A stretch of 64,000 nt of DNA. Source: Ignatzschineria sp. RMDPL8A. Lineage in GTDB: Bacteria; Pseudomonadota; Gammaproteobacteria; Cardiobacteriales; Wohlfahrtiimonadaceae. A program made the translations under genes and the position numbers. Below, in pieces: positions 1-64,000 of this stretch (positions are counted from its first letter, which is position 1; each line of letters begins with the position of its first letter). Under the pieces are notes generated by a model. It worked only from the letters and a program-made list of their open reading frames with translations. It did not search any database and was not told the DNA's origin. The stretch is from positions 1,550,001-1,614,000 of the forward strand of contig NZ_JAPPWA010000002.1 in NCBI RefSeq assembly GCF_029815055.1, read 5' to 3'.

Positions 1-31
1 AAATGGTTCGATCAATAAATATAATTTTACG

Positions 32-658
32 ATGAGTGACGAAACAAATATAGAGTATTACAACCAAAATGCCGATGCGTTTTGCGAGCAGACTTGGGCA
101 GTCGATATGTCTGAGTTATATCGCCCCTTTGAAGCCTATGTACCGCCAAAAGCGTCGATTTTAGATGTTGGCTGTGGCGCAGGACGGGACGCACTCTATT
201 TCTACGAAAAAGGCTACGACGTTACCGCCTTTGATTATTCATTAGAACTGGTTAAAAATGCACAAGCCTTAACCGGACTTCCCATTTTGCACCGCTCTTT
301 TTACGAGATTGATGAACGCTATCAATATGATGGAATTTGGTGTTGCGCATCGCTTTTGCACGTGCCTTTCGATCAACTCTCCGATGTTTTAATGCGCTTA
401 GTGAGAGCTTTAAAAATAGAGGGCGTTGCTTATCTCTCCTTTAAATATGGCGATTCAATGCGCGAACATAATGGACGAATCTTTACCGATCTTAACGAGC
501 AATCAATTCGCGCCTATTTAACCCCGCTTCCCGTTTCAATCCAAAAGGAATGGATTACCGAAGATCAGCGCCCCGATCGAGTAGAACGTTGGCTTAATGT
601 CATTATTCAGAAAAAGGATTTTTTAGATGACGCTTCCCAGTGCCGAATGGCAGATTGA
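32..658 (+). CDS. Class I SAM-dependent methyltransferase
   Basis: A 208-residue Rossmann-fold methyltransferase. Motif I, the SAM-binding glycine loop ILDVGCGAGRD, lies at about residues 43-53, with an acidic residue at the end of strand 2 (VTAFDYS) and a motif-IV-like stretch DGIWCCASLLH near 100-110. The substrate cannot be told from sequence; the fold is shared by TehB/UbiE-type small-molecule methylases and some nucleic-acid methylases. The stop codon lies 32 bases inside the next gene, an HNH nuclease, so the two are translationally coupled. That pairing suggests a modification/cleavage module, but no target-recognition domain is visible. The start is 31 bases from the window edge and no upstream gene can be seen. 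Confidence 0.85.
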   Translation: MSDETNIEYYNQNADAFCEQTWAVDMSELYRPFEAYVPPKASILDVGCGAGRDALYFYEKGYDVTAFDYSLELVKNAQALTGLPILHRSFYEIDERYQYDGIWCCASLLHVPFDQLSDVLMRLVRALKIEGVAYLSFKYGDSMREHNGRIFTDLNEQSIRAYLTPLPVSIQKEWITEDQRPDRVERWLNVIIQKKDFLDDASQCRMAD

Positions 659-1700
659 GTTTTTAAAATATATTCAAAACATTCTACAGGCAGGCTCATT
701 CACCTCAACCTATAAATGCGCCCTATTAATCGCGCTTAGTAATGTCGCGATCGAAAAAGGGAGCGATACTGACGCGCCGTTAACAATTCATTATCGAGAT
801 TTAGCTGAGCAATTTATTCAGCTTTACTGGCACCAAGCGCGCCCCTATAAAATTGTTAATCAAACAGAAATTATCCTTGCGCAAAATACAGGTAATACGA
901 TCGCCATCATGCAACGAATCGATGAACTGCAAGCTCGTTATACAACGCTCGCCAATGCACGCCGTCAATCCGATTGGAATAGCACGATTACAAGTGTTGC
1001 CCAAACCGTTAAAAAAATGCCGGCGCAATATCTCCAAAATATCGGCGGTCAAACGTATCCTTTTTTATATGAATGGTCATCAAAAGGTATGGAGATTACC
1101 CTTAAACGCGGGGTGATGTACGGTTTTAGACAATTTAACGGCATTATTACACAGCTCGCGGAGCATAAATGGCTACAATTGATTCGTCAAAATAGCCAAA
1201 ACGCGGAGCTTTTCCAAGACGATCACGATCTCTATACCTTCCTGTTTGAACCCTCGCGCCAAGCACTTGGTAAAGTCAAAGATCAATTAATTCCCCTCCA
1301 AAATAATTGCTGTTTTTATTGTGGCAAGCCGATTAAAGAGAACGATCATCACGTCGATCACTTTATCCCGTGGTCGCTCTACAGTAGCGATACAGGGCAT
1401 AATTTTGTGCTCTCTGATAGCCGTTGTAATTTACAAAAAAGTGATGCTCTTGCGTCGCTTCCTGTATTAGCACGCTGGCTTGAACGCAACGAACTGCGCA
1501 ATCATGAGATTATTGAAGCGATTACTCCGATTGGATTTATTTGCGATAAAGAGCGTAGCCATAATGTTGCCAAATGGGCATATTCGAAACTCTTTAAAGC
1601 CGATTCCTTTTTCTGGGTGCCTCCAAAAACATTAACGCGCATTGTAGAAAATCCCGATCTCACTTTTGACGCTCATAACGCAAAATATCCTGCTCCGTAA
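627..1700 (+). CDS. HNH endonuclease domain protein
   Basis: A 357-residue protein with a C-terminal HNH nuclease module at about residues 228-275: CFYCGKPI, then HHVDHFIPWS, then GHNFVLSDSRCNLQKSD. The two Cys pairs would hold a structural zinc and the His-Asp-His residues the catalytic metal. The N-terminal 220 residues are helical and unrecognised (WQIEFLKYIQNIL near the start). Translation begins inside the methyltransferase gene after an AAAAAGGA ribosome site, so expression is coupled to it. A restriction-like or defence role is inference from the pairing. The next gene is convergent, so any further partner would have to lie upstream of the window. Confidence 0.8.
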   Translation: MTLPSAEWQIEFLKYIQNILQAGSFTSTYKCALLIALSNVAIEKGSDTDAPLTIHYRDLAEQFIQLYWHQARPYKIVNQTEIILAQNTGNTIAIMQRIDELQARYTTLANARRQSDWNSTITSVAQTVKKMPAQYLQNIGGQTYPFLYEWSSKGMEITLKRGVMYGFRQFNGIITQLAEHKWLQLIRQNSQNAELFQDDHDLYTFLFEPSRQALGKVKDQLIPLQNNCCFYCGKPIKENDHHVDHFIPWSLYSSDTGHNFVLSDSRCNLQKSDALASLPVLARWLERNELRNHEIIEAITPIGFICDKERSHNVAKWAYSKLFKADSFFWVPPKTLTRIVENPDLTFDAHNAKYPAP

Positions 1701-1783
1701 GATTATTAACATCATCAGCTTCATCCACCGCCCCAATTACAGCCAGCGTATCTATCTACGCACGGTTAAATAGATTAAACAAG

Positions 1784-2311
1784 CTAAATAAGCGTAATTG
1801 TTTCATGGGTAGTCGCATCAAAAAAGATTGGCGTTGGCGTCTCTTCAGCGAAATTGATCATACCATAGGAAGCGATCGATCCGCCTCGGGGATAGGTAAT
1901 GCTACCGGGATTAATCACAGTGACCTCGTTCTTATGGCTTACAGCTGTCCGGTGGGTATGCCCGTGAAAGGCGATGCTTGCTTTATGAATTAGCGCGCGA
2001 TTTCGTACCTCTTTTTCCACATGTTGATAGTGGGCAATGTGGCCATGCGTCATGTAGATGCGGTGTTTCCCGATGGTTTCGGAGCGTTCAAGGGGAAGCG
2101 TTAAAGCGCGTGAATCTTGAATGCCAAAATCATTATTGCCAATCACGCCGAAAAACTGAATATCAGGGAAAAGATAGGCCGCTTCCACCGCCTCTTTTGC
2201 ACCATCGCCTAAAAAGAGCACGTAAGCAATCTCGCGCTCGTGATGGGCAATGATCTCAATTAAATGATCGGCACTGCCATGAGAATCCGATACAATCAGT
2301 GCGTTTAGCAT
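1784..2311 (-). CDS. YfcE/MJ0936-family metallophosphodiesterase
   Basis: A 175-residue calcineurin-like phosphoesterase of the small YfcE type. Metal ligands are visible in order: D9-x-H11, GDG with D36, GNND (N60, D61), THGH near 88-91 and GHTH at 117-120, followed by the conserved NPGSITYPRGG. The family hydrolyses phosphodiesters in the cytoplasm with Mn2+; the natural substrate is usually unknown. The gene stands alone on the minus strand, convergent with the HNH gene and downstream of the ypfJ terminator. The gap 1701-1783 holds nothing I recognise. Confidence 0.88.
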   Translation of the reverse strand: MLNALIVSDSHGSADHLIEIIAHHEREIAYVLFLGDGAKEAVEAAYLFPDIQFFGVIGNNDFGIQDSRALTLPLERSETIGKHRIYMTHGHIAHYQHVEKEVRNRALIHKASIAFHGHTHRTAVSHKNEVTVINPGSITYPRGGSIASYGMINFAEETPTPIFFDATTHETITLI

Positions 2312-2399
2312 ATATCCCCCGAAATAATTTGGCTTTTATGGTTCTTGAAAACAGTTATTTTGAAAAGGTATCGTACCAAATAGACTCTAAATGAGCACA

Positions 2400-2435
2400 A
2401 AAAAGCGTAAAACCCTGTGAAATTTTACGCTTTTT
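2400..2435 (-). terminator. Intrinsic terminator after ypfJ
   Basis: A perfect 13-bp inverted repeat (AAAAAGCGTAAAA / TTTTACGCTTTTT) with a 10-base loop lies just beyond the ypfJ stop codon. The A/T ends give a U-run in both directions; by position it ends ypfJ transcription on the minus strand. Confidence 0.85.
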
Positions 2436-2465
2436 GATTGATGGTTTTACAAAATTGATCGCGGG

Positions 2466-3332
2466 TTAGAGTGCTTCAAAGGTATTACAGGCTCTAATAT
2501 CGCCCTGATCAAATCCGCGTTGGAACCACTCTTGACGCTGTTTGGATGTGCCGTGCGTAAAACTATCGGGCACAACGACTCCGCGAGATTGTTTTTGCAG
2601 ACGGTCATCACCAATTGCGGCCGCGGTTTTCATCGCTTTTTCAAGATCACCGATCTCTAATAAACCACGCTCGCTCACATATTTACCCCAAATGCCGGCA
2701 TAACAATCGGCTTGAAGCTCCATTTTAACCGAGAGCTGATTGGCCTCTTTTTTGCTCGCACCCGCTTGTGCTCTACGCACTTTTTGATTCGTGCCAAGCA
2801 GATTTTGGACATGGTGCCCAACCTCATGAGCGATCACATAGCCTTGCGCAAAATCACCGCCACCGCCTAAGTTTCGGCGCATATCGTCATAAAATGAGAG
2901 ATCGATATAGACTTTATAATCAGCCGGACAATAAAAGGGGCCCATCGCTGCTTGCCCAAATCCGCACGCCGTGGAGGTTTGCCCTTTATAGAGCACAAGT
3001 TTAGGCTCTTGATAGGGGGTGCCCAGTTTTTTAAATTCTCGCGTCCATAAATCCTCGGTCATCCCAAGGGCCGCACCGGTAAATTCCGCCATCTTCTCCT
3101 CTTCTGGGGAGATGCGAACATTGGTTTCCGTCTGATAGGTGGTGCCTTCGCCGCCTAAAAGCGGCGATAGATCGATGCCATAATAGCCCGCGATCATCAC
3201 CACTAAAAAGACCGCAATCCCGGCCTTCCCATTTAATGGAATCGGGAGCCCGCCTAAGTTTGCTCCGCGCCCACCGCCTGAACGACGTCGATCTTCAATA
3301 TTATCGCTTCGTCTCTCTTTTTCCCAACGCAT
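2466..3332 (-). CDS. ypfJ: YpfJ-family neutral zinc metallopeptidase
   Basis: A 288-residue protein with a charged, glycine-rich cytoplasmic N-terminus (RRRSGGGRG), one membrane segment at about residues 36-54, and a metallopeptidase domain outside the membrane. The zinc motif HEVGHH is at 169-174 and a downstream ELQADCYAG provides the likely third ligand, as in the family. Conserved [16 protein letters not shown] precedes it. The physiological substrate of YpfJ proteins is unknown. The start has an AGGA ribosome site seven bases upstream. A -10 hexamer TATAAT with a weak -35 (TTAATT, 17-base spacer) lies upstream on the minus strand. Confidence 0.92.
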
Positions 3333-3469
3333 ACTCTATCCTGCTCATTGATTCTAAAAGCTCTATTATAGGCAATTTATCGGGAATAATTAACGAATCT
3401 TAATAATTTATCAAATCGCTAATAGTAGGGTCGTTATTACCGGTTTATTATTAGGCTCATATACAGACA

Positions 3470-4135
3470 TTATTTTGAGTAAACGCTAAAATGCTGATTC
3501 CGATGTCGCCCATTTTCTACCTCATCGATCATCGCAATGGCATAGTCGGCGTAGCTAATCTCGCTCTTGCCAGCTCGATTGATCATCAAAGTTTCACCCC
3601 CAATCTCATAATCGCCAGTTCGCGCGCCATCGGCATTAAACTCAGTAGCCGGGCTTAGGTAGGTCCAATTGACATCTCGGCGCTTTTTAAGCTCATCAAG
3701 TGCCATCGCCATATGGCTCGCAAGGGGTTTAAACGCTTCCGGGAAATCGGGTGTATCCATCAATCGCGTCTGTTTCGCCTCATCGACATAGAGGCTTCCT
3801 GCCCCACCAACTACAAAGAGGCGCTGTGGCTTACGGCTCAAAAGATCGGCAAGATAGGTTAACGAGGATCGGTGCAGATGAAGCTGTGACGGAGACCAAA
3901 CCGCAAAGGCATCGATAACTGCATCAGCTTCCCGGAGATCATCATCGGTGAGATAAAAAAGATCCTTCTCTAAAACGGTAACATGATCATGTTGTAAAAA
4001 TTCAGAGGTAAGATTAGCGCGATTTCGCACAATGGCAATCACACGATGGCCTCGCGCTAGCGCCTCGTTCATAATCAGTGAGCCGGCTTTACCGGATGCG
4101 CCAATAATGGCAATGGTTTGTGCTTGATCTGTCAT
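3470..4135 (-). CDS. NAD(P)-binding Rossmann (SDR-like) protein
   Basis: A 221-residue atypical short-chain dehydrogenase of the NAD(P)H-binding YwnB type. The dinucleotide motif GASGKAG lies near residues 12-18 and LFVVGGAGSLYVDE near 107-120; the classical YxxxK catalytic pair is not evident. I chose the ATG at 4135 because a strong AAGGAGA site sits directly upstream; an in-frame start 75 bases earlier has none. It is divergent from an HxlR regulator 126 bases away, the usual arrangement for quinone- or aldehyde-responsive oxidoreductases, so it is probably the regulator's target. Confidence 0.85.
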   Translation of the reverse strand: MTDQAQTIAIIGASGKAGSLIMNEALARGHRVIAIVRNRANLTSEFLQHDHVTVLEKDLFYLTDDDLREADAVIDAFAVWSPSQLHLHRSSLTYLADLLSRKPQRLFVVGGAGSLYVDEAKQTRLMDTPDFPEAFKPLASHMAMALDELKKRRDVNWTYLSPATEFNADGARTGDYEIGGETLMINRAGKSEISYADYAIAMIDEVENGRHRNQHFSVYSK

Positions 4136-4261
4136 ATTGTTCTCCTTTATGGCTTCATTTGGGAATAAACTCAATGATAGATCGCGAATTTTACAATGTA
4201 AATAAGGCACTTTTACGTGCTATAGTTACTTTTTGGTAACGTTTTAGGAGAGTTGGGCGCA

Positions 4262-4585
4262 ATGAGCAAAAAAAATTTACCTGACTGCCCCGTCGAAGTG
4301 ACATTATCACTCATGGGAAGCCGCTGGAAAGTCTTAATTGTGCGAGAATTATTGATCGATACACGCCGATTTAGTGAATTAAAACGCGCTCTATCCGGCA
4401 TTTCTCAAAAAGTATTAACCGAACATCTGCGAGATTTAGAGAAAACAGGCCTCGTCGATCGAACCGTCTATCCTGAAGTTCCCCCGAAAGTTGAATACTC
4501 ATTAACAACGCTTGGAAAATCGCTAGAGCCCATTCATCAAGCCCTCTATGACTGGGGCACGTGGTATCGAGATAATCTAAAGTAA
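4262..4585 (+). CDS. HxlR-family transcriptional regulator
   Basis: A 107-residue winged-helix regulator. The HxlR signature is clear: CPVEVTLSLMGSRWKVLIVREL at the N-terminus, RFSELKRALSGISQKVLTEHLRDLE as the recognition region, and VPPKVEYSLTTLGKSLEPI as the wing. The N-terminal Cys is the residue used for redox or electrophile sensing in several family members. The ATG at 4262 sits nine bases after AGGAGAG; an in-frame TTG at 4253 is too close to that site. It very likely represses the divergent NAD(P)-binding gene from the shared 126-base intergenic region. Confidence 0.88.
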   Translation: MSKKNLPDCPVEVTLSLMGSRWKVLIVRELLIDTRRFSELKRALSGISQKVLTEHLRDLEKTGLVDRTVYPEVPPKVEYSLTTLGKSLEPIHQALYDWGTWYRDNLK

Positions 4586-4601
4586 GCCTTGATGAACGCC
4601 G

Positions 4602-5105
4602 TTATTTGCGGTTGGCAAGTGCATCTAAAACCTTCCCTGCTGTGGGCGGTGGTGAGGTTAACATCTCTTGATAGACCGCTTCTAACGCCTCTAAAAACTC
4701 ATTTGAGGCAGGTCTGCCGGAAAAATCATCTAAACTTGGGGAAAATTGAATGCCAAGTGCATAACACATCGCTTTTTCAAGGCCTTGGGGTCTAGCTTCC
4801 ACCGATTCAAAACGGGCTTGTTCATCGGCGGTTCGTCCGGTAGGAATATACCAATAGCCAAAATCATCGAGTTTACGGCGACGCGTGCCCGCTAGGCAAT
4901 AGTGAGAGAGCTCGTGGAGGAGACTACGCGGGTAATTACTTCTAAAATAGAGAATCCCTTTAGAATCGTCGGTCGGCGCCTCATAAAAGGGCTCATCTGC
5001 CCCGCCTTTTATGATTAAATCGGGCAGAGTTTCAGATAATAACGCAATTAAATAGGCGCATAATTGATCATCATTAAGGGCATTGATATCGACCATTTGA
5101 TTCAT
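4602..5105 (-). CDS. epmC: Elongation factor P hydroxylase EpmC
   Basis: A 167-residue EpmC (YfcM) homologue, which hydroxylates the beta-lysylated lysine of EF-P. The core motif is SLLHELSHYCLAG (HExxH-type metal ligands at 64-68), followed by RRKLDDFGYWYIPTGR and the QARFESVEARPQGLEKAMC block typical of the family. EF-P and EpmA/EpmB are not in this window, so the pathway is completed elsewhere. It lies 56 bases downstream of the large exported protein gene on the same strand, with a GAGGAAACG ribosome site, and could share its transcript. Confidence 0.9.
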   Translation of the reverse strand: MNQMVDINALNDDQLCAYLIALLSETLPDLIIKGGADEPFYEAPTDDSKGILYFRSNYPRSLLHELSHYCLAGTRRRKLDDFGYWYIPTGRTADEQARFESVEARPQGLEKAMCYALGIQFSPSLDDFSGRPASNEFLEALEAVYQEMLTSPPPTAGKVLDALANRK

Positions 5106-5161
5106 ACTCAGTTTCGTTTCCTCGTGTAAATATACTGTTTGATCTCTGATTTTATCGGCGT

Positions 5162-7042
5162 CTATTGTAGCTGATTGAGCGCAAGATAGAGTTGCACCAG
5201 ATCATACCAGCTCATCTGATATTGAATCTCGCCCAAATAATGTCCATCGGATTTATAGCCTTGAATATCGATGTGTGAATCACTCTTTTTAAGCGTATTG
5301 CCGAAAAGCGTGGCGAGTGAATTGAGATTAATGCCGAGTTGATCGCTCTCTTTTTTCACCGATTGATCGATCATAAATTCAGGATCGACAGGCCATTTTA
5401 GAAGGAAGATTGGCGTGAGCGCTTTTTTTGATTCAATCTGATCAACGCCAGTTAATTTTTTTAGAGTCTTTAAGGATTCTTGCGCAGGCTCCTCTTTTAA
5501 ACGGGCCTCATTTAAGGCAAAGGAGAGCCTGTCACTACCGGATTTAATAAAGAGTGTTTGATCAAAATCCACCTGTTTAAAGCTCTCTGCAATGCCCTTT
5601 TTCACTAAGTTTTTAAGTGGGCGCGGGAGTTTTTCATCCGTCGCTTTTTGCGTCCAGACCTGTTGCAATAATCTCTCTAAGCGTACCGCCTCCCCTTTTA
5701 ACGAGATTCCAACGGTCTCTTTTTGTTCAGCCGTTTCCGTCGTAGTAATAAACGGTTTGAGCGATTCTTCAAGATAGCGTTTTGCATCGCGTTTTAACTC
5801 AAGACTCCATTCACTGCCCCGTTCGGTTTCTGAAAAGGCGATATGATCACCGGCAAATTGATCCCACGGGAGCGTTAATAGCGTTAAGATAAGCGATTCA
5901 GACGTTTCAGCTTGTTCTTCACGATTAAGCGAGGTAGCAAGATCCCCGAGTAATCCATCGCGAATTTCGGTGATTACCTCTTTAGGAAAAGGCGCAATAA
6001 AATAGCGGTTTGAATCGTTAAGCGCGGCGTAACGGCTCTCGGTAAAGGTGACATTTTTATCGGCAGTAGCGTCATCATGCTCTATTAAATATCGAATCGC
6101 CGAACGGTCAAATCCTTTTTCTCGCTGAAAGGAGAGGCTTTTCGCCTTAGAAAAGAGCGCAACATTTTGCAAACCAAACTGCTCAATTAATCCATGATAG
6201 AGCCCATTATCACTGTGTTTAACCCATAAAAAGAGATCATCACCACTGTTTTTAAGCGTCGATTCTGCATTCACAAACGAGGCATTATGCTCCTTTTTCG
6301 CAAAGCGTTTACTCTCAAGCCCAACGAGTGACTGCTTTGCCCGGCTTGATTCATTCCCGTAAGCCGCGACAAATTGGCCGGTTTTTTCATTGAGATAATA
6401 ATGAAATTGATAACGATTTTTCTCTACTGAGGCACTGCCAAAACCGGTGGAATCGAGATAATAACGCGGATCGATCTGATAATCATCAAGCATCTGATTA
6501 AAGGCTTCCACAGTGCTTAGATCGAGCTTTGTTGAGAAAAAATAGATACCATCGCGAGATAAGACCTCAAGGGGTGCGCGGGTTTTGGCATAGAGCCCGA
6601 GAATCATGCGCACATTCATCGAATTTAAAAACTCAGCCATCGGCGCACTTAAGCCTAAAATCTCTTGCTTTTGAAGATCGATCAATTCACCAATTTGATA
6701 ATCGCCAAGCCCCGACTCTTGCAACAGCGCAGGAATCACCTCTTCGCCAATCCACTCAGGGATTTCAAGCTCTTTAATCAAATCAATAAAAAGATCCCCA
6801 TCAAGCTCGCTCTCCTCTTCAAAGAAAAGATCGCTCACTGCTTGGGAAAATAGATTGAATTTATCGATCGTGGTGGAAGCGGACTTTTTCGCCTCTAAAC
6901 TCCACGCCGGAAGCCGTAAATAGAGATCGCTATCGGCATCGACTTTTTGATGCAAATAGCCTGAATATGGCGTTGCCACAGCGGTGGAGATCGTTGTCAG
7001 GAGCGCAGCCCCAAGAATCCCTTTACGAAAGCCTCGTGTCAT
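5162..7042 (-). CDS. Large exported protein of unknown function
   Basis: A 626-residue protein I do not recognise. The ATG at 7042 is preferred: it follows a GAGAG site and gives a clean signal peptide (basic MTRGFRKG, then hydrophobic ILGAALLTTISTAVATP with probable cleavage after AVA). The mature part is acidic, rich in Leu, Lys, Glu and Ser, without cysteine clusters or obvious repeats, and has several stretches resembling alternating beta-strand (YQFHYYLNEKTGQFVAAYG). No membrane anchor or lipobox is present, so it is probably periplasmic. A DUF3352-like periplasmic fold is possible but unproven. epmC follows 56 bases downstream. Confidence 0.7.
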   Translation of the reverse strand: MTRGFRKGILGAALLTTISTAVATPYSGYLHQKVDADSDLYLRLPAWSLEAKKSASTTIDKFNLFSQAVSDLFFEEESELDGDLFIDLIKELEIPEWIGEEVIPALLQESGLGDYQIGELIDLQKQEILGLSAPMAEFLNSMNVRMILGLYAKTRAPLEVLSRDGIYFFSTKLDLSTVEAFNQMLDDYQIDPRYYLDSTGFGSASVEKNRYQFHYYLNEKTGQFVAAYGNESSRAKQSLVGLESKRFAKKEHNASFVNAESTLKNSGDDLFLWVKHSDNGLYHGLIEQFGLQNVALFSKAKSLSFQREKGFDRSAIRYLIEHDDATADKNVTFTESRYAALNDSNRYFIAPFPKEVITEIRDGLLGDLATSLNREEQAETSESLILTLLTLPWDQFAGDHIAFSETERGSEWSLELKRDAKRYLEESLKPFITTTETAEQKETVGISLKGEAVRLERLLQQVWTQKATDEKLPRPLKNLVKKGIAESFKQVDFDQTLFIKSGSDRLSFALNEARLKEEPAQESLKTLKKLTGVDQIESKKALTPIFLLKWPVDPEFMIDQSVKKESDQLGINLNSLATLFGNTLKKSDSHIDIQGYKSDGHYLGEIQYQMSWYDLVQLYLALNQLQ

Positions 7043-7166
7043 ATTATCTCTCTTTTTAATCATTAAAAACGGTGAAAATAACAGCACTATTGTAGCGTGT
7101 ATTTAGGATATTCGCATATAAAAGCGTCGCTTAGAGCGATTCCCTTAACGCAATAAAATCGCGGGC

Positions 7167-7212
7167 AAAAAAAGAGGCAGGAGGCCATTTATCAATAAAC
7201 GCCTTACCTGCC
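7167..7212 (-). terminator. Intrinsic terminator, minus strand, with no gene upstream of it
   Basis: Read on the minus strand, GGCAGGTAAGGC and GCCTCCTGCC form a bulged 10-bp stem with a 15-base loop, followed by TCTTTTTTT. No annotated minus-strand gene ends here. It lies about 120 bases upstream of the large exported protein gene start, so it implies a short transcript initiating within 7213-7400. Confidence 0.7.
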
Positions 7213-7350
7213 TAGGAGAACTAAAAATGATACACTAATAACTATACTAATGACTTACCAATTGAGTCGCCCCAACCAGTTCGTTCACTATATCAACGCT
7301 GGAAATATTTTCCGCTTTAAGTTGCTGGAAATTAACTAAAATCAATCATT
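7167..7350 (-). ncRNA. Candidate small RNA or very short ORF between rtcB and the exported protein
   Basis: On the minus strand an extended -10 element (TGGTATAAAT, core 7355-7360) is followed about 140 bases later by the intrinsic terminator at 7167-7212, defining a transcript of roughly 180 nt. Inside is a 32-codon frame (7247-7345, TTG start, no convincing ribosome site) whose C-terminus is amphipathic (VNELVGATQLVSH). Whether this is a non-coding RNA, a peptide gene or decayed sequence cannot be settled here. No -35 element is clear. Confidence 0.35.
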
Positions 7351-7474
7351 TAAATTTATACCAATTTCACCAATGCGCCATATGGTGCTGATTGCCTAGT
7401 CTTTCCGCGATTTAAGTTGCGATAGAATCATTTATAGGAATCACCGCTTTACTATTGAAGGATTTCAAAAGTCT

Positions 7475-8695
7475 ATGAATTATATTACCCTCACCCCTGA
7501 AAAATCGGCACCGATTAAGATGTGGACCAAAGGTGTTCCCGTTGAAGAAGCCGCGAAAGAACAGCTCATTAAGACGGCGAGCTTACCAATCATTTTTAAG
7601 CATCTTGCGGTGATGCCCGATGTGCATTATGGGCTTGGATCGACGGTTGGAAGCGTCATTCCAACGCAAAAGGCGATTATTCCGGCAGCGGTCGGCGTTG
7701 ATTTAGGCTGTGGCATGATGGCGGTGAAAACCTCTCTTGTGGCAAGCGATCTTCCCGATAATTTAAAACCGCTACGAATCGCGCTTGAGGCAGCAATTCC
7801 CCATGGCCGAAGCGGTAATGGTAAACGGAAAAAAGATGTAGGCGCATGGGATGAACCGCCAAAAATCGTCGATCGCTATTGGGCAAAACTTGAGCCCCGT
7901 TTTAAAGCGCTCACCGATAAATATCCGCGCTTTATTAAGACTAATAATTATAAGCATCTTGGGACGCTCGGGACGGGCAATCACTTTGTGGAGGTCTGCC
8001 TTGATCTTGATGATGGCGTTTGGATTATGCTGCACAGTGGCTCGCGCGGTGTGGGTAATGCCATTGGAAGCTACTTTATTGAGATCGCGAAAAAAGAGAT
8101 GGAGCAGCATCTCGCTAATCTCCCCGATGCCAATTTGGTCTATTTAGAAGAGGGAAGCCAATATTTTAACGATTATGTGAATGCCGTTGAATGGGCGCAA
8201 GAGTATGCGCGTTTTAATCGTGAAGTGATGATGCATAACGCCATTTTAGCGATGCGCTCGGTGATTGATAAACCCTTCACCATCGAGGAGGAAGCGGTCA
8301 ATTGTCATCATAATTATGTGGAAAAAGAGACCCATTTTGGCGAGGAGATCTATGTCACGCGGAAAGGTGCGGTATCGGCACGCAAAGGGGAACTTGGAAT
8401 TATTCCAGGCTCGATGGGGGCGAAAAGTTATATCGTCCGCGGGCTTGGCAATGAAACCAGCTTTTGCTCGTGCTCCCATGGTGCGGGACGAGTGATGAGC
8501 CGGACGCAAGCGAAAAAGCGCTTTTCTCTTGAAGATCATAAACGCGCAACGGAAGGGGTTGAGTGCCGTAAAGATCGCGATGTGATCGATGAAACGCCAA
8601 TGGCTTACAAAGATATCGATGCGGTGATGGCTGCCCAGCAAGATTTGGTCGAAGTGGTGTATCAGCTCAAACAGATTGTCTGCGTGAAGGGATAA
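7475..8695 (+). CDS. rtcB: RtcB-family RNA ligase
   Basis: A 406-residue RtcB, the GTP- and Mn2+-dependent ligase that joins 2',3'-cyclic phosphate (or 3'-phosphate) and 5'-OH RNA ends. Metal ligands appear in AVGVDLGCGMM (D76, C79), GTGNHFVEVC and HHNYVE; the guanylylated His is in FCSCSHGAGRVMSR. Length matches the family of about 400 residues. No rtcA, rtcR, archease or prfH neighbour is present, so the usual RtcR-controlled operon is not seen. An AAGGA site is 12 bases upstream of the ATG. Confidence 0.93.
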   Translation: MNYITLTPEKSAPIKMWTKGVPVEEAAKEQLIKTASLPIIFKHLAVMPDVHYGLGSTVGSVIPTQKAIIPAAVGVDLGCGMMAVKTSLVASDLPDNLKPLRIALEAAIPHGRSGNGKRKKDVGAWDEPPKIVDRYWAKLEPRFKALTDKYPRFIKTNNYKHLGTLGTGNHFVEVCLDLDDGVWIMLHSGSRGVGNAIGSYFIEIAKKEMEQHLANLPDANLVYLEEGSQYFNDYVNAVEWAQEYARFNREVMMHNAILAMRSVIDKPFTIEEEAVNCHHNYVEKETHFGEEIYVTRKGAVSARKGELGIIPGSMGAKSYIVRGLGNETSFCSCSHGAGRVMSRTQAKKRFSLEDHKRATEGVECRKDRDVIDETPMAYKDIDAVMAAQQDLVEVVYQLKQIVCVKG

Positions 8696-8702
8696 TAAAA
8701 AC

Positions 8703-8745
8703 GCTTCCCGCGATTATGATTTTTTAAGGATCACATCGGGGAAGC
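8703..8745. terminator. Bidirectional terminator between rtcB and acuI
   Basis: GCTTCCC at 8703-8709 pairs with GGGAAGC at 8739-8745, with partial extension inward and a T-rich tail on the plus strand (TTTTC). The two flanking genes converge, so it probably serves both. Confidence 0.65.
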
Positions 8746-8776
8746 TTTTCTCATTCTATACGAATTATTGCTGACT

Positions 8777-9775
8777 TTATTTCTTACTTAAATCCACCAC
8801 AAAACGTCCTTTAATCGCGCCTTGCATCATCTTCTCGGCGATCTCAATCGATTCATCGAGTGAAATGGTGGTCGCATAATCCGATAAAAATGGGGTCGTC
8901 ATATATTCATTAAGGAGTTCCCACGCTTTTTCGCGGCGCTCCATCGGTGCATAAACACTATCGATTCCATAAAGCGTTACCCCGCGCAAAATAAAGGGTG
9001 CTACATTCCCTGGAAAATCCATTCCCTGCGCTAAACCGCACGCTGCAATCGCCCCGCCATACTCAATTTCAGAGGCAATATTCGCAAGCGTATGGGAACC
9101 GACCACATCCACTGCCGCTTGCCAGCGCGCTTTTTTAAGCGGACGACCGGCTTCATAATAAGGTTGCGCCGCTTCAATCGCTTGAGCCCCAAGTTTATTG
9201 AAAAACTCCGTCTCATCGACTTTCGAGGTGAGCGCCGTGACGGAAAATCCAAGCTGACTTAAGAGATAAACCGCCACAAGTCCAACGCCGCCCGTCGCCC
9301 CTGAGACTAAAATATCCCCACGATCGGGCTTAATGCCATGTTGCAGTAATCTCTGAACGCAAAGCGCCGCAGTATATCCCGCTGTTCCAAGCGCCATCGT
9401 ATCCCATTCTGAGAGATTATCCGGAAGATCAATAAGCCATTTGGATTTAACGAAAATATAGTCCGACAATCCGCCCCAATGAGTTTCACCAAGGCCATTG
9501 CCATTGATTAAGACGCGATCGCCCTTTTTAAAATACCCACTTTGATCCTGAATCACCTCGCCAACCGCATCAATGCCGGCAATCATCGGGAGGCGACGCG
9601 CAATTTTTCCCGTCCCCGTAATCGCTAAGGCATCTTTATAATTGAGCGTGGAATAGGCCACTTTAACCAGCACCTCGCCCTCTTCCTGTTGTAATTCTTT
9701 TAAGTTGATGACCTTGATCGTTGCCGTTTGATCGCCATTTTCCGTTTGATCTAACACCAGTGCACGAAATGACAT
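8777..9775 (-). CDS. acuI: AcuI/YhdH-type acrylyl-CoA reductase (MDR family)
   Basis: A 332-residue zinc-less medium-chain reductase. The family marks are LNYKDALAITGTGKI near the N-terminus, MIAGIDAVGEV, and a nucleotide-binding GATGGVGLVAVYLL at about residues 154-167; the closest known group is YhdH/AcuI, which reduces acrylyl-CoA to propionyl-CoA with NADPH. The structural-zinc cysteines of classical alcohol dehydrogenases are absent. The start at 9775 is fixed by an AGAGGAG site; an in-frame codon 60 bases earlier lacks one. It is monocistronic, divergent from aroC across 329 bases in which I see no definite promoter or operator. Confidence 0.87.
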   Translation of the reverse strand: MSFRALVLDQTENGDQTATIKVINLKELQQEEGEVLVKVAYSTLNYKDALAITGTGKIARRLPMIAGIDAVGEVIQDQSGYFKKGDRVLINGNGLGETHWGGLSDYIFVKSKWLIDLPDNLSEWDTMALGTAGYTAALCVQRLLQHGIKPDRGDILVSGATGGVGLVAVYLLSQLGFSVTALTSKVDETEFFNKLGAQAIEAAQPYYEAGRPLKKARWQAAVDVVGSHTLANIASEIEYGGAIAACGLAQGMDFPGNVAPFILRGVTLYGIDSVYAPMERREKAWELLNEYMTTPFLSDYATTISLDESIEIAEKMMQGAIKGRFVVDLSKK

Positions 9776-10104
9776 AAAGACTCCTCTTTGAGAATATTGA
9801 TCGGGATTGCTTACTATAATAACCCGATTATTCAAAATTCCTATAACGAAGCGTAAATATAGTGATGTCTTTGTAAATATATGCTAAGAAGTCACTTTTT
9901 CAGGATTGATCTGTCTGCTAAAACACTCATTTTCATGCATTTCCTTTCCTTAATTGCCTCATTAATGCTATATATCATGAATGATTTTCCTATCCTCGGG
10001 CGTTTTTCTTTCCCGAAAGGCGCTAAATTGGGTAGAATGAAAAATCGGTCTAAATTTTAATTTATCTTTAATATCGTTAATACATAATACAAGAAGGATC
10101 TATT

Positions 10105-11193
10105 GTGGCAGGAAATCATATTGGTCAATTATTCACTGTTTCTACCGCCGGCGAGAGTCACGGAAAAGCGCTCGTAGCCATCGTTGACGGCTGTCCTCCC
10201 GGGATTGAAATCTCAGAAGAGGAGATTCAGATCGATCTCGATCGCCGTAAACCGGGCACCTCACGCCATACCACTCAGCGCCGAGAAGCAGATCGCGTTA
10301 CCATTTTATCGGGCGTATTTGAGGGCAAAACCACCGGCACCTCCATCGCGCTTATCATTCATAATGAAGACCAGCGCTCAAAAGATTATAACGATATTAA
10401 AGACCTCTTTAGACCGGGGCATGCCGACTATACCTATTATCATAAATATGGCCATCGTGATTATCGCGGCGGCGGGCGTTCAAGCGCTCGGGAAACGGCG
10501 ATTCGCGTTGCGGCGGGTGCAATTGCAAAAAAAGCACTTAAAACCCTTTACGGCACGGTAATTTATGGCTATCTCTCCCAACTTGGCCCCATTAAACCCT
10601 CGGCGTTTGATAAATCCGCCATTGAATCGGAGGGCAATCCCTTCTTTTGGCCGAATCTAGCCGATATTGCTGAGCTTGAAACCTATATGGATCAGCTGCG
10701 TAAATCGGGCAATTCCATCGGCGCGAAAGTCTCCGTGGTGGCGGAAAATGTCCCCGTTGGGCTTGGTGAGCCGGTATTTGATCGCCTCGATGCGGATATT
10801 GCACACGCCATGATGGGCATTAATGCAGTAAAAGGTGTTGAAATTGGCGATGGATTTGATTGCATTGACGCGTTAGGCACCGATTTCCGTGATGAAATTG
10901 ATGCCGATTCAGGCTTTCTATCAAATCACGCTGGCGGAATTTTAGGGGGCATTTCATCGGGGCAACCGATCATTGCGCACATTGCCCTAAAACCCACCTC
11001 AAGCCTCCGTTTAGAAGGCCAGACCATCGATAAAGAGGGCAATCCTGCGACGGTGATTACCAAAGGTCGCCACGATCCTTGCGTCGGAATTCGCGCCACA
11101 CCCATTGCTGAAGCGATGCTGGCCATCGTGCTACTCGATCATGCACTTCGTCACCGCGGCCAAACCGGTCGTAATATCGGCGTTATAAAATAG
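10105..11193 (+). CDS. aroC: Chorismate synthase
   Basis: A 362-residue chorismate synthase, which makes chorismate from EPSP using reduced FMN, the last step of the shikimate pathway. Signatures seen are GESHGKAL near residue 17, GRSSARET near 125, [14 protein letters not shown] near 275 and the C-terminal [17 protein letters not shown]. The GTG start follows an AGAAGGATC ribosome site. Length is normal (E. coli enzyme 361). The gene is followed by a strong terminator and appears monocistronic. Confidence 0.96.
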
Positions 11194-11220
11194 AATAAAT
11201 TTCTGACAACTGAACGATCT

Positions 11221-11249
11221 AAAACCACTTACACTTAAGTGGTTTTTTT
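11221..11249 (+). terminator. Intrinsic terminator after aroC
   Basis: An 11-bp perfect stem (AAAACCACTTA / TAAGTGGTTTT) with a CACT loop, running into seven T residues, 28 bases after the aroC stop codon. Confidence 0.92.
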
Positions 11250-11408
11250 GGGCTTGAATTACGCGTTTTCGTCCGCATTGTTGTGATTCGATCGGTGTGT
11301 AAATTTAGGTAATTTGTGCATGGATAAGAGGCGGGTTACTAGCGGATTTCGCGGTGATCCCGTATACTAATTATTTCGTAAAACTAAACCAATGAGAGGA
11401 TGAGCGTT

Positions 11409-12365
11409 GTGAGCAGAATGAAAGAAGGAACGAAATTACGCGGTGCCGATAAAACGGCTCGTATCCCCATTAAAGTGGTGAGCGTTCCAAAAGAAGAGCG
11501 CCTTAAAAAGCCGAGTTGGATTAAGGCAAAAATCCCAAGCGGCCAGCGTTTTGAGGAGATCACCTCCCTTCTGCGCGAGCAAAAACTCCACTCAGTGTGT
11601 GAAGAGGCGATGTGCCCCAATATTGGCGAATGTTTCAATAAAGGCACCGCCACCTTTATGATTATGGGCGATATCTGTACGCGCCGCTGCCCTTTCTGTG
11701 ATGTCGGCCACGGTCGCCCGCTTCCTCTTGACGCCGAAGAGCCGAAACGCCTTGCCGAAACGGTAGCCAATCTCCGCCTTAATTATGTGGTAATTACCTC
11801 CGTTGACCGTGATGATCTCCGTGATGGAGGCGCTGGCCATTTTGCAGAATGTATTACTGAAATTCGTAACGCATCACCAAAAACGGAAATTGAAATTTTA
11901 GTTCCTGACTTTCGCGGCCGCTTAGATGTGGCGCTTGAGATCTTAACTGAAACGCAACCAACCGTGTTAAACCACAACTTAGAGACCGTACCTCGTCTTT
12001 ATAAGAAAGCACGCCCAGGCGCGGATTATCAAAACTCGCTCGACCTATTAAAGCGCTATAAAGCAATGAATCCCGATATCACGACAAAATCGGGCATCAT
12101 GGTGGGCCTTGGTGAAACCGATGAAGAGGTGTATGAATTGATGCGTGATATGCGCGCGCACGATATTGAGATGATCACCATCGGGCAATATCTTCAGCCC
12201 TCAGATGGCCATCTAAATGTTGAGCGTTATGTGACGCCGGAAACCTTTAAAGAGTATGAAGCGGAAGCGTATCGTTTAGGCTTTAAAAATGCCTACGTTG
12301 GTGCAATGGTGCGTTCAAGCTACCATGCTGATGAGCAAGCCTCAGAAGTTACCGAACTTCATTAA
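11409..12365 (+). CDS. lipA: Lipoyl synthase
   Basis: A 318-residue radical-SAM enzyme that inserts two sulfurs into octanoyl groups on E2 and H proteins. The auxiliary cluster cysteines are in [14 protein letters not shown] and the radical-SAM CxxxCxxC is CTRRCPFC; the C-terminal RSSYHAD is the family's conserved serine motif. The GTG at 11409 is nine bases after GAGAGG and is preferred over the in-frame ATG at 11400, which almost abuts that site. The usual neighbour lipB is absent here. A -10-like TATACT lies at 11363-11368. Confidence 0.95.
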
Positions 12366-12383
12366 GTTGCAAATCACGTATTG

Positions 12384-12424
12384 AAAAAGCCTAGGAGATA
12401 ATCAACACGATTCCTAGGCTTTTT
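12384..12424. terminator. Bidirectional terminator between lipA and ygiQ
   Basis: AAAAAGCCTAGGA at 12384-12396 pairs perfectly with TCCTAGGCTTTTT at 12412-12424, with a 15-base loop. The flanking genes converge, and the A/T ends provide U-runs in both directions. Confidence 0.92.
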
Positions 12425-12464
12425 CTTTGCGCCCCACTTTTAGCGTTTATTGATAAATCAGCTA

Positions 12465-14618
12465 CTACGATTTAGGCGAGCGTTTACGCGGGATGCCTTG
12501 ATAATTAGTGGTAAACTGTTTTCCACGCGCCCCTCCTGCTCCACGGCGATTGCGTCCGCGACGATTGTCAGCCCGTTCACTACGACTCTCCGCCGGAATG
12601 AGATGCTCTTTGCGATTACCAATCAGATCAGCACGCCCCATATAACGCAATTCTTGACGCAGTAACGGCCAATTTTCGGGGTCGTGATAGCGTAAAAACG
12701 CCTTATGCAAGCGGCGACGACGCATCCCTTTTGCAGTGCCAACCTGCTCTGAATCTCGTTTCACCGGTTTTAAGGGATTGCGCTCTGAATAATACATAGC
12801 GGTCGCAAGCGACATCGGCGTCGGCAAAAATGCCTGCACCTGATCGGCCCTAAACCCATTCTCTTTGAGCCACAGTGCAAGATTCATCATATCTTCATCG
12901 GTCGTTCCGGGGTGAGCTGCGATAAAATAAGGAATCAAATATTGCTCTTTCTCCGCCTCTTTTGAGTACTTTTCAAAGAGACGTTTAAAATCATCGTAGC
13001 TCTTCATCGACGGCTTCATCATCTTCGAAAGTGGCCCTTCTTCAGTATGTTCTGGCGCAATTTTAAGATACCCGCCCACATGATGGGTCACAAGCTCTTT
13101 GATATAGCGCGGATCTTGCGCCGCCAAATCATAGCGCACGCCAGAGGCAATATGGACTCGCTTAATCCCCTCAATCTCACGGGCTTTTCGATAAAGATCA
13201 ATGAGTGGTCCGTGATCGGTATTTAAATTTTGGCACACATTTGGATAGACGCACGAGAGCTTACGGCAATGCTTCTCAATATTGGGGTCTTTACAGGAAA
13301 GACGATACATATTCGCCGTCGGCCCGCCAAGATCGGAGATATAACCGGTAAATCCTTTGGTACGATCGCGAATCTCTTCAATCTCATTTAGAATCGATTG
13401 TTCAGAACGGCTCTGAATAATCCGCCCTTCATGTTCGGTAATCGAGCAGAATGAACAGCCACCAAAACAGCCGCGCATAATGCTGACCGAGTGTTTAATC
13501 ATCTCCCATGCCGGAATTTTCGCATCGCCATAACTCGGATGCGGATTACGCTCAAAGGGGAGCGCATAAACGGCATCCATCTCCTCGGTTGAGAGTGGAA
13601 TCGGTGGCGGATTGATCCAAATATCGCGGTCACCATGTTGCTGTACAAGGGGACGTGCATTAAACGGATTGGTTTCAAGGTGCAAAATTCGGCTCGCGTG
13701 AGCATAGAGCGCCGGCGTTTCGGACACATCCTCAAAACTTGGGAGACGAATCGCGAGCTCATCGCGCTTAATTTTCTCGCTCTCTTTGGCTTGCTGCTCC
13801 GTCGGGGCTTCGAGCGCGACATTAGTTTTACAGGTTTTCCCGTCGATCGCTTCGCCATAGGGATTAATATAAGGGTCGATTTTCCCCACATGGTCGAAAT
13901 GCGTTGAATCGAGTTCAGCGCGCTCAAAATGATTTTTTCCGTGAGGCAGTGAGATGGCAGAGCCGCGAATATCGGTGATCTCAGAGATCGATTCTCCCCG
14001 TGCAAGGCGATGACTAAGCTCCACAATCGAGCGCTCACCATTCCCAAAGAGTAAAAGATCAGCTTTAGAATCGAGCAAAATCGAACGGCGAATCGATTCA
14101 GACCAATAATCATAATGAGCAACCCGGCGAAGCGATGCCTCAATGCCGCCAATCATAATGGGCGTATCAGGATACGCTTCACGCACTTTTTGAGTATAGA
14201 CAATCACCGCGCGATCCGGGCGTTTTCCCGCCACATCACCGGCGGTATAGGCATCATTTCGGCGGATTTTACGATCCGAGGTATAGTGATTCACCATCGA
14301 ATCCATATTGCCCGAATTGATGGCAAAATAGAGGGTTGGCGGACCAAGGCGCATAAAATCATCAAGCGAATTCCAATCCGGCTGGGCAATCACCCCAACG
14401 CGAAACCCCTGCGCTTCCAGCAGACGCCCTAAAATCGCAGTACCAAAACTTGGATGGTCGATATAGGCATCGCCGGTGATGAAAATAATGTCACAACTAT
14501 CCCATCCTAAAAGATCCATCTCATCGCGCGTCGTTGGCAAAAATGGTGCCGTGCCAAAACGATGCGCCCAAAACTTTCGATACGAAAAAAGTGGCGTCAC
14601 GCCCTCAAACTCTCTCAC
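12465..14618 (-). CDS. ygiQ: YgiQ-family radical SAM protein (UPF0313)
   Basis: A 717-residue YgiQ homologue. An N-terminal B12-binding-like region ([26 protein letters not shown]) precedes the radical-SAM core, whose CxxxCxxC is [16 protein letters not shown]. The C-terminal tail is very basic ([14 protein letters not shown]), suggesting nucleic-acid contact. The function of the family is unknown. I prefer the GTG at 14618, eight bases after TAAGGG; the longest frame starts at a TTG at 14642 without a ribosome site. Confidence 0.9.
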
Positions 14619-14802
14619 AATCGTAACCCTTAAATATAACAATCAATCGGCCATTATAGCGTGTTTTTGTAGACTTTTTAAGATTGCGATAATTTATTAA
14701 ACCGCTGAGATAACAATGATTCTCATATGCAAAAATCCAATATAATTCCTGCTCTAAAAATCCCAATTTGTCCGATCAAGATCATAAAAAATGAGCGCAA
14801 AA

Positions 14803-14831
14803 TTTACATCTAAAAATGAGAGGCGTAGAAT
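14803..14831 (+). promoter_or_regulatory. Sigma-70 promoter of tRNA-Arg
   Basis: TTTACA (14803-14808) and TAGAAT (14826-14831) are separated by exactly 17 bases; the predicted transcript start is a few bases upstream of the mature tRNA 5' end. Confidence 0.7.
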
Positions 14832-14841
14832 AGTACCCCAC

Positions 14842-14918
14842 GCCCTGGTAGCTCAGTCGGATAGAGCGTTCTCCTCCTAAGAGAAAGGCCACAGGTTCGA
14901 TTCCTGTCTAGGGCGCCA
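14842..14918 (+). tRNA. tRNA-Arg(CCT)
   Basis: A 77-nt cloverleaf with encoded CCA. The acceptor stem GCCCTGG pairs with CTAGGGC (one G-T pair); the D-arm GCTCAGTCGGATAGAGC, the anticodon stem TTCTC/GAGAA with loop CTCCTAA (anticodon CCT), and the T-arm ACAGG-TTCGATT-CCTGT are all intact. It decodes AGG. The next gene begins its 3' end only 15 bases away on the other strand, and no duplicated tRNA 3' end was noticed nearby that would mark an integration site. Confidence 0.95.
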
Positions 14919-14933
14919 ATTCTTTCATTATTT

Positions 14934-15314
14934 TCAGACAATCATTAAGAGCATTACCCCGATTAATCCTACGATAACAATCATCAACCAGAAAAGTATC
15001 TCTGATAGGTGATTAAAGGGAAGCTCAATACCCAATTTTTCTTCAATCTGCTGATAAAAAAATCTCTGAACAAAGATATAGAGATAAAATGCAATTAATC
15101 CTCCTATAATAATTAGCCGAGGATAATGTTTCTTTTGATTACTCTTATTACTCAGTAATTTCTCTAATTGTGATCCTTGGTGAGATTGAGCCATAGAATC
15201 AGCTAATTCAAGTCCCATCTCTTCAATCACGATTCCCTGATTAAACAAAATAGGGGAATCTCCGTAATCCCCAAGCCCCATCAGAGTTATCAATAAAAAA
15301 ATGAATAATTTCAT
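14934..15314 (-). CDS. Small membrane protein of unknown function
   Basis: A 126-residue protein I do not recognise. It has an N-terminal signal-like segment (LFIFLLITLMGLG), a polar middle region, then two membrane segments near residues 68-85 (LIIIGGLIAFYLYIFVQ) and 106-125 (ILFWLMIVIVGLIGVMLLMIV). The gene is markedly AT-rich and lies tail-to-tail with tRNA-Arg, at the start of a cluster of small exported proteins with similar composition, which hints at acquired DNA. The ribosome site is weak, so the start is uncertain. Confidence 0.6.
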   Translation of the reverse strand: MKLFIFLLITLMGLGDYGDSPILFNQGIVIEEMGLELADSMAQSHQGSQLEKLLSNKSNQKKHYPRLIIIGGLIAFYLYIFVQRFFYQQIEEKLGIELPFNHLSEILFWLMIVIVGLIGVMLLMIV

Positions 15315-15394
15315 ACCGAATTTATATTGTTTGCAATGGAGTGTTCATTTTAGTAAAACTAACCAAAGAATTCTTATAAAAAGGAAACCAATTG

Positions 15395-15565
15395 ATGAAA
15401 CTCTATCTTTTAATGGCGAGCGTGATGCTCTTATCCGCCTGCTCAGTACGTGCTGATATGCCCAATCGTGTGGTGATTGATTCAGAAGGTGTTACCATCG
15501 ATGCAAAACAAAATGGAAACGGCAATTTCTGCCCGCCCGGACAAGCGAAAAAGGGGAATTGTTAA
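15395..15565 (+). CDS. 56-residue lipoprotein with CPPGQAKKGNC tail
   Basis: A short gene with an AAAGGA ribosome site and a typical lipoprotein signal: MKLYLLMASV then LLSAC, so Cys16 would be lipidated. The mature part is about 40 residues and ends in FCPPGQAKKGNC, where two cysteines flank a basic loop and could form a disulfide or bind a metal. This type of tail occurs in small exported proteins of other gammaproteobacteria, but I know of no assigned function. An intrinsic-terminator-like hairpin follows 26 bases after the stop. Confidence 0.75.
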   Translation: MKLYLLMASVMLLSACSVRADMPNRVVIDSEGVTIDAKQNGNGNFCPPGQAKKGNC

Positions 15566-15590
15566 GCGAAGTATTCAGCAAAATAACAAA

Positions 15591-15629
15591 ACTCGATAGT
15601 TTTACTTTCCGCAAAAAAGACTATCGAGT
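15591..15629 (+). terminator. Hairpin after the 56-residue lipoprotein gene
   Basis: ACTCGATAGT at 15591-15600 pairs perfectly with ACTATCGAGT at 15620-15629 across a 19-base loop. There is no good T-run, so efficiency as an intrinsic terminator is doubtful. A second inverted repeat, GAGTTAAA / TTTAACTC (15656-15663, 15681-15688), lies between it and the His-rich gene and may be an operator. Confidence 0.5.
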
Positions 15630-15741
15630 CGATTATTAATCTTCCATAGAACAAAGAGTTAAAGGTAGCTCTCTTATACATTTAACTCAAAAGACCTCTT
15701 TAAAATATACGAATCATACGTTTTCATTTATACTTATACTC

Positions 15742-16119
15742 ATGATACTAGCACTACGACCTTTTTTACGATTAATCTTACTGATAGGACTCCTTATGGG
15801 ATACCTCATGAGTGATTTCGTTGCGGGTGCTATTGATCATCATGAAACACTCCCCACTCAAACATTAACGTGGCATGAGCATGCTAGTGAGGTAGCCTCG
15901 GCATTTCAGCAACCAATCTCTGCCCATCATGGGTGCATAGAAATGTGTGAGTTAGGCGGTAGTCATCACTGTTTGCTCTGTTTATCGCTCATCGAATATA
16001 GAGCCTCAATTTATCTAGAATACCCAACGAATCATACAATCATTTCGGATCGAGTTAATTTGAACGATGGTATCTATACGCTTGAATTACCGCCCCCTAT
16101 AAATGCTCTTCTTATTTAA
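15742..16119 (+). CDS. Small His/Cys-rich exported protein
   Basis: A 125-residue protein not confidently assigned to a family. It starts with a membrane or signal segment (PFLRLILLIGLLMGYLMSDF) and has a region rich in potential metal ligands: DHHETLP, WHEHASE, SAHHGCIEMCELGGSHHCLLC. The spacing resembles small copper-related exported proteins of the DUF2946 kind, though I cannot confirm this. It precedes a DUF411 copper-type protein on the same strand by 134 bases, so a joint role in copper handling is a reasonable inference. Confidence 0.65.
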   Translation: MILALRPFLRLILLIGLLMGYLMSDFVAGAIDHHETLPTQTLTWHEHASEVASAFQQPISAHHGCIEMCELGGSHHCLLCLSLIEYRASIYLEYPTNHTIISDRVNLNDGIYTLELPPPINALLI

Positions 16120-16142
16120 TTAGTTAAATATAACGAAAATCA

Positions 16143-16220
16143 ACCATTCCACACCTTTCAAAACGCTGATAATACTCATTTCCAGGCGCAATATTCGCCA
16201 TAGTAAGTATTTGGAATGGT
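16143..16220 (+). promoter_or_regulatory. Structured leader upstream of the DUF411 gene
   Basis: A perfect 9-bp inverted repeat (ACCATTCCA / TGGAATGGT) encloses 60 bases that contain a second small hairpin (GGCG-CAATATT-CGCC). The element ends 33 bases before the DUF411 start codon. As DNA it could hold two operator half-sites; as RNA it would be a closed two-stem structure. It matches no riboswitch I know. Confidence 0.4.
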
Positions 16221-16253
16221 TTAATTAAATATGCATTTATAAGGATTTATAAG

Positions 16254-16691
16254 ATGAAAAAACGATCTCTTTATTTAGTAGGATTATCTTTAATAAGCTC
16301 TTTTACGCTAGCAGATACCGCTCTTCCCGAAGCCGTTCTTTACAAAGATAAATATTGTGGTTGCTGTACAGAATATGTAAATTATCTAAAAAAAGAAGGG
16401 GTGAGTGTAAAAGCGATCGATCACCCTGATATGCGGACAATAAAATATCAATATGGAACCTATCAAGGCGCTAGTTGCCATACGATGATTATGGGAGATT
16501 ATGTGATTGAAGGACATGTACCAATCGCATCGATTCAAAAACTTTTTAAGGAAACACCGAATATTAAAGGTATTGCACTTCCTGGAATGCCCGCTAGTTC
16601 ACCTGGAATGGGCCCGGCAGTGGAAGGCAGTTTAAGCATTATGACCATTGAGCATTCTAGTGAAATTAAAGAGCGATTTAATCAAGAGTAA
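16254..16691 (+). CDS. DUF411 metal-binding protein (copper type)
   Basis: A 145-residue periplasmic protein with a Sec signal (MKKRSLYLVGLSLISSFTLA) and the DUF411 core: YKDKYCGCCTEYVNYLKKEG, then GASCHTMIMGDYVIEGHVP and GIALPGMPASSPGM. The Cys-Gly-Cys-Cys cluster with the downstream CHT and EGHVP residues is the expected metal site. Members are commonly linked to copper resistance. It follows the His/Cys-rich protein and a structured intergenic element. The family assignment is firm; the metal is inferred. Confidence 0.88.
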   Translation: MKKRSLYLVGLSLISSFTLADTALPEAVLYKDKYCGCCTEYVNYLKKEGVSVKAIDHPDMRTIKYQYGTYQGASCHTMIMGDYVIEGHVPIASIQKLFKETPNIKGIALPGMPASSPGMGPAVEGSLSIMTIEHSSEIKERFNQE

Positions 16692-16711
16692 TGCTTTATT
16701 AAGCATCCTAT

Positions 16712-16758
16712 AAAAAAGCTAGCGCTTAAAGTTTCAGATTAGAAACGTTAAGGGCTAG
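16712..16758 (-). terminator. Intrinsic terminator after the LysE-family gene
   Basis: Read on the minus strand, GCTAGC plus CCTTAACGTTTC pairs with GAAACTTTAAG plus CGCTAGC in a long, slightly imperfect stem, followed by six T residues. It also lies just past the DUF411 stop and could serve both genes. Confidence 0.8.
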
Positions 16759-16777
16759 CCTTCATTATTAAGCCCCA

Positions 16778-17395
16778 CTACCCGCGTAATTGCCCGATAA
16801 TGAGAAGCAGTGCGATAATGATCATTAAAAAGCCTGAGATTCGGCTGACAATGAGCGCCGCTGAAGGACGCGTTTGCAATACCGCTTGCGAGCAATAACC
16901 GACGAGCGAGTAGATAATGGCGCTACTGAAAATATGAATAAGGCCGAGTAATACGAGCTGAATGGGGAGTGCCCACGATGAGCCCGGATCGGTAAATTGG
17001 GGTAATAGCGCCAAAAAGAGCAGTAAAACTTTTGGATTTAAGCCGCTGACAAAAAAGCCCTTCACTGCCCAACTTTTTGAGCTATTCATATCGGCAACGC
17101 TGGCCTCACTTGGGCGAGAGGGTGAGCGCACTAAATTGGTCCCAAGCCAGAGTAGATACCCTGCACCAAGTAACGTAATCGTCGTCATTAAAATCGGGCT
17201 TTTCGCAACAATTGCCCCAACGCCAAGCGCGACCACGACAGTGGCTAAAAAGTGACCAAACAGCATACCCGACACCGCTGGCAGGACTACCTTCCCTCGA
17301 ATGCCCGCTGAAATTGCATAGGCCCAATCCGCGCCTGGGGTAATCACAAAAAGAAAAGAGACTGTCCAAAAAGTCGCTAAAATCCCGAAATCCAT
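16778..17395 (-). CDS. LysE/RhtB-family amino acid exporter
   Basis: A 205-residue inner-membrane protein with about six hydrophobic segments. The family motif is FLFVITPGADWAYAISAGIRGK near the N-terminus, with LLGAGYLLWLGTNLVRS in the middle and GLNPKVLLLFLALLPQF in the second half. LysE/RhtB proteins export amino acids such as threonine, homoserine or arginine. It is divergent from an Lrp/AsnC regulator 148 bases away, a common pairing in which the regulator senses the exported amino acid. Confidence 0.88.
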   Translation of the reverse strand: MDFGILATFWTVSFLFVITPGADWAYAISAGIRGKVVLPAVSGMLFGHFLATVVVALGVGAIVAKSPILMTTITLLGAGYLLWLGTNLVRSPSRPSEASVADMNSSKSWAVKGFFVSGLNPKVLLLFLALLPQFTDPGSSWALPIQLVLLGLIHIFSSAIIYSLVGYCSQAVLQTRPSAALIVSRISGFLMIIIALLLIIGQLRG

Positions 17396-17543
17396 CTACA
17401 TTGACTCACTTTTTCTAAAAAATCGATAAAATTGGAAAAAACTTCTACTGTTAAGATAATAATTAGAAATAATACCCCTTATTTGCTAGAATTTTCTTTC
17501 AAAGTTTCTCCAATTCACCCTCTTTATTAGTGGAATCTTCTAC

Positions 17544-17999
17544 ATGGATACGATAGATAAAAAAATTCTTTCGGCACTGCAAAAAGATGGCCGTATGTCG
17601 ATCACCGATCTTGCCAATCACGTAGGATTAAGCCTCTCCCCTTGCCATCGTCGCGTAAAACAATTGGAGGAATCCGGCGCGATTAAAGGCTATTCGGCGC
17701 AGCTTGATCCGAGCAAAATCGGGCTTCAATTTTCGGCAATTGTCTTTATTAATTTAAAAGAGGGCAATAATGATTCGATCAAACGCTTAGAAAATGCGCT
17801 GATCGATATTCCGGAGATTGTGCAAGCACAACGGCTCTTTGGCGATCCGGATTATATGCTCCATGTGGTGGCTGAAAATCTCGAGGATTTCCAAAAACTC
17901 TATGATGAAAAGCTCTCCAATATCCCGAGTATTTTGCGCTTAACCTCAACCATTGTGATGAAAAACGTGATCGCTGAGCGCATCTTCCCGATCTGGTAA
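17544..17999 (+). CDS. Lrp/AsnC-family transcriptional regulator
   Basis: A 151-residue regulator with an N-terminal helix-turn-helix (MDTIDKKILSALQKDGRMSITDLANHVGLS, then PCHRRVKQLEESGAIKGYSAQLD) and a C-terminal RAM ligand-binding domain (VQAQRLFGDPDYMLHVVAENLEDF). Length is typical. Its divergent partner is the LysE-family exporter, the likely regulatory target. The shared intergenic region is AT-rich; I could not define an operator by eye. Confidence 0.9.
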   Translation: MDTIDKKILSALQKDGRMSITDLANHVGLSLSPCHRRVKQLEESGAIKGYSAQLDPSKIGLQFSAIVFINLKEGNNDSIKRLENALIDIPEIVQAQRLFGDPDYMLHVVAENLEDFQKLYDEKLSNIPSILRLTSTIVMKNVIAERIFPIW

Positions 18000-18041
18000 A
18001 CCGCTCAATACGATCACGTTGGGTGCTCGATTAAACGAAAA

Positions 18042-18875
18042 TTAACGGCATTTTTCGGTGATAAATTCGTTATCATTTCCCTGAATCGATTGAATGATTT
18101 TATTGCGCTTACATTCCCACGCTTTAGGAGGATGTTCCGCGTTCCACACCGTCATCAATTTTTTCTCTTGGTCGGCAACATCAAGCTGATAACGTTTTTC
18201 CATATAGAGATAGGTCCGCGCGATCATCCCTTTCACCTCATTGCGAGGCTGGACTTGGCGATTTTTAAAGTCGGTGTAAAACTCACATTTTCCGTATTGA
18301 GTAAATGTCTTCTCAAAATCGCTAAAACGGAAGTTGGAACGATCGCCATTAATCTCACCAACCGCCGGCTGAAGATTGTGCATATCGCCCTCCATTACAT
18401 TAAAATAGGCGTTGTTTTGACACGCTTTCCGCCCGCCCTCTTGCCAGCATCGCAGCTGATTGCCAAAGGCGTACGCAGGCATCACATGCTCCCACTCAAT
18501 CCGGCGCGCGCGCTCTTCATTTTTGCGGATTTTATAGCCACAACTTTTGAGATCAACAATCCCCTTTTTCCCTTCCCAGCTAAAATCACAGCCACAATAA
18601 AATTCTTTCTGCTCAGGGTGATCCTTATAGAGCTGAACCAAACGAGATTTTGCTTGATTAAACGATAATCCCTCAAGATCGATCGGGAAATCAGTCTCTG
18701 ATTGCTGTTGCTCTGTCTTTGGGGAGAGATCGGGTAATTGCAATAAAAAATCATTAAAATAGAACGAAAGAACGAGTAATATAACGCCGATCACCCAAAA
18801 AACGGGATTGTTCTTCTTAAATAATTCTTTCGCAAGATTATCTAAAATCGTTTTTTGCTTCTTTTTCCGTGCCAT
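18042..18875 (-). CDS. endA: Endonuclease I family protein, membrane-anchored
   Basis: A 277-residue protein with the EndA/Dns nuclease core: RRIEWEHVMPAYAFG (catalytic His region), CQNNAYFNVMEGDMHNLQPAVGEINGDRSNFRFS, and a Cys-rich layout (FYCGCDF, DLKSCGY, GKCEF) consistent with disulfides outside the cytoplasm. Unlike classical EndA, the N-terminus is a lysine-rich cytoplasmic stretch followed by one hydrophobic segment (VFWVIGVILLVLSFYFNDFLL), so it is probably tethered to the inner membrane. The ATG at 18875 is preferred to an upstream TTG at 18881. Confidence 0.85.
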   Translation of the reverse strand: MARKKKQKTILDNLAKELFKKNNPVFWVIGVILLVLSFYFNDFLLQLPDLSPKTEQQQSETDFPIDLEGLSFNQAKSRLVQLYKDHPEQKEFYCGCDFSWEGKKGIVDLKSCGYKIRKNEERARRIEWEHVMPAYAFGNQLRCWQEGGRKACQNNAYFNVMEGDMHNLQPAVGEINGDRSNFRFSDFEKTFTQYGKCEFYTDFKNRQVQPRNEVKGMIARTYLYMEKRYQLDVADQEKKLMTVWNAEHPPKAWECKRNKIIQSIQGNDNEFITEKCR

Positions 18876-19058
18876 TTTCAAATATCCGTTTAGTAAACCA
18901 CTGAATCCATCCGGGACTCTATTCTATTGTCTTTACAAATCGTTAATTAACGAAAATATCCTATAAGTTTTGCAAAGAATCGCGAGAAAGCATTATACGT
19001 TTAATCGAGACACTTGGCACCGTTCAATCCTCTCTTGCTACTTTTTTGTCCGATCGAG

Positions 19059-19320
19059 ATTTATTGCCGCCTGTGCGGCGGTTAACTCAAGTAAATTTTA
19101 CTTGGCAATGAATCTGTATTTCTAAGCCGCCTGTGCGGCGGTTAACTTTACGTGGAAGGTAAATTACAAACGAGAAAATTTTCTAAGCCGCCTGTGCGGC
19201 GGTTAACTATGAAAGTAAGGGTTTCCGTCTTTACCGCGAGTTTCTAAGCCGCCTGTGCGGCGGTTAACAAAAACGTTGCTTTGATCCATCGGATGCCAAG
19301 TTTCTAAGCCGCCTGTGCGG
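19059..19320 (-). CRISPR. Type I-F CRISPR array remnant: five repeats, four spacers
   Basis: 28-base repeats, plus-strand form TTTCTAAGCCGCC then TGTGCGGCGGTTAAC, resemble the subtype I-F consensus (the complement ends in CTTAGAAA). Repeats lie at 19059-19086 (first seven bases degenerate), 19119-19146, 19180-19207, 19241-19268 and 19301-19320 (last eight bases replaced). Spacers are 32, 33, 33 and 32 bases. Degeneracy at the left end marks the leader-distal terminus, so the array reads on the minus strand and its leader should lie right of 19320. Instead, coding sequence of cas1 begins there, so the leader and first repeat end are deleted. No cas effector genes are in the window. Confidence 0.95.
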
Positions 19321-19479
19321 AATGTTAAAATAGAGCGATTCCCGCTCGCGCTCGGTAACATATTCAACCCGTCCACCGTTTACAAGCACTCGGCAATGTT
19401 CAAGATAATAGAAATTTGCACGCTTCGAATGCAAAATTGTTTTTAGATCCGATCCATCAAAAAAGGCACGTTTTTTCAT
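19264..19479 (-). pseudogene. cas1: cas1 (subtype I-F) 5' remnant fused to the CRISPR array
   Basis: The first ~54 codons match the N-terminus of type I-F Cas1: SDLKTILHSKRAN, then YYLEHCRVLVNGGRVEYVTE and SLYFNIP. After the proline codon the frame runs into a CRISPR repeat (HRRLRNLA) and a spacer, ending at a TAA within the next repeat. The remaining ~270 residues of Cas1, including the catalytic Glu and His/Asp residues, are absent. The intact start codon has an AAGG site. The junction shows a shared CCG between cas1 and the repeat. The peptide cannot be a working integrase. Confidence 0.92.
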
Positions 19480-19715
19480 TTATCAACCTTAAAAAATAGA
19501 TTTAACATTTAAACATCATATCAATTAAATTAAAAATAACAGCCTTAACGATCAAACCAGATAATTAATGCTCAATTCCACAATAATATCTCTTATCATT
19601 AAGACTTTCTTGCTCGCACTCATTCTATTTTCGCTTATAATATCTGCGTATTTTATTCACCTCACCTGTTTCATATTTTCATATTTAAAATTCAATACTC
19701 AAAAAAAGGATAGAC

Positions 19716-21392
19716 ATGTCTGGAATGACAGATATCGAGATTGCACAGCGCCACACAATGAAGCCGATTGTGGAGGTAGCAAAATCGATTGGAATGGATC
19801 CCGCTCATCTTGATCTTTACGGCAATTACAAAGCAAAGCTCAATCTCCCGTTCAGCACATTTGATGAGACGCCTGATGGCAAGCTGATTTTAGTCACCGC
19901 CATTACTCCAACGCCTGCAGGTGAAGGCAAAACCACTACATCAGTGGGTCTTGGCGATGCGCTGAGTCTTATTGGTAAAAAGACGATGATTGCACTGCGT
20001 GAACCCTCGCTTGGTCCTGTGTTTGGCATGAAAGGCGGTGCAACGGGGGGCGGCTATTCTCAGGTCGTTCCGATGGAGGAGATTAACCTTCATTTTACCG
20101 GCGATTTCCACGCAATTGGGGCAGCGAACAATCTACTCGCAGCGCTCATTGATAATCATATTTTCCAAGGGAATGCTCTTAATATCGACCCACGCCGAAT
20201 TAGTTGGAAGCGCGCTGTAGATATGAATGATCGTCAACTGCGCTCGATTATTAGTGGGCTCGATGGTCGTAAAAATGGGACACCACGTGAAGATGGCTTT
20301 GATATTACCGTCGCGTCCGAAGTGATGGCGATTCTCTGCCTCTCTAAAGACATTGATGATCTTAAAGCCCGTCTTGCGAAAATTATTATTGGCTATACCT
20401 TTGATAATACGCCCGTCACCGCTGGAGATTTAAAGGCGGAAGGCGCGATGGCGGTGCTCCTTAAAGAAGCGCTTAAACCCAATTTAGTGCAGACGCTTGC
20501 CCATACGCCAGTTCTGCTTCACGGTGGTCCTTTTGCCAATATTGCCCATGGATGCAACACCATTTTAGCGACAAAATTTGCACTTAAATATGCCGATTAT
20601 GTCGTGACAGAAGCTGGATTTGGAGCAGATTTAGGCGCTGAAAAGTTCCTTGATATTAAATGCCCTGCAGCAGGAATTTCACCGTCCGCGGTCGTGATTG
20701 TCGCTACCGTTCGGGCGCTTAAAATGCATGGGGGCGTCAAGATCGATCAGCTCAGTAAACCCAATATAAAAGCGGTGATTGCGGGACTACCGAATCTTGA
20801 AAAACATCTCGATACCATTAAAAATGTGTATGAACTGCCTTGCACCATCGCGATTAATCGCTTCCCTACCGATAGTGATGATGAGATCGAAACGATCCAA
20901 AAACGCTGTGCTGAATATGGCGTGAATGTGATTGTATCGAACGTGTGGGCGGAAGGGGGAAATGGCGCGACAGCGCTTGCGCATGAGGTGGTTCGTTTAG
21001 CAGAAAATCACAATGGAAGCTATAAAAAACTCTATAACGGCGGATCGACCGTTGAAGAAAAGCTTCACCAAATCGTGACGAAAGTCTATGGTGGCCGTGA
21101 GGTGATTTTAACTGCGAGTGCCAAAACCGATCTTAAACTGATTGCCGAGATTGGACTTGACCATCTCCCGATCTGTGTTGCTAAAACGCAATATTCCTTC
21201 AGTGATGATAAGAAAAAACTTGGTAGACCCACCGATTTTGCCATCACCATTCGAAATTTTAGAGTCTCCGCTGGCGCGGGGTTTATCGTTGCCTTAAGCG
21301 GCACTATGATGACGATGCCTGGGCTTCCAAGACATCCCGCTTCTGAGCGCATTGACTTAAGCTCGGATGGAAAAATTTCTGGGCTTTTCTAG
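19716..21392 (+). CDS. fhs: Formate-tetrahydrofolate ligase
   Basis: A 558-residue ligase making 10-formyl-THF from formate, THF and ATP. The P-loop [21 protein letters not shown] is near residue 70, followed by [23 protein letters not shown] and [21 protein letters not shown]; the C-terminus holds [19 protein letters not shown]. Length is standard. It is monocistronic, downstream of the CRISPR scar, with an AAAAAAGGAT site. An AT-rich 81-codon frame (19568-19813) overlaps its start and is probably spurious. The 236 bases upstream hold nothing else recognised. Confidence 0.95.
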
Positions 21393-21443
21393 GATTTCTA
21401 TTATCTGATTATTTAGCTACTGCTGATTCTTCGGATAAACAAA

Positions 21444-21474
21444 AACCTCGTGAGAGTTAGATCATCACGAGGTT
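21444..21474. terminator. Bidirectional terminator between fhs and gatB
   Basis: AACCTCGTGA at 21444-21453 pairs perfectly with TCACGAGGTT at 21465-21474; on the minus strand five T residues follow. The flanking genes converge. Confidence 0.88.
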
Positions 21475-21516
21475 CTATTTTGTTACGCTGTTAAGTTAAC
21501 TTAATAGCAACTCACA

Positions 21517-22944
21517 TTAATCGTTTAATTTTTTCGCGAGCATTTGGTTAATCATTGCAGGATCAGCTTTACCGCGACTTAACTTCATCACCTGGCCAAC
21601 AAAGAAGCCGAGTAATTTAGTTTGACCGCCTCGATATTGCTCAACCTGTTTTGGATTTTTCTCGAGAACTTCGCTAATCCAACCATCGATTGCACCGGTA
21701 TCCGTCACCTGTTTAAGACCATCACGCTCGATAATCTCATCAGCGCTAAGCTCAGAATCTACCATACTGGTAAAGACTTTTCGCGCGATATTATTTGAAA
21801 TAGTTTTATCGCTAATGCGTGCAAGTAGCCCTGCTAAACGCTCCGCCGATACGGTGAAGGCATCGATCTCGATCTCTTTTTCATTTAAGTGAGCCGATAC
21901 ATCGCCAAGAAGCCAGTTAGCTGACATCTTCGCATCAGCGCCGGCTTCCACCATCGCCACAAAATAATCACTCATTACTCGCGAATGGGTTAATACGCCT
22001 GCATCATATTCGGGCAGTTCGTAGGTTTCCATAAAGTGCGCTTTAAGCTCTTCAGGCATCATCGGGAACGTTGCGCGAACTTTTTCAATCGCTTCATCAG
22101 TAATAATGATCGGAAGAAGGTCCGGACAGTGGAAATAACGATAGTCATTCGCTTCCGCTTTTGAACGCATTGAGCGCGTTTCATTTTTATCCGAATCGTA
22201 GAGGCGCGTCTCTTGGACGATCTCGCCACCCGCTTCCAGTACTTCGATTTGACGCTCAACTTCATAATTGATCGCCTGCTCGACAAATCTAAATGAGTTA
22301 ATGTTTTTAAGCTCAGTACGCGTACCTAATGGCGTGCCCGACTTATGGATCGATACGTTCGCATCGCAGCGGAATGACCCTTCCTGCATGTTTCCATCAC
22401 AAATTCCCAACCACGTGACGATCTGATGGAGCTGACGCAGATAAGCAACCGCCTCTTCAGCAGAATTAAGATCTGGCTCAGAAACGATCTCTAATAGCGG
22501 CGTTCCTGCACGGTTTAAGTCAACGCCGGTCATGCCATAAACAACGCCGTGGCGTGAGCTTCCCGCATCTTCCTCTAAATGTGCACGGTTAATGCGAATA
22601 CGTTTTGTCTCACCATTGACCTCAATATCAAGGTGCCCTTCATACACCACCGGCTTATCGAGCTGGCTTGTTTGATAGCCTTTAGGTAAATCTGGATAAA
22701 AATAGTGTTTACGCTCGAAAATCGTCCGGCGTTCCACGTTTGAATTTGTCGCAAGCGCAAATAAAATTGCTTTATCTAAAACCGCGCGGTTAAGCGTCGG
22801 TAATGTGCCTGGCATTGCAAGATCAACTAAGCTTGCTTGTGTGTTCGGATCAGCGCCATAGGCAGTGCTTGAACCTGAAAAGATTTTTGTGTTTGTGGTC
22901 AATTGAGCATGAACCTCAAGACCAATGACAACTTCCCAACTCAT
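21517..22944 (-). CDS. gatB: Asp/Glu-tRNA amidotransferase subunit B
   Basis: A 475-residue GatB, the kinase and tRNA-recognition subunit of the GatCAB amidotransferase. Hallmarks are the N-terminal [15 protein letters not shown], the [19 protein letters not shown] block, [11 protein letters not shown], and the C-terminal helical and YqeY-like domain ending [26 protein letters not shown], which contacts the tRNA. It is the last gene of gatC-gatA-gatB and ends at a terminator. Whether the cell needs Asn-tRNA, Gln-tRNA or both cannot be told here. Confidence 0.96.
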
Positions 22945-22997
22945 AATTTTAATTCCTTACATCTATTAATTTAACGGTGTCTGATTTCGTTCGAATA

Positions 22998-24449
22998 TTA
23001 CGAATATTTTTCAGGAAGTTTTTTGTGCCAATCGGTCACCGTTTGATATTGATGCGCCATCGCTAAAATCGTGGTTTCATCAAATGCACGCCCTACTAAA
23101 TGAAGTCCTACCGGAAGATTGTTTGAAAACCCAACCGGATGGCTGAGTGCGGGGAGTCCCGCTAAGTTTGCGCCAATTAAATTCGCGTCAAAAAGAGAAT
23201 TTTGTACGCCACTGTTATCCGCATCTTTTTGGAATGCCCCTGAAGCCACGGTTGGACCTGCAATCACATCCACTTCGCGTAAAATGGCATTATATTCATC
23301 AGTAATTTGGCGACGAATTTTTTGCGCTTTTAAGTAGTAGTCTTGATAGAGCTCTTCGGTAAGTGCGTAAGTTCCCATGAAAATCCGGCTACGAACTTCT
23401 TTACCAAAGCCTTCAAAACGCGTGCGTTTATAGAGATCTTCTAAATCCTTCGGATCTTCCGCGCGATAGCCATAACGAATGCCATCAAAACGCGATAAGT
23501 TACTCGATGCTTCCGCAGGAGCAACAACATAGTAAACGGGCGTCACTAAATGATGGAGTTTAAGTTCCACATCTACTAGCTCCGCACCAAGCTTTTCATA
23601 CTCAGCGAGGGCATCGTTAACGGCTTTTTCCGTCTCTTCATCTAAGTTTTCAGCAAAAAAGGCTTTAGGAACGCCAATTTTTAAGCCTTTTAGGGAACGA
23701 TCTAATTCATCGGTATATGCCGGAACATCGCGCTCAACTGAGGTTGGGTCTTTCGGATCATAGCCTGACATCACCTCTAAAAGCGCCGCGCAATCTTCAG
23801 CCGATCCGCCAAGCACGCCACCTTGATCAAGGGAAGATGCAAACGCGATCATCCCAAAACGTGAGATTCGACCATAGGTGGGTTTAATTCCGGTTACACC
23901 ACAAAAGCTTGCCGGTTGACGAATCGATCCACCGGTATCAGAGCCCGTTGCCGCAACGACTAATCCAGCGCCAACTGCGGCTGCAGATCCACTTGATGAT
24001 CCGCCTGCAACGCACTCTTCCGACCATGGATTTTCAGTACCACCAAAGAAGCTTGTTTGCCCCGTTGAGCCCATTGCAAACTCATCCATATTAAGCTTAC
24101 CAAGGGAAATCGCCCCCGCCTCTTTTAATTTTTCAGCCAACGTCGCACTATAAGGTGAAGTGAAGTTAGCCAGCATTTTTGACGCGGCCGTTGTTAAAAC
24201 GCCCTCGGTACAAACGAGGTCTTTATGGGCAATGGGAATCCCGGTTAAGAGTGTTTGTTCACCGCGTTTAATGCGCTCATCAGCCGCTTTAGCCTCTTCA
24301 AGCGCGCTTTCAAATGTTTTTGTAATAAATGCATTGAGTTTTGGATCAAATTGTTCAATGCGTTTTTGATAATGTTCGACTAATTCAACACTCGTTAGTT
24401 CTCCGCTATCGAGTTTTTGTCGTAGTTCTTTAATTGTGTATCTATTCAT
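22998..24449 (-). CDS. gatA: Asp/Glu-tRNA amidotransferase subunit A
   Basis: A 483-residue amidase-signature protein that hydrolyses glutamine and passes ammonia to GatB. The Ser-cisSer-Lys triad is visible: IAHKDLVCTEG (Lys), and the glycine/serine-rich AGGSSSGSAAAVGAGLVVAATGSDTGGSIRQPASFCG carrying the cis-Ser and nucleophilic Ser. GIKPTYGRISRFGM follows. Length is typical. It is separated by 14 bases from gatC and 53 bases from gatB, one operon. Confidence 0.96.
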   Translation of the reverse strand: MNRYTIKELRQKLDSGELTSVELVEHYQKRIEQFDPKLNAFITKTFESALEEAKAADERIKRGEQTLLTGIPIAHKDLVCTEGVLTTAASKMLANFTSPYSATLAEKLKEAGAISLGKLNMDEFAMGSTGQTSFFGGTENPWSEECVAGGSSSGSAAAVGAGLVVAATGSDTGGSIRQPASFCGVTGIKPTYGRISRFGMIAFASSLDQGGVLGGSAEDCAALLEVMSGYDPKDPTSVERDVPAYTDELDRSLKGLKIGVPKAFFAENLDEETEKAVNDALAEYEKLGAELVDVELKLHHLVTPVYYVVAPAEASSNLSRFDGIRYGYRAEDPKDLEDLYKRTRFEGFGKEVRSRIFMGTYALTEELYQDYYLKAQKIRRQITDEYNAILREVDVIAGPTVASGAFQKDADNSGVQNSLFDANLIGANLAGLPALSHPVGFSNNLPVGLHLVGRAFDETTILAMAHQYQTVTDWHKKLPEKYS

Positions 24450-24463
24450 AGTTTTTGTGCTTT

Positions 24464-24754
24464 TTATTCGATAACTTGTGGAACGAGGTAAAGACCATTG
24501 TCGGTAAATTCCGTTGTCTTTTGATACTCTTCACGATGATTTGTTTCAGTTACCACGTCATCACGAAGAATCATATGCGCATCATGAGGATTGCACATAA
24601 TCTCGGTTCCGTCCGTATTTTGCTCACGGATCACAGCGATCACGTCCGCCATCTGCTCAAGACGCTTGATCTCCGCATCGATATTTTCTTCAGGAATCGC
24701 CATCTGTGATAAAAAGGCGAGTCGCTCTATGGTATTTTTATCTATTTTCATCAT
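24464..24754 (-). CDS. gatC: Asp/Glu-tRNA amidotransferase subunit C
   Basis: A 96-residue GatC, the small subunit that wraps around GatA and stabilises its contact with GatB. The family pattern is ERLAFLSQMAIPEENIDAEIKRLEQMADVIAVI near the N-terminus and LRDDVVTE followed by GLYLVPQVIE at the end. Its first codons overlap the last 17 bases of ccoS, so the amidotransferase operon is translationally coupled to the cbb3 oxidase assembly genes. Either of two consecutive ATG codons could be used. Confidence 0.93.
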   Translation of the reverse strand: MMKIDKNTIERLAFLSQMAIPEENIDAEIKRLEQMADVIAVIREQNTDGTEIMCNPHDAHMILRDDVVTETNHREEYQKTTEFTDNGLYLVPQVIE

Positions 24755-25004
24755 TTTCTTTACTACTCGTTTTAATCGTATCGGTTCCGGATTCTAAATC
24801 ATCCGCGCTGACGCTTTGCATGTCGGCTTTTTTTGATGTTTGCTCGTCATCATTTGGAGCAATCTCTTCGTCATAAAGAATCATATAGGCCGGGCCATCG
24901 ACGTCGTCAAATTGATTTGATCTCACCGCCCAAACAAATGCGAACCCTATTAGGAACATGCCGGCTAAAGTTAGGGGCAACAATATTAAGAGTACGTTAC
25001 TCAT
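24738..25004 (-). CDS. ccoS: cbb3 oxidase maturation protein CcoS
   Basis: An 88-residue single-span membrane protein needed for heme and copper insertion into cbb3 oxidase. Its membrane segment is LILLPLTLAGMFLIGFAFVWAVRSNQFDDVDGPAYMIL, with the conserved WAxRSxQFDDxxGPA stretch just after it; the C-terminus is long, acidic and Ser-rich (family members are often 50-70 residues). The ATG at 25004 is set by a GAGGAGG site, with a second ATG directly before it. It overlaps ccoI by eight bases and gatC by 17. Confidence 0.9.
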   Translation of the reverse strand: MSNVLLILLPLTLAGMFLIGFAFVWAVRSNQFDDVDGPAYMILYDEEIAPNDDEQTSKKADMQSVSADDLESGTDTIKTSSKENDENR

Positions 25005-27450
25005 CATCTCCTCCTCGTATGCGAAGTGTATTACCAATGACTAAAAGCGAACTAAGGCTCATGCCTAGTGCCGCCATCCAGGGCAATATCACGCCAAACA
25101 TTGCAATTGGAATAGCTACTAAATTATACCCCAATGCCCAGGCGAGATTTTGATTAATTATGCGATCGGTACGTTTTGCCAACACAATACCATCCACCAG
25201 CGGCTCAAGTTTTTGATCTTTCATTAAAATCATATCCGCGGTGGTTTGTGCAAGGAGTGCTCCCTGACCAATTGCGATAGAAACATCAGCTTTCGCTAAT
25301 ACAGGTCCGTCATTAATGCCGTCTCCTAGCATAGCAACTCTCGCGCCATTTTTCTGTAGTTTTTCTACATAGTGAAGCTTCTCTTCTGGCAATAGATCGC
25401 CATGTGCCTCTTCAATGTTTAAGGTTTCATTAAAGCGTTTAACCGTTTCAGTACGGTCACCGCTTAAAATATGGAGTTTATAGCCCGCTTCGCGCAGGGA
25501 CTCCACCGTTTTTAACGTATCGTCTTTTAAGCGATCGAGCAGCGAGAAAGCCGCAATCAATTGATCACCCTTCCCAAGCCCGACCCAAAGCCCATCATCA
25601 AAGCGCTCGTGATGGCCCGTTAGATCAAACCAATCAAGACGCCCAATCTTATATTGGGCGCCATCGACCTCGCCACTAATCCCTTTTCCAACATGGTTAA
25701 GAAGATTATCAACTGCAAGCGGCTCAAGGGATTCATCTTCACTCAATTTTCTAAAGCCATAGGCAATCGGGTGACTTGAGCTTGCTTCAAGCGCAGCACC
25801 AATCTGTTTAATATAGGCTTCATCCATCGACTCATCAAAATAATGAATCGCATTAATGGTGAGTTTTCCTTCCGTTAATGTTCCGGTTTTATCAAAGACG
25901 ATATCGGTGATTTTGCCGAGCGTTTCAAGGGCTCCAGAGCGTGTCGCAATCAGCCCCTTTTCTATAATCGCCTGATTTCCGGTACTGAGCGCCGCTGGGG
26001 TTGCAAGCGCAAGTGCGCATGGGCACGATACGACAAGTACCGTTAAGGTTACGGAAAATGCACGGCTTGGATCAATCCAGTTGTACCAAACAATAAAGGT
26101 TCCTACGCAGGCTATAATAATTCCGAGGACAAAATAGGTTGAGATAATATCGGCAAGTTGCGCGATTTTAGGTTTTTCTGTCATTGAACGGTCAATGAGG
26201 CGCGCCATTTGCGATAGAACCGTTTCAGCCCCAATCGCAGTGACTTCCATTTTAAGCGGTTGCTCATAGTTCACCGAGCCACCAATTAGCCGATCGCCTT
26301 TGCGCTTCTCAAGTGGCAAACTTTCACCCGTTAACAGAGATTCATCCACCATCGCAACATCATCAAGGAGCACTCCATCAAGTGGAATGCTATCGCCCGG
26401 TTTAATTAAAAGATGATCGCCCATCTGAAGACGCTGAGTCGGAACGGGTTCAGTTGATCCATCGGGAAGTAATCGCTCTGCAAAATGCGGCTTAACTTTA
26501 AGAATATGATCTGAGACTAATAGCGCTTTATGGCGAGCATTAGTTTCGAGCACTCGCGCCCCTAAGAGTAAAAAGGCAAACATCGTAACCGATTCATAAT
26601 AGGTCTCATCTTGGCCGGTGATCGTGTTCCAAATACTCCAAATTGTCCCAACAATAATCGCAAGTGAAACGTTGACGTTCATACTTAAACGCCTGTTTTT
26701 CAAGTCATGATAGGCCGCTTTATAAAAACTACGACTCGCATAGGTGACGCATGGAATGGCGGCAAACATATTAAACCAGTTGAGGAAATGGTAGGAGTTT
26801 TGGCTCATATCATTATATTTACCAAAATAGATCCCAACCGCGGTCATCATCACTTGCATTGAAAATAGTGCTGCAATCCCAAAGTCAATTAGGAGGCTCC
26901 GCCACTCTTTTTTAAGTTGTTTCTGTTCAGTCTGTTCATCATAGGGCGTCGCTTCATAACCAAGCTTAATCACCTCCATGAGAATTTCAGAGAGTTTGAC
27001 TTTCTCAGGGTCAAAGGTGACATGGGCTCGATGCGTTGTATAGTTAATATCAAACGCTTCGACCCCATCCATGCTTTTTAACCCATTTTCGAGAAGCCAT
27101 ACGCACGCGGCGCAGACGATATTGTCCACAATGAGATAGCTCTCTTTGAACTCTTTATCGCCTGTTTTACGTGTATAGACAAATTGTTGAGCAATATCAG
27201 GATGATCATAAAACGTCAATTCCCGCTTCAATTCGGCGGGAATTAACTGTTCGCTCATCACAGGGCGTACAGCCCCTGCTTCACGGTGATCATAATAGCG
27301 CGTCAATCCTGACTGCGCAATCATCTCTGCTACTGCTTTACAGCCAGCACAACACATTGGCTGATCGATGCCATCAATCTCCGCATAAAACGGAGGGGTA
27401 CCCTTGATAGGAAGATGGCAATGATAGCATGCTCCTACTTCATTGCTCAT
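24997..27450 (-). CDS. ccoI: Copper-translocating P-type ATPase CcoI
   Basis: An 817-residue P1B-type ATPase that supplies copper for cbb3 oxidase biogenesis. The N-terminus carries the CcoI-type metal region CYHCHLPIKG plus CCAGCKAVAEMI, then a heavy-metal-associated domain with CAACVWLLE. Downstream are the actuator LLTGESLP, the intramembrane CPCALALATPAAL, the phosphorylation loop DKTGTLTEG, HPIAYG, and GDGINDGPVLAKADVSIA. It lies between ccoH and ccoS. A run of four 7-base repeats precedes it downstream of ccoH. Confidence 0.96.
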   Translation of the reverse strand: MSNEVGACYHCHLPIKGTPPFYAEIDGIDQPMCCAGCKAVAEMIAQSGLTRYYDHREAGAVRPVMSEQLIPAELKRELTFYDHPDIAQQFVYTRKTGDKEFKESYLIVDNIVCAACVWLLENGLKSMDGVEAFDINYTTHRAHVTFDPEKVKLSEILMEVIKLGYEATPYDEQTEQKQLKKEWRSLLIDFGIAALFSMQVMMTAVGIYFGKYNDMSQNSYHFLNWFNMFAAIPCVTYASRSFYKAAYHDLKNRRLSMNVNVSLAIIVGTIWSIWNTITGQDETYYESVTMFAFLLLGARVLETNARHKALLVSDHILKVKPHFAERLLPDGSTEPVPTQRLQMGDHLLIKPGDSIPLDGVLLDDVAMVDESLLTGESLPLEKRKGDRLIGGSVNYEQPLKMEVTAIGAETVLSQMARLIDRSMTEKPKIAQLADIISTYFVLGIIIACVGTFIVWYNWIDPSRAFSVTLTVLVVSCPCALALATPAALSTGNQAIIEKGLIATRSGALETLGKITDIVFDKTGTLTEGKLTINAIHYFDESMDEAYIKQIGAALEASSSHPIAYGFRKLSEDESLEPLAVDNLLNHVGKGISGEVDGAQYKIGRLDWFDLTGHHERFDDGLWVGLGKGDQLIAAFSLLDRLKDDTLKTVESLREAGYKLHILSGDRTETVKRFNETLNIEEAHGDLLPEEKLHYVEKLQKNGARVAMLGDGINDGPVLAKADVSIAIGQGALLAQTTADMILMKDQKLEPLVDGIVLAKRTDRIINQNLAWALGYNLVAIPIAMFGVILPWMAALGMSLSSLLVIGNTLRIRGGDDE

Positions 27451-27484
27451 TTCATCTCTCTTTAGTTATGAGTTATAGTTGTTA

Positions 27485-27512
27485 TTAATGCTTAATGCTT
27501 AATGCTTAATGC
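27485..27512. repeat. Four tandem copies of TTAATGC
   Basis: Four perfect, contiguous 7-base units lie in the 65-base gap between ccoH and ccoI, starting about 34 bases upstream of the ccoI start codon. Slippage would alter the distance to the ccoI translation start region or transcript structure; no regulatory role is shown. Confidence 0.85.
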
Positions 27513-27515
27513 GAC

Positions 27516-28385
27516 TTAGTTTTGCGCAGTAACCGCACGGCCTTTACGCTTTTTATTAAGTAACTGATCAAGGCGCGCTTCACATTCACTATTGCCGACT
27601 TCACAATTAATCACCGTTGAAGCGACTTGTTCAAAGGTTGCATCATCTTTTGTGATTAACAGCTCTAAATTCCAGCGACCGACGCGCTCAAATTTAACCG
27701 GTACTTCGTAAAGCCCTGGCCCAACCATTTTGACATCATACACACGATCAAGCTCTTGCTCTGCCGAACGGCCAAATTCAGCCACTATTACTGCATCATT
27801 AATGGGATAATTATCACGATCAATCACACGAATTTTAAAAACATTATCTTCATCAATACGCGGGGTTTTCTCAAAGCCAAAATCGACTTTCCAACCACGT
27901 TCACGCTGAAGCACCATACGTTTTTGATACTCATTAAAATAAGCTTCTTTTTTGTGATAGGCATTCGGAACTTCCCCTGAGAATCGAGTATTCACCTCAA
28001 CACCATCGTTTTTAGTAAAGCGAAGCCCTTTTTCTGCCATAAAGACAAAGTTAAGGTCAACGATTACAAGGACAACGAAGAACGCTAAGATCGCGATCGG
28101 GCCCCAGTGCATCTTTTTGCCATCATTACCGGCTAAAGATTTAAGCCCACCCTTCCCGATGAGATAATATGCAAACGCAGTGACAAGATTCGATGAAAGG
28201 TAGAGAGCGAGAACATCGCCCCCTTGCCAATTCACGATCGACACCGGTACCAATACTGCGATACTAATCAGCGCTGAAATACTCGCCGCTTGCAGATAGG
28301 TAAAGCGTAACAGTTTGTTAAACATCAGGCAGAGTAGAAAAACCCCAACAATGCCCGATACCATAAATATAATTGTGCCAATCAT
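27516..28385 (-). CDS. ccoH: FixH/CcoH-family cbb3 assembly protein, extended
   Basis: A 289-residue protein whose second half is FixH-like: a membrane segment (GPIAILAFFVVLVIVDLNFVFMA), then YHKKEAYFNEYQKRMVLQRERGW and an immunoglobulin-like periplasmic domain (DNVFKIRVIDRDNYPINDAVI, GLYEVPVKFERVGRWNLELLI). Typical FixH is 150-180 residues; here about 110 N-terminal residues add three further hydrophobic segments (MIGTIIFMVSGIVGVFLL onwards). The start at 28385 follows AGAGGA. It lies 19 bases after ccoG and is required for oxidase assembly in relatives. Confidence 0.85.
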   Translation of the reverse strand: MIGTIIFMVSGIVGVFLLCLMFNKLLRFTYLQAASISALISIAVLVPVSIVNWQGGDVLALYLSSNLVTAFAYYLIGKGGLKSLAGNDGKKMHWGPIAILAFFVVLVIVDLNFVFMAEKGLRFTKNDGVEVNTRFSGEVPNAYHKKEAYFNEYQKRMVLQRERGWKVDFGFEKTPRIDEDNVFKIRVIDRDNYPINDAVIVAEFGRSAEQELDRVYDVKMVGPGLYEVPVKFERVGRWNLELLITKDDATFEQVASTVINCEVGNSECEARLDQLLNKKRKGRAVTAQN

Positions 28386-28404
28386 GAACGATTCCTCTAG
28401 TTTA

Positions 28405-29820
28405 TTAGTTACCAAAGATCGCTTTAACACGGCGTTGATCGGTTACTTCACCAGTAGCTGGGTCTTTAACTGTCACAATAAAGCCGATCTCACGATCCTC
28501 AGTTTCCCCTTTTCCAGCGATAACACTTGCCGCTAAGCTGATGCGCTCACTTGATTCAAGAATATAGCCGTTAAATGGCATATCAAGCTCGTAGTTATCT
28601 TTATCTTCTAACTCAACAAAGAATTGCTGTTTTGACAAGGAGAGGTTATTAAGTTTAATCTCATAACGTTTTTGTAAACGACTATCTGATAGTGTTACCA
28701 GTGCGCGGCGTTCAGGTTCAATTTTGTATTGCGCATTATCACGGTTCGCAACACTGAATCCTAATAGGCCAATAATCACACAAATCACGGTGAAATAGCC
28801 GATGTTACGCGGTGAAAAATAGTTGGTTTTTCCACCTTCTAATCCACGCTCAGACTCATAACGAATCAGACCAGTTGGATAGTTAAGGCTGGTCATCATG
28901 TTATTACATGCGTCAATACAAAGACCACAAGTAATACATTTATAGTTTACCCCATCACGGATATCGATTCCGGCAGGACACACATGCACACAAAGGCCAC
29001 AATCAATACAATCACCGTGACCGGTTGCCACACGCTCATCATGTTCGCGCGCGCCCCGAATGGGTTTATGACGACCTTTTTCACCCTCGCCACGTTTTTC
29101 ATCATAGGTAACGATTAAAGTATCTTTATCGAACATTACTCCTTGGAAACGAGCATAGGGACACATAAAGGTACAGACTTGTTCACGGGCAAATCCTGCC
29201 ATAATGAAGGTGGTTGCGGTTAAGAAAAGCGTTGTCATATACGCCGCAAAAGGCGCGTGGCCGGTAAAGAAATCAATAAAGAGTTTTGGCGCATAGTTCC
29301 AATACGCGGTAAAGGTAAAACCTGTCCAAAATGCAAAGAGTAACCAGAGCAACCAAGTCCCCCCTACTTTTGCAAATTTCTCACCATTCCATGGGCTTTC
29401 ATAAAGCTTTTTACGTGCATTTCTATCGCCTTGCACCCATGATTCGATAAACATAAATGCGTCAGTCCAAATTGTTTGGAAACAAAAATACCCACAAAAA
29501 ACTCGACCGAGCACAGCGGTTACGAAGAATAGACCAAATGCAAAGAGTGCGAGCACCCCTGCTAACCAGAAAATATTCTGAATGTCGACTAAAAGATTGA
29601 AAATATAAAATTGACGACCGACAATGTCAAATTGGATCGCCTGCTGTATGCCCGGAATTCCACGATCCCATGGCACCCAAGGTAATAAAAAGAATGTTGC
29701 ATATGCTAATAGCAACATACTGGTTTTGAACGTTCTGAACTTCCCTTTTACCGAGCGGGTAAAAATTGGGATGCGTTTTTCATACAGTTCTGCTGCTTCT
29801 GGAGTTTGTTGGTTGCTCAC
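28405..29820 (-). CDS. ccoG: cbb3 oxidase accessory protein CcoG (RdxA)
   Basis: A 471-residue membrane ferredoxin-like protein implicated in reducing Cu(II) for oxidase assembly. N-terminal membrane spans contain the CGYFCFQTIWTDAF block, then CTFMCPYARFQGVMFD, followed by two 4Fe-4S motifs: CIDCGLCVHVCPAGIDIRDG and CITCGLCIDACNNMM. The C-terminal IG-like domain starts near NRDNAQYKIEPERR. The GTG at 29820 follows AGAGGT and is preferred over an upstream ATG. It begins ccoG-H-I-S, with a -10-like TATAAT at 29862-29867. Confidence 0.95.
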   Translation of the reverse strand: MSNQQTPEAAELYEKRIPIFTRSVKGKFRTFKTSMLLLAYATFFLLPWVPWDRGIPGIQQAIQFDIVGRQFYIFNLLVDIQNIFWLAGVLALFAFGLFFVTAVLGRVFCGYFCFQTIWTDAFMFIESWVQGDRNARKKLYESPWNGEKFAKVGGTWLLWLLFAFWTGFTFTAYWNYAPKLFIDFFTGHAPFAAYMTTLFLTATTFIMAGFAREQVCTFMCPYARFQGVMFDKDTLIVTYDEKRGEGEKGRHKPIRGAREHDERVATGHGDCIDCGLCVHVCPAGIDIRDGVNYKCITCGLCIDACNNMMTSLNYPTGLIRYESERGLEGGKTNYFSPRNIGYFTVICVIIGLLGFSVANRDNAQYKIEPERRALVTLSDSRLQKRYEIKLNNLSLSKQQFFVELEDKDNYELDMPFNGYILESSERISLAASVIAGKGETEDREIGFIVTVKDPATGEVTDQRRVKAIFGN

Positions 29821-29918
29821 TACACGTACCTCTTGTCTACACACCTAAAATAGATGGCCCTATTATATGCTATTTACCGCGTATAATCATACCACAGATC
29901 ATTTTTCTATCTTTAAAA

Positions 29919-29951
29919 AAAGGATTTTTAAACGGTGTCTAAAAATCCTTT
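29919..29951 (-). terminator. Intrinsic terminator after ccoNOQP
   Basis: On the minus strand AAAGGATTTTTA and TAAAAATCCTTT form a perfect 12-bp stem with a nine-base loop, with a run of T residues continuing after it. It separates the structural operon from ccoGHIS. Confidence 0.9.
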
Positions 29952-29984
29952 CCTATTACTTTAAATTGTCTTAGCAATCAGTAT

Positions 29985-30965
29985 TTACTGACCACCGCCT
30001 AACTGGTGAACATATACCGCAAGTGCACGGATCTGTTCTTTCGTTAGACGATCTTTCCATGAAGGCATTTCACGGTGAGTGGTATCAGGAACAACACCAT
30101 TTTCAACGTGTGGAATGATCGCTGCAAGTTTCTCTTCAGGAGTCGTCATACTGTTAATATCAACGATTTCCCAAATATTGTCAGTTAAGTCAGGCGCCCC
30201 CATAAGTGGGTTACCTTTTGCTTCTTTACTGCCACTTGCATAGTTTACGTGACAAGTATGACATGCGTTAGGTGTACGGCCGTAGAATAGTTTCTCGCCG
30301 CGCTCAAGCGCTTCCTCATCTCCTGAGTAGTTGCCTGAAAGACTTAATGCGTATTTACTTACATCTAAGATCTGATCATCGGTCATGTTCGCAGGACCTT
30401 TCTCCGGTTTTGCCGGTGTCATGTTACCTTTACGACCACGCGTGATAGTCTCTTCGATCTGCTCAAGCTTACCGCCCCATAACCATGCGTTATCGGTTAA
30501 GTTCGGATACATCCCGATTTGACCTTGCGCATTTGCGTTGTGACAGGTTGCACAGTTATCACCAAAGGTTACTTTACCAACCGCACGTGCAAATTGAATC
30601 ATTTTAGGATCTTGTAAGATCTCTGCAGGTTTCATTTCGCTTAACTTTTTAAGGTTCGCTGTACGGTTTTGCGCTTCTGGAGAAGTTTGAAGCTCGTTTG
30701 CTAAACGCACACGGCTGTTCCAGTTACGATCTGTGGTGACGCCTTCATCTTCGACTTTAAGAGTATAGAACCCTTTAGTATAGGAGTTAGGCAGTGGCCA
30801 CGTTGGGAATAAAATCCAATAGCCAATACTGAAAATTACCGTACCGTAGAAAGCCATTAGCCACCAGCGCGGAAGAGGGTTGTTATATTCGCACAAATCC
30901 TCGTCCCAGACATGCCCGGTAATACCTTCTAATTTTTCAAAATCTTTTTCTTTGTTTTCACTCAT
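29985..30965 (-). CDS. ccoP: cbb3 cytochrome c oxidase subunit III
   Basis: A 326-residue diheme subunit that takes electrons from soluble cytochrome c. An N-terminal region EGITGHVWDEDLCEYNNPLPRWW is characteristic, followed by one membrane segment and two cytochrome c domains with CATCHN and CHTCHV heme sites; methionine ligands are likely in the segments around GMYPNLTD and HREMPSW. It is the last gene of ccoN-O-Q-P and sits directly before a strong terminator. Confidence 0.96.
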   Translation of the reverse strand: MSENKEKDFEKLEGITGHVWDEDLCEYNNPLPRWWLMAFYGTVIFSIGYWILFPTWPLPNSYTKGFYTLKVEDEGVTTDRNWNSRVRLANELQTSPEAQNRTANLKKLSEMKPAEILQDPKMIQFARAVGKVTFGDNCATCHNANAQGQIGMYPNLTDNAWLWGGKLEQIEETITRGRKGNMTPAKPEKGPANMTDDQILDVSKYALSLSGNYSGDEEALERGEKLFYGRTPNACHTCHVNYASGSKEAKGNPLMGAPDLTDNIWEIVDINSMTTPEEKLAAIIPHVENGVVPDTTHREMPSWKDRLTKEQIRALAVYVHQLGGGQ

Positions 30966-31000
30966 TTTAAATTCCTCAGCAATATGTGAAGTTTAAATCA

Positions 31001-31219
31001 TTACCGATCGCTTTTTCCCTTTTGATCTTCTTCGATAGCCCGATTTAAATCGTCTTCGTCATCCATAAAAGGGATATAGCGGTATTGATCAAAACGCTCT
31101 TTACGTTCTTTTCCAGTGAAGACATAGAACAGAATTCCGACAAACACTGTAAAGAAAAGCACAGCTGCCAGTGTTTTACTGTTACCCATGTCGGTAAACC
31201 ACATTAAAAAATCTGTCAT
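31001..31219 (-). CDS. ccoQ: cbb3 oxidase subunit CcoQ
   Basis: A 72-residue single-span protein that stabilises the cbb3 complex. The start at 31219 follows AAAGGAGACA; an in-frame codon 18 bases earlier would overlap ccoO's stop. The membrane segment is KTLAAVLFFTVFVGILFYVFTG, and the tail KERKERFDQYRYIPFMDDED resembles the usual CcoQ pattern of basic residues followed by an acidic end. It lies between ccoO and ccoP as expected. Confidence 0.9.
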   Translation of the reverse strand: MTDFLMWFTDMGNSKTLAAVLFFTVFVGILFYVFTGKERKERFDQYRYIPFMDDEDDLNRAIEEDQKGKSDR

Positions 31220-31237
31220 TCTATGTCTCCTTTCCAA

Positions 31238-32137
31238 TTAACGGAATTTACTGAACTCAACACCTTGGTCTTGTTTAAACTCAACCATAGTTCCAAGCAC
31301 CTGTAGATATGCTACTAATGCATCCATTTTACTAATTTCATCGATCTTATCTTTATGAATATAGTTTTTACGGATCTCTTTTGCTTCTTCTACAAGATTT
31401 TTCTTAGCATTATCAATATGAAGTAAGTCTGCAACCTCTTTACCAAACTGCTCGAGGTTTGCTTTGTACTCATCCATATTTGCAGAGTAAGGTACCCCAG
31501 CTAAACGAAGCGCTTTCATGTGTTGACCAACGGTCTCAACATCAAGCTTCTCTTTAAGTAACCAAGGATACGCTGGCATGATGGAATCTGGCTCTTCACT
31601 TTTCGGACGATATAAGTGATTTACATGCCATTGATTGTCCATTTTACCGCCAACTCTTGCTAAGTCTGGCCCAATACGACGCGAACCCCATTGGAATGGA
31701 CGGTCATATTGTGATTCAGCAGCGAGTGAATAATAACCGTAACGCTCAAACTCATCCTGCATTGGGCGGATTTGTTGAGAGTGACAGTTGTAGCAACCTT
31801 CAGCAACGTAGATATTACGACCTAACATCTCTAAAGGCGTGTATGGGCGAACCGCATCAACTTCTTGAGTCGCTTGAACTTTACGTTTTCTAGCGTCTAA
31901 TACGAATTCACCTTTTTCATCTGTAGCGTAAACGGGGACAGGACGACCACGCTTATCCGTTACATAGTTGAAATTATCATCTAATTCATACTTAGGAACT
32001 TCTTTTTTAACTTCCTCGATCGAATCATCAATATAGAAGAGCGGAACAATCTCAATTAATCCACCGATACTGATAATCACCATGATAAAGAGGAGAAGAA
32101 GACCACTATTGGTTTCTAAACGTTCGTGTTTAATCAT
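31238..32137 (-). CDS. ccoO: cbb3 cytochrome c oxidase subunit II
   Basis: A 299-residue monoheme subunit anchored by an N-terminal membrane segment (LLLLFIMVIISIGGLIEIVPLFYI). The heme site is EGCYNCHSQQIRP and the methionine ligand is probably in DSIMPAYPWL. Compared with the common 200-240 residue form, there is an extra stretch between the membrane segment and the heme domain, about residues 45-95, containing two similar charged units (VTDKRGRPVPVY and ATDEKGEFVLDARKRK). The rest is normal. Confidence 0.95.
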   Translation of the reverse strand: MIKHERLETNSGLLLLFIMVIISIGGLIEIVPLFYIDDSIEEVKKEVPKYELDDNFNYVTDKRGRPVPVYATDEKGEFVLDARKRKVQATQEVDAVRPYTPLEMLGRNIYVAEGCYNCHSQQIRPMQDEFERYGYYSLAAESQYDRPFQWGSRRIGPDLARVGGKMDNQWHVNHLYRPKSEEPDSIMPAYPWLLKEKLDVETVGQHMKALRLAGVPYSANMDEYKANLEQFGKEVADLLHIDNAKKNLVEEAKEIRKNYIHKDKIDEISKMDALVAYLQVLGTMVEFKQDQGVEFSKFR

Positions 32138-32158
32138 TGATATTTACTCCTATCTTAA

Positions 32159-33616
32159 TTATGCGTGAGCAGCAACTGCTGGGATTTGAGCATTTCTATC
32201 CGCTTGTTCTCTGTTACCAGAAAGCATAGTCATTACGAAGTTGATAATCATAATCACCGCGCCTAAAAGATAGAGTGCACCACCGATCGCTCTAAAGATA
32301 TAAGGAGTGTGCATAAAGTTCACAGTCTCAATAAAGCGATATACAAGTGTACCGTACTCAGGGTTAAATGCTCGGAGCATCATACCTTGACCAATACCTG
32401 CAACCCAAAGAGATGCAATGTAAAGAACGATACCGATAGTTGCTAACCAGAAGTGAGCAAAGATTAAACGCTCGCTATAGATCTTAGTACCGAAGATACG
32501 GGGAACTAAGTGATAGAGCGAACCGAAAGTAATCATCGCAACCCAACCTAACGCACCTGAGTGTACGTGTCCAACAGTCCAGTCAGTGTAGTGCGAAAGC
32601 GCGTTTACTGAACGAAGACTCATTAAAGGACCCTCAAAAGTACTCATACCGTAGAACGATAATGAAACCACCATGAAGCGGATAATTGGGTTAGTACGAA
32701 TCGTATCCCATGCACCTGAAAGCGTCATAATCCCGTTGATCATACCCCCCCATGATGGAAGAAGAAGAAGAACCGAGAAGGTTGCCGCAAGTGATGAAAC
32801 CCAGTCAGGAAGTGAAGTCCAGTGTAAATGGTGAGCACCTGCCCACATGTAGAGGAAGGTTAATGCCCAGAAGTGAACGATCGACAGACGATAGGAGTAG
32901 ATTGGACGTCCAGCTTCTTTTGGAACGAAGTAGTACATCATACCTAAGAACGCAACGGTAAGAATGAATCCTACTGCGTTATGGCCGTACCACCATTGAA
33001 CCATCGCATCTTGCATACCGGCAAATACGTTATATGATTTTAACGTGCCTGCGCCAAATACTGGAATCGCGATGTTGTTGAAGATGTGAAGTAATGCAGT
33101 TGCACAGATAAAGCCGAGGTAGAACCAGTTTGCAACGTAGATATGTTTAACTTTACGTCTCCAGATTGTATTGATATACACCCAGAAGTAAGTTACCCAA
33201 ATTACCGCTACAGCCCAGTCAAAAATCCACTCAAATTCTGCGTACTCTTTACCTTGTGTATAGCCCATCACATAGGTGAACGGTACGATTGAGAAGACAA
33301 TTGCCCAACCCCAGAACACAAATTTCGCTAGTAGCGGATAGGCTAATCTAACGTGACATGTTCTCTGAACAACATAGAATGAAGTACCGATTAACGCCGA
33401 TCCCCCCATTCCGAAGATCACCATTGTGGTATGCACTGGACGTAAACGACCAAATGATAACCATGGTGAATCAAAGTTAAGTGCAGGCCAGGTCAGTTCA
33501 AGCGCGGCCCAAAGACCGGCTGACATCCCGACAGCACCGAAGATCAACGCAGTGATTACAAAACCTCTAACCACCCCGTATTCGTATTGATTATGAAGAC
33601 TTTTAGTATGTCCCAT
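32159..33616 (-). CDS. ccoN: cbb3 cytochrome c oxidase subunit I
   Basis: A 485-residue catalytic subunit with about 12 membrane spans carrying heme b and the heme b3-CuB centre. Recognisable blocks are [17 protein letters not shown] (heme ligand His), [17 protein letters not shown] (CuB His and cross-linked Tyr region), [15 protein letters not shown], and [20 protein letters not shown]. It is the first gene of the operon. Its upstream region holds an FNR/ANR-like box and a correctly placed -10 element. Confidence 0.97.
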
Positions 33617-33689
33617 AGTACCCCCGAAAGTTAATAAACATAATTAAAAAACTACCCCTTAAAGCAATATACATTTACTTACACAATGC

Positions 33690-33730
33690 ATAGTACTAGA
33701 ACCTTGCGATAGGTTCTTGATATCTGTCAA
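33690..33730 (-). promoter_or_regulatory. FNR/ANR-type box and -10 element for ccoNOQP
   Basis: TTGAT-ATCT-GTCAA at 33717-33730 matches the FNR consensus TTGATNNNNATCAA with one mismatch. On the minus strand a -10 hexamer TACTAT lies at 33690-33695, placing the box centre close to -41.5, the class II activator position. An extra perfect inverted repeat AGAACCT/AGGTTCT (33698-33717) fills the space between them. Confidence 0.75.
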
Positions 33731-33736
33731 CTTGTA

Positions 33737-33768
33737 TTTCTAAACCGCCATAGCTGACGGCAATTTAG
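33737..33768. repeat. Solitary sequence resembling a type I-F CRISPR repeat
   Basis: TTTCTAAACCGCC at 33737-33749 matches the first 13 bases of the array repeat at 19 kb with one difference, and CGGC follows after a slightly longer loop; the last bases differ. There is no second copy, spacer or cas gene nearby. It lies between dgt and ccoN. Confidence 0.35.
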
Positions 33769-33796
33769 CCAATTTAACGCCTATATTAAACAAAAA

Positions 33797-35155
33797 TTAG
33801 ACCGGTAAATCAACTCCAGTAATCATCTTGAACACTTTTATCGCATATCGATCCGTCATCCCCGAAACAAAATCAGTCACTTGCAAATAACGCATGTAGG
33901 GATCTTGATTTATAATGCGATTATCCGATAAAAACTGATCTGGCATAAATTCCATTAACATCCGCGTTTTTGAGCTCCCCTGCCCACGCGCTTCCGCTCT
34001 TACTGCACCAACAAATGCTTCTAGCAATGTTTCGAGCACTTTAAATCCTGCAATTCCCACCTCTAGCACCGGATCTGAGACATAAATATTTTTATACGCA
34101 AAGCGTTTAATCTCTGCAATCGCGGTTTTAGATGGAATGATTGAGAGGAGCGGTTCACGGCATTTCCCCTCTAAAATTGTCGACTCATTTTCAATAAATA
34201 CCTTAATAATTTCGTCGACTAAAATCCCGATCGTATAAGCGCGCAGATATTCAACCCGATCTTTTTCCCGAGGAATCCGAGAAAGACGCGCATGCGGCAT
34301 TTCATGATGTTCGGTAATAATCGCCTCATAAAACTCAAACGCCCCTTCCGCACTAATCAATTTTAAGCGGTAAGCATCTTCAATATCGACCAAGCTGTAA
34401 CAGATATCATCCGCCGCTTCGAGTAGATAGGCAAATGGATGACGATACCATGCATTAGGCAATGTCTCATGCGGTTTTAACGTCGCATCTTCGGCAAATC
34501 GGGTGAAAAAGGTCTTTTCTGCTTGGAAATAATTAAATTTATGGAAAGCGATGTGGTCGGCTTTTTTACGCTGATCGCTGCCACATGGATATTTAATAAA
34601 GCTCGCAATCACCGGAAGCGAGAGCTGCATTCCTCCGTAATTATGGGAGTTTTGCAGTTTAGTCAGCAATCTAAAAGCTTGGGCATTTCCCTCAAAATGA
34701 AGAAAGTCAGCTTTCTCAAGATCCGACACTTCGGAAAGCGCTTCCTGCCCAATCTGATTATCGGCAAAAAATCGGCTAATCGCCTCTTCCCCTGCATGAC
34801 CAAACGGTGGATTACCAATATCATGAGCAAGTGCTCCGGCGGCTAAAATAGCACCCGAGCTTGAGGCAGTGATCCCCGGAATGTCATAGCGATCCACTAA
34901 ATACTCACCGAGCATGGTGCCAAGACTGCGGCAGACGCTGCTTACTTCCAAACTATGGGTTAAACGAGTGCGAATATAATCGGTCTGCGCGAGAGGAAAG
35001 ACTTGCGTCTTATCTTGTAGTCGGCGAAAGGCTGCGGAAAATACGAGCCGATCATAATCTTTTTGGAAGGTTGTTCGATAACTGGGCGCCTCTTCAACGG
35101 TACGATGACCAAAGCGCTTCGCGGTAATCAATTCTCTCCAACGTTGTTCTAGCAT
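33797..35155 (-). CDS. dgt: Deoxyguanosinetriphosphate triphosphohydrolase
   Basis: A 452-residue HD-domain enzyme that releases triphosphate from dGTP or other dNTPs. The N-terminal FQKDYDRLVFSAAFRRLQDKTQVFPL and TRLTHSLEVSSVCRSLG are conserved; the metal HD pair is in ALAHDIGNPPFGHAGEEAI and further residues in AADDICYSLVDIEDAYRL. It follows tsaD on the same strand after a 102-base gap that includes the tsaD terminator. Length fits the family. Confidence 0.94.
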   Translation of the reverse strand: MLEQRWRELITAKRFGHRTVEEAPSYRTTFQKDYDRLVFSAAFRRLQDKTQVFPLAQTDYIRTRLTHSLEVSSVCRSLGTMLGEYLVDRYDIPGITASSSGAILAAGALAHDIGNPPFGHAGEEAISRFFADNQIGQEALSEVSDLEKADFLHFEGNAQAFRLLTKLQNSHNYGGMQLSLPVIASFIKYPCGSDQRKKADHIAFHKFNYFQAEKTFFTRFAEDATLKPHETLPNAWYRHPFAYLLEAADDICYSLVDIEDAYRLKLISAEGAFEFYEAIITEHHEMPHARLSRIPREKDRVEYLRAYTIGILVDEIIKVFIENESTILEGKCREPLLSIIPSKTAIAEIKRFAYKNIYVSDPVLEVGIAGFKVLETLLEAFVGAVRAEARGQGSSKTRMLMEFMPDQFLSDNRIINQDPYMRYLQVTDFVSGMTDRYAIKVFKMITGVDLPV

Positions 35156-35245
35156 ACCCTCTCCTATCTGTTTACTTCCCTAGCATACACCTTCTATGTG
35201 ACGCGCGGGTTTCCAATCTCGCTTCAAAAAAACTTGCTTTAAAAG

Positions 35246-35268
35246 AAAAAGCGACCCTTACGATCGCT
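35246..35268 (-). terminator. Short terminator overlapping the tsaD stop codon
   Basis: On the minus strand AGCGA and TCGCT pair around a nine-base loop containing the tsaD stop codon, followed by TTTTTCTTTT. The stem is only five pairs, so readthrough into dgt is plausible. Confidence 0.55.
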
Positions 35269-36268
35269 CTTTACTCAGCTGGTCAATGGGCCAGCGTGCT
35301 TTTAAATTGACTTTTTCACTGCTCTCTTGACGTTTAAGACGCTCGTGGCCGACATACGCCACCATTGCACCATTATCGGTACAATATTCACTCCGCGGGA
35401 AAAAGACTTCAAATCCACGTTTTTCAGCCTCCGCTTTCAGCATTCGGCGCAATTCTTGATTCGCACCAACGCCGCCAGACACCACTAATTGCGTCACATT
35501 TTCCTGTTTAAGTGCGCGAATCGCTTTTTTAATAAGCGTATCGACAAGCGCCTCTTGGAAACCTGCGGCAATATCAGGATAATCCGCCTCGCTATGACCT
35601 TCAATGGTCAATAAAGCTTTTGTCTTAATTCCACTAAAGCTAAAATCAAGCCCCGGGCGATCGAGCATTGGGCGCGGGAATTTAAATCGTTTTGGATCTC
35701 CGCCTTCCGCCATTTTTGCTAAATGCGGGCCACCGGGATAAGGAAGCCCCATCAATTTTGCCGTTTTATCGAACGCCTCACCGACTGCATCATCAAGCGA
35801 TTGCCCTAAAAGCTCATATTCTCCAAATGCCTTTGCGAGCACCAATTGCGTATGCCCGCCCGATACCAAGAGCGTAATAAACGGGAACTCAGGTTTTTCC
35901 TCCTCGAGCATCACCGCCATTAAATGCGCCTCCATGTGATTGACCCCTAAAATCGGACAATCAATGGCCAAACTTAATCCTTGTGCGTAGGAAGCGGCCA
36001 CCATAAGCGCGCCAATCAACCCCGGCCCTTCGGTATAGGCAATCCCATCAATATCCGAGAGCGATATATCGGCCTTTTCAATCAGCTCTTTTACTAAAAG
36101 CGGTAATTTACGAATGTGATCCCGCGAGGCAAGCTCAGGCACAACACCGCCATATTTTGCATGGAGTGCAATTTGCGAATAGAGCTCATGCCCAATTAAT
36201 CCTCGCTCTGAATCATAGAGCGCAACGCCCGTCTCATCACAAGAACTCTCAATCCCTAAAACAATCAA
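35258..36268 (-). CDS. tsaD: tRNA N6-threonylcarbamoyladenosine transferase subunit TsaD
   Basis: A 336-residue Kae1/TsaD protein that transfers threonylcarbamoyl from TC-AMP to A37 of ANN-decoding tRNAs, working with TsaB, TsaC and TsaE (not present here). Diagnostic segments are [17 protein letters not shown], the metal ligands in [22 protein letters not shown], and [11 protein letters not shown] with a final metal Asp in [10 protein letters not shown]. Length and motif order are normal. Its start lies 105 bases from the dgkA stop codon on the same strand. Confidence 0.97.
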
Positions 36269-36373
36269 CGTATATCCTTATATTTTCTGTTTTATCAGTC
36301 GTACTGTGTGTTCTATTTCGAGCCATAGTATGCGTTATCGATCGAAGCAGAACACCACTGAATGTGTTTAAAG

Positions 36374-36739
36374 TTAAAAAAGAAGAATCCCGCCCCACAC
36401 TAGCGCAAGAATCATCATGGCAAAAAATACAATCGCTGAACCGATATCTTTCGCCTGTCCTGAAAGCGGATGAATCTCAGGCCCAATCCGATCCACAATT
36501 GCTTCAATGGAAGAATTCACAAGCTCCATCATCATCAATAAAAGCACCGAACCCACCATTAATATTAGCTCAATTTTGGTATCAGCGAGCCAAAACGCGA
36601 GTGGAATTAAAATAACAGCGAGGAGCGCCTCTTGACGAAACGCCGCTTCCGATTTAAATGCCGCTTTTATGCCCTTCATAGAGTAAAAAAACGCATTGAT
36701 AATGCGTTTTAATCCCGTAGCACCCGGTTTATTCATCAT
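36374..36739 (-). CDS. dgkA: Diacylglycerol kinase
   Basis: A 121-residue DgkA, the three-span inner-membrane kinase recycling diacylglycerol from membrane-derived oligosaccharide or lipopolysaccharide modification. The active-site helix MMMELVNSSIEAIVDRIGPEIHPLSGQAKDIGSAIVF contains the family's ELxNSAIE-type motif, and an N-terminal amphipathic segment (IINAFFYSMKGIKAAFKSEAAFRQE) is present. It lies 29 bases downstream of a 48-residue membrane protein gene. Confidence 0.94.
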   Translation of the reverse strand: MMNKPGATGLKRIINAFFYSMKGIKAAFKSEAAFRQEALLAVILIPLAFWLADTKIELILMVGSVLLLMMMELVNSSIEAIVDRIGPEIHPLSGQAKDIGSAIVFFAMMILALVWGGILLF

Positions 36740-36768
36740 ATTATTTGATCTATCTTAATTTAAGTGGC

Positions 36769-36915
36769 CTATCGTTCAAATTGAAGCTCGTGCACTTGAT
36801 ATTCTTCTTGTAAATTCTCACCTTCATCGAGCATTACCCAGATAATAAAGGCGACAAATAGGATAATATAGACCCAAAAAAATGAACGTTTCTTCTCTTT
36901 CTTTTCAAAATACAT
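36769..36915 (-). CDS. 48-residue single-span membrane protein
   Basis: A short frame with a lysine-rich cytoplasmic start (MYFEKKEKKR), one membrane segment (SFFWVYIILFVAFIIWVML, residues 11-29) and an acidic periplasmic end (DEGENLQEEYQVHELQFER). The positive-inside charge pattern and its close spacing to dgkA support a real gene, though the ribosome site is weak. I recognise no family. Confidence 0.55.
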   Translation of the reverse strand: MYFEKKEKKRSFFWVYIILFVAFIIWVMLDEGENLQEEYQVHELQFER

Positions 36916-37100
36916 AGGTTTAACTTGCTCTCAATTTATAACTATAATGTTAGATCACTTGAAATTCTCAAAAAAAACTCCAAACTAAATATAACATTTT
37001 TATTCGATTGGAATTTAGGTATTATAACAAACACCCAAAACGCGAGCTACTCAAATCGCGCACCAATCTTATCTACATTCGGGATATAAGGTAATATTTA

Positions 37101-39608
37101 ATGACAAAATCACTGGTCATAGTTGAATCACCAGCCAAAGCAAAAACCATAGAAAAATATCTAGGGAAAGATTTTACCGTACTTGCCTCATTTGGGCATG
37201 TGCGTGCGCTTGTGCGTAAACAGGGCTCTGTGGACACAGATAATAACTTCGACATGAAGTATGAAGTCCTTAGCCAAAACAAAAAGCATCTTGCGGCGAT
37301 TGAAAAGGCGTTAAAAGACGCAGACAACCTCATGCTCGCAACTGACCCGGACCGCGAAGGGGAAGCGATTTCATGGCATATTTTAGAGTATCTAAAAGAG
37401 AAAAATGCCTTAAAAGATAAGAAGATTTCACGCGTGGTTTTCCACGAAATCACCAAAAAAGCGATCCAAGATGCGGTACAAAATCCCCGCGATCTTGCGA
37501 TGGATTTAGTCAATGCGCAGCAAGCTCGAACCGCGCTCGATTATCTCGTTGGATTTAATTTATCACCGCTTTTATGGAAGAAAATTAGCCCCGGATTGTC
37601 AGCAGGACGCGTTCAATCACCGGCACTTCGCATGATTTGTGAGCGTGAAGATGAGATTAACGCCTTCGTCTCTGAAGAGTATTGGTCAATCACCGCTGAT
37701 CTTAATAAAGATTCAAGTAAGTTTACCGGTCGTCTTACGGATTTTGAGGCTGAAAAAGTGGAACAATTTAGCTTCCGCGATGAAAAATCGGCTACTCATG
37801 TGGTTAAAACCTTAACCGATGCCTTTGGTAATGAACTGCCGGTTGTCAATGTTGAAAAGCGTCAGCGTCGCCGCAATCCCGCACCGCCCTTCACTACTTC
37901 AACCTTACAACAGGAAGGGTCACGCAAACTTCGCTTTAGCGCCTCTCGCACCATGCGCGTTGCGCAAAATCTCTATGAGGGGATTAATCTTGGCACTGAA
38001 ACGATCGGTCTGATTACCTATATGCGTACCGACTCGGTCACCTTATCGGACGAAGCGCTTACCGACATTCGCTCATACATTACCCGCGAACATGGCAAAG
38101 AGTATTGTCCTGAAGCGCCACGCATCTATAAAACGAAATCCAAAAATGCCCAAGAGGCTCACGAGGCGATTCGCCCTACCTCGGTGTTTAGAACGCCAGA
38201 ATCGGTGAAACAATATCTCGATTCGGATCAATATCGTCTCTATGAGCTAATCTGGAAACGTGCCGTTGCCTCTCAGATGGAATCAGCCATTATGAATACC
38301 ACCGCCGTTGATTTAGGGGAGCAAGGCAAACACCTTTTCCGCGTTAACGGTTCAACCATCGCTTTCCCAGGCTTTATGAGCCTCTATCTTGAAGATAATG
38401 ATGATGAAAAAGCTGAGAAAGAGGAAGATCGCATCTTACCGGAGATGGCGGTTGGCGATATTGTTGCGCTAAGCGATATCATCCCCAATCAACATTTTAC
38501 TGAGCCACCACCCCGTTATACGGAAGCCTCGCTCGTAAAAACCCTTGAAGAGTATGGCATTGGCCGTCCTTCCACCTATGCAAGCATTATCTCGACCCTG
38601 CAAAATCGTGAGTATGTCACCATGGATGCGCGCCGTTTTATTCCTACGGATGTTGGGCAAATTGTCTCGCGCTTCTTAACCGAACATTTCACCCAATATG
38701 TCGATTATGATTTCACCGCAACGCTTGAAGATAGCCTCGATGAGGTGTCTCGTGGTGAGAAAGAGTGGGTACCACTACTTGATGCTTTCTGGCAACCTTT
38801 TATCACTCAATGCGATGATGTGGAAGAGAATGTCTCCCGTGCGGATGTGGCGCAAGCCCGCGTTTTAGGGGATGATCCGAAAACTGGTAAGCCCGTATCT
38901 GTTCGGATTGGTCGCTATGGGCCTTTTGCTCAAATTGGCGATAAAGATGATGAAGAGAAACCAAAATTCGCTTCACTTCTTCCTGATCAACGCCTCGATA
39001 CCATCACGCTCGAAGAGGCCATTGCACTCTTTAAATTACCGCGCGTTCTAGGCAAAGGCGATGATGATTATGATATTCGCGCCAATATCGGTCGCTTTGG
39101 GCCCTATATCCAATACGGTCCACGTAAATTCGTCTCGCTCAAAGAGTACGACCCTTATACGGTGACCTATGAAGAGGCACTGGAAGTGGTTAAAGCGCAC
39201 AAAGAGGCAGAAGCAGCGAAATATATCCACACCTTTAAAGAGGGAGAGCTCACCATCGAGGTAATTAATGGCCGCTACGGGCCTTATATCACAGATGGTA
39301 CGAAAAACGTGCGTGTTCCGAAAGATCGTGACCCGAAAACACTTACTTTAGATGAGTGTAAAGAGATGATCGAAAAAGCACCGGCCAAAAAAACCCGTGC
39401 GAAAAAAACCACTACCAAAAAGGCTGCAGAAAAGAAAACGACCGCGAAGAAGACAACGGCTAAAAAAACGGCTGCCAAAAAGCCTGCAGCCAAGAAAACA
39501 ACAGCCAAAGCTGCAACCAAAGCAACGTCAAAAACAACCACTAAAACGGCAGCTAAAAAGACGACGACTAAAAAAGCCACAAAAAGTGATGCGGGTAATG
39601 AATCTTAA
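37101..39608 (+). CDS. topA: DNA topoisomerase I with Lys/Ala-rich tail
   Basis: An 835-residue type IA topoisomerase that relaxes negative supercoils. The Toprim domain starts at KSLVIVESPAKAKTIEKYLG, with acidic DPDREGEAISWH; the active-site Tyr is Tyr307 in GLITYMRTDS. No CxxC zinc fingers are present. Instead the C-terminus has repeated Toprim-C modules (GRYGPFAQIG, GRFGPYIQYG, GRYGPYITDG) followed by a ~70-residue tail of KKTTAKK/AAKK units, the layout usual in actinobacteria and Bacteroidetes rather than in E. coli TopA. An ATAAGGT site precedes the ATG. Confidence 0.95.
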   Translation: MTKSLVIVESPAKAKTIEKYLGKDFTVLASFGHVRALVRKQGSVDTDNNFDMKYEVLSQNKKHLAAIEKALKDADNLMLATDPDREGEAISWHILEYLKEKNALKDKKISRVVFHEITKKAIQDAVQNPRDLAMDLVNAQQARTALDYLVGFNLSPLLWKKISPGLSAGRVQSPALRMICEREDEINAFVSEEYWSITADLNKDSSKFTGRLTDFEAEKVEQFSFRDEKSATHVVKTLTDAFGNELPVVNVEKRQRRRNPAPPFTTSTLQQEGSRKLRFSASRTMRVAQNLYEGINLGTETIGLITYMRTDSVTLSDEALTDIRSYITREHGKEYCPEAPRIYKTKSKNAQEAHEAIRPTSVFRTPESVKQYLDSDQYRLYELIWKRAVASQMESAIMNTTAVDLGEQGKHLFRVNGSTIAFPGFMSLYLEDNDDEKAEKEEDRILPEMAVGDIVALSDIIPNQHFTEPPPRYTEASLVKTLEEYGIGRPSTYASIISTLQNREYVTMDARRFIPTDVGQIVSRFLTEHFTQYVDYDFTATLEDSLDEVSRGEKEWVPLLDAFWQPFITQCDDVEENVSRADVAQARVLGDDPKTGKPVSVRIGRYGPFAQIGDKDDEEKPKFASLLPDQRLDTITLEEAIALFKLPRVLGKGDDDYDIRANIGRFGPYIQYGPRKFVSLKEYDPYTVTYEEALEVVKAHKEAEAAKYIHTFKEGELTIEVINGRYGPYITDGTKNVRVPKDRDPKTLTLDECKEMIEKAPAKKTRAKKTTTKKAAEKKTTAKKTTAKKTAAKKPAAKKTTAKAATKATSKTTTKTAAKKTTTKKATKSDAGNES

Positions 39609-39672
39609 TCTCGATTCATTCCGCGAACATTACCACTAAATTGGGGTAACGCTTTAAAACGCTCAAACTAAA

Positions 39673-39719
39673 AACGCCTCTAGGAACGTGATACAATCGA
39701 CCCTATAGGCGTTCTTTTT
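39673..39719 (+). terminator. Intrinsic terminator after topA
   Basis: AACGCCTCTAGG at 39673-39684 pairs with CCTATAGGCGTT at 39702-39713 with one mismatch, followed by CTTTTT. Confidence 0.82.
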
Positions 39720-39778
39720 ATCCACAATTTTAATTTAATTGTTAATTGAAAACCATTCATTCAGGAGTTTCTATATTT

Positions 39779-41155
39779 ATGGCCGATAATCCAGCGAAAA
39801 TCTTAATTGTTGATGATGAACAAGATATTTGCGATCTCGTCAGCGACATTTTACAAGACGAAGGATACGAAGTGGCGGTTGCCTATAACGGCGCGGAAGC
39901 CAATGCCCTCAAAGAATCGACCGATCCTGATCTGATTTTGCTCGATATTTGGATGCCCGACATTGATGGGATTTCACTGCTTAAATCGTGGCGTGAAGCG
40001 GGCAATATGGCACCGGTGATTATGATGAGCGGCCATGGAACCCTCGAACACGCCATTGAAGCGACAAAGCTCGGGGCATCGGACTTTTTAGAAAAGCCGC
40101 TCACGCTTGCGAAACTTTTAATGGTGGTGGATAAAACGTTAACTGAAGCGCCTGCTCTGCTGGCTGAATCGATCGAGCCGATTTTACCCACTGAAAAACC
40201 CTATCCTTTTGAGCCGGTTGGGCGCAGTTTAGTGGCACAAAATCTGCGTAATAATCTGCAAAAATCGGCCTCGGTCTCCCATGCCAATATTTTACTGCTT
40301 GGTGAGCCAGGTACCGAGATTGATGGCGTTGCAAGCTACATTCATGACCTCTCCCCAGAACGCAAGGGGGCTTTTTTAGAGTTTAACCTTGGCACTATGA
40401 ATGATGCGCTCTTTAATTCCACCTTTTTCGATCCAAGTGGAAAAATCAGTCCTCAAATCATTCAGCACGGCAATGGGGGAATTCTCTATTTTAAAGAGAT
40501 TGATGAGGCGAGCACTGCGATCCAAACCGCCCTTGCCAAACTATTAAATGCCCTTGCAACTGAGCGCAAAACAAGTAGCGCAATTCAACTGCGCGCTATT
40601 TTCTCCGCCGATGCCTATCTTCCCTATTTAGTGGAACAAGAGGAATTTTCAAGCGAGTTATGGCACCTTTTAAATGAGGTAACCATTCAGCTGCCTTCGC
40701 TTCGCCTCCATCCTGAAGATGTGCCTGAGCTCATCAATGCTTATGTGCACTATTTTGTGGAAGAGAAACATCTCAATTATCGCCATTTCTCGATTGCTGC
40801 ACAAAATCGCCTTCGCAATCATGAATGGACGGGCAATCATCAAGAACTGAAAAATCTCATTAAACGCCTCTTAATTTTAGGCTCACAAGATGAAGTATCG
40901 CTCGATGAGGTGAATGCGGAGCTTGAAAAGCAGATTCTTGAAGCACCGAAAAAAGCAGACGATCATACCTATTCGCTTCCGCTTGATCTGCCACTTCGCG
41001 AAGCCCGAGAACAATTTGAGCGGGCTTATTTAATTGCTCAATATGAGCGCGTTGATGGCAATATGGCAAATCTCGCAAAGCTTGTGGGAATGGAACGAAC
41101 AAACCTCTATCGTAAATTAAAATCGCTCGATATTGACCCAAAAACTGGCAAATAA
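39779..41155 (+). CDS. NtrC/NtrX-like response regulator with degenerate AAA+ domain
   Basis: A 458-residue regulator with three parts. The receiver is intact (KILIVDDEQD, phosphoacceptor Asp56 in LLDIWMP, Thr/Lys region KPLTLAK). The central domain aligns with sigma-54 activator ATPases, but Walker A is GEPGTEID rather than GExGxGKE, Walker B is GGILYFKEID rather than GGTLFLDEI, and no GAFTGA loop is present. The C-terminus keeps a Fis-type helix-turn-helix (VDGNMANLAKLVGMERTNLYRKLKSLDI). It probably binds DNA without activating sigma-54. The start at 39779 follows AGGAG. No histidine kinase is adjacent. Confidence 0.85.
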   Translation: MADNPAKILIVDDEQDICDLVSDILQDEGYEVAVAYNGAEANALKESTDPDLILLDIWMPDIDGISLLKSWREAGNMAPVIMMSGHGTLEHAIEATKLGASDFLEKPLTLAKLLMVVDKTLTEAPALLAESIEPILPTEKPYPFEPVGRSLVAQNLRNNLQKSASVSHANILLLGEPGTEIDGVASYIHDLSPERKGAFLEFNLGTMNDALFNSTFFDPSGKISPQIIQHGNGGILYFKEIDEASTAIQTALAKLLNALATERKTSSAIQLRAIFSADAYLPYLVEQEEFSSELWHLLNEVTIQLPSLRLHPEDVPELINAYVHYFVEEKHLNYRHFSIAAQNRLRNHEWTGNHQELKNLIKRLLILGSQDEVSLDEVNAELEKQILEAPKKADDHTYSLPLDLPLREAREQFERAYLIAQYERVDGNMANLAKLVGMERTNLYRKLKSLDIDPKTGK

Positions 41156-41210
41156 CGATAATGCCATCACCATCATGATTAACTTTTAATGACAACCTGC
41201 ACACACTGCT

Positions 41211-41948
41211 ATGACTGATTTTTCCTACCTTAAAACAAATTTAGATCACCTAAACGCTCGCATTGAAACGGCGGCTAAAAAAGCAGCCCGTGATCCCAAT
41301 GAGATCTCGCTATTAATGGCAACAAAAACGCGTACGCCCGAGGAGATTAATGCGGCAATTGAGTTTGGGTATGGGTTATTGGGGGAAAATCGCGTACAGG
41401 AACTGGTAGAAAAAGCGCCTCACTTACTCACTAAAGCTGATCTTTCGGATATTAAGCTTATTACTCCACGAGAAAATCACTTTATCGGCCAACTGCAAGG
41501 CAATAAAGTCGCGGACGTTTGCCAAGTCGCCACCTGCATTCAATCGGTCGATCGCCTTCGCATTGCCCGCCGCATTAATGATTATTGCACGCTCAATCAC
41601 ATTAATATGGAGGTATTTATCCAAGTCAATACTTCCCGAGAAGCAAGTAAATCGGGCCTCTTACCGGAAGCACTTTTTGAATTTTTAGCCGATATTAAAC
41701 CGCTCACCAAGCTAACCATTCGGGGGCTGATGACGATTGGCCTACATAGCGATAATGAAACTAACGTCCGCAAAGGGTTTGCGCTTCTTCGCAACCTCCG
41801 TGATGAATCCATTGAGAAAGGCCTTCTTCCTGACACGGCAACAGAGCTCTCGATGGGGATGAGTGGCGATCTTGAGCTGGCGATTTTAGAGGGTGCCACG
41901 ATGATTCGTGTCGGCAGTGACATCTTCGGTCAGCGGGATTATTCGTAG
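41211..41948 (+). CDS. yggS: YggS/PROSC-family PLP homeostasis protein
   Basis: A 245-residue alanine-racemase-like barrel that binds PLP and tunes vitamin B6 pools. The PLP lysine is in LLMATKTRTPEEI, with GLLGENRVQELVEK, HFIGQLQGNKV, and the phosphate-binding ELSMGMSGDLELAILEGATMIRVGSDIFG at the end. Usually it neighbours proC or pilT; here it follows the NtrX-like regulator by 55 bases. Length is normal. Confidence 0.93.
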   Translation: MTDFSYLKTNLDHLNARIETAAKKAARDPNEISLLMATKTRTPEEINAAIEFGYGLLGENRVQELVEKAPHLLTKADLSDIKLITPRENHFIGQLQGNKVADVCQVATCIQSVDRLRIARRINDYCTLNHINMEVFIQVNTSREASKSGLLPEALFEFLADIKPLTKLTIRGLMTIGLHSDNETNVRKGFALLRNLRDESIEKGLLPDTATELSMGMSGDLELAILEGATMIRVGSDIFGQRDYS

Positions 41949-42051
41949 TTACTCCACCACTCCATTTAAATCAAGAGAGACCTAAATTAAGGCGGATCAC
42001 TCACTTTATCGCTTAAAAATCGGCCAAATTCAAAAAAAATTGCACTTTAGC

Positions 42052-42079
42052 CTTGAATATCCAAATCCCATCTCCATAT
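42052..42079 (+). promoter_or_regulatory. Heat-shock (sigma-32) promoter of dnaK
   Basis: CTTGAAT at 42052-42058 (consensus CTTGAAA) and CTCCATAT at 42072-42079 (consensus CCCCATNT) are separated by 13 bases, and lie about 105 bases upstream of the dnaK start. Confidence 0.75.
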
Positions 42080-42184
42080 TACCTTCAGAAAGAGAATTTA
42101 ATCAGTTTAAACAAACACGTTTTTATAGCGTTTTATCAATAATTCAAACTAAATTTTAAAATTATATTTTTGAGGTAATTATAT

Positions 42185-44113
42185 ATGTCTAAAATCATCG
42201 GGATTGACTTAGGTACAACTAACTCATGTGTTGCCATTATGGACGGCGAAAAAGTACGCGTTATCGAAAACGCCGAAGGCGATCGCACTACTCCATCAAT
42301 CGTTGCGTACACAGAAGATGGTGAAATCTTAACCGGTCAACCTGCAAAACGCCAAGCGGTGACCAATCCTAAAAACACTCTTTTTGCGATCAAACGTCTT
42401 ATCGGACGCCGTTTTGAAGATGCTGAAGTTCAAAAAGACAAAGATCTTGTCCCCTTTGAAATCGTTAAAGCAGACAACGGCGATGCGTGGGTATCAGTCA
42501 AAGGCGAAAAAATGGCACCTCCTCAAATCTCAGCGGAAGTGCTTCGTAAAATGAAACAAACCGCTGAAGATTATTTAGGTGAAAAAGTAACAGAAGCGGT
42601 GATCACCGTACCTGCATACTTTAATGACGCACAACGTCAGGCAACTAAAGACGCGGGCCAAATCGCTGGTCTAGATGTTAAACGTATCATCAACGAACCT
42701 ACTGCGGCTGCCCTTGCCTACGGTATGGATAAAAAAACCAAAGACGAAAGCAAAATTGCGGTATTTGACTTAGGCGGCGGTACATTCGACATCTCAATTA
42801 TCGAAATTGCCGACGTTGATGGCGATAAACAATTCGAAGTACTTTCAACCAACGGAGATACATTCCTTGGCGGTGAAGACTTTGACGCGGTAGTGATCGA
42901 CTACTTAGTTGAAGAGTTCAAAAAAGATTCAGGCATTGACCTTCGCAACGATCCATTAGCGCTTCAACGCTTAAAAGAAGCCGGTGAAAAAGCGAAAATC
43001 GAATTGTCATCATCACAACAAACCTCGATCAACCTTCCTTACATCACAGCTGATAGCACAGGTCCTAAACACTTAGACATCAAAATGACCCGCGCAAAAC
43101 TCGAAGCATTAGTTGAAGAGTTAATCGAGCGCACATTAGAGCCATGCCGTACAGCGCTTAAAGATGCTGGTTTAGCCGTATCACAAATTGATGATGTGAT
43201 TTTAGTCGGTGGTCAAACCCGTATGCCGAAAGTTCAAGAAAAAGTGAAAGAATTCTTCGGTAAAGAACCCCGTCGTGACGTGAATCCTGACGAAGCAGTG
43301 GCATCGGGCGCCGCAATCCAAGGCGGTGTATTAGGCGGTGATGTGAAAGATGTTTTACTACTCGACGTTACCCCTCTTTCGCTCGGTATTGAAACCATGG
43401 GTGGCGTGATGACAAAACTGATCGACAAAAACACCACAATCCCAACCAACGCGAGCCAAGTCTTCTCAACAGCGGCGGATAATCAGCCTGCAGTAACGAT
43501 TCATATCTTACAAGGTGAGCGTCCACAAGCATCACAAAACCATTCACTTGGTCAATTTGACTTAACAGATATTCCACCAGCACCGCGCGGTGTTCCACAA
43601 ATCGAAGTGACCTTTGATATCGATGCAAACGGGATTATGAACGTCTCGGCGAAAGATAAGTCAACCGGTAAAGAGCAATCGATTGTGATTAAATCAAGCT
43701 CAGGATTATCGGAAGATGATATCGAGAAAATGGTAAAAGATGCGGAAGCAAACGCGGAAGAGGATAAAAAATTCCAAGAGCTCGTGACCGCACGTAACAC
43801 GGCAGAACAGATGATCCATGCCTCTGAGAAATCTCTCAAAGATCTTGGTGACAAAGTGACTGACGATGAGAAGAAAAATATTGAAGCGGCAATTGAAGAG
43901 ACAAAAGAAGTCTTAAAAGGCGATGATGTTGATGCAATCAAGGCAAAAACTGATGCTTTAACAACCGTTGCGGGCGAGCTTGCACAGCGCGTTTATGCGG
44001 AACAAGGCGGCGATGCAGCCGGCGCAGCTCCCGGTGCTGAAGAGGCGCCAAAAGACGACAATGTTGTTGACGCTGAGTTCGAAGAAGTTAAAGACGACAA
44101 AGATAAAAAATAA
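42185..44113 (+). CDS. dnaK: Chaperone DnaK (Hsp70)
   Basis: A 642-residue Hsp70. The nucleotide-binding domain shows [46 protein letters not shown] and [12 protein letters not shown]; the linker [15 protein letters not shown] leads to the substrate domain, and the C-terminus ends with an [10 protein letters not shown]-type acidic tail. It binds unfolded peptides with DnaJ and GrpE; grpE is not adjacent. A sigma-32 promoter lies upstream and a UUCG hairpin separates it from dnaJ. Confidence 0.98.
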
Positions 44114-44145
44114 TCATTCTGAATGAATTGATTGAGTAACAAAGA

Positions 44146-44179
44146 ATCCTCAGAGAATTTCGATTCTCTGGGGATCTTT
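44146..44179 (+). terminator. UUCG-loop hairpin between dnaK and dnaJ
   Basis: A 13-bp stem (44146-44158 with 44163-44175, one G-T pair) is capped by TTCG and followed by CTTT. The short T-run suggests partial termination, lowering dnaJ relative to dnaK. Confidence 0.75.
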
Positions 44180-44341
44180 CCTGAAAAAGAGGGCTCTCTG
44201 AGTCATTTTATTATTCCGCATCTAGGCTCACAGATTTAAGCGCACGATGTTGATCAATAAGATGATTCTTCATCCCATAATGGCGGCTCGTAAGAGCATT
44301 AAATAAACAGATAAACGGTTAATAAGGAACGATCATTATCC

Positions 44342-45478
44342 ATGGCAGAACGCGATTATTATGAAGTGTTAGGGATTGAAAAAGGCGCATCGAAAGATGA
44401 GATTCGCAAAGCATATAGACGTCTTGCAATGAAATATCACCCTGACCGTAATGCTGACAAAAAAGAAGAAGCAGAAGAGAAATTTAAAGAGGTTCAAAAA
44501 GCCTATGAAGTGCTCTTTGATGATGAAAAACGCCAAATGTATGACCAATACGGCCATGCAGGAGTAAACGGTCAAGCCGGTGGGTTTGGCGGGGGCGCTG
44601 GCGGATTTGGTGGCGCAGATTTTGGCGATATCTTCGGTGATATGTTTGGCGATATCTTCGGCGGAGGTGGACGCTCTCAAGCAAATCGAGCCTATCGTGG
44701 CGATGATATTGGCTATCAACTCGATATCACCCTAGAAGAGGCTGCTTTCGGCACCACAACGCGCATTAGTGTCCCGACAACCGTTCATTGTCATCACTGT
44801 AATGGATCAGGCGCAGCCGCAGGATCAGAGCCTGTCACCTGCCCAACCTGTCACGGACAAGGCCAAGTGCGCATGTCGCAAGGGTTCTTCTCCGTTCAGC
44901 AAACCTGTCCGGACTGTCAAGGACGCGGTAAGAAAATCACCAATCCGTGTACCAATTGTCATGGCACAGGCCAAGAGCGCAAAACAAAAACGCTCGAAGT
45001 GAAAGTGCCAGCAGGCGTTGATACGGGCGATCGTATTCGTCTTTCAGGCGAAGGAGAAGCGGGCGTTAATGGTGGCCCAAGTGGCGATCTATACGTCCAA
45101 ATTCGCGTGAAAAAACATGCGATCTTCACCCGTGATGATCAGCATCTTCACTGCGAGGTTCCCGTGAGCTTTGTTACGGCAGCACTCGGTGGTGAAATTG
45201 AAGTCCCCACCCTTGATGGCCGTGTTAATTTGAAAATTCCGGCTGAAACACAAACGGGCCGAATCTTTAGACTCCGCGGAAAAGGAGTTAAACCTGTACG
45301 CGGTGGCGCTCAAGGCGATCTACTCTGCGCGATTAAAGTGGAAACGCCGGTGAAACTGAGTAGCGATCAAAAAGAGATGCTCCGTAAATTTGGCGAAACC
45401 TTAGGGGAAAACCATGTCCCCCAGCAAAATAGCTGGCTCGATGGCGTAAAGAAGTTCTTTGATGGTCTCGGGAAATGA
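44342..45478 (+). CDS. dnaJ: Chaperone DnaJ (Hsp40)
   Basis: A 378-residue type I Hsp40. The J-domain contains the MKYHPDRN loop near residue 34, a glycine/phenylalanine-rich linker follows ([21 protein letters not shown]), and four CxxCxGxG zinc motifs are present: [24 protein letters not shown] and CTNCHGTG. The C-terminal substrate domains end at [10 protein letters not shown]. It is 228 bases after dnaK, beyond a partial terminator; no separate promoter is obvious. Confidence 0.97.
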
Positions 45479-45553
45479 ATGGCTCAGTGGTTCAAAACTC
45501 GATCAAAAAAGTAAATAATTTTAGATCTTGTCAAATTTTTACAATTGACCCAC

Positions 45554-45667
45554 TATAATCGAAATTGTTAATAAACATAACGTACAAGCGCAGGCAATAT
45601 TAATATCTCTATCACTCTCTTAAGTACCCTCTTAAGTCCCCCTTAGCGATATTGCCCGCGCTTTTTT
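45554..45667 (+). ncRNA. Candidate small RNA or attenuator between dnaJ and comEC
   Basis: A -10 hexamer TATAAT (45554-45559) is followed by a structure in which GCGCAGGCAATAT (45588-45600) pairs with ATATTGCCCGCGC (45649-45661), 12 of 13 positions, ending in six T residues. The predicted RNA is about 100 nt. Its 48-base loop is pyrimidine-rich with two CTCTTAAGT units and CCCCC, which could pair with Shine-Dalgarno sequences. The -35 is poor (TTGTCA at 20 bases). It could instead be a leader attenuating comEC. Confidence 0.45.
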
Positions 45668-45756
45668 ACGCCACGAATTTATCCCCGTTTATCCTCTTCT
45701 TTATAAAACACCCCTATCTCTTTGATTTTAGTCGATTAATCGATTATCCTAATGCG

Positions 45757-48147
45757 ATGGTTATTATCGCTTTTTCCCTTCTTGCGAGTGCGCTCTGGCT
45801 AATCTTATCGCCCTACTCGCTTATGCTGACCTTAAGTTTCCTCGCACTTATTTTTATCATTCCGCTAGCGCTTTATTTGCAAACTCTAACACACTTCTCA
45901 ACCTCAGGATTTGCATCAAAAACACGGCACTACTCAGCTCTATTTATGATGATCGGGATGGCACTTGGTATTTCACTCTATCTACCGAGATTAATCGATT
46001 ATCAAAATGCTATTCATGAGGTTCACAAAAAAGTGAACACAGCGACGCGCTACCAATTTAAAGTGCTGAAAAATCCCACTCATTACGACCGATTAACCAT
46101 CGAAGTCCGCGCTAAAGACTCGCCGCTAAATGGAAAGAAGCTCTATCTTTCTCTCAATAATGCTCTATTAAAAGAGCAGATGCCGGCAAGTTCCATCCAT
46201 GAAGCAGAGCTTATCATTAATCCAATTAAAACAGTTCACCGCCCTAATAAACCTTACCGGAGACTTTACCTCCTTGCCAATGAGCTGATCGGTAGAGCGT
46301 CGCTCACGAATTCCGATGAACTGATCACACTTAAATCTGCCAACTCGGTTGAAACGATGAGAAACACTCTCTATCACTATTTTGACGGGTTAACCCAGTA
46401 CGAAAACCGCGCCTACTTTAGTGCGCTCACTGTCGGCATTACCGATTCACTGACTCAGCATGATTGGAATGTGCTGCGTAAAACTGGCACCATTCATCTC
46501 GTTTCGATTTCAGGCCTGCATCTAACCTTTGTGGCCTTTTGGAGCTTTCTAATTTTGCGCTATCTCATCGCACTCTTTAAACCCATACGTTTTGCCCCTT
46601 ATCAGCTAGCTGCCCTCCTTTCGATCGGCGTTGCCCTTTTTTATGCGCTCCTTGCCGGTCTCTCGCTTCCAACCGAGCGCGCGCTCTTAATGTACATCAT
46701 CGCGATGATCACGCTACTCTTGCACAGGCCGATTTTCCGCCTCCATACGCTTGCCATTACCTTTATTATTATGATGATGGTGATGCCCTTAGCGCTTCTT
46801 TCCATCGGTTTTTGGCTCTCATTTACTGCTGTTGCAATTTTAATTCTGCTCAGTCAATATCGCTGGGGCGTGATTAAAACGTTATTTTTAACGCAATTAA
46901 CCGTCAGCTTTTTCCTTATGCCGTTAACCGCCCATTTCTTTGGTGAAGTCTCACTCATTAGTCCACTGACGAACCTGCTCGCGATTCCTTGGACAACGCT
47001 CTATATTCTCCCAACGCTTCTTATCGGCACACTATTACTGCCCTTCGAGTTTTTATGGGGAATCTCGCTGAGCACGCCCTTTTTTACCATCACCAATCTC
47101 GCGCTTAGACTCTTTCGCTACGGACTTGATTATATGGTTATGCTTCCCTATAGTTCAGTTAAAACGCCCTATATTGCGCTTTTTCCAACGGTGATTTTAA
47201 CCCTGCTTCTCCTTTTAATTTTAAGGCGAAAGCGAGCTCACACCAGTAGATGGAATCCTTACAGAGGCCTCTCAATTCTCTATCCCATTCTCTGCTTAAT
47301 GATTCTTGTCGGCCATTATCTCCTTCCTAAAAAGACTAAAGAAGGACTCTATTTAATGCCGGTAGGTGAAGGCTTATCGGCGCTCGTTGTCACCGATGAG
47401 ATTACCTTTTTATACGATACGGGGCGGTATTTTCGCCAATTTGATCCCGGGCGGGATGTGATATTGCCAACGCTCAATCGCTTAAATATAAAAGCTCCCG
47501 ATGCCCTTATTTTAAGTCTCTACAATGGTCAGCACACAGGTGGAACGCGTTCGCTGTTAACCAAATATCCTCAAATACCTGTATTTGCCCACTCCTCTTT
47601 ATTAGCATGGACCGATGGAAGTCGGCATTGCCACGAGTTCCAACACGAATCTGAACGTCTCACCATTACCCCCATTAAGACGATCAAGAGCAGTTGTAGT
47701 TATTTTGTAAGAATGGAAAATGAGCTGATTATCCTCTTATCAGACCCCACAATACGGGAGTTTCGGAATCTCTCTATCGATCTCAATCAAGCGCTTTTTG
47801 AGCATCAAAATAAAAATGGTGATGCGCTCAATGTTACACTACTATTTCCTAAACAGGGGCAATCTCGCGGGTATACTGACTTCTATGCATGGAAAGAATT
47901 GGTTAAACATCATGATATTACCCTCCTATTTTCCACTCGAACCATTCATGAAGATTATTATAATCAGCCGGAACTTAAACCCTACTTTAATGCCTACGAT
48001 GGCATGCTTCGGTTACCTTTTAACGCATCTAAAACCGATTATTCTCGTGAAATAGATCAAGCGATCGATTGTCGCCGATTTTGGTGGATAGATTGCACAA
48101 ATAATACCCAAATACCCTGTAAATCAATCCTAAACAGCGTTAAGTGA
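45757..48147 (+). CDS. comEC: DNA internalization/competence protein ComEC
   Basis: A 796-residue polytopic protein forming the inner-membrane channel for transforming DNA. N-terminal hydrophobic segments and an OB-like DUF4131 region lead to the Competence domain, whose landmarks are ALTVGITDSLTQHDWNVLRKTGTIHLVSISGLHLTF and LLAGLSLPTERALLMY. A C-terminal metallo-beta-lactamase-like region begins at LYLMPVGEGLSALVV, but the metal motif expected as HxDxDH reads LYNGQHTGG, so it is probably not a nuclease. The ATG at 45757 is my choice, because the frame's earlier TTG sits inside a terminator stem; no good ribosome site is visible. Confidence 0.87.
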   Translation: MVIIAFSLLASALWLILSPYSLMLTLSFLALIFIIPLALYLQTLTHFSTSGFASKTRHYSALFMMIGMALGISLYLPRLIDYQNAIHEVHKKVNTATRYQFKVLKNPTHYDRLTIEVRAKDSPLNGKKLYLSLNNALLKEQMPASSIHEAELIINPIKTVHRPNKPYRRLYLLANELIGRASLTNSDELITLKSANSVETMRNTLYHYFDGLTQYENRAYFSALTVGITDSLTQHDWNVLRKTGTIHLVSISGLHLTFVAFWSFLILRYLIALFKPIRFAPYQLAALLSIGVALFYALLAGLSLPTERALLMYIIAMITLLLHRPIFRLHTLAITFIIMMMVMPLALLSIGFWLSFTAVAILILLSQYRWGVIKTLFLTQLTVSFFLMPLTAHFFGEVSLISPLTNLLAIPWTTLYILPTLLIGTLLLPFEFLWGISLSTPFFTITNLALRLFRYGLDYMVMLPYSSVKTPYIALFPTVILTLLLLLILRRKRAHTSRWNPYRGLSILYPILCLMILVGHYLLPKKTKEGLYLMPVGEGLSALVVTDEITFLYDTGRYFRQFDPGRDVILPTLNRLNIKAPDALILSLYNGQHTGGTRSLLTKYPQIPVFAHSSLLAWTDGSRHCHEFQHESERLTITPIKTIKSSCSYFVRMENELIILLSDPTIREFRNLSIDLNQALFEHQNKNGDALNVTLLFPKQGQSRGYTDFYAWKELVKHHDITLLFSTRTIHEDYYNQPELKPYFNAYDGMLRLPFNASKTDYSREIDQAIDCRRFWWIDCTNNTQIPCKSILNSVK

Positions 48148-48248
48148 CGGTAAACGGGGTTTAATTTTGGAAAACGCGCTACACATTCACTCCATGAATG
48201 GTAAAATAGCCCAATTATTTGCAAACAATAACAAAAAAAGAGAATTCC

Positions 48249-49061
48249 ATGAGGATATTATTAATCGATATTGGGAACACCACGTGCGATGCCAGAGCGT
48301 ACGACCCAAGCGATCAAAGCATCACTCCCCTGTTTCGCATCTTTAGCCGAAAACTCCTGATTAATGCACCGGCGCTATTGCAAGAACATGTCGGTGCGCT
48401 CAACGAGACTTTTAGCAAGATTATCTACGTCTCTGTTGTGCCGGAGCTCAATGATCTTGTGCGTGATTTAGGGCGCTCGCTCTCGATTGAAGTGATTAAT
48501 ATCCGTAATGATATCGCCTTTGATCAATCGCCCTTTAAGCTTAAAAATATCCATCTGCTTGGCGCCGATTTTGTGGCCAACTATTTTGGATTTATGGCGC
48601 ATTATCCGTGCCGAAATGTGGCGATTGTCGCTCTTGGTTCAGCGACGACGATTTTTCTCATTCAAGAGGGGAATTTTGTTGGAACGACCATCTCTCCCGG
48701 CGTGACTTTTAGTTTAGAAGCGCTCTTAAGTAATGCCTCCTTACTTGAGCAGATGGATTATCAAATGATTCCGGAAACACTTGGGAAAAATACCTTTGAA
48801 TCGATCTCAATTGGCTCCATTAAAGGTCATTACCATATGATTATGGGGCTCATTGGGGAGATGAAAGAGGAGTATCGTATCGATAAAATTCTCTTTACTG
48901 GAGGCAATGCCCGTTTTTACGAAGAGCGCTGTGAAAAAGAGGGGGTTTTGATCGATGAAGAGCTCATTTTTAAGGGGTTAATCAATCTTTATGAGGCAAA
49001 AGGTCGCCTTCCCGCACCGCCGAAAAAGCCCCAATTAAACGAGACGCAAATAACGGAATAA
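48249..49061 (+). CDS. coaX: CoaX-like type III pantothenate kinase, divergent
   Basis: A 270-residue ASKHA-fold protein. The first phosphate motif LLIDIGNTTCDAR is intact and the last FTGGNARFYEE is recognisable. Two central motifs are altered: the usual GxDRW reads LLGADFVANY, and the usual D-hydrophobic-GTAxTxD reads VALGSATTIFLI, so the conserved Arg and two Asp residues are missing. Type III kinases phosphorylate pantothenate as the first CoA step; this protein may be inactive or have another role. The start at 48249 follows AGAGAA. It precedes lpxK by 42 bases. Confidence 0.78.
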   Translation: MRILLIDIGNTTCDARAYDPSDQSITPLFRIFSRKLLINAPALLQEHVGALNETFSKIIYVSVVPELNDLVRDLGRSLSIEVINIRNDIAFDQSPFKLKNIHLLGADFVANYFGFMAHYPCRNVAIVALGSATTIFLIQEGNFVGTTISPGVTFSLEALLSNASLLEQMDYQMIPETLGKNTFESISIGSIKGHYHMIMGLIGEMKEEYRIDKILFTGGNARFYEERCEKEGVLIDEELIFKGLINLYEAKGRLPAPPKKPQLNETQITE

Positions 49062-49103
49062 TTTCTACTCCATTTTGAAGGTTCCGTGCTAAAATAGTGC
49101 CTT

Positions 49104-50114
49104 ATGAAGACCCCTAAATTTTGGCAACAACGCACGCTTTGGAGTTATCTATTCCTACCGCTCGCGCTTCTCTATCGTGGGATTGCGTCGCTTGACCGTT
49201 CCATTAAATTAAAAAAGATGCAAACACTGCCACGTCCGGTGATCGTGGTGGGCAATATTAATTTAGGGGGCACAGGGAAAACGCCGGTGACCATTACGCT
49301 CGTCAATCGCTTTAAAGCACGCGGTTTTAATGTCGGTGTATTATCGCGAGGCTATGGCCGTAAAACCGATGCGCTTCTCATTGCAGATACCCATCATAGC
49401 GCAAGCGATCTTGGCGATGAGCCCTACTTAATTTACCAAAAAACAGGCGTTCCTCTGGCGGTTCACCGTAATCGATATGAGGCCGGAGTCGCGCTCTTAA
49501 AACAGCATCCTGAGATCGATCTTTTTATTTGCGATGATGGGCTACAGCACCATATTTTGCACCGCGATCTTGAGATTGGGGTTGTTGGAAAACAAGGCTT
49601 TGGCAATGAGCTAGGATTTCCTGCAGGTCCGCTGCGTGAACCGATTTCACGATTGAACAAAGTAAATTTTATTATCAATAATAGTGGGAATTTGGATCTA
49701 AAAAAATACGATTTCATCCCGCCTCAATTTACGCTTCAAAGTGTGTTAAATGAAGCGATTAACCTTAAAACCGGGAAGGCAAAACCCCTCTCTCATTGGC
49801 AAAACCAAGGCGTTTCTGCCATTGCTGGCATTGCGTATCCTGAGCATTTTTTCGCCATGTTACGCGATCATAACATCGATGTGATGGGATATGGATTTCC
49901 CGATCATCACCATTTTACAAAAAAGGATCTCGCCGCCCTTGATACGCCGCTCTTCATGACTGAAAAAGACGCGGTCAAATGTCAAGATTTAGCGCTTGAT
50001 TTAGACAATGCATGGAAAGTGCCCCTTGAAACAACTTTACCGGAGGCGCTGATTGATGCGATCTTAAAAACCCTTAATTTAGACGTGAAACCAAATAGCA
50101 AAACCCACGTTTAG
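49104..50114 (+). CDS. lpxK: Tetraacyldisaccharide 4'-kinase
   Basis: A 336-residue inner-membrane-associated kinase that phosphorylates the lipid A precursor, marking an outer-membrane organism. An N-terminal amphipathic region (LWSYLFLPLALLYRGIASL) is followed by the P-loop VGNINLGGTGKTP, LSRGYGRK, DLGDEPYLIYQ and FICDDGLQHHILHRDLEI. The C-terminal ends with FMTEKDAVKC. The usual partner msbA is not adjacent. It is 42 bases downstream of coaX. Confidence 0.96.
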   Translation: MKTPKFWQQRTLWSYLFLPLALLYRGIASLDRSIKLKKMQTLPRPVIVVGNINLGGTGKTPVTITLVNRFKARGFNVGVLSRGYGRKTDALLIADTHHSASDLGDEPYLIYQKTGVPLAVHRNRYEAGVALLKQHPEIDLFICDDGLQHHILHRDLEIGVVGKQGFGNELGFPAGPLREPISRLNKVNFIINNSGNLDLKKYDFIPPQFTLQSVLNEAINLKTGKAKPLSHWQNQGVSAIAGIAYPEHFFAMLRDHNIDVMGYGFPDHHHFTKKDLAALDTPLFMTEKDAVKCQDLALDLDNAWKVPLETTLPEALIDAILKTLNLDVKPNSKTHV

Positions 50115-50253
50115 CGCATCTCTACTATGCTTTAGATAGAAAATCGATCCTATAAAAACAACTTAAGAATAACAAAGCGTGAGCGCAATAGACAAATAAA
50201 TTAAACCCGCTCCGCTCAACGGGGATCTAACATCCCATGAGGAAACCAATATA

Positions 50254-52647
50254 ATGAGTCAAAACGACCCAAAAACAGACGAATATTTCATTCGATTTAA
50301 AGAAAATGACCCTGAGTATGCCGTTCAGGTTGAACAATATGGCAAAGCGATTCCGAGTCGCGATTTTATTTTAGAACTCCTTGAATTTTACCAAAGTTTA
50401 GATCGCACGATCGATTTTGATGGAGTGAGCCGTGCCTTTAAACTCCGCAAAGTGTGGGAGCTTGATGCGCTTGAAAACCGCTTAAATGCGATGATTCGCC
50501 AAGGACAGATCTATCTCAATCAGCACGATCAGATCAAAAAAGTTGATCCCTCAGAGCCGATTGAAGGGATTGTTCAAGGAAAAGCGGAAGGCTTTGGTTA
50601 TCTTGATCCGATCGATCCCGACGGGAAAGGTAAGCGCGAAGATTCGCTCTTTATTCCGCCCTATGAGATGGAATATCTTCTCCATAATGACCGCGTGAAA
50701 GCGCTTCCCCTTGGCACCGATCGTCGGGGTCGTCGCATTGCAAAAATTACCGAGATTGTGGAGCGCGGCTTTACCGAGTTTTTCGCCCGAGTACATCGTG
50801 AAGAAGGGAGCTATATTTTAGTGCCTGAAAATCGCGACATCTCGCAACACTTTTTAGTCCCGCAAGATTCCGATAAATTGCAAGCAAAGCATCTCGATAT
50901 TGTCCGCGCGAAAGTGACGCAATATCCCGATAAAAATATGATTGCCATGGCGGAAATTGTTGAAGTTTTTGGCGATACCGCAACCGTGGATATCGAAATT
51001 GAACAAGCGCTCCTTGAGCACAATATTCCCAATATTTTCTCGGCAGAAGTGGAATATGAGGTGAGTAAAATCCCTAATAAAGTGCTCGAAAGTGAACATG
51101 AGGGACGCAAGGATTATCGCGATCTACCGCTTGTCACCATCGATGGCATTACCGCCCGCGACTTTGACGATGCGGTCTATTGTAAGCCGATTAAAGATGG
51201 CTATCGCCTCTATGTTGCCATTGCGGATGTGTCGCACTATGCGCGCCGTGGCTCTGCGATTGATAAAGAAGCGCACCTTCGCGGAACGTCAGTTTATTTC
51301 CCGCGTAAAGTGGTGCCGATGTTGCACCGCGATCTCTCCAATGGTATCTGCTCGCTCAACCCTGATGTCGATCGTTTAGCGATGGTGGCTGAGCTCGATA
51401 TCGACCATAATGGTGAGCTACAAAACTATCATTTTTACGAAGGTGTGATGCGTTCTCATGCGCGCCTTACCTACGATCTGGTCTTCGATATTATTAGTGG
51501 TGATGAGCTTCTACGTGAAAGCTATAAAGAGCTCACGCCCGATCTCGATAATCTCTACAATCTTTTTAAAGTATTGCGTAAACAGCGTGAAAAACGCGGT
51601 GCGCTCGACTTTGAAACTGTGGAAACACTTATCTTATATGATGAAGAGGGACACATTGAAAAGATCGTTCCCGATTCCCGTAACGATGCGCATAAAATCA
51701 TTGAAGAGTGCATGATTACTGCGAATATCGCTGCGGCAAAATTCTTAGAAAAGCTTGAGATTAACGGACTCTATCGAGTGCATAATACGCCCGATCCTGC
51801 GAAACTTGGCCAGCTCCGTTCCTTCTTAAAAGAGTTTAATATCGGTCTTGGCGGAGGTGAAAACCCCTCACCACTCGATTTCTCTCGCGCTCTTGAAGCG
51901 GCCAAAGAGAAAAATGAATTTGAGATGATTCAAACGGTCATGCTCCGTTCGCTCTCGCAAGCGGTGTATCAGCCGGAAAATAGTGGGCACTTTGGGCTCT
52001 CATTAAGCCACTATGCGCACTTTACCTCGCCCATTCGCCGTTATCCTGACCTTTTAGTCCACCGCGCGATTAAACATATTATTCGCAAACGGGATAAAAA
52101 TGAGTTCTATAACGATGCTGAAATGATCGCGCTTGGCGAGCATTGCTCAATGACTGAACGCCGCGCTGAAGATGCGGAACGCGATGTGATTGCATGGCTT
52201 AAAGCAAGCTATATGCAAAACTTCATTGGCGATGAATTTGAAGGCCATATCACCGGCGTTACCAATTTCGGGCTCTTTATTGAGCTTGAGGATATCTTTA
52301 TTGAAGGGCTCGTTCATATCTCCCAAATGGATGGCGATTTCTTCATTTACGATGAGATTAAACACCGCCTGATGGGCGAACATACCGGTTTCCAATATCG
52401 TCTCAATGATAAAGTTAAAATCCGTGTGGTTGAAGCCAATCCTGAAACAAAACACATTGACTTTACCCTCTTATCTCCGGTGATTGGTGGCGATAAAAAT
52501 AGTGGTAAAAATGCAGGCAGTCGCCCACCGCGTCGCCGTTCTAATAACGATTCGAAAGGTCATCGCGGGAAATCTAATTCCGTTCGTAAAAAAAATGATC
52601 GTACGGATAAAAAGAGCCGTCGCAATCGTCGTAAAAAACGCCGTTAA
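50254..52647 (+). CDS. rnr: Ribonuclease R
   Basis: A 797-residue 3'-5' exoribonuclease that degrades structured RNA. It has an N-terminal helix-turn-helix region (IPSRDFILELLEFYQ), cold-shock-like OB domains (VQGKAEGFGYLDPIDPDG), the RNB catalytic block ITARDFDDAVYCK followed by SVYFPRKVVPMLHRDLSNGICSLN, an S1 domain (GEFEGHITG-type, here EFEGHITGVTNFGLFIELED) and a very basic C-terminal tail (RRNRRKKRR). It is followed by dinB 28 bases later; rlmB, a common neighbour, is absent. Confidence 0.96.
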   Translation: MSQNDPKTDEYFIRFKENDPEYAVQVEQYGKAIPSRDFILELLEFYQSLDRTIDFDGVSRAFKLRKVWELDALENRLNAMIRQGQIYLNQHDQIKKVDPSEPIEGIVQGKAEGFGYLDPIDPDGKGKREDSLFIPPYEMEYLLHNDRVKALPLGTDRRGRRIAKITEIVERGFTEFFARVHREEGSYILVPENRDISQHFLVPQDSDKLQAKHLDIVRAKVTQYPDKNMIAMAEIVEVFGDTATVDIEIEQALLEHNIPNIFSAEVEYEVSKIPNKVLESEHEGRKDYRDLPLVTIDGITARDFDDAVYCKPIKDGYRLYVAIADVSHYARRGSAIDKEAHLRGTSVYFPRKVVPMLHRDLSNGICSLNPDVDRLAMVAELDIDHNGELQNYHFYEGVMRSHARLTYDLVFDIISGDELLRESYKELTPDLDNLYNLFKVLRKQREKRGALDFETVETLILYDEEGHIEKIVPDSRNDAHKIIEECMITANIAAAKFLEKLEINGLYRVHNTPDPAKLGQLRSFLKEFNIGLGGGENPSPLDFSRALEAAKEKNEFEMIQTVMLRSLSQAVYQPENSGHFGLSLSHYAHFTSPIRRYPDLLVHRAIKHIIRKRDKNEFYNDAEMIALGEHCSMTERRAEDAERDVIAWLKASYMQNFIGDEFEGHITGVTNFGLFIELEDIFIEGLVHISQMDGDFFIYDEIKHRLMGEHTGFQYRLNDKVKIRVVEANPETKHIDFTLLSPVIGGDKNSGKNAGSRPPRRRSNNDSKGHRGKSNSVRKKNDRTDKKSRRNRRKKRR

Positions 52648-52675
52648 TGCGTAAATATTAAAGGAGATCGCTGCT

Positions 52676-53773
52676 GTGACTATTGAGTATCGTAAAATTA
52701 TTCATATCGATATGGATGCATTTTACGCCTCAATTGAGCAGCGCGATCATCTCGAGTATCGCGGCAAACCCGTTGCCGTTGGCGGGAAATCGAATCGCGG
52801 CGTGGTGGCTGCTGCAAGTTACGAGGCGCGCCAATTTGGGGTTCATTCCGCGATGCCTATGCGTACGGCGCTGCAAAAATGCCCTGATCTTATTGTGGTA
52901 AAGCCGCGATTTGAGCTCTACCGCGCCATCTCTCAATCGATTCGTGACATTTTCCATGAGTATACCGATCTCGTTGAACCGCTCTCGTTAGATGAGGCGT
53001 TTTTAGATGTGACCGACAATTTCCATCAAATTGAGCTTGGCATGGATGTGGCCCTTGAGATTAAACGGCGCATTAAAGAAACCCTCAATCTCACCGCTTC
53101 CGCCGGTGTCTCTTATAATAAATTTCTTGCCAAAATCGCGTCTGATGTTCGTAAGCCCGATGGTCTTTTTGTGCTTCATCCACTCAATGCCCCGCGCTTT
53201 GTCGAGGCGCTCCCCATTGAAGATTTTTTTGGTGTTGGTGCCGTAACTGCAAAAAAAATGCATGCCCTTGGCATTAAAACCGGCAAAGATCTTAAAGCCT
53301 GGAATGAAGAGGCGCTGATTCGTGAATTTGGTAAGGCGGGACACAGCTATTATCTCTACGCCCGCGCGATTGATGATCGGCCTGTCAACCCGAATCGAAT
53401 TCGTAAATCTGTTGGCGTTGAAGAGACTTTCTTAAACGATCTTAACAGCCATGATGAGGTAGTCGATCTCCTTAAAATGATTCACGCCGAGCTAATTCGT
53501 CGTTGCCGAAAGCATGATTTTCGCGGACGTACGCTCACTCTTAAAATTAAATACTATAACTTTAAGCAGATTACCCGAAGCCGCACCGTCAATTTTGATC
53601 TCAACACCGAAGAGCATTTTATCTGGCCCCTTGCCCTTGAGCTGTTATCAGAAGTGCGTGAGCATCGGCGCATTCGGTTAATGGGCCTCACTCTTCACAA
53701 TAGCGATGAAGAAAAGCATGAGCTTAACAATGAGCTCAATCAGCAAACCCTTCCATTTCATACTCTCGCTTAA
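52676..53773 (+). CDS. dinB: DNA polymerase IV
   Basis: A 365-residue Y-family translesion polymerase. Catalytic motifs are IIHIDMDAFYASIEQRD and the SLDEAFLDVTD acidic pair; the steric region RGVVAAASYEARQFGVHSAMPMRTA and the HhH segment FFGVGAVTAKKMHALGIKTGKDLK follow, and the little finger ends with LMGLTLHN. The end lacks a clear QLxLF clamp motif, but NQQTLPF at the C-terminus could serve. The GTG start follows AAAGGAG. No LexA box was seen; it likely shares the rnr transcript. Confidence 0.95.
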   Translation: MTIEYRKIIHIDMDAFYASIEQRDHLEYRGKPVAVGGKSNRGVVAAASYEARQFGVHSAMPMRTALQKCPDLIVVKPRFELYRAISQSIRDIFHEYTDLVEPLSLDEAFLDVTDNFHQIELGMDVALEIKRRIKETLNLTASAGVSYNKFLAKIASDVRKPDGLFVLHPLNAPRFVEALPIEDFFGVGAVTAKKMHALGIKTGKDLKAWNEEALIREFGKAGHSYYLYARAIDDRPVNPNRIRKSVGVEETFLNDLNSHDEVVDLLKMIHAELIRRCRKHDFRGRTLTLKIKYYNFKQITRSRTVNFDLNTEEHFIWPLALELLSEVREHRRIRLMGLTLHNSDEEKHELNNELNQQTLPFHTLA

Positions 53774-53902
53774 TTGCCCACTCTCCTCTATCCTCTTTCC
53801 CCTTACCCATCAAGGGATCTTCGAACACACTTGCAGTTTATTCCTCAGCTGATTATGATGAATTAATGGTGGTTACCAATAAAAATAAGGAGTGAGTTCA
53901 CG

Positions 53903-54673
53903 ATGCAAACGATCCCTAAAAATCAGTTCAAGCTTAATCTACATGAAAAAACGATCCAAATAGGTGCGCGTTTAGGGCTTGCCGACGGCACAACCGCAGA
54001 TATCGCAGCGCACAGCGGATTTGATTGGCTCTTAATTGATGCCGAGCATGGCCCCAATGATCTCAAAGCAATTTTAGAACAGATTCGCATTATTGAAGGG
54101 CATCATAATGTGAGCTCTGTCGTTCGTTTACCGGCAGCGGATCCTATTACGATGAAACGAATCCTAAATATTGGCGCGCAATCGGTGATGGTGCCGATGA
54201 TTGAGAGTAAAACGGAAGCTGAAGCGATGGTAAAAGCGGTGCATTACCCGCCCAAAGGCGTTCGTGGCGTAGCGGGAAATATTTCTCGCGCCTCTCGTTG
54301 GGGGGATATTCCCAATTATCTCCTCCATGCTGAAGAAGAAATTGCACTGATTTTACAAGTGGAAACGGTGGAAGGACTCGATGCACTCGATGAGATTTTA
54401 TCCGTGAAAGGCATCGACGGAATTTTTATTGGCCCAGCAGATTTAAGTGCCTCGATGGGCTATTGCAGCCATCCTGATCACCCGAAAGTCCAAGCGGTGA
54501 TCCATGATGCTATTTTAAAAATTCGTAAAGCCGGTCTCCCCGTTGGGCTGATTCATAATGATCCGGTGTTTATTAAACATTATATGCACATTGGCGCCTC
54601 CTTTATGATTGTTTGCAGCGACGCTTCAACGCTCCGCCGTGCCTATCAAGAGATTTTAGAAGAATACGAATAA
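53903..54673 (+). CDS. HpcH/HpaI-family aldolase
   Basis: A 256-residue class II pyruvate aldolase of the HpaI/GarL type: IGARLGLADGTTADIAAHSGFDWLLIDAEHGPND at the N-terminus, VVRLPAADPITMKRILNIGAQSVMVPMI, the catalytic Arg in PPKGVRGV, and the metal ligands in LILQVETVEGL and GIFIGPADLSASMGY. The family cleaves 2-keto-3-deoxy acids to pyruvate and an aldehyde. No catabolic operon surrounds it, so the substrate is open. An AAGGAGTG ribosome site precedes the ATG. Confidence 0.92.
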   Translation: MQTIPKNQFKLNLHEKTIQIGARLGLADGTTADIAAHSGFDWLLIDAEHGPNDLKAILEQIRIIEGHHNVSSVVRLPAADPITMKRILNIGAQSVMVPMIESKTEAEAMVKAVHYPPKGVRGVAGNISRASRWGDIPNYLLHAEEEIALILQVETVEGLDALDEILSVKGIDGIFIGPADLSASMGYCSHPDHPKVQAVIHDAILKIRKAGLPVGLIHNDPVFIKHYMHIGASFMIVCSDASTLRRAYQEILEEYE

Positions 54674-54684
54674 CGCCCATAAAA

Positions 54685-54726
54685 AAGCCCCGCTATATCG
54701 ATCTCAATCGAATAATAACGGGGCTT
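54685..54726. terminator. Bidirectional terminator between the aldolase and metQ genes
   Basis: AAGCCCCG at 54685-54692 pairs with CGGGGCTT at 54719-54726, with a smaller inner hairpin (ATCGAT/ATCGAAT region). The minus-strand side has six T residues, so it is best suited to ending the metI-metQ transcript. Confidence 0.85.
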
Positions 54727-54750
54727 ATGGAGTGATTGTTTTAATTTTTT

Positions 54751-55602
54751 CTATTCTTTATCCCAAATCTGCGGATATTTATACCCTGCAAAACGTTTTG
54801 CTGCATACGCTTTAAACGCCTCTGAGTTATAGGCATTTTCAACCGCTTCTACCCAAGGCCTTCCTAAATCTGAGCGTTTAATAGCCGCCCAATTAATAAA
54901 GGTAAATCCGCCTTCGGTATAGAGCGCATCGGTAAAGGAAATTCCTGAACTTGCTGCATAGTTACCCGGAATAATGGCAAAATCCACATCATCACGGGAG
55001 CGCGGAATTTGCGCCGCTTCAAGCTCAATTAATTCAACCTCATAATTAAATTGCTTAATATCGCGTTTTGATGCTTTAAGCTGATCGATGCCCTCATTTA
55101 AGGTAATAATCCCCATCTCATCGAGCATCATTAAGGTGCGCGCAAAGTTACTTGGATCATTTGCTACAGAAAAGGTCAATTTCCGTTTGCCAAGCTCATC
55201 AAGGCTTTTGCCTTTCCCGGTGTAAACCCCTAAAGGCCCGGTTGGCACTTGAAAAAGCTCCACTAAATCGAGATTATTCGACGTTTTAAACGCATCCAAA
55301 TAAGGTTTATGTTGGAAGACATTAATGTCGATCGAACCTTCGGCTAATGCACGATTGGGCTGCACATAATCGGTAAACTCAACGAGCTTTATAGTGTAAC
55401 CATCTTTCGCCATCTCAGGCTGAATGAACTCTTTGACCATATCGCCAAAGTCACCGACGGTTGTACCGATCACAATGGTTTTCTTCTCAGATGCCCCGCT
55501 CGCATCCTCTTTAGACGCGCCGGTTGCTGCATCATCAGAACAGGCAGTCGCAAGGAGTGCAAACGAGAGAAGTGCTGCCCAGCGGGTAATAATTGCTTTC
55601 AT
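54751..55602 (-). CDS. metQ: MetQ/NlpA-family methionine-binding lipoprotein (second copy)
   Basis: A 283-residue substrate-binding lipoprotein with a lipobox ending ALLATAC and then the MetQ domain: VIGTTVGDFGDMVKEFI, VEFTDYVQPNRALAEGSIDINVFQHKPYL, NDPSNFARTLMML, and the C-terminal YNSEAFKAYAAKRFAGYKYP. It delivers methionine (or a related compound) to MetI. It follows a paralogous metQ 10 bases away, and both are similar over their full length, suggesting tandem duplication with altered specificity. It ends at a strong terminator. Confidence 0.93.
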   Translation of the reverse strand: MKAIITRWAALLSFALLATACSDDAATGASKEDASGASEKKTIVIGTTVGDFGDMVKEFIQPEMAKDGYTIKLVEFTDYVQPNRALAEGSIDINVFQHKPYLDAFKTSNNLDLVELFQVPTGPLGVYTGKGKSLDELGKRKLTFSVANDPSNFARTLMMLDEMGIITLNEGIDQLKASKRDIKQFNYEVELIELEAAQIPRSRDDVDFAIIPGNYAASSGISFTDALYTEGGFTFINWAAIKRSDLGRPWVEAVENAYNSEAFKAYAAKRFAGYKYPQIWDKE

Positions 55603-55612
55603 TATAGACCTC

Positions 55613-56449
55613 TTATTTACTCGCTTCGCCCCACGCTGATGGGAATTGGAAGCCTGGGAATTTAGTGGTGATATACTCTTTAAAACGCTCTGAATTGTAG
55701 GCCGCTTTCACATCTTGATACCACTGTGAATCTTCATCTTCTACCCGAATTGCTGACCAATTGATGTAGTTAAAGTTTGGTTCATTTAAGATGCTATCGG
55801 TTAATTTCATGCCCGCTGATAAGACATAGTTACCGTTAATGGCAGCAAAATCAACATCATCTAATACCCGTGGAATATTCGCCGCTTCAAGCTCGATAAT
55901 ATCGATATTGAGAATGTTTTTGGTGATATCACGCTTTGACGCGGTAAGTGGATCGGTGCCCTCGCGAAGCTCAATCCAACCTAAATAATCTAAGATGACA
56001 AGCACGCGTGCAAAGTTACTTGGATCATTTGGCGCGGCAACTTTACTGCCCTCTTTCACTTGATCAAGTGATTTTAAGCGACCAGGATAGAGTCCGTAAG
56101 GCGCCGTTGGGACTTCAAACCCTTCTTTAATATTTAAACCGTGCTCTTTTTTAAAGCTCTGTAAATAAGGAAGATGTTGGAATACGTTGATATCTAAATC
56201 CCCATTTGCAAGCGCGAGATTTGGTTGAACGTAATCGGTAAATTCGATCAATTTTACTTTATAGCCCTGCTCTTCTAAGATCGGCGCAATCGAGTATTTG
56301 ATCATGTCGTAAAATTCACCGGTAGTTGCCCCAAAGCGAATCTCTTTTTTAACGCCACCTTCAGTTGTTGCGTCGTCCCCACTGCCACATGCCACTAGGA
56401 CGGAGAGTCCTAATACTACGGCAAGACTTTTAAACCATTTTTTAAACAT
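55613..56449 (-). CDS. metQ: MetQ/NlpA-family methionine-binding lipoprotein (first copy)
   Basis: A 278-residue lipoprotein with signal MFKKWFKSLAVVLGLSVLVAC and the MetQ core (FGATTGEFYDMIKYSIAP, IEFTDYVQPNLALANGDLDINVFQHLPYLQSF, NDPSNFARVLVILDYLG, VDFAAINGNYVLSAGMKL). It lies between metI and the second metQ, forming metI-metQ-metQ. The shared FTDYVQPN and INVFQH elements line the ligand cleft in the family. Confidence 0.93.
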   Translation of the reverse strand: MFKKWFKSLAVVLGLSVLVACGSGDDATTEGGVKKEIRFGATTGEFYDMIKYSIAPILEEQGYKVKLIEFTDYVQPNLALANGDLDINVFQHLPYLQSFKKEHGLNIKEGFEVPTAPYGLYPGRLKSLDQVKEGSKVAAPNDPSNFARVLVILDYLGWIELREGTDPLTASKRDITKNILNIDIIELEAANIPRVLDDVDFAAINGNYVLSAGMKLTDSILNEPNFNYINWSAIRVEDEDSQWYQDVKAAYNSERFKEYITTKFPGFQFPSAWGEASK

Positions 56450-56514
56450 TTCTGCCTCCTAAGCGATTTGTAATAATTCACTCGTTTTATCCCTATTGGA
56501 TTATCGATTATCGA

Positions 56515-57204
56515 TTATCGTTTATCGAGTGATCGTGAAATTTTGTTACCCAGTGATTGAATTAAAATAACCATTGCCGTCAAAATAATCATGATGGTGA
56601 CAATGACCTCCGGCTGATAGCGCATGTGACCGTGGCGAATTGCTAAGTCTCCAAGACCGCCGCCGCCAATCATCCCCGCTGCCGCACTCGCCGATAAGAT
56701 ACTGATGGTTAAAATCGTAACGCTTGACACAATGCCCGAGAGCGCCTCAGGAATGAGCACTTTGAAGATGATCGTTTTCGGATCGGCCCCCATCGAGAGC
56801 GCCGCTTCAATCACCCCTTTATCCACCTCACGTAAATTTTGTTCCACTAAGCGCGCAAAGTAAAAAACGGCTGCGATGGTTAAGGTAACGGACGCTGCAA
56901 TCGGCCCAATGGTTGTGCCCGCGACTTTTTTCGCAAGCGGACTTAAGGCAACCATCAAGATGATAAAAGGAAACGCACGGAAAAAGTCTACGACAATGCT
57001 GTTAACCTTATAAAACGCATGACGCTGATAGAGCGAACCTGGACGCGTAATATAGAGAATAATTCCGAGCATCAACCCGATAATTACCCCCGTCGTTACG
57101 GAAATTCCAAGCATTGTAAAGGTCTCTTGCGTCGCCTTTAGAATTTCAGGTTTTAGGTCGACCACGTTTTCAACACGTGATGCGAATGTCTTTGTAGAAC
57201 TCAT
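56515..57204 (-). CDS. metI: Methionine ABC transporter permease MetI
   Basis: A 229-residue permease with five or so membrane segments. The ATPase-docking loop is EAALSMGADPKTIIFKVLIPEAL, and the conserved VVDFFRAFPFIILMVALSPLAKKVAGTTIGP lies upstream. An AAAGGAT site precedes the ATG. The usual first gene of this operon, metN for the ATPase, is missing: the sequence immediately upstream is a structured leader and then an unrelated arsC-like gene. The ATPase must come from elsewhere if the transporter works. Confidence 0.93.
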   Translation of the reverse strand: MSSTKTFASRVENVVDLKPEILKATQETFTMLGISVTTGVIIGLMLGIILYITRPGSLYQRHAFYKVNSIVVDFFRAFPFIILMVALSPLAKKVAGTTIGPIAASVTLTIAAVFYFARLVEQNLREVDKGVIEAALSMGADPKTIIFKVLIPEALSGIVSSVTILTISILSASAAAGMIGGGGLGDLAIRHGHMRYQPEVIVTIMIILTAMVILIQSLGNKISRSLDKR

Positions 57205-57244
57205 TCTAGATCATCCTTTTTCATTGATGTTAAACCAAACGCTT

Positions 57245-57376
57245 TTTTCAATCACAAAAAAAGCCCATATCGACGTCGACACAGGCTTTTTATAAATTCA
57301 GTGATTTATCCATCTCTTTCGAGATTCTCACGCTTTAGCTGTATTCCTTGCCCGCAAGCTGTATCAAATCGGCATG
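57245..57376 (-). ncRNA. Candidate SAM-responsive leader RNA with terminator upstream of metI
   Basis: From a strong promoter the minus-strand RNA begins about 57376. It contains TGCC (57374-57371), GATTTG (57370-57365), GCTTGC (57359-57354), GGCA (57352-57349, pairing with TGCC) and GCTAAAG (57339-57333), which is the order and approximate spacing of SAM-II riboswitch core blocks. A GAAA-capped hairpin (ATCTC/GAGAT) follows, then an intrinsic terminator. The pseudoknot helix is only weakly supported, so the class is not certain. Confidence 0.45.
57256..57294 (-). terminator. Intrinsic terminator within the metI leader
   Basis: Minus-strand AAAAAGCC pairs with GGCTTTTTTT around a loop that holds a CGACGTCG palindrome. 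It lies between the promoter and metI, about 50 bases before the start codon, the position of an attenuator. Confidence 0.82.
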
Positions 57377-57382
57377 ATTACT

Positions 57383-57410
57383 ATTAAACGCCTTTTAAAA
57401 ATTTTGTCAA
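57383..57410 (-). promoter_or_regulatory. Sigma-70 promoter of the metI leader
   Basis: Perfect -35 TTGACA (57405-57410) and -10 TTTAAT (57383-57388) on the minus strand, 16 bases apart. It lies just after the arsC-like gene stop, giving metI-metQ-metQ its own transcript. Confidence 0.75.
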
Positions 57411-57440
57411 CCCCAATGAATAAAAAAGTGGGCAATATTT

Positions 57441-57812
57441 TTATCTCGCGAAAAATGCATCGTAATCGGCGGCTTTAAAGCCCACTAGCCCCTTTTGATT
57501 TTCACCAGAATCACCCGCCGTTTTGAGTAAAACTGGGCGCTTAATCAATGTGGGCTCGCGCAGCATAATCGCTTTTACCACCGCAACCTCGTCAATCGTC
57601 GCCTTTTCCTCATCTGAGAGATTGCGATAGGTGGTGCTGCGTTTATTGACGAGCTCTTTTAAAGGAAATTGTGCTAAAAACTGATCGATCAACACTTCAT
57701 CAATGCCATCGACGCGATAATCATGAAACGTATACGCAATCCCTTTCTCATCAAGATACTTAAACGCTTTTTTCATTGTGTCACAATTTTTAATGCCGTA
57801 AATCGTTACCAT
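57441..57812 (-). CDS. ArsC/Spx-family protein (YffB type)
   Basis: A 123-residue thioredoxin-fold protein of the ArsC-like family: VTIYGIKNCDTMKKAFKYLDEKGIAYTFHDYRVDG at the N-terminus (single Cys10 in a CDTM motif) and EPTLIKRPVL near residues 86-95. It lacks the extra cysteines of true ArsC partners, so it may be a redox or glutathione-linked protein like YffB rather than an arsenate reductase. It starts 18 bases after oppF with an AGGAGAGG site and probably is the last gene of the opp transcript. Confidence 0.85.
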   Translation of the reverse strand: MVTIYGIKNCDTMKKAFKYLDEKGIAYTFHDYRVDGIDEVLIDQFLAQFPLKELVNKRSTTYRNLSDEEKATIDEVAVVKAIMLREPTLIKRPVLLKTAGDSGENQKGLVGFKAADYDAFFAR

Positions 57813-57830
57813 CGATCCCTCTCCTACATT

Positions 57831-58874
57831 TTATCCGTTATTTTCCGTTTTAATGTCGTTCTTAATGTCGCTATGCAAACAGGCAATTTGATGCGCCTTT
57901 TCACCGCGTAACTCAGGCATTATCGTAGCACATTTTGCATCCGCTTTCGGACAACGCGTACGGAATACACAGCCTGAGGGCGGATTGATCGGCGAGGGCA
58001 GATCCCCTTCTAAAAGATCTTGAGATTTATGGCGTTCTTTTTCAGGATCGGGAATCGGCACGGCACTTAACAGCGCTTTGGTATAAGGGTGGCTTGGATT
58101 TTGATAGACAGCACGCTTTTCGCCAAGCTCCACAATATGGCCTAAATACATCACTAATACGCGATCTGAGATATGTTTCACGACCGCTAAATCATGGGCA
58201 ATAAAGATCAGCGAGAGCCCCATTTCCGCTTGCAGTTTACGCAAGAGATTGATCACCTGCGCTTGAATGGAGACATCGAGCGCGGACACCGGCTCATCAC
58301 AAATTACGAGCTTTGGCTTTAAAATAAGCGCGCGTGCAATCCCGATTCGCTGACATTGCCCGCCGGAAAATTCATGCGGATAACGGTTAATGAGATTCGG
58401 TAGCAATCCCACCCGCGTCATCATCGCCTCTACCTCCACTTTCACCTCTTTTTTAGAGAGATGAGGCGAATGCGTTTTAAGCGGTTCTGCGATAATATCA
58501 CCAATAGTCATGCGGGGATTGAGCGATGCTAGAGGGTCTTGGAAGATCATCTGCATCTCACTGCACAGCATCTTTTGCCCCTTTCGATCAAGGTTATTGA
58601 GATCTCGCCCGAGCCAGACAACGCTCCCTTCTGTTTTCGGTGCAAGCCCGATAATTGCCCGTGCTAACGTTGATTTTCCACACCCCGATTCCCCAACAAT
58701 GCCAAGCGTCTCCCCTTCATAAAGGGAAAAGGAGACACCATCCACCGCCTTCACCGCTTGGGCGCGCGTTCGAAATAATCCCACCCGCTCTTTAACCGGA
58801 AAATGAACTTTAAGATGATTCACCGTTAAGATCGTTTTCGGCGCCTCTATTTTATTTATATTGTGTTCTTCCAT
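57831..58874 (-). CDS. oppF: Oligopeptide ABC transporter ATPase OppF
   Basis: A 347-residue ABC ATPase. Walker A is GIVGESGCGKSTLARAI, the Q-loop MQMIFQDPLASLNPRM, the signature FSGGQCQRIGIARAL, Walker B LVICDEPVSALDVS and the switch FIAHDLAVVKHIS. The oligopeptide C-terminal extension CVFRTRCPKADAKCATIMPEL carries the Cys pattern of the family's iron-sulfur-like region. Note GQCQ in the signature, where Arg is usual. It pairs with OppD. oppD lies nine bases upstream. Confidence 0.95.
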   Translation of the reverse strand: MEEHNINKIEAPKTILTVNHLKVHFPVKERVGLFRTRAQAVKAVDGVSFSLYEGETLGIVGESGCGKSTLARAIIGLAPKTEGSVVWLGRDLNNLDRKGQKMLCSEMQMIFQDPLASLNPRMTIGDIIAEPLKTHSPHLSKKEVKVEVEAMMTRVGLLPNLINRYPHEFSGGQCQRIGIARALILKPKLVICDEPVSALDVSIQAQVINLLRKLQAEMGLSLIFIAHDLAVVKHISDRVLVMYLGHIVELGEKRAVYQNPSHPYTKALLSAVPIPDPEKERHKSQDLLEGDLPSPINPPSGCVFRTRCPKADAKCATIMPELRGEKAHQIACLHSDIKNDIKTENNG

Positions 58875-58883
58875 GATCCCTCC

Positions 58884-59855
58884 TTATAGCGCTCCACTCT
58901 CTAAATAACAGGCCCGCAAACGCCCTCCCGACTCTTTAACGAGTGGCGGCGGTAATTCCAAACAAGCGCCAATTGCTTGCTCGCAGCGAGGTGAAAATGG
59001 ACAGCCTTTTGGAAGCGCCAATAAATTTGGCGGATTACCCGGAATTGTGCGAAGTTCTGCCATCGAATCTGATTCAAGCCGTGGAATTGCGCTAAGTAAT
59101 CCTTGCGTATAGGGATGTTGTGGCGCGTAAAAAATCTCGTGCGCACTCCCATATTCCATCGTCCGCCCCGCATACATCACCAGCACCTTATCGCAGACGC
59201 CGGCAACAACGCCGAGGTCGTGGGTAATCAAAATAATCGCGGTGTTAAATTCCTGCTGAAGCTCTTTTAAGAGTGCCATAATTTGCGCTTGCACCGTGAC
59301 ATCTAGCGCCGTGGTCGGTTCATCGGCGATCAGGAGTTTCGGCTCACATAAAAGTGCCATCGCGATCATCACACGTTGCCGCATCCCACCAGAAAATTCA
59401 TGGGGATACATATTCATCCGTTTTTTCGCTTCCGGCATTTTTACCGCATCGAGCATCTGCAAAGAGCGATTAAACGCCTCCTTTTTCGATAATCCTTGAT
59501 GAAGGCGCAACACTTCCATCAGCTGATCGCCCACCTTCATATAGGGATTGAGGCTTGTCATCGGATCTTGGAAGATAATGGAGATATCATTGGCGCGAAG
59601 TTCGTTAAGCGCCTTTGCCGGCAAGTTTAAAATCTCACGCTCATCAAATAAAATGGAGCCCTGCGCCCGACCATTTTGGGCTAAAAGACCCATCAATGCG
59701 AACGCCGTTTGGGATTTCCCGGAGCCTGATTCACCAACAATGCCGAGGGTTTCCCCACGATTAAGAGCAAAGTTTAGCGAATCGACCGCAATCACATCGC
59801 CCTCTTCCGTCTTAAAGGTGACATTTAAATTCTGTATCGATAATAATTCTGACAT
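58884..59855 (-). CDS. oppD: Oligopeptide ABC transporter ATPase OppD
   Basis: A 323-residue ABC ATPase with Walker A GIVGESGSGKSQTAFALMG, Q-loop IIFQDPMTSLNPYMKVG, signature FSGGMRQRVMIAMAL, Walker B LLIADEPTTALDVTVQAQIM and switch ITHDLGVVAGVC. The C-terminal PKGCPFSPRCEQAIGACLELPP is the Cys-rich extension of peptide transporter ATPases. It sits between oppC and oppF with only a few bases between genes. Confidence 0.95.
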   Translation of the reverse strand: MSELLSIQNLNVTFKTEEGDVIAVDSLNFALNRGETLGIVGESGSGKSQTAFALMGLLAQNGRAQGSILFDEREILNLPAKALNELRANDISIIFQDPMTSLNPYMKVGDQLMEVLRLHQGLSKKEAFNRSLQMLDAVKMPEAKKRMNMYPHEFSGGMRQRVMIAMALLCEPKLLIADEPTTALDVTVQAQIMALLKELQQEFNTAIILITHDLGVVAGVCDKVLVMYAGRTMEYGSAHEIFYAPQHPYTQGLLSAIPRLESDSMAELRTIPGNPPNLLALPKGCPFSPRCEQAIGACLELPPPLVKESGGRLRACYLESGAL

Positions 59856-59863
59856 CCTGCCTC

Positions 59864-60778
59864 CTACCGATCTTTTGGATCGAGTGCATCGCGCAATCCA
59901 TCGCCAATAAAGTTAAAACAAAAGAGTGTGATGATTAAAAAAAGTGCGGGAAAAATTAAGAGCCATGGCGCGACTTCCATCGAATTTGATCCATCACTTA
60001 ATAACGCGCCCCAACTGCTGAGCGGCTCTTGCGTTCCAAGCCCTAAGAAACTCAGAAAGGATTCAAACAGAATCATATTGGGCACTAACAGCGAGGCATA
60101 GACCACCACAACACCCAAGACATTGGGCACGATATGACGAAAAACGATCATCGGCGTTGAAACGCCCGAAACCTTCGCTGCTTCAATAAACTCTTTATGT
60201 TTAATGGTAAGCGTCTGCCCGCGCACAATCCGCGCCATATCAAGCCACGACACCATACCGATCGCAACGAAAATCAGGAAGATATTTTGCCCAAAAAAGG
60301 TCACTAGCAAAATTACGAAAAACATAAAGGGAAAGGAGCTTAAAATCTCAAGACCGCGCATCATAAAACTATCGATCTTACCGCCTAAATAGCCAGAAAT
60401 CGTGCCATAAAAGGTGCCTACAATCACCGCAATCAGCGCCGCTGCAACACCCACCATCAGCGAAATTCGCCCACCAATGGCAACGCGCACTAAAAGATCT
60501 CGCCCTGATGAGTCCGTCCCAAAAAAGTGTTTCGACTCAAAATCCGGGCCTTCAGACATCATGCCCCAATCGGTATCATCATATTCAAACGGGGAGAGAT
60601 AGGGAGCCACGATCACAAAAAGAGTGATCATGACCAAAATAAAAAGGCTCACCATCGCGGCACGATTGCGCACAAAGCGGCGCCACGCATCTTGCCATAA
60701 GCTCCGCCCTTTTACCGCTAAAGAATCGGCAACTTGCTCCGCCACCTCACGGTTTTTTGTTTGATTCATCATCAACAT
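59864..60778 (-). CDS. oppC: Oligopeptide ABC transporter permease OppC
   Basis: A 304-residue permease with a long cytoplasmic N-terminus (SLAVKGRSLWQDAWRRFVRNRAAM), about six membrane segments, the periplasmic HFFGTDSSGRDLLVRVAIGGRISL block and the coupling loop EFIEAAKVSGVSTPMIVFRHIVPN. The N-terminal region and GTDxxGRD motif identify it as OppC/DppC. It lies 11 bases after oppB. Confidence 0.95.
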   Translation of the reverse strand: MLMMNQTKNREVAEQVADSLAVKGRSLWQDAWRRFVRNRAAMVSLFILVMITLFVIVAPYLSPFEYDDTDWGMMSEGPDFESKHFFGTDSSGRDLLVRVAIGGRISLMVGVAAALIAVIVGTFYGTISGYLGGKIDSFMMRGLEILSSFPFMFFVILLVTFFGQNIFLIFVAIGMVSWLDMARIVRGQTLTIKHKEFIEAAKVSGVSTPMIVFRHIVPNVLGVVVVYASLLVPNMILFESFLSFLGLGTQEPLSSWGALLSDGSNSMEVAPWLLIFPALFLIITLFCFNFIGDGLRDALDPKDR

Positions 60779-60789
60779 CGCTATCCTCC

Positions 60790-61710
60790 TTAATAACGAA
60801 TTTTCGGATCGATTACGGCATATAAAATATCCACAATCGCATTAAAGAGAATCGTTAAACTGCCCACTAAAATCGTCAAACTTAAAACCAGCGAATAATC
60901 TCGATTGAGCGCGCCATTAACAAAGAGTTGCCCAATCCCGGGAAGCCCAAAAATAGTTTCTACCACCATCGAACCGGTAATAATTCCCACAAAGGCCGGC
61001 CCAAGATAGGAAAGCACCGGTAAAAGCGCCGGTTTTAACGCATGTTTAAAGATAATTCGGCGAAGCGGTAATCCTTTGGCTTTCGCCGTACGAATATAGT
61101 TTGAATGGAGTACCTCAATCATCGAACTGCGCATAATGCGCGAAATGCTGGCAATATAGCCAAGTGAGAGCGCAATCATCGGCATCAACATATAGATAAA
61201 TTCGCCATTATGCCAACCGCCTGCAGGGAGTACCGGCCACTTAATCGCAAAACTTAACACCAAGAGCGGCGCGACCACAAAGCTCGGAATCACAATCCCG
61301 ATCATCGCAAATCCCATCACTCCATAATCAATCAAACTATTTTGTTTTAACGCAGCAATGGTTCCCGCGGTAATACCGAGCGTCACCGCAACGATAAAGG
61401 CAAATAGCCCCAGTTTAAGCGATACGGGAAAGGCATTAGCGACAAGCTCATTGACCGTATAATCCCGATATTTAAACGACGGGCCAAAATCGCCCTGCAT
61501 CAATTGCCACAGATAATCGAGATATTGCTTCCAGATCGGCACATTAAGATTATATTTTGCCTCGATATTGGCGAGCACCTCCGGCGGGAGCATGCGCTCA
61601 CCGGTAAAGGGACTCCCGGGGGCTAACCGCATCATAAAAAACGATAGCGTAATTAAAATCAGCAGCGTCGGAATCGCCTCCAAAAAACGCCGAACAATAA
61701 ATTTAATCAT
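60790..61710 (-). CDS. oppB: Oligopeptide ABC transporter permease OppB
   Basis: A 306-residue permease with N-terminal FIVRRFLEAIPTLLILITLSFFMMRLAPGSPF, typical of OppB/DppB, and the coupling loop NYIRTAKAKGLPLRRIIFKHALKPALLPVLSYLG. Six membrane segments are expected. It follows oppA by 40 bases, and the C-terminal DILYAVIDPKIRY is the usual end. Confidence 0.95.
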   Translation of the reverse strand: MIKFIVRRFLEAIPTLLILITLSFFMMRLAPGSPFTGERMLPPEVLANIEAKYNLNVPIWKQYLDYLWQLMQGDFGPSFKYRDYTVNELVANAFPVSLKLGLFAFIVAVTLGITAGTIAALKQNSLIDYGVMGFAMIGIVIPSFVVAPLLVLSFAIKWPVLPAGGWHNGEFIYMLMPMIALSLGYIASISRIMRSSMIEVLHSNYIRTAKAKGLPLRRIIFKHALKPALLPVLSYLGPAFVGIITGSMVVETIFGLPGIGQLFVNGALNRDYSLVLSLTILVGSLTILFNAIVDILYAVIDPKIRY

Positions 61711-61750
61711 GATTCTTAGTATCCTTCTAAGCTAAACATTTCCCTATTAA

Positions 61751-63445
61751 TTAACGATGGCGTCTGTGCCGATCCGGTGAATTTCTTGAACGTTTTGTAG
61801 TTGTGGGCTCTTTTAGGTAGAGATCTTTGGTATAAAATCCATCCATCGTATTTTGGTTGCTATACCCGCCGACATAGGGCTTAATCAGCCGCGCGCTCAC
61901 ATAATAATAGATCGGTAAAATGGCCGATTCCTGATCGAGTACCGCCTCTGCTTTTTTATACATCTCGCGCCGCTCATCTTCTGTTTTAGCAAGCACAGCC
62001 TCTTCCATAGCGCGGTCAAAGGCCTCACTTTTATAGCGCGCGGTATTGATGCTACTATCGGATTTGAGCATATTTAAAAAGGAAGATGGCTCATCGTAAT
62101 CGGCGCACCAACCCGAGCTCGACATCTCATAATGCCCGCCATAACGGCGATCTAAAAACGTCTTCCACTCTTGATTGGTGAGCGTCATCTCCACCATGCC
62201 ATCGAGCGATTGTTTCCAAATGGAGGCAACGGCAATGGCGATCTTTTTGTGCCCCTCTGAGGTGTTGTATAAAAATTCAAATCGAAGCGGATTGGATTTC
62301 GAATAGCCCGCCTCTTTTAGGAGTGCTTTCGCTCGCTCGGCCTGCTCTTGATGAGATGCTTCAAACCAAGCTGGCGCGTATTCGCCCATTCCCGATGTGT
62401 AAGGAGGTGTGAGTCCATAGGCTTTTCGTTCGCCATGATTTTTCACCCGATTGACAATAATGTCACGGTTGAGCGTAATTTTAAGCGCTTCACGCACTTT
62501 GGGGTCGTTAAAAACCTCTGCCTCATGATTCATCTCGTAATAATAGGTGCAGAGCTTTGGATTAATATGCAGCTCATCGCCCAGCTCTTTTTTAACCCGA
62601 TGAAAGAGATCAATCGGCACCGTTGCGGCGATATCGGTCATCCCGCTGCGATAAAAATTAAGGTCGGTAATTTCAGAGGCGATCGGTAAAAAGGTCACCT
62701 CATTAATAATGGTGTTCTGATTATCCCAATAGTGAGAATTTCGCGTGAGGACAATCTTGTCATTGACGCGCCAAAATGAGAGTTGATACGCCCCATTTCC
62801 CACGATATTATCGGGCTGAGTCCACTTCTCGCCGTGAGCGTTAATCGTCGCTGCATGCACCGGCATTAACGTCGTATGCGCCGTCAGTTTTGGGAAATAG
62901 GGAATCGATTCCGTAAGATGAATTTCAAGCGTATGGGAATCAAGTGCCTTAATCCCGAGCGATTCCACCGGTTTTTCACCATGAATCACCGCAGTTGCAT
63001 TTTCAATATGCGCTTGCTCTAAAAAGCTTGAATAAGGGGAAGCGGTTTTCGGATCAGCAACCCGCTGCCAACTATAGACAAAGTCGAGCGCGGTGACCGG
63101 ATCGCCATTTGACCACTTGGCATCTGTCCGCAAATGAAATGTCCAGATCCGTCCATCATCACTTTTCCAGTCCGTTGCAACGCCGGGGATAATTTCACCA
63201 TCAGGAGAGGTAATCGTCAAACCTTCAAAAAGATCGCGCGCCAAATTAGACTCTGGTACGCCCACCATCAGATGCGGGTCGAGCGATTGTGGCTCAGTCC
63301 CATTATTGCGCACTAGAGTTTGTGTCTCTTTGAGCATCGTCCCTTCTGGAACTGTCGCGGCAACAAGCGTTATGTGAGTCACGAGTGAACTAAGCGCCAC
63401 TGCCCCGAGCACACTAAAAAGCACCGAACGATGTCGATTCACCAT
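61751..63445 (-). CDS. oppA: Oligopeptide-binding protein OppA (complete copy)
   Basis: A 564-residue periplasmic binding protein with signal peptide (VLFSVLGAVALSSLVTHITLVAA). The family core follows: NNGTEPQSLDPHLMVGVPESNLARDLFEGLT, FHLRTDAKWSNGDPVTALDFVYSWQRVADP, and GWCADYDEPSSFLNMLKSDSS. It ends with YTKDLYLKEPTTTKRSRNS and a basic tail (PDRHRRHR), where the neighbouring copy ends at YIIKH, suggesting a late frameshift or run-on. It heads the oppBCDF genes and lies downstream of another oppA. Confidence 0.94.
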   Translation of the reverse strand: MVNRHRSVLFSVLGAVALSSLVTHITLVAATVPEGTMLKETQTLVRNNGTEPQSLDPHLMVGVPESNLARDLFEGLTITSPDGEIIPGVATDWKSDDGRIWTFHLRTDAKWSNGDPVTALDFVYSWQRVADPKTASPYSSFLEQAHIENATAVIHGEKPVESLGIKALDSHTLEIHLTESIPYFPKLTAHTTLMPVHAATINAHGEKWTQPDNIVGNGAYQLSFWRVNDKIVLTRNSHYWDNQNTIINEVTFLPIASEITDLNFYRSGMTDIAATVPIDLFHRVKKELGDELHINPKLCTYYYEMNHEAEVFNDPKVREALKITLNRDIIVNRVKNHGERKAYGLTPPYTSGMGEYAPAWFEASHQEQAERAKALLKEAGYSKSNPLRFEFLYNTSEGHKKIAIAVASIWKQSLDGMVEMTLTNQEWKTFLDRRYGGHYEMSSSGWCADYDEPSSFLNMLKSDSSINTARYKSEAFDRAMEEAVLAKTEDERREMYKKAEAVLDQESAILPIYYYVSARLIKPYVGGYSNQNTMDGFYTKDLYLKEPTTTKRSRNSPDRHRRHR

Positions 63446-63553
63446 GATTCTCCTCCCTTTTTAATCCGATTAATTCATTATGAATGGCATTAATTGAGAT
63501 AAAGCCGATAACGCGATAACGCCCCGCCCAATCTCAATGATGCTTTATTCATT

Positions 63554-63571
63554 GTGCCAAACCCGTGGCAC
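63554..63571 (-). terminator. Hairpin between the two oppA genes
   Basis: GTGCCA at 63554-63559 pairs with TGGCAC at 63566-63571 with a six-base loop and no proper U-run. It may trim the transcript so that the upstream binding protein is made in excess of the transporter. Confidence 0.45.
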
Positions 63572-63581
63572 GGTTTTATGA

Positions 63582-64000
63582 TTAATGTTTGATTATGTAG
63601 AGATTTTTGGTGTAGGTACTGCCAAGCGGGTCTTTCCCGGTATAGCCACCAACGTACGGTTTCACCAAGCGCGGATTCGCATAATAGAAGACCGGGACAA
63701 TCGCCGTATCACGATCAAGCACTGTTTCCGCCTCTTTATAGATCACCGCACGAGCGGCTTCCGTCTCGGCGCGCACGCTTTTTGCCATCACCGCATCAAA
63801 ATCGTCACTCTTATAGTGAGCGGTATTATTGCTGCTATGAGAGAGCATAATATTTAAAAATGACGATGGCTCATTATAATCGGCGCACCAACCTGCACGC
63901 GCTACCTGATAATTGCCTTGGTGACGCGAATCTAAGAAGGTTTTCCACTCTTGATTTTCAAGCTTCACATTAATAAGGCCACCACTATTTTGCTTCCACA
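63582..64000 (-). CDS. oppA: Oligopeptide-binding protein OppA, second copy (3' part only)
   Basis: The open frame continues through the window edge; about 139 C-terminal residues are visible, beginning WKQNSGGLINVKLENQEWKTFLD, similar to the complete oppA downstream (KQSLDGMVEMTLTNQEWKTFLD). Shared elements include GWCADYNEPSSFLNIML and NTAHYKSDDFDAVMAKS, ending TYTKNLYIIKH. So the genome carries at least two tandem oppA genes before oppBCDF. The 136 bases between them hold a short hairpin and the downstream gene's start region. Confidence 0.9.
   Translation of the reverse strand, partial: WKQNSGGLINVKLENQEWKTFLDSRHQGNYQVARAGWCADYNEPSSFLNIMLSHSSNNTAHYKSDDFDAVMAKSVRAETEAARAVIYKEAETVLDRDTAIVPVFYYANPRLVKPYVGGYTGKDPLGSTYTKNLYIIKH

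Follow-up and report, generated by a model that had tools for sequence, protein, structure and literature searches.

Does the leader in front of the metI-metQ-metQ operon, on the minus strand of the window (the whole stretch of 64,000 nucleotides analyzed here), belong to a known class of riboswitches or represent a new one, and how might it control methionine uptake? Our sequence-based analysis indicates, with a probability of about 0.9, that it is a riboswitch of a compact branch of SAM-II, which would turn the operon off when S-adenosylmethionine (SAM) is plentiful. All features of the leader are given on the minus strand.

Organization of the leader and its operon

First, we examined the layout of the region. 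Direct reading shows a perfect -35 element (TTGACA, 57405-57410), as the earlier note had claimed, although perfection is confined to this element: the probable -10 (TTTAAT, 57383-57388; spacer of 16) is the best candidate and deviates from the usual A at position 2, and a consensus promoter scan of the leader, with the whole promoter included, called no site. Transcription would start at P1 or just 5' of it, and the start sites reported for SAM-II lie a few nucleotides 5' of P1 (Corbino 2005, PMC1273637). The compact SAM-II aptamer (57327-57375) is followed by a hairpin, AUCUC-GAAA-GAGAU (57312-57325 in the minimum free energy (MFE) fold), which occupies the interval before an intrinsic terminator with a U tract (57256-57291; hairpin 57291-57258). 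The terminator, lying between the aptamer and the first gene, has 15 pairs (chance expectation 0.1) and is also formed in the MFE fold.

Downstream are metI (56515-57204), encoding an ABC permease (PF00528), and two genes for substrate-binding NlpA/MetQ lipoproteins, metQ1 (55613-56449; PF03180, E 4.5e-77) and metQ2 (54751-55602; PF03180, E 2.1e-66). The hairpin, the attenuator and the gene order thus agree with the earlier description, and the SAM-II blocks together with the attenuator support its reading of a ligand-type leader before methionine transport genes. The operon (54751-57204) has no metN. Elsewhere in the genome there are two metN paralogues, one at C2:420927, with no metI match beside it, and one at C2:1438708, which adjoins a second metI (metN-metI pair, C2:1437632-1439379). 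The MetI of the window is 58% identical to the MetI of metNIQ operons of the same family (genomes G006 and G008), and in these relatives metN-metI-metQ has the same leader before it. An arsC-like gene (57812-57441, minus strand) lies upstream of the leader, and megablast against plasmids gave no match. Away from this locus, three CRISPR repeats (Rfam CRISPR-DR4) occur at 19119-19268 of the window, also on the minus strand.

Assignment to the SAM-II class

From 57374 to 57327 the aptamer reads UGCC GAUUUG AUACA GCUUGC GGGCA AGGAAUACA GCUAAAGCGUGAG, so that every SAM-II-like block listed before (GATTTG, GCTTGC, TGCC/GGCA and GCTAAAG) is present. At the gathering score, Rfam gave no match at the leader. 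With the limit relaxed to E 10, the SAM_alpha model (RF00521) gave the top riboswitch match, which was also the only SAM-family match; its 17 bits fall short of the gathering score of 36, a deficit that we ascribe to the longer loop 3 expected by the Rfam model. Because 17 bits is also the noise level of a whole-genome search with SAM_alpha, the case rests on two covariance models from which the window was excluded: R1, built from 26 aligned gammaproteobacterial SAM-II leaders of related genomes, and R2, built from 43 compact relatives. On the 64-kb window, R1 matched the leader with 49.7 bits (E 2.8e-12; next-best place 11.3 bits) and R2 with 59.6 bits (E 1.8e-14). Chance is excluded by such E-values from window-free models. 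The earlier note had spoken of a divergent or new class; given these matches, the first part stands and the second does not, and by its model scores the leader is a divergent variant of the known class SAM-II.

Other known classes were rejected. SAM-V (RF01826) had no match in the window at E up to 10, and a positive match at another locus (L145) shows that the search works; the SAM-II long loops model (RF01726) had no match in the window, and loop 3 of the leader is short. The terminator before metI would also suit a translation-attenuating leader peptide or a T-box type attenuator, with the likeness to SAM-II being accidental. However, an Rfam search to E 10 gave neither a T-box nor any meaningful leader match, and coincidence cannot account for SAM-II matches with E-values of 1e-12 to 1e-14, so this reading is refuted for practical purposes.

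Structure and conservation of the aptamer

P1 consists of only 4 bp between UGCC (57371-57374) and GGCA (57349-57352), namely U57374-A57349, G57373-C57350, C57372-G57351 and C57371-G57352. By alignment, loop 1 (GAUUUGAUACA, 57360-57370), which includes the GAUUUG block (57370-57365), supplies the third strand (UUU) and the 5' nucleotides of P2a (C57361 and A57362). The 5' strand of P2 (GCUUGC, 57354-57359) has its partner at 57339-57332, and the 3' strand (GCUAAAGCGU, 57330-57339), with the GCUAAAG block at 57339-57333, carries the U and A residues that contact SAM according to the SAM-II and SAM-V papers. Loop 3 (57340-57348) is shortened, with 10 nucleotides from GGGC to GCUAA versus 14 in canonical relatives.

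The earlier note had found the P2 pseudoknot unconvincing by eye, whereas it is in fact complete, with eight standard pairs: six in P2 (C57354-G57339, G57355-C57338, U57356-A57336, U57357-A57335, C57358-G57333 and G57359-C57332) and two in P2a (C57361-G57331 and A57362-U57330), with A57360 bulged. As expected, the single-sequence MFE fold does not contain it. U57337 is unpaired in P2 of the window, and its counterpart in SAM-V, U47, pairs with the adenine of SAM (PMC6061858).

All invariant columns of the SAM-II alignment (22/22) are retained in the window, and the nucleotides of the ligand core (GAUUU, UUGC and GCUAAA) are all conserved. Among the residues named as SAM contacts, with the uridines specified for SAM-II and SAM-V (PMC11508383, PMC6061858), the uridines of GAUUU, the UU of CUUGC, and the U and As of GCUAAA are kept; the sole change is Pelagibacter A20, which is C in the window and also in most aligned relatives. 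These contacts bear on whether the leader might be a different class on a SAM-II-like scaffold that senses another ligand, such as S-adenosylhomocysteine (SAH), methionine or another sulfonium. The shorter P1 and loop 3 and the score below the Rfam cut-off would fit such a class, but the contacts are retained apart from a substitution that is common among relatives, and the downstream genes serve methionine uptake and biosynthesis, which makes another ligand very improbable.

Covariation in relatives was in line with the SAM-II structure. The compact relatives were collected by a pattern that fixed inner parts only, leaving the outer P1 pair and P2a free, so these two are fair tests. The outer P1 pair was UA, CG or AU in 74 of 75 relatives and the second P2a pair was AU, GC, UA or GU in 69 of 75; none of 5000 shuffles reached as high a value in either case. 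Over the whole structure, paired cells made up 97.5% of the alignment (A4) and fell to 27-47% in slid controls; double changes occurred in 34 cells, compared with a mean of 9.1 after shuffling. The counts are drawn from related sequences and hence do not represent independent events. Thus, with P1 and P2 both covarying in relatives and SAM_alpha as the top riboswitch match, although below its cut-off, the refuting outcome named in the earlier note, an absence of both covariation and a SAM-family match, did not occur.

A proposed switching mechanism

The leader probably acts as an OFF switch through loop 1. The proposed switching strand, UUGAUACAGCUU (57356-57367), would form the 5' half of an antiterminator by pairing over 12 bp with 57288-57276, and its partner, AAGC(C)UGUGUCGA (57276-57288), lies inside the 5' arm of the terminator. 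When SAM is absent, nascent loop 1 and the 5' strand of P2 would capture this arm, the antiterminator would form and transcription would run into metI. When SAM is bound, the loop-1/P2 strand would be held in the pseudoknot, leaving the arm free, so that the terminator would form and transcription would stop before metI. Since the terminator (-18.4 kcal/mol) exceeds the antiterminator duplex (-13.2 kcal/mol) in stability, read-through must depend on the order of folding. We grade this mechanism as likely only, because the duplex of the window taken alone is borderline against shuffles (p 0.055).

Comparison among leaders supports the antiterminator pairing across the compact branch. Loop 1 paired better with the terminator arm of its own leader (mean -2.88 kcal/mol) than with the arms of other leaders (-2.21 kcal/mol), a preference equalled in 62 of 5000 permutations, and the window ranked 1 of 25. 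In Neisseria, loop-1 GACACAG stands opposite CUGUGUC or UUGUGUC in the terminator arm, and in other lineages changes in loop 1 tend to go with changes in the arm (TGATCACAG/CGTGATTA, TGCACAG/TTGTGCG). However, in canonical relatives with a long loop 3, loop 1 did not favor the arm of its own leader (4563 of 5000 permutations were as good), and for this reason the mechanism is claimed for the compact branch only. Canonical relatives often carry GCUUUAG in the terminator arm, which could base-pair with GCUAAAG in the 3' strand of P2. Other leaders of the compact branch appear to use the 5' strand of P1 or UUGCGGGC as the antiterminator strand, and the exact switching segment is therefore not fixed.

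These observations also bear on a genuine SAM-II aptamer with another route of control, either competition through the 3' strand of P2 or sterics, in which the complementarity between loop 1 and the arm would be coincidental. The canonical relatives, without own-arm preference and many of them with GCTTTAG in the arm, lend this route some support, as does the borderline p-value of the window. Against it, the terminator arm of the window contains no GCUUUAGC, 12 bp can form between its loop 1 and its own arm, which places it first among 25, and changed loop-1 sequences go with changed arms in other lineages. We therefore regard another route as unlikely and favor switching through loop 1 in the window.

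Distribution of the compact branch

As aligned here, the compact branch is characterized by a 4-bp P1 and a loop 3 that is shorter by 4-9 nucleotides; the spacing from GGGC to GCUAA is mostly 5-10 in the branch and about 14 in canonical relatives. It was found in Ignatzschineria, Wohlfahrtiimonas, Neisseriales (upstream of metN), Bdellovibrio and Pelagibacteraceae. Within the family of the window, 17 of 18 genomes matched R1, usually with two to three strong sites per genome; the genes that follow a site are metN-metI-metQ, metQ, or a 2OG-Fe(II) oxygenase gene with metQ genes behind it. Among the pattern matches listed were Neisseria, Eikenella, Snodgrassella, Chromobacterium, Aquitalea and Vogesella, mostly before metN, as well as Bdellovibrio, a Coxiella endosymbiont and Pelagibacteraceae. 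Compact leaders upstream of metN in Neisseria, Chromobacterium, Aquitalea, Vogesella and Snodgrassella (L122, L186, L121, L162, L126, L123, L148, L198 and others) were missed by Rfam.

None of the 19 compact loci scanned had a SAM-II match with Rfam 15 at the gathering score, and with a lax threshold the best SAM-II scores seen reached 20-22 bits. Of the 369 genomes sampled from the class, 153 had an R2 match with E of 1e-4 or lower (the E-values of R2 being rough), compared with 30 that passed the Rfam cut-off; as R2 also picks up canonical SAM-II, the former number counts SAM-II in general.

Several further observations were made in this family. In Ignatzschineria and the source genome, a 2OG-Fe(II) oxygenase gene (DIOX_N and 2OG-FeII_Oxy; L100:762-1772 and L110:1145-2158), with relatives in Wohlfahrtiimonas, has a compact SAM-II before it and metQ paralogues after it. 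The source genome has another SAM-II site with a terminator (C2:400951-401001; L071/L099), whose first long downstream gene encodes a short-chain dehydrogenase. In addition, two divergent SAM-I riboswitches (L125:2718-3180 and L177:90-533) lie near a compact SAM-II locus in Ignatzschineria, which thus uses both SAM-I and SAM-II.

The SAM-II class was already known, as were its terminators and the place of its promoter (PMC1273637). In a regulon survey of 2014, SAM_alpha was confined to Rhizobiales and Rhodobacterales; the survey left the beta-proteobacterial metNIQ genes without a known regulator and was unsuccessful in its search for one (PMC4239095). The gonococcal SAM riboswitch of PMC5399841 sits at the methionine adenosyltransferase gene, and our literature search, which mostly lay outside subscription journals, found no paper on compact SAM-II at metN, Neisseria included. 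Compact SAM-II before metN in Neisseria, Chromobacterium, Aquitalea, Vogesella and their relatives would provide a direct and testable answer to the question of the missing metNIQ regulator. More generally, a shortened form of SAM-II escapes the standard RNA database Rfam, similar forms stand before methionine-uptake genes in many bacteria, and the branch shows how far loop 3 can shrink with the SAM pocket retained.

A GCUAAG offshoot upstream of metQ

A smaller SAM-II-like element, GAUUUGG..GCUUGCGGGC..GCUAAG, was observed between genes of operons, immediately 5' of metQ, in Ignatzschineria and the source genome (C2:1480253-1480301, outside the window and equal to L100:1854-1902; L110:2202-2250 and 3264-3312; L098:2794-2842; L083:273-321, minus strand). 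Its loop 1 contains GAUUUGG, and GCUAAG replaces GCUAAAG; the absent A corresponds to a listed SAM contact, A49 of Pelagibacter SAM-II and A50 of SAM-V (PMC11508383, PMC6061858). In 10 of 10 family loci, the 3' flank has two alternative partners, loop 1 and the Shine-Dalgarno sequence of metQ, with which it would pair via overlapping nucleotides (individual p-values being mixed), and this alternative suggests translational control. GCUAAG in place of GCUAAA also occurs in two Neisseria MAGs (L133 and L161) and in Panacagrimonas (L143, before an apparent metZ), so that the contact adenine was probably lost or changed more than once. It is a speculative and rather doubtful idea that the compact branch forms a distinct SAM-II subclass switching via loop 1 and that the offshoot, having lost the adenine in contact with SAM's aminoacyl end, might respond to a different sulfonium or adenosyl compound.

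Comparison with known systems

The leader shares with SAM-II (SAM_alpha, RF00521; PMC1273637) the order and identity of the blocks, P1, the P2 pseudoknot, a promoter just before P1, a terminator between P2 and the open reading frame, and methionine genes downstream. In contrast, its P1 has 4 bp instead of 5, its GGGC-to-GCUAA spacing is 10 nucleotides instead of the canonical value of about 14, and its proposed antiterminator strand is loop 1 rather than the 3' strand of P2. The SAM-II long loops family (RF01726; PMC2864571), from Bacteroidetes and marine sources, represents the same aptamer with longer loops, the opposite of the compact branch and of the short loop 3 of the window. SAM-V (RF01826; PMC6061858) shares the H-type pseudoknot and its SAM-binding triplex core with the aptamer of the window, whereas its loop and helix sequences differ. 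Finally, the metZ SAM-II of S. meliloti (PMC9373788) resembles the window in the SAM-dependent terminator predicted downstream of its aptamer, but it is alphaproteobacterial and lies upstream of metZ, whereas the leader of the window precedes transport genes.
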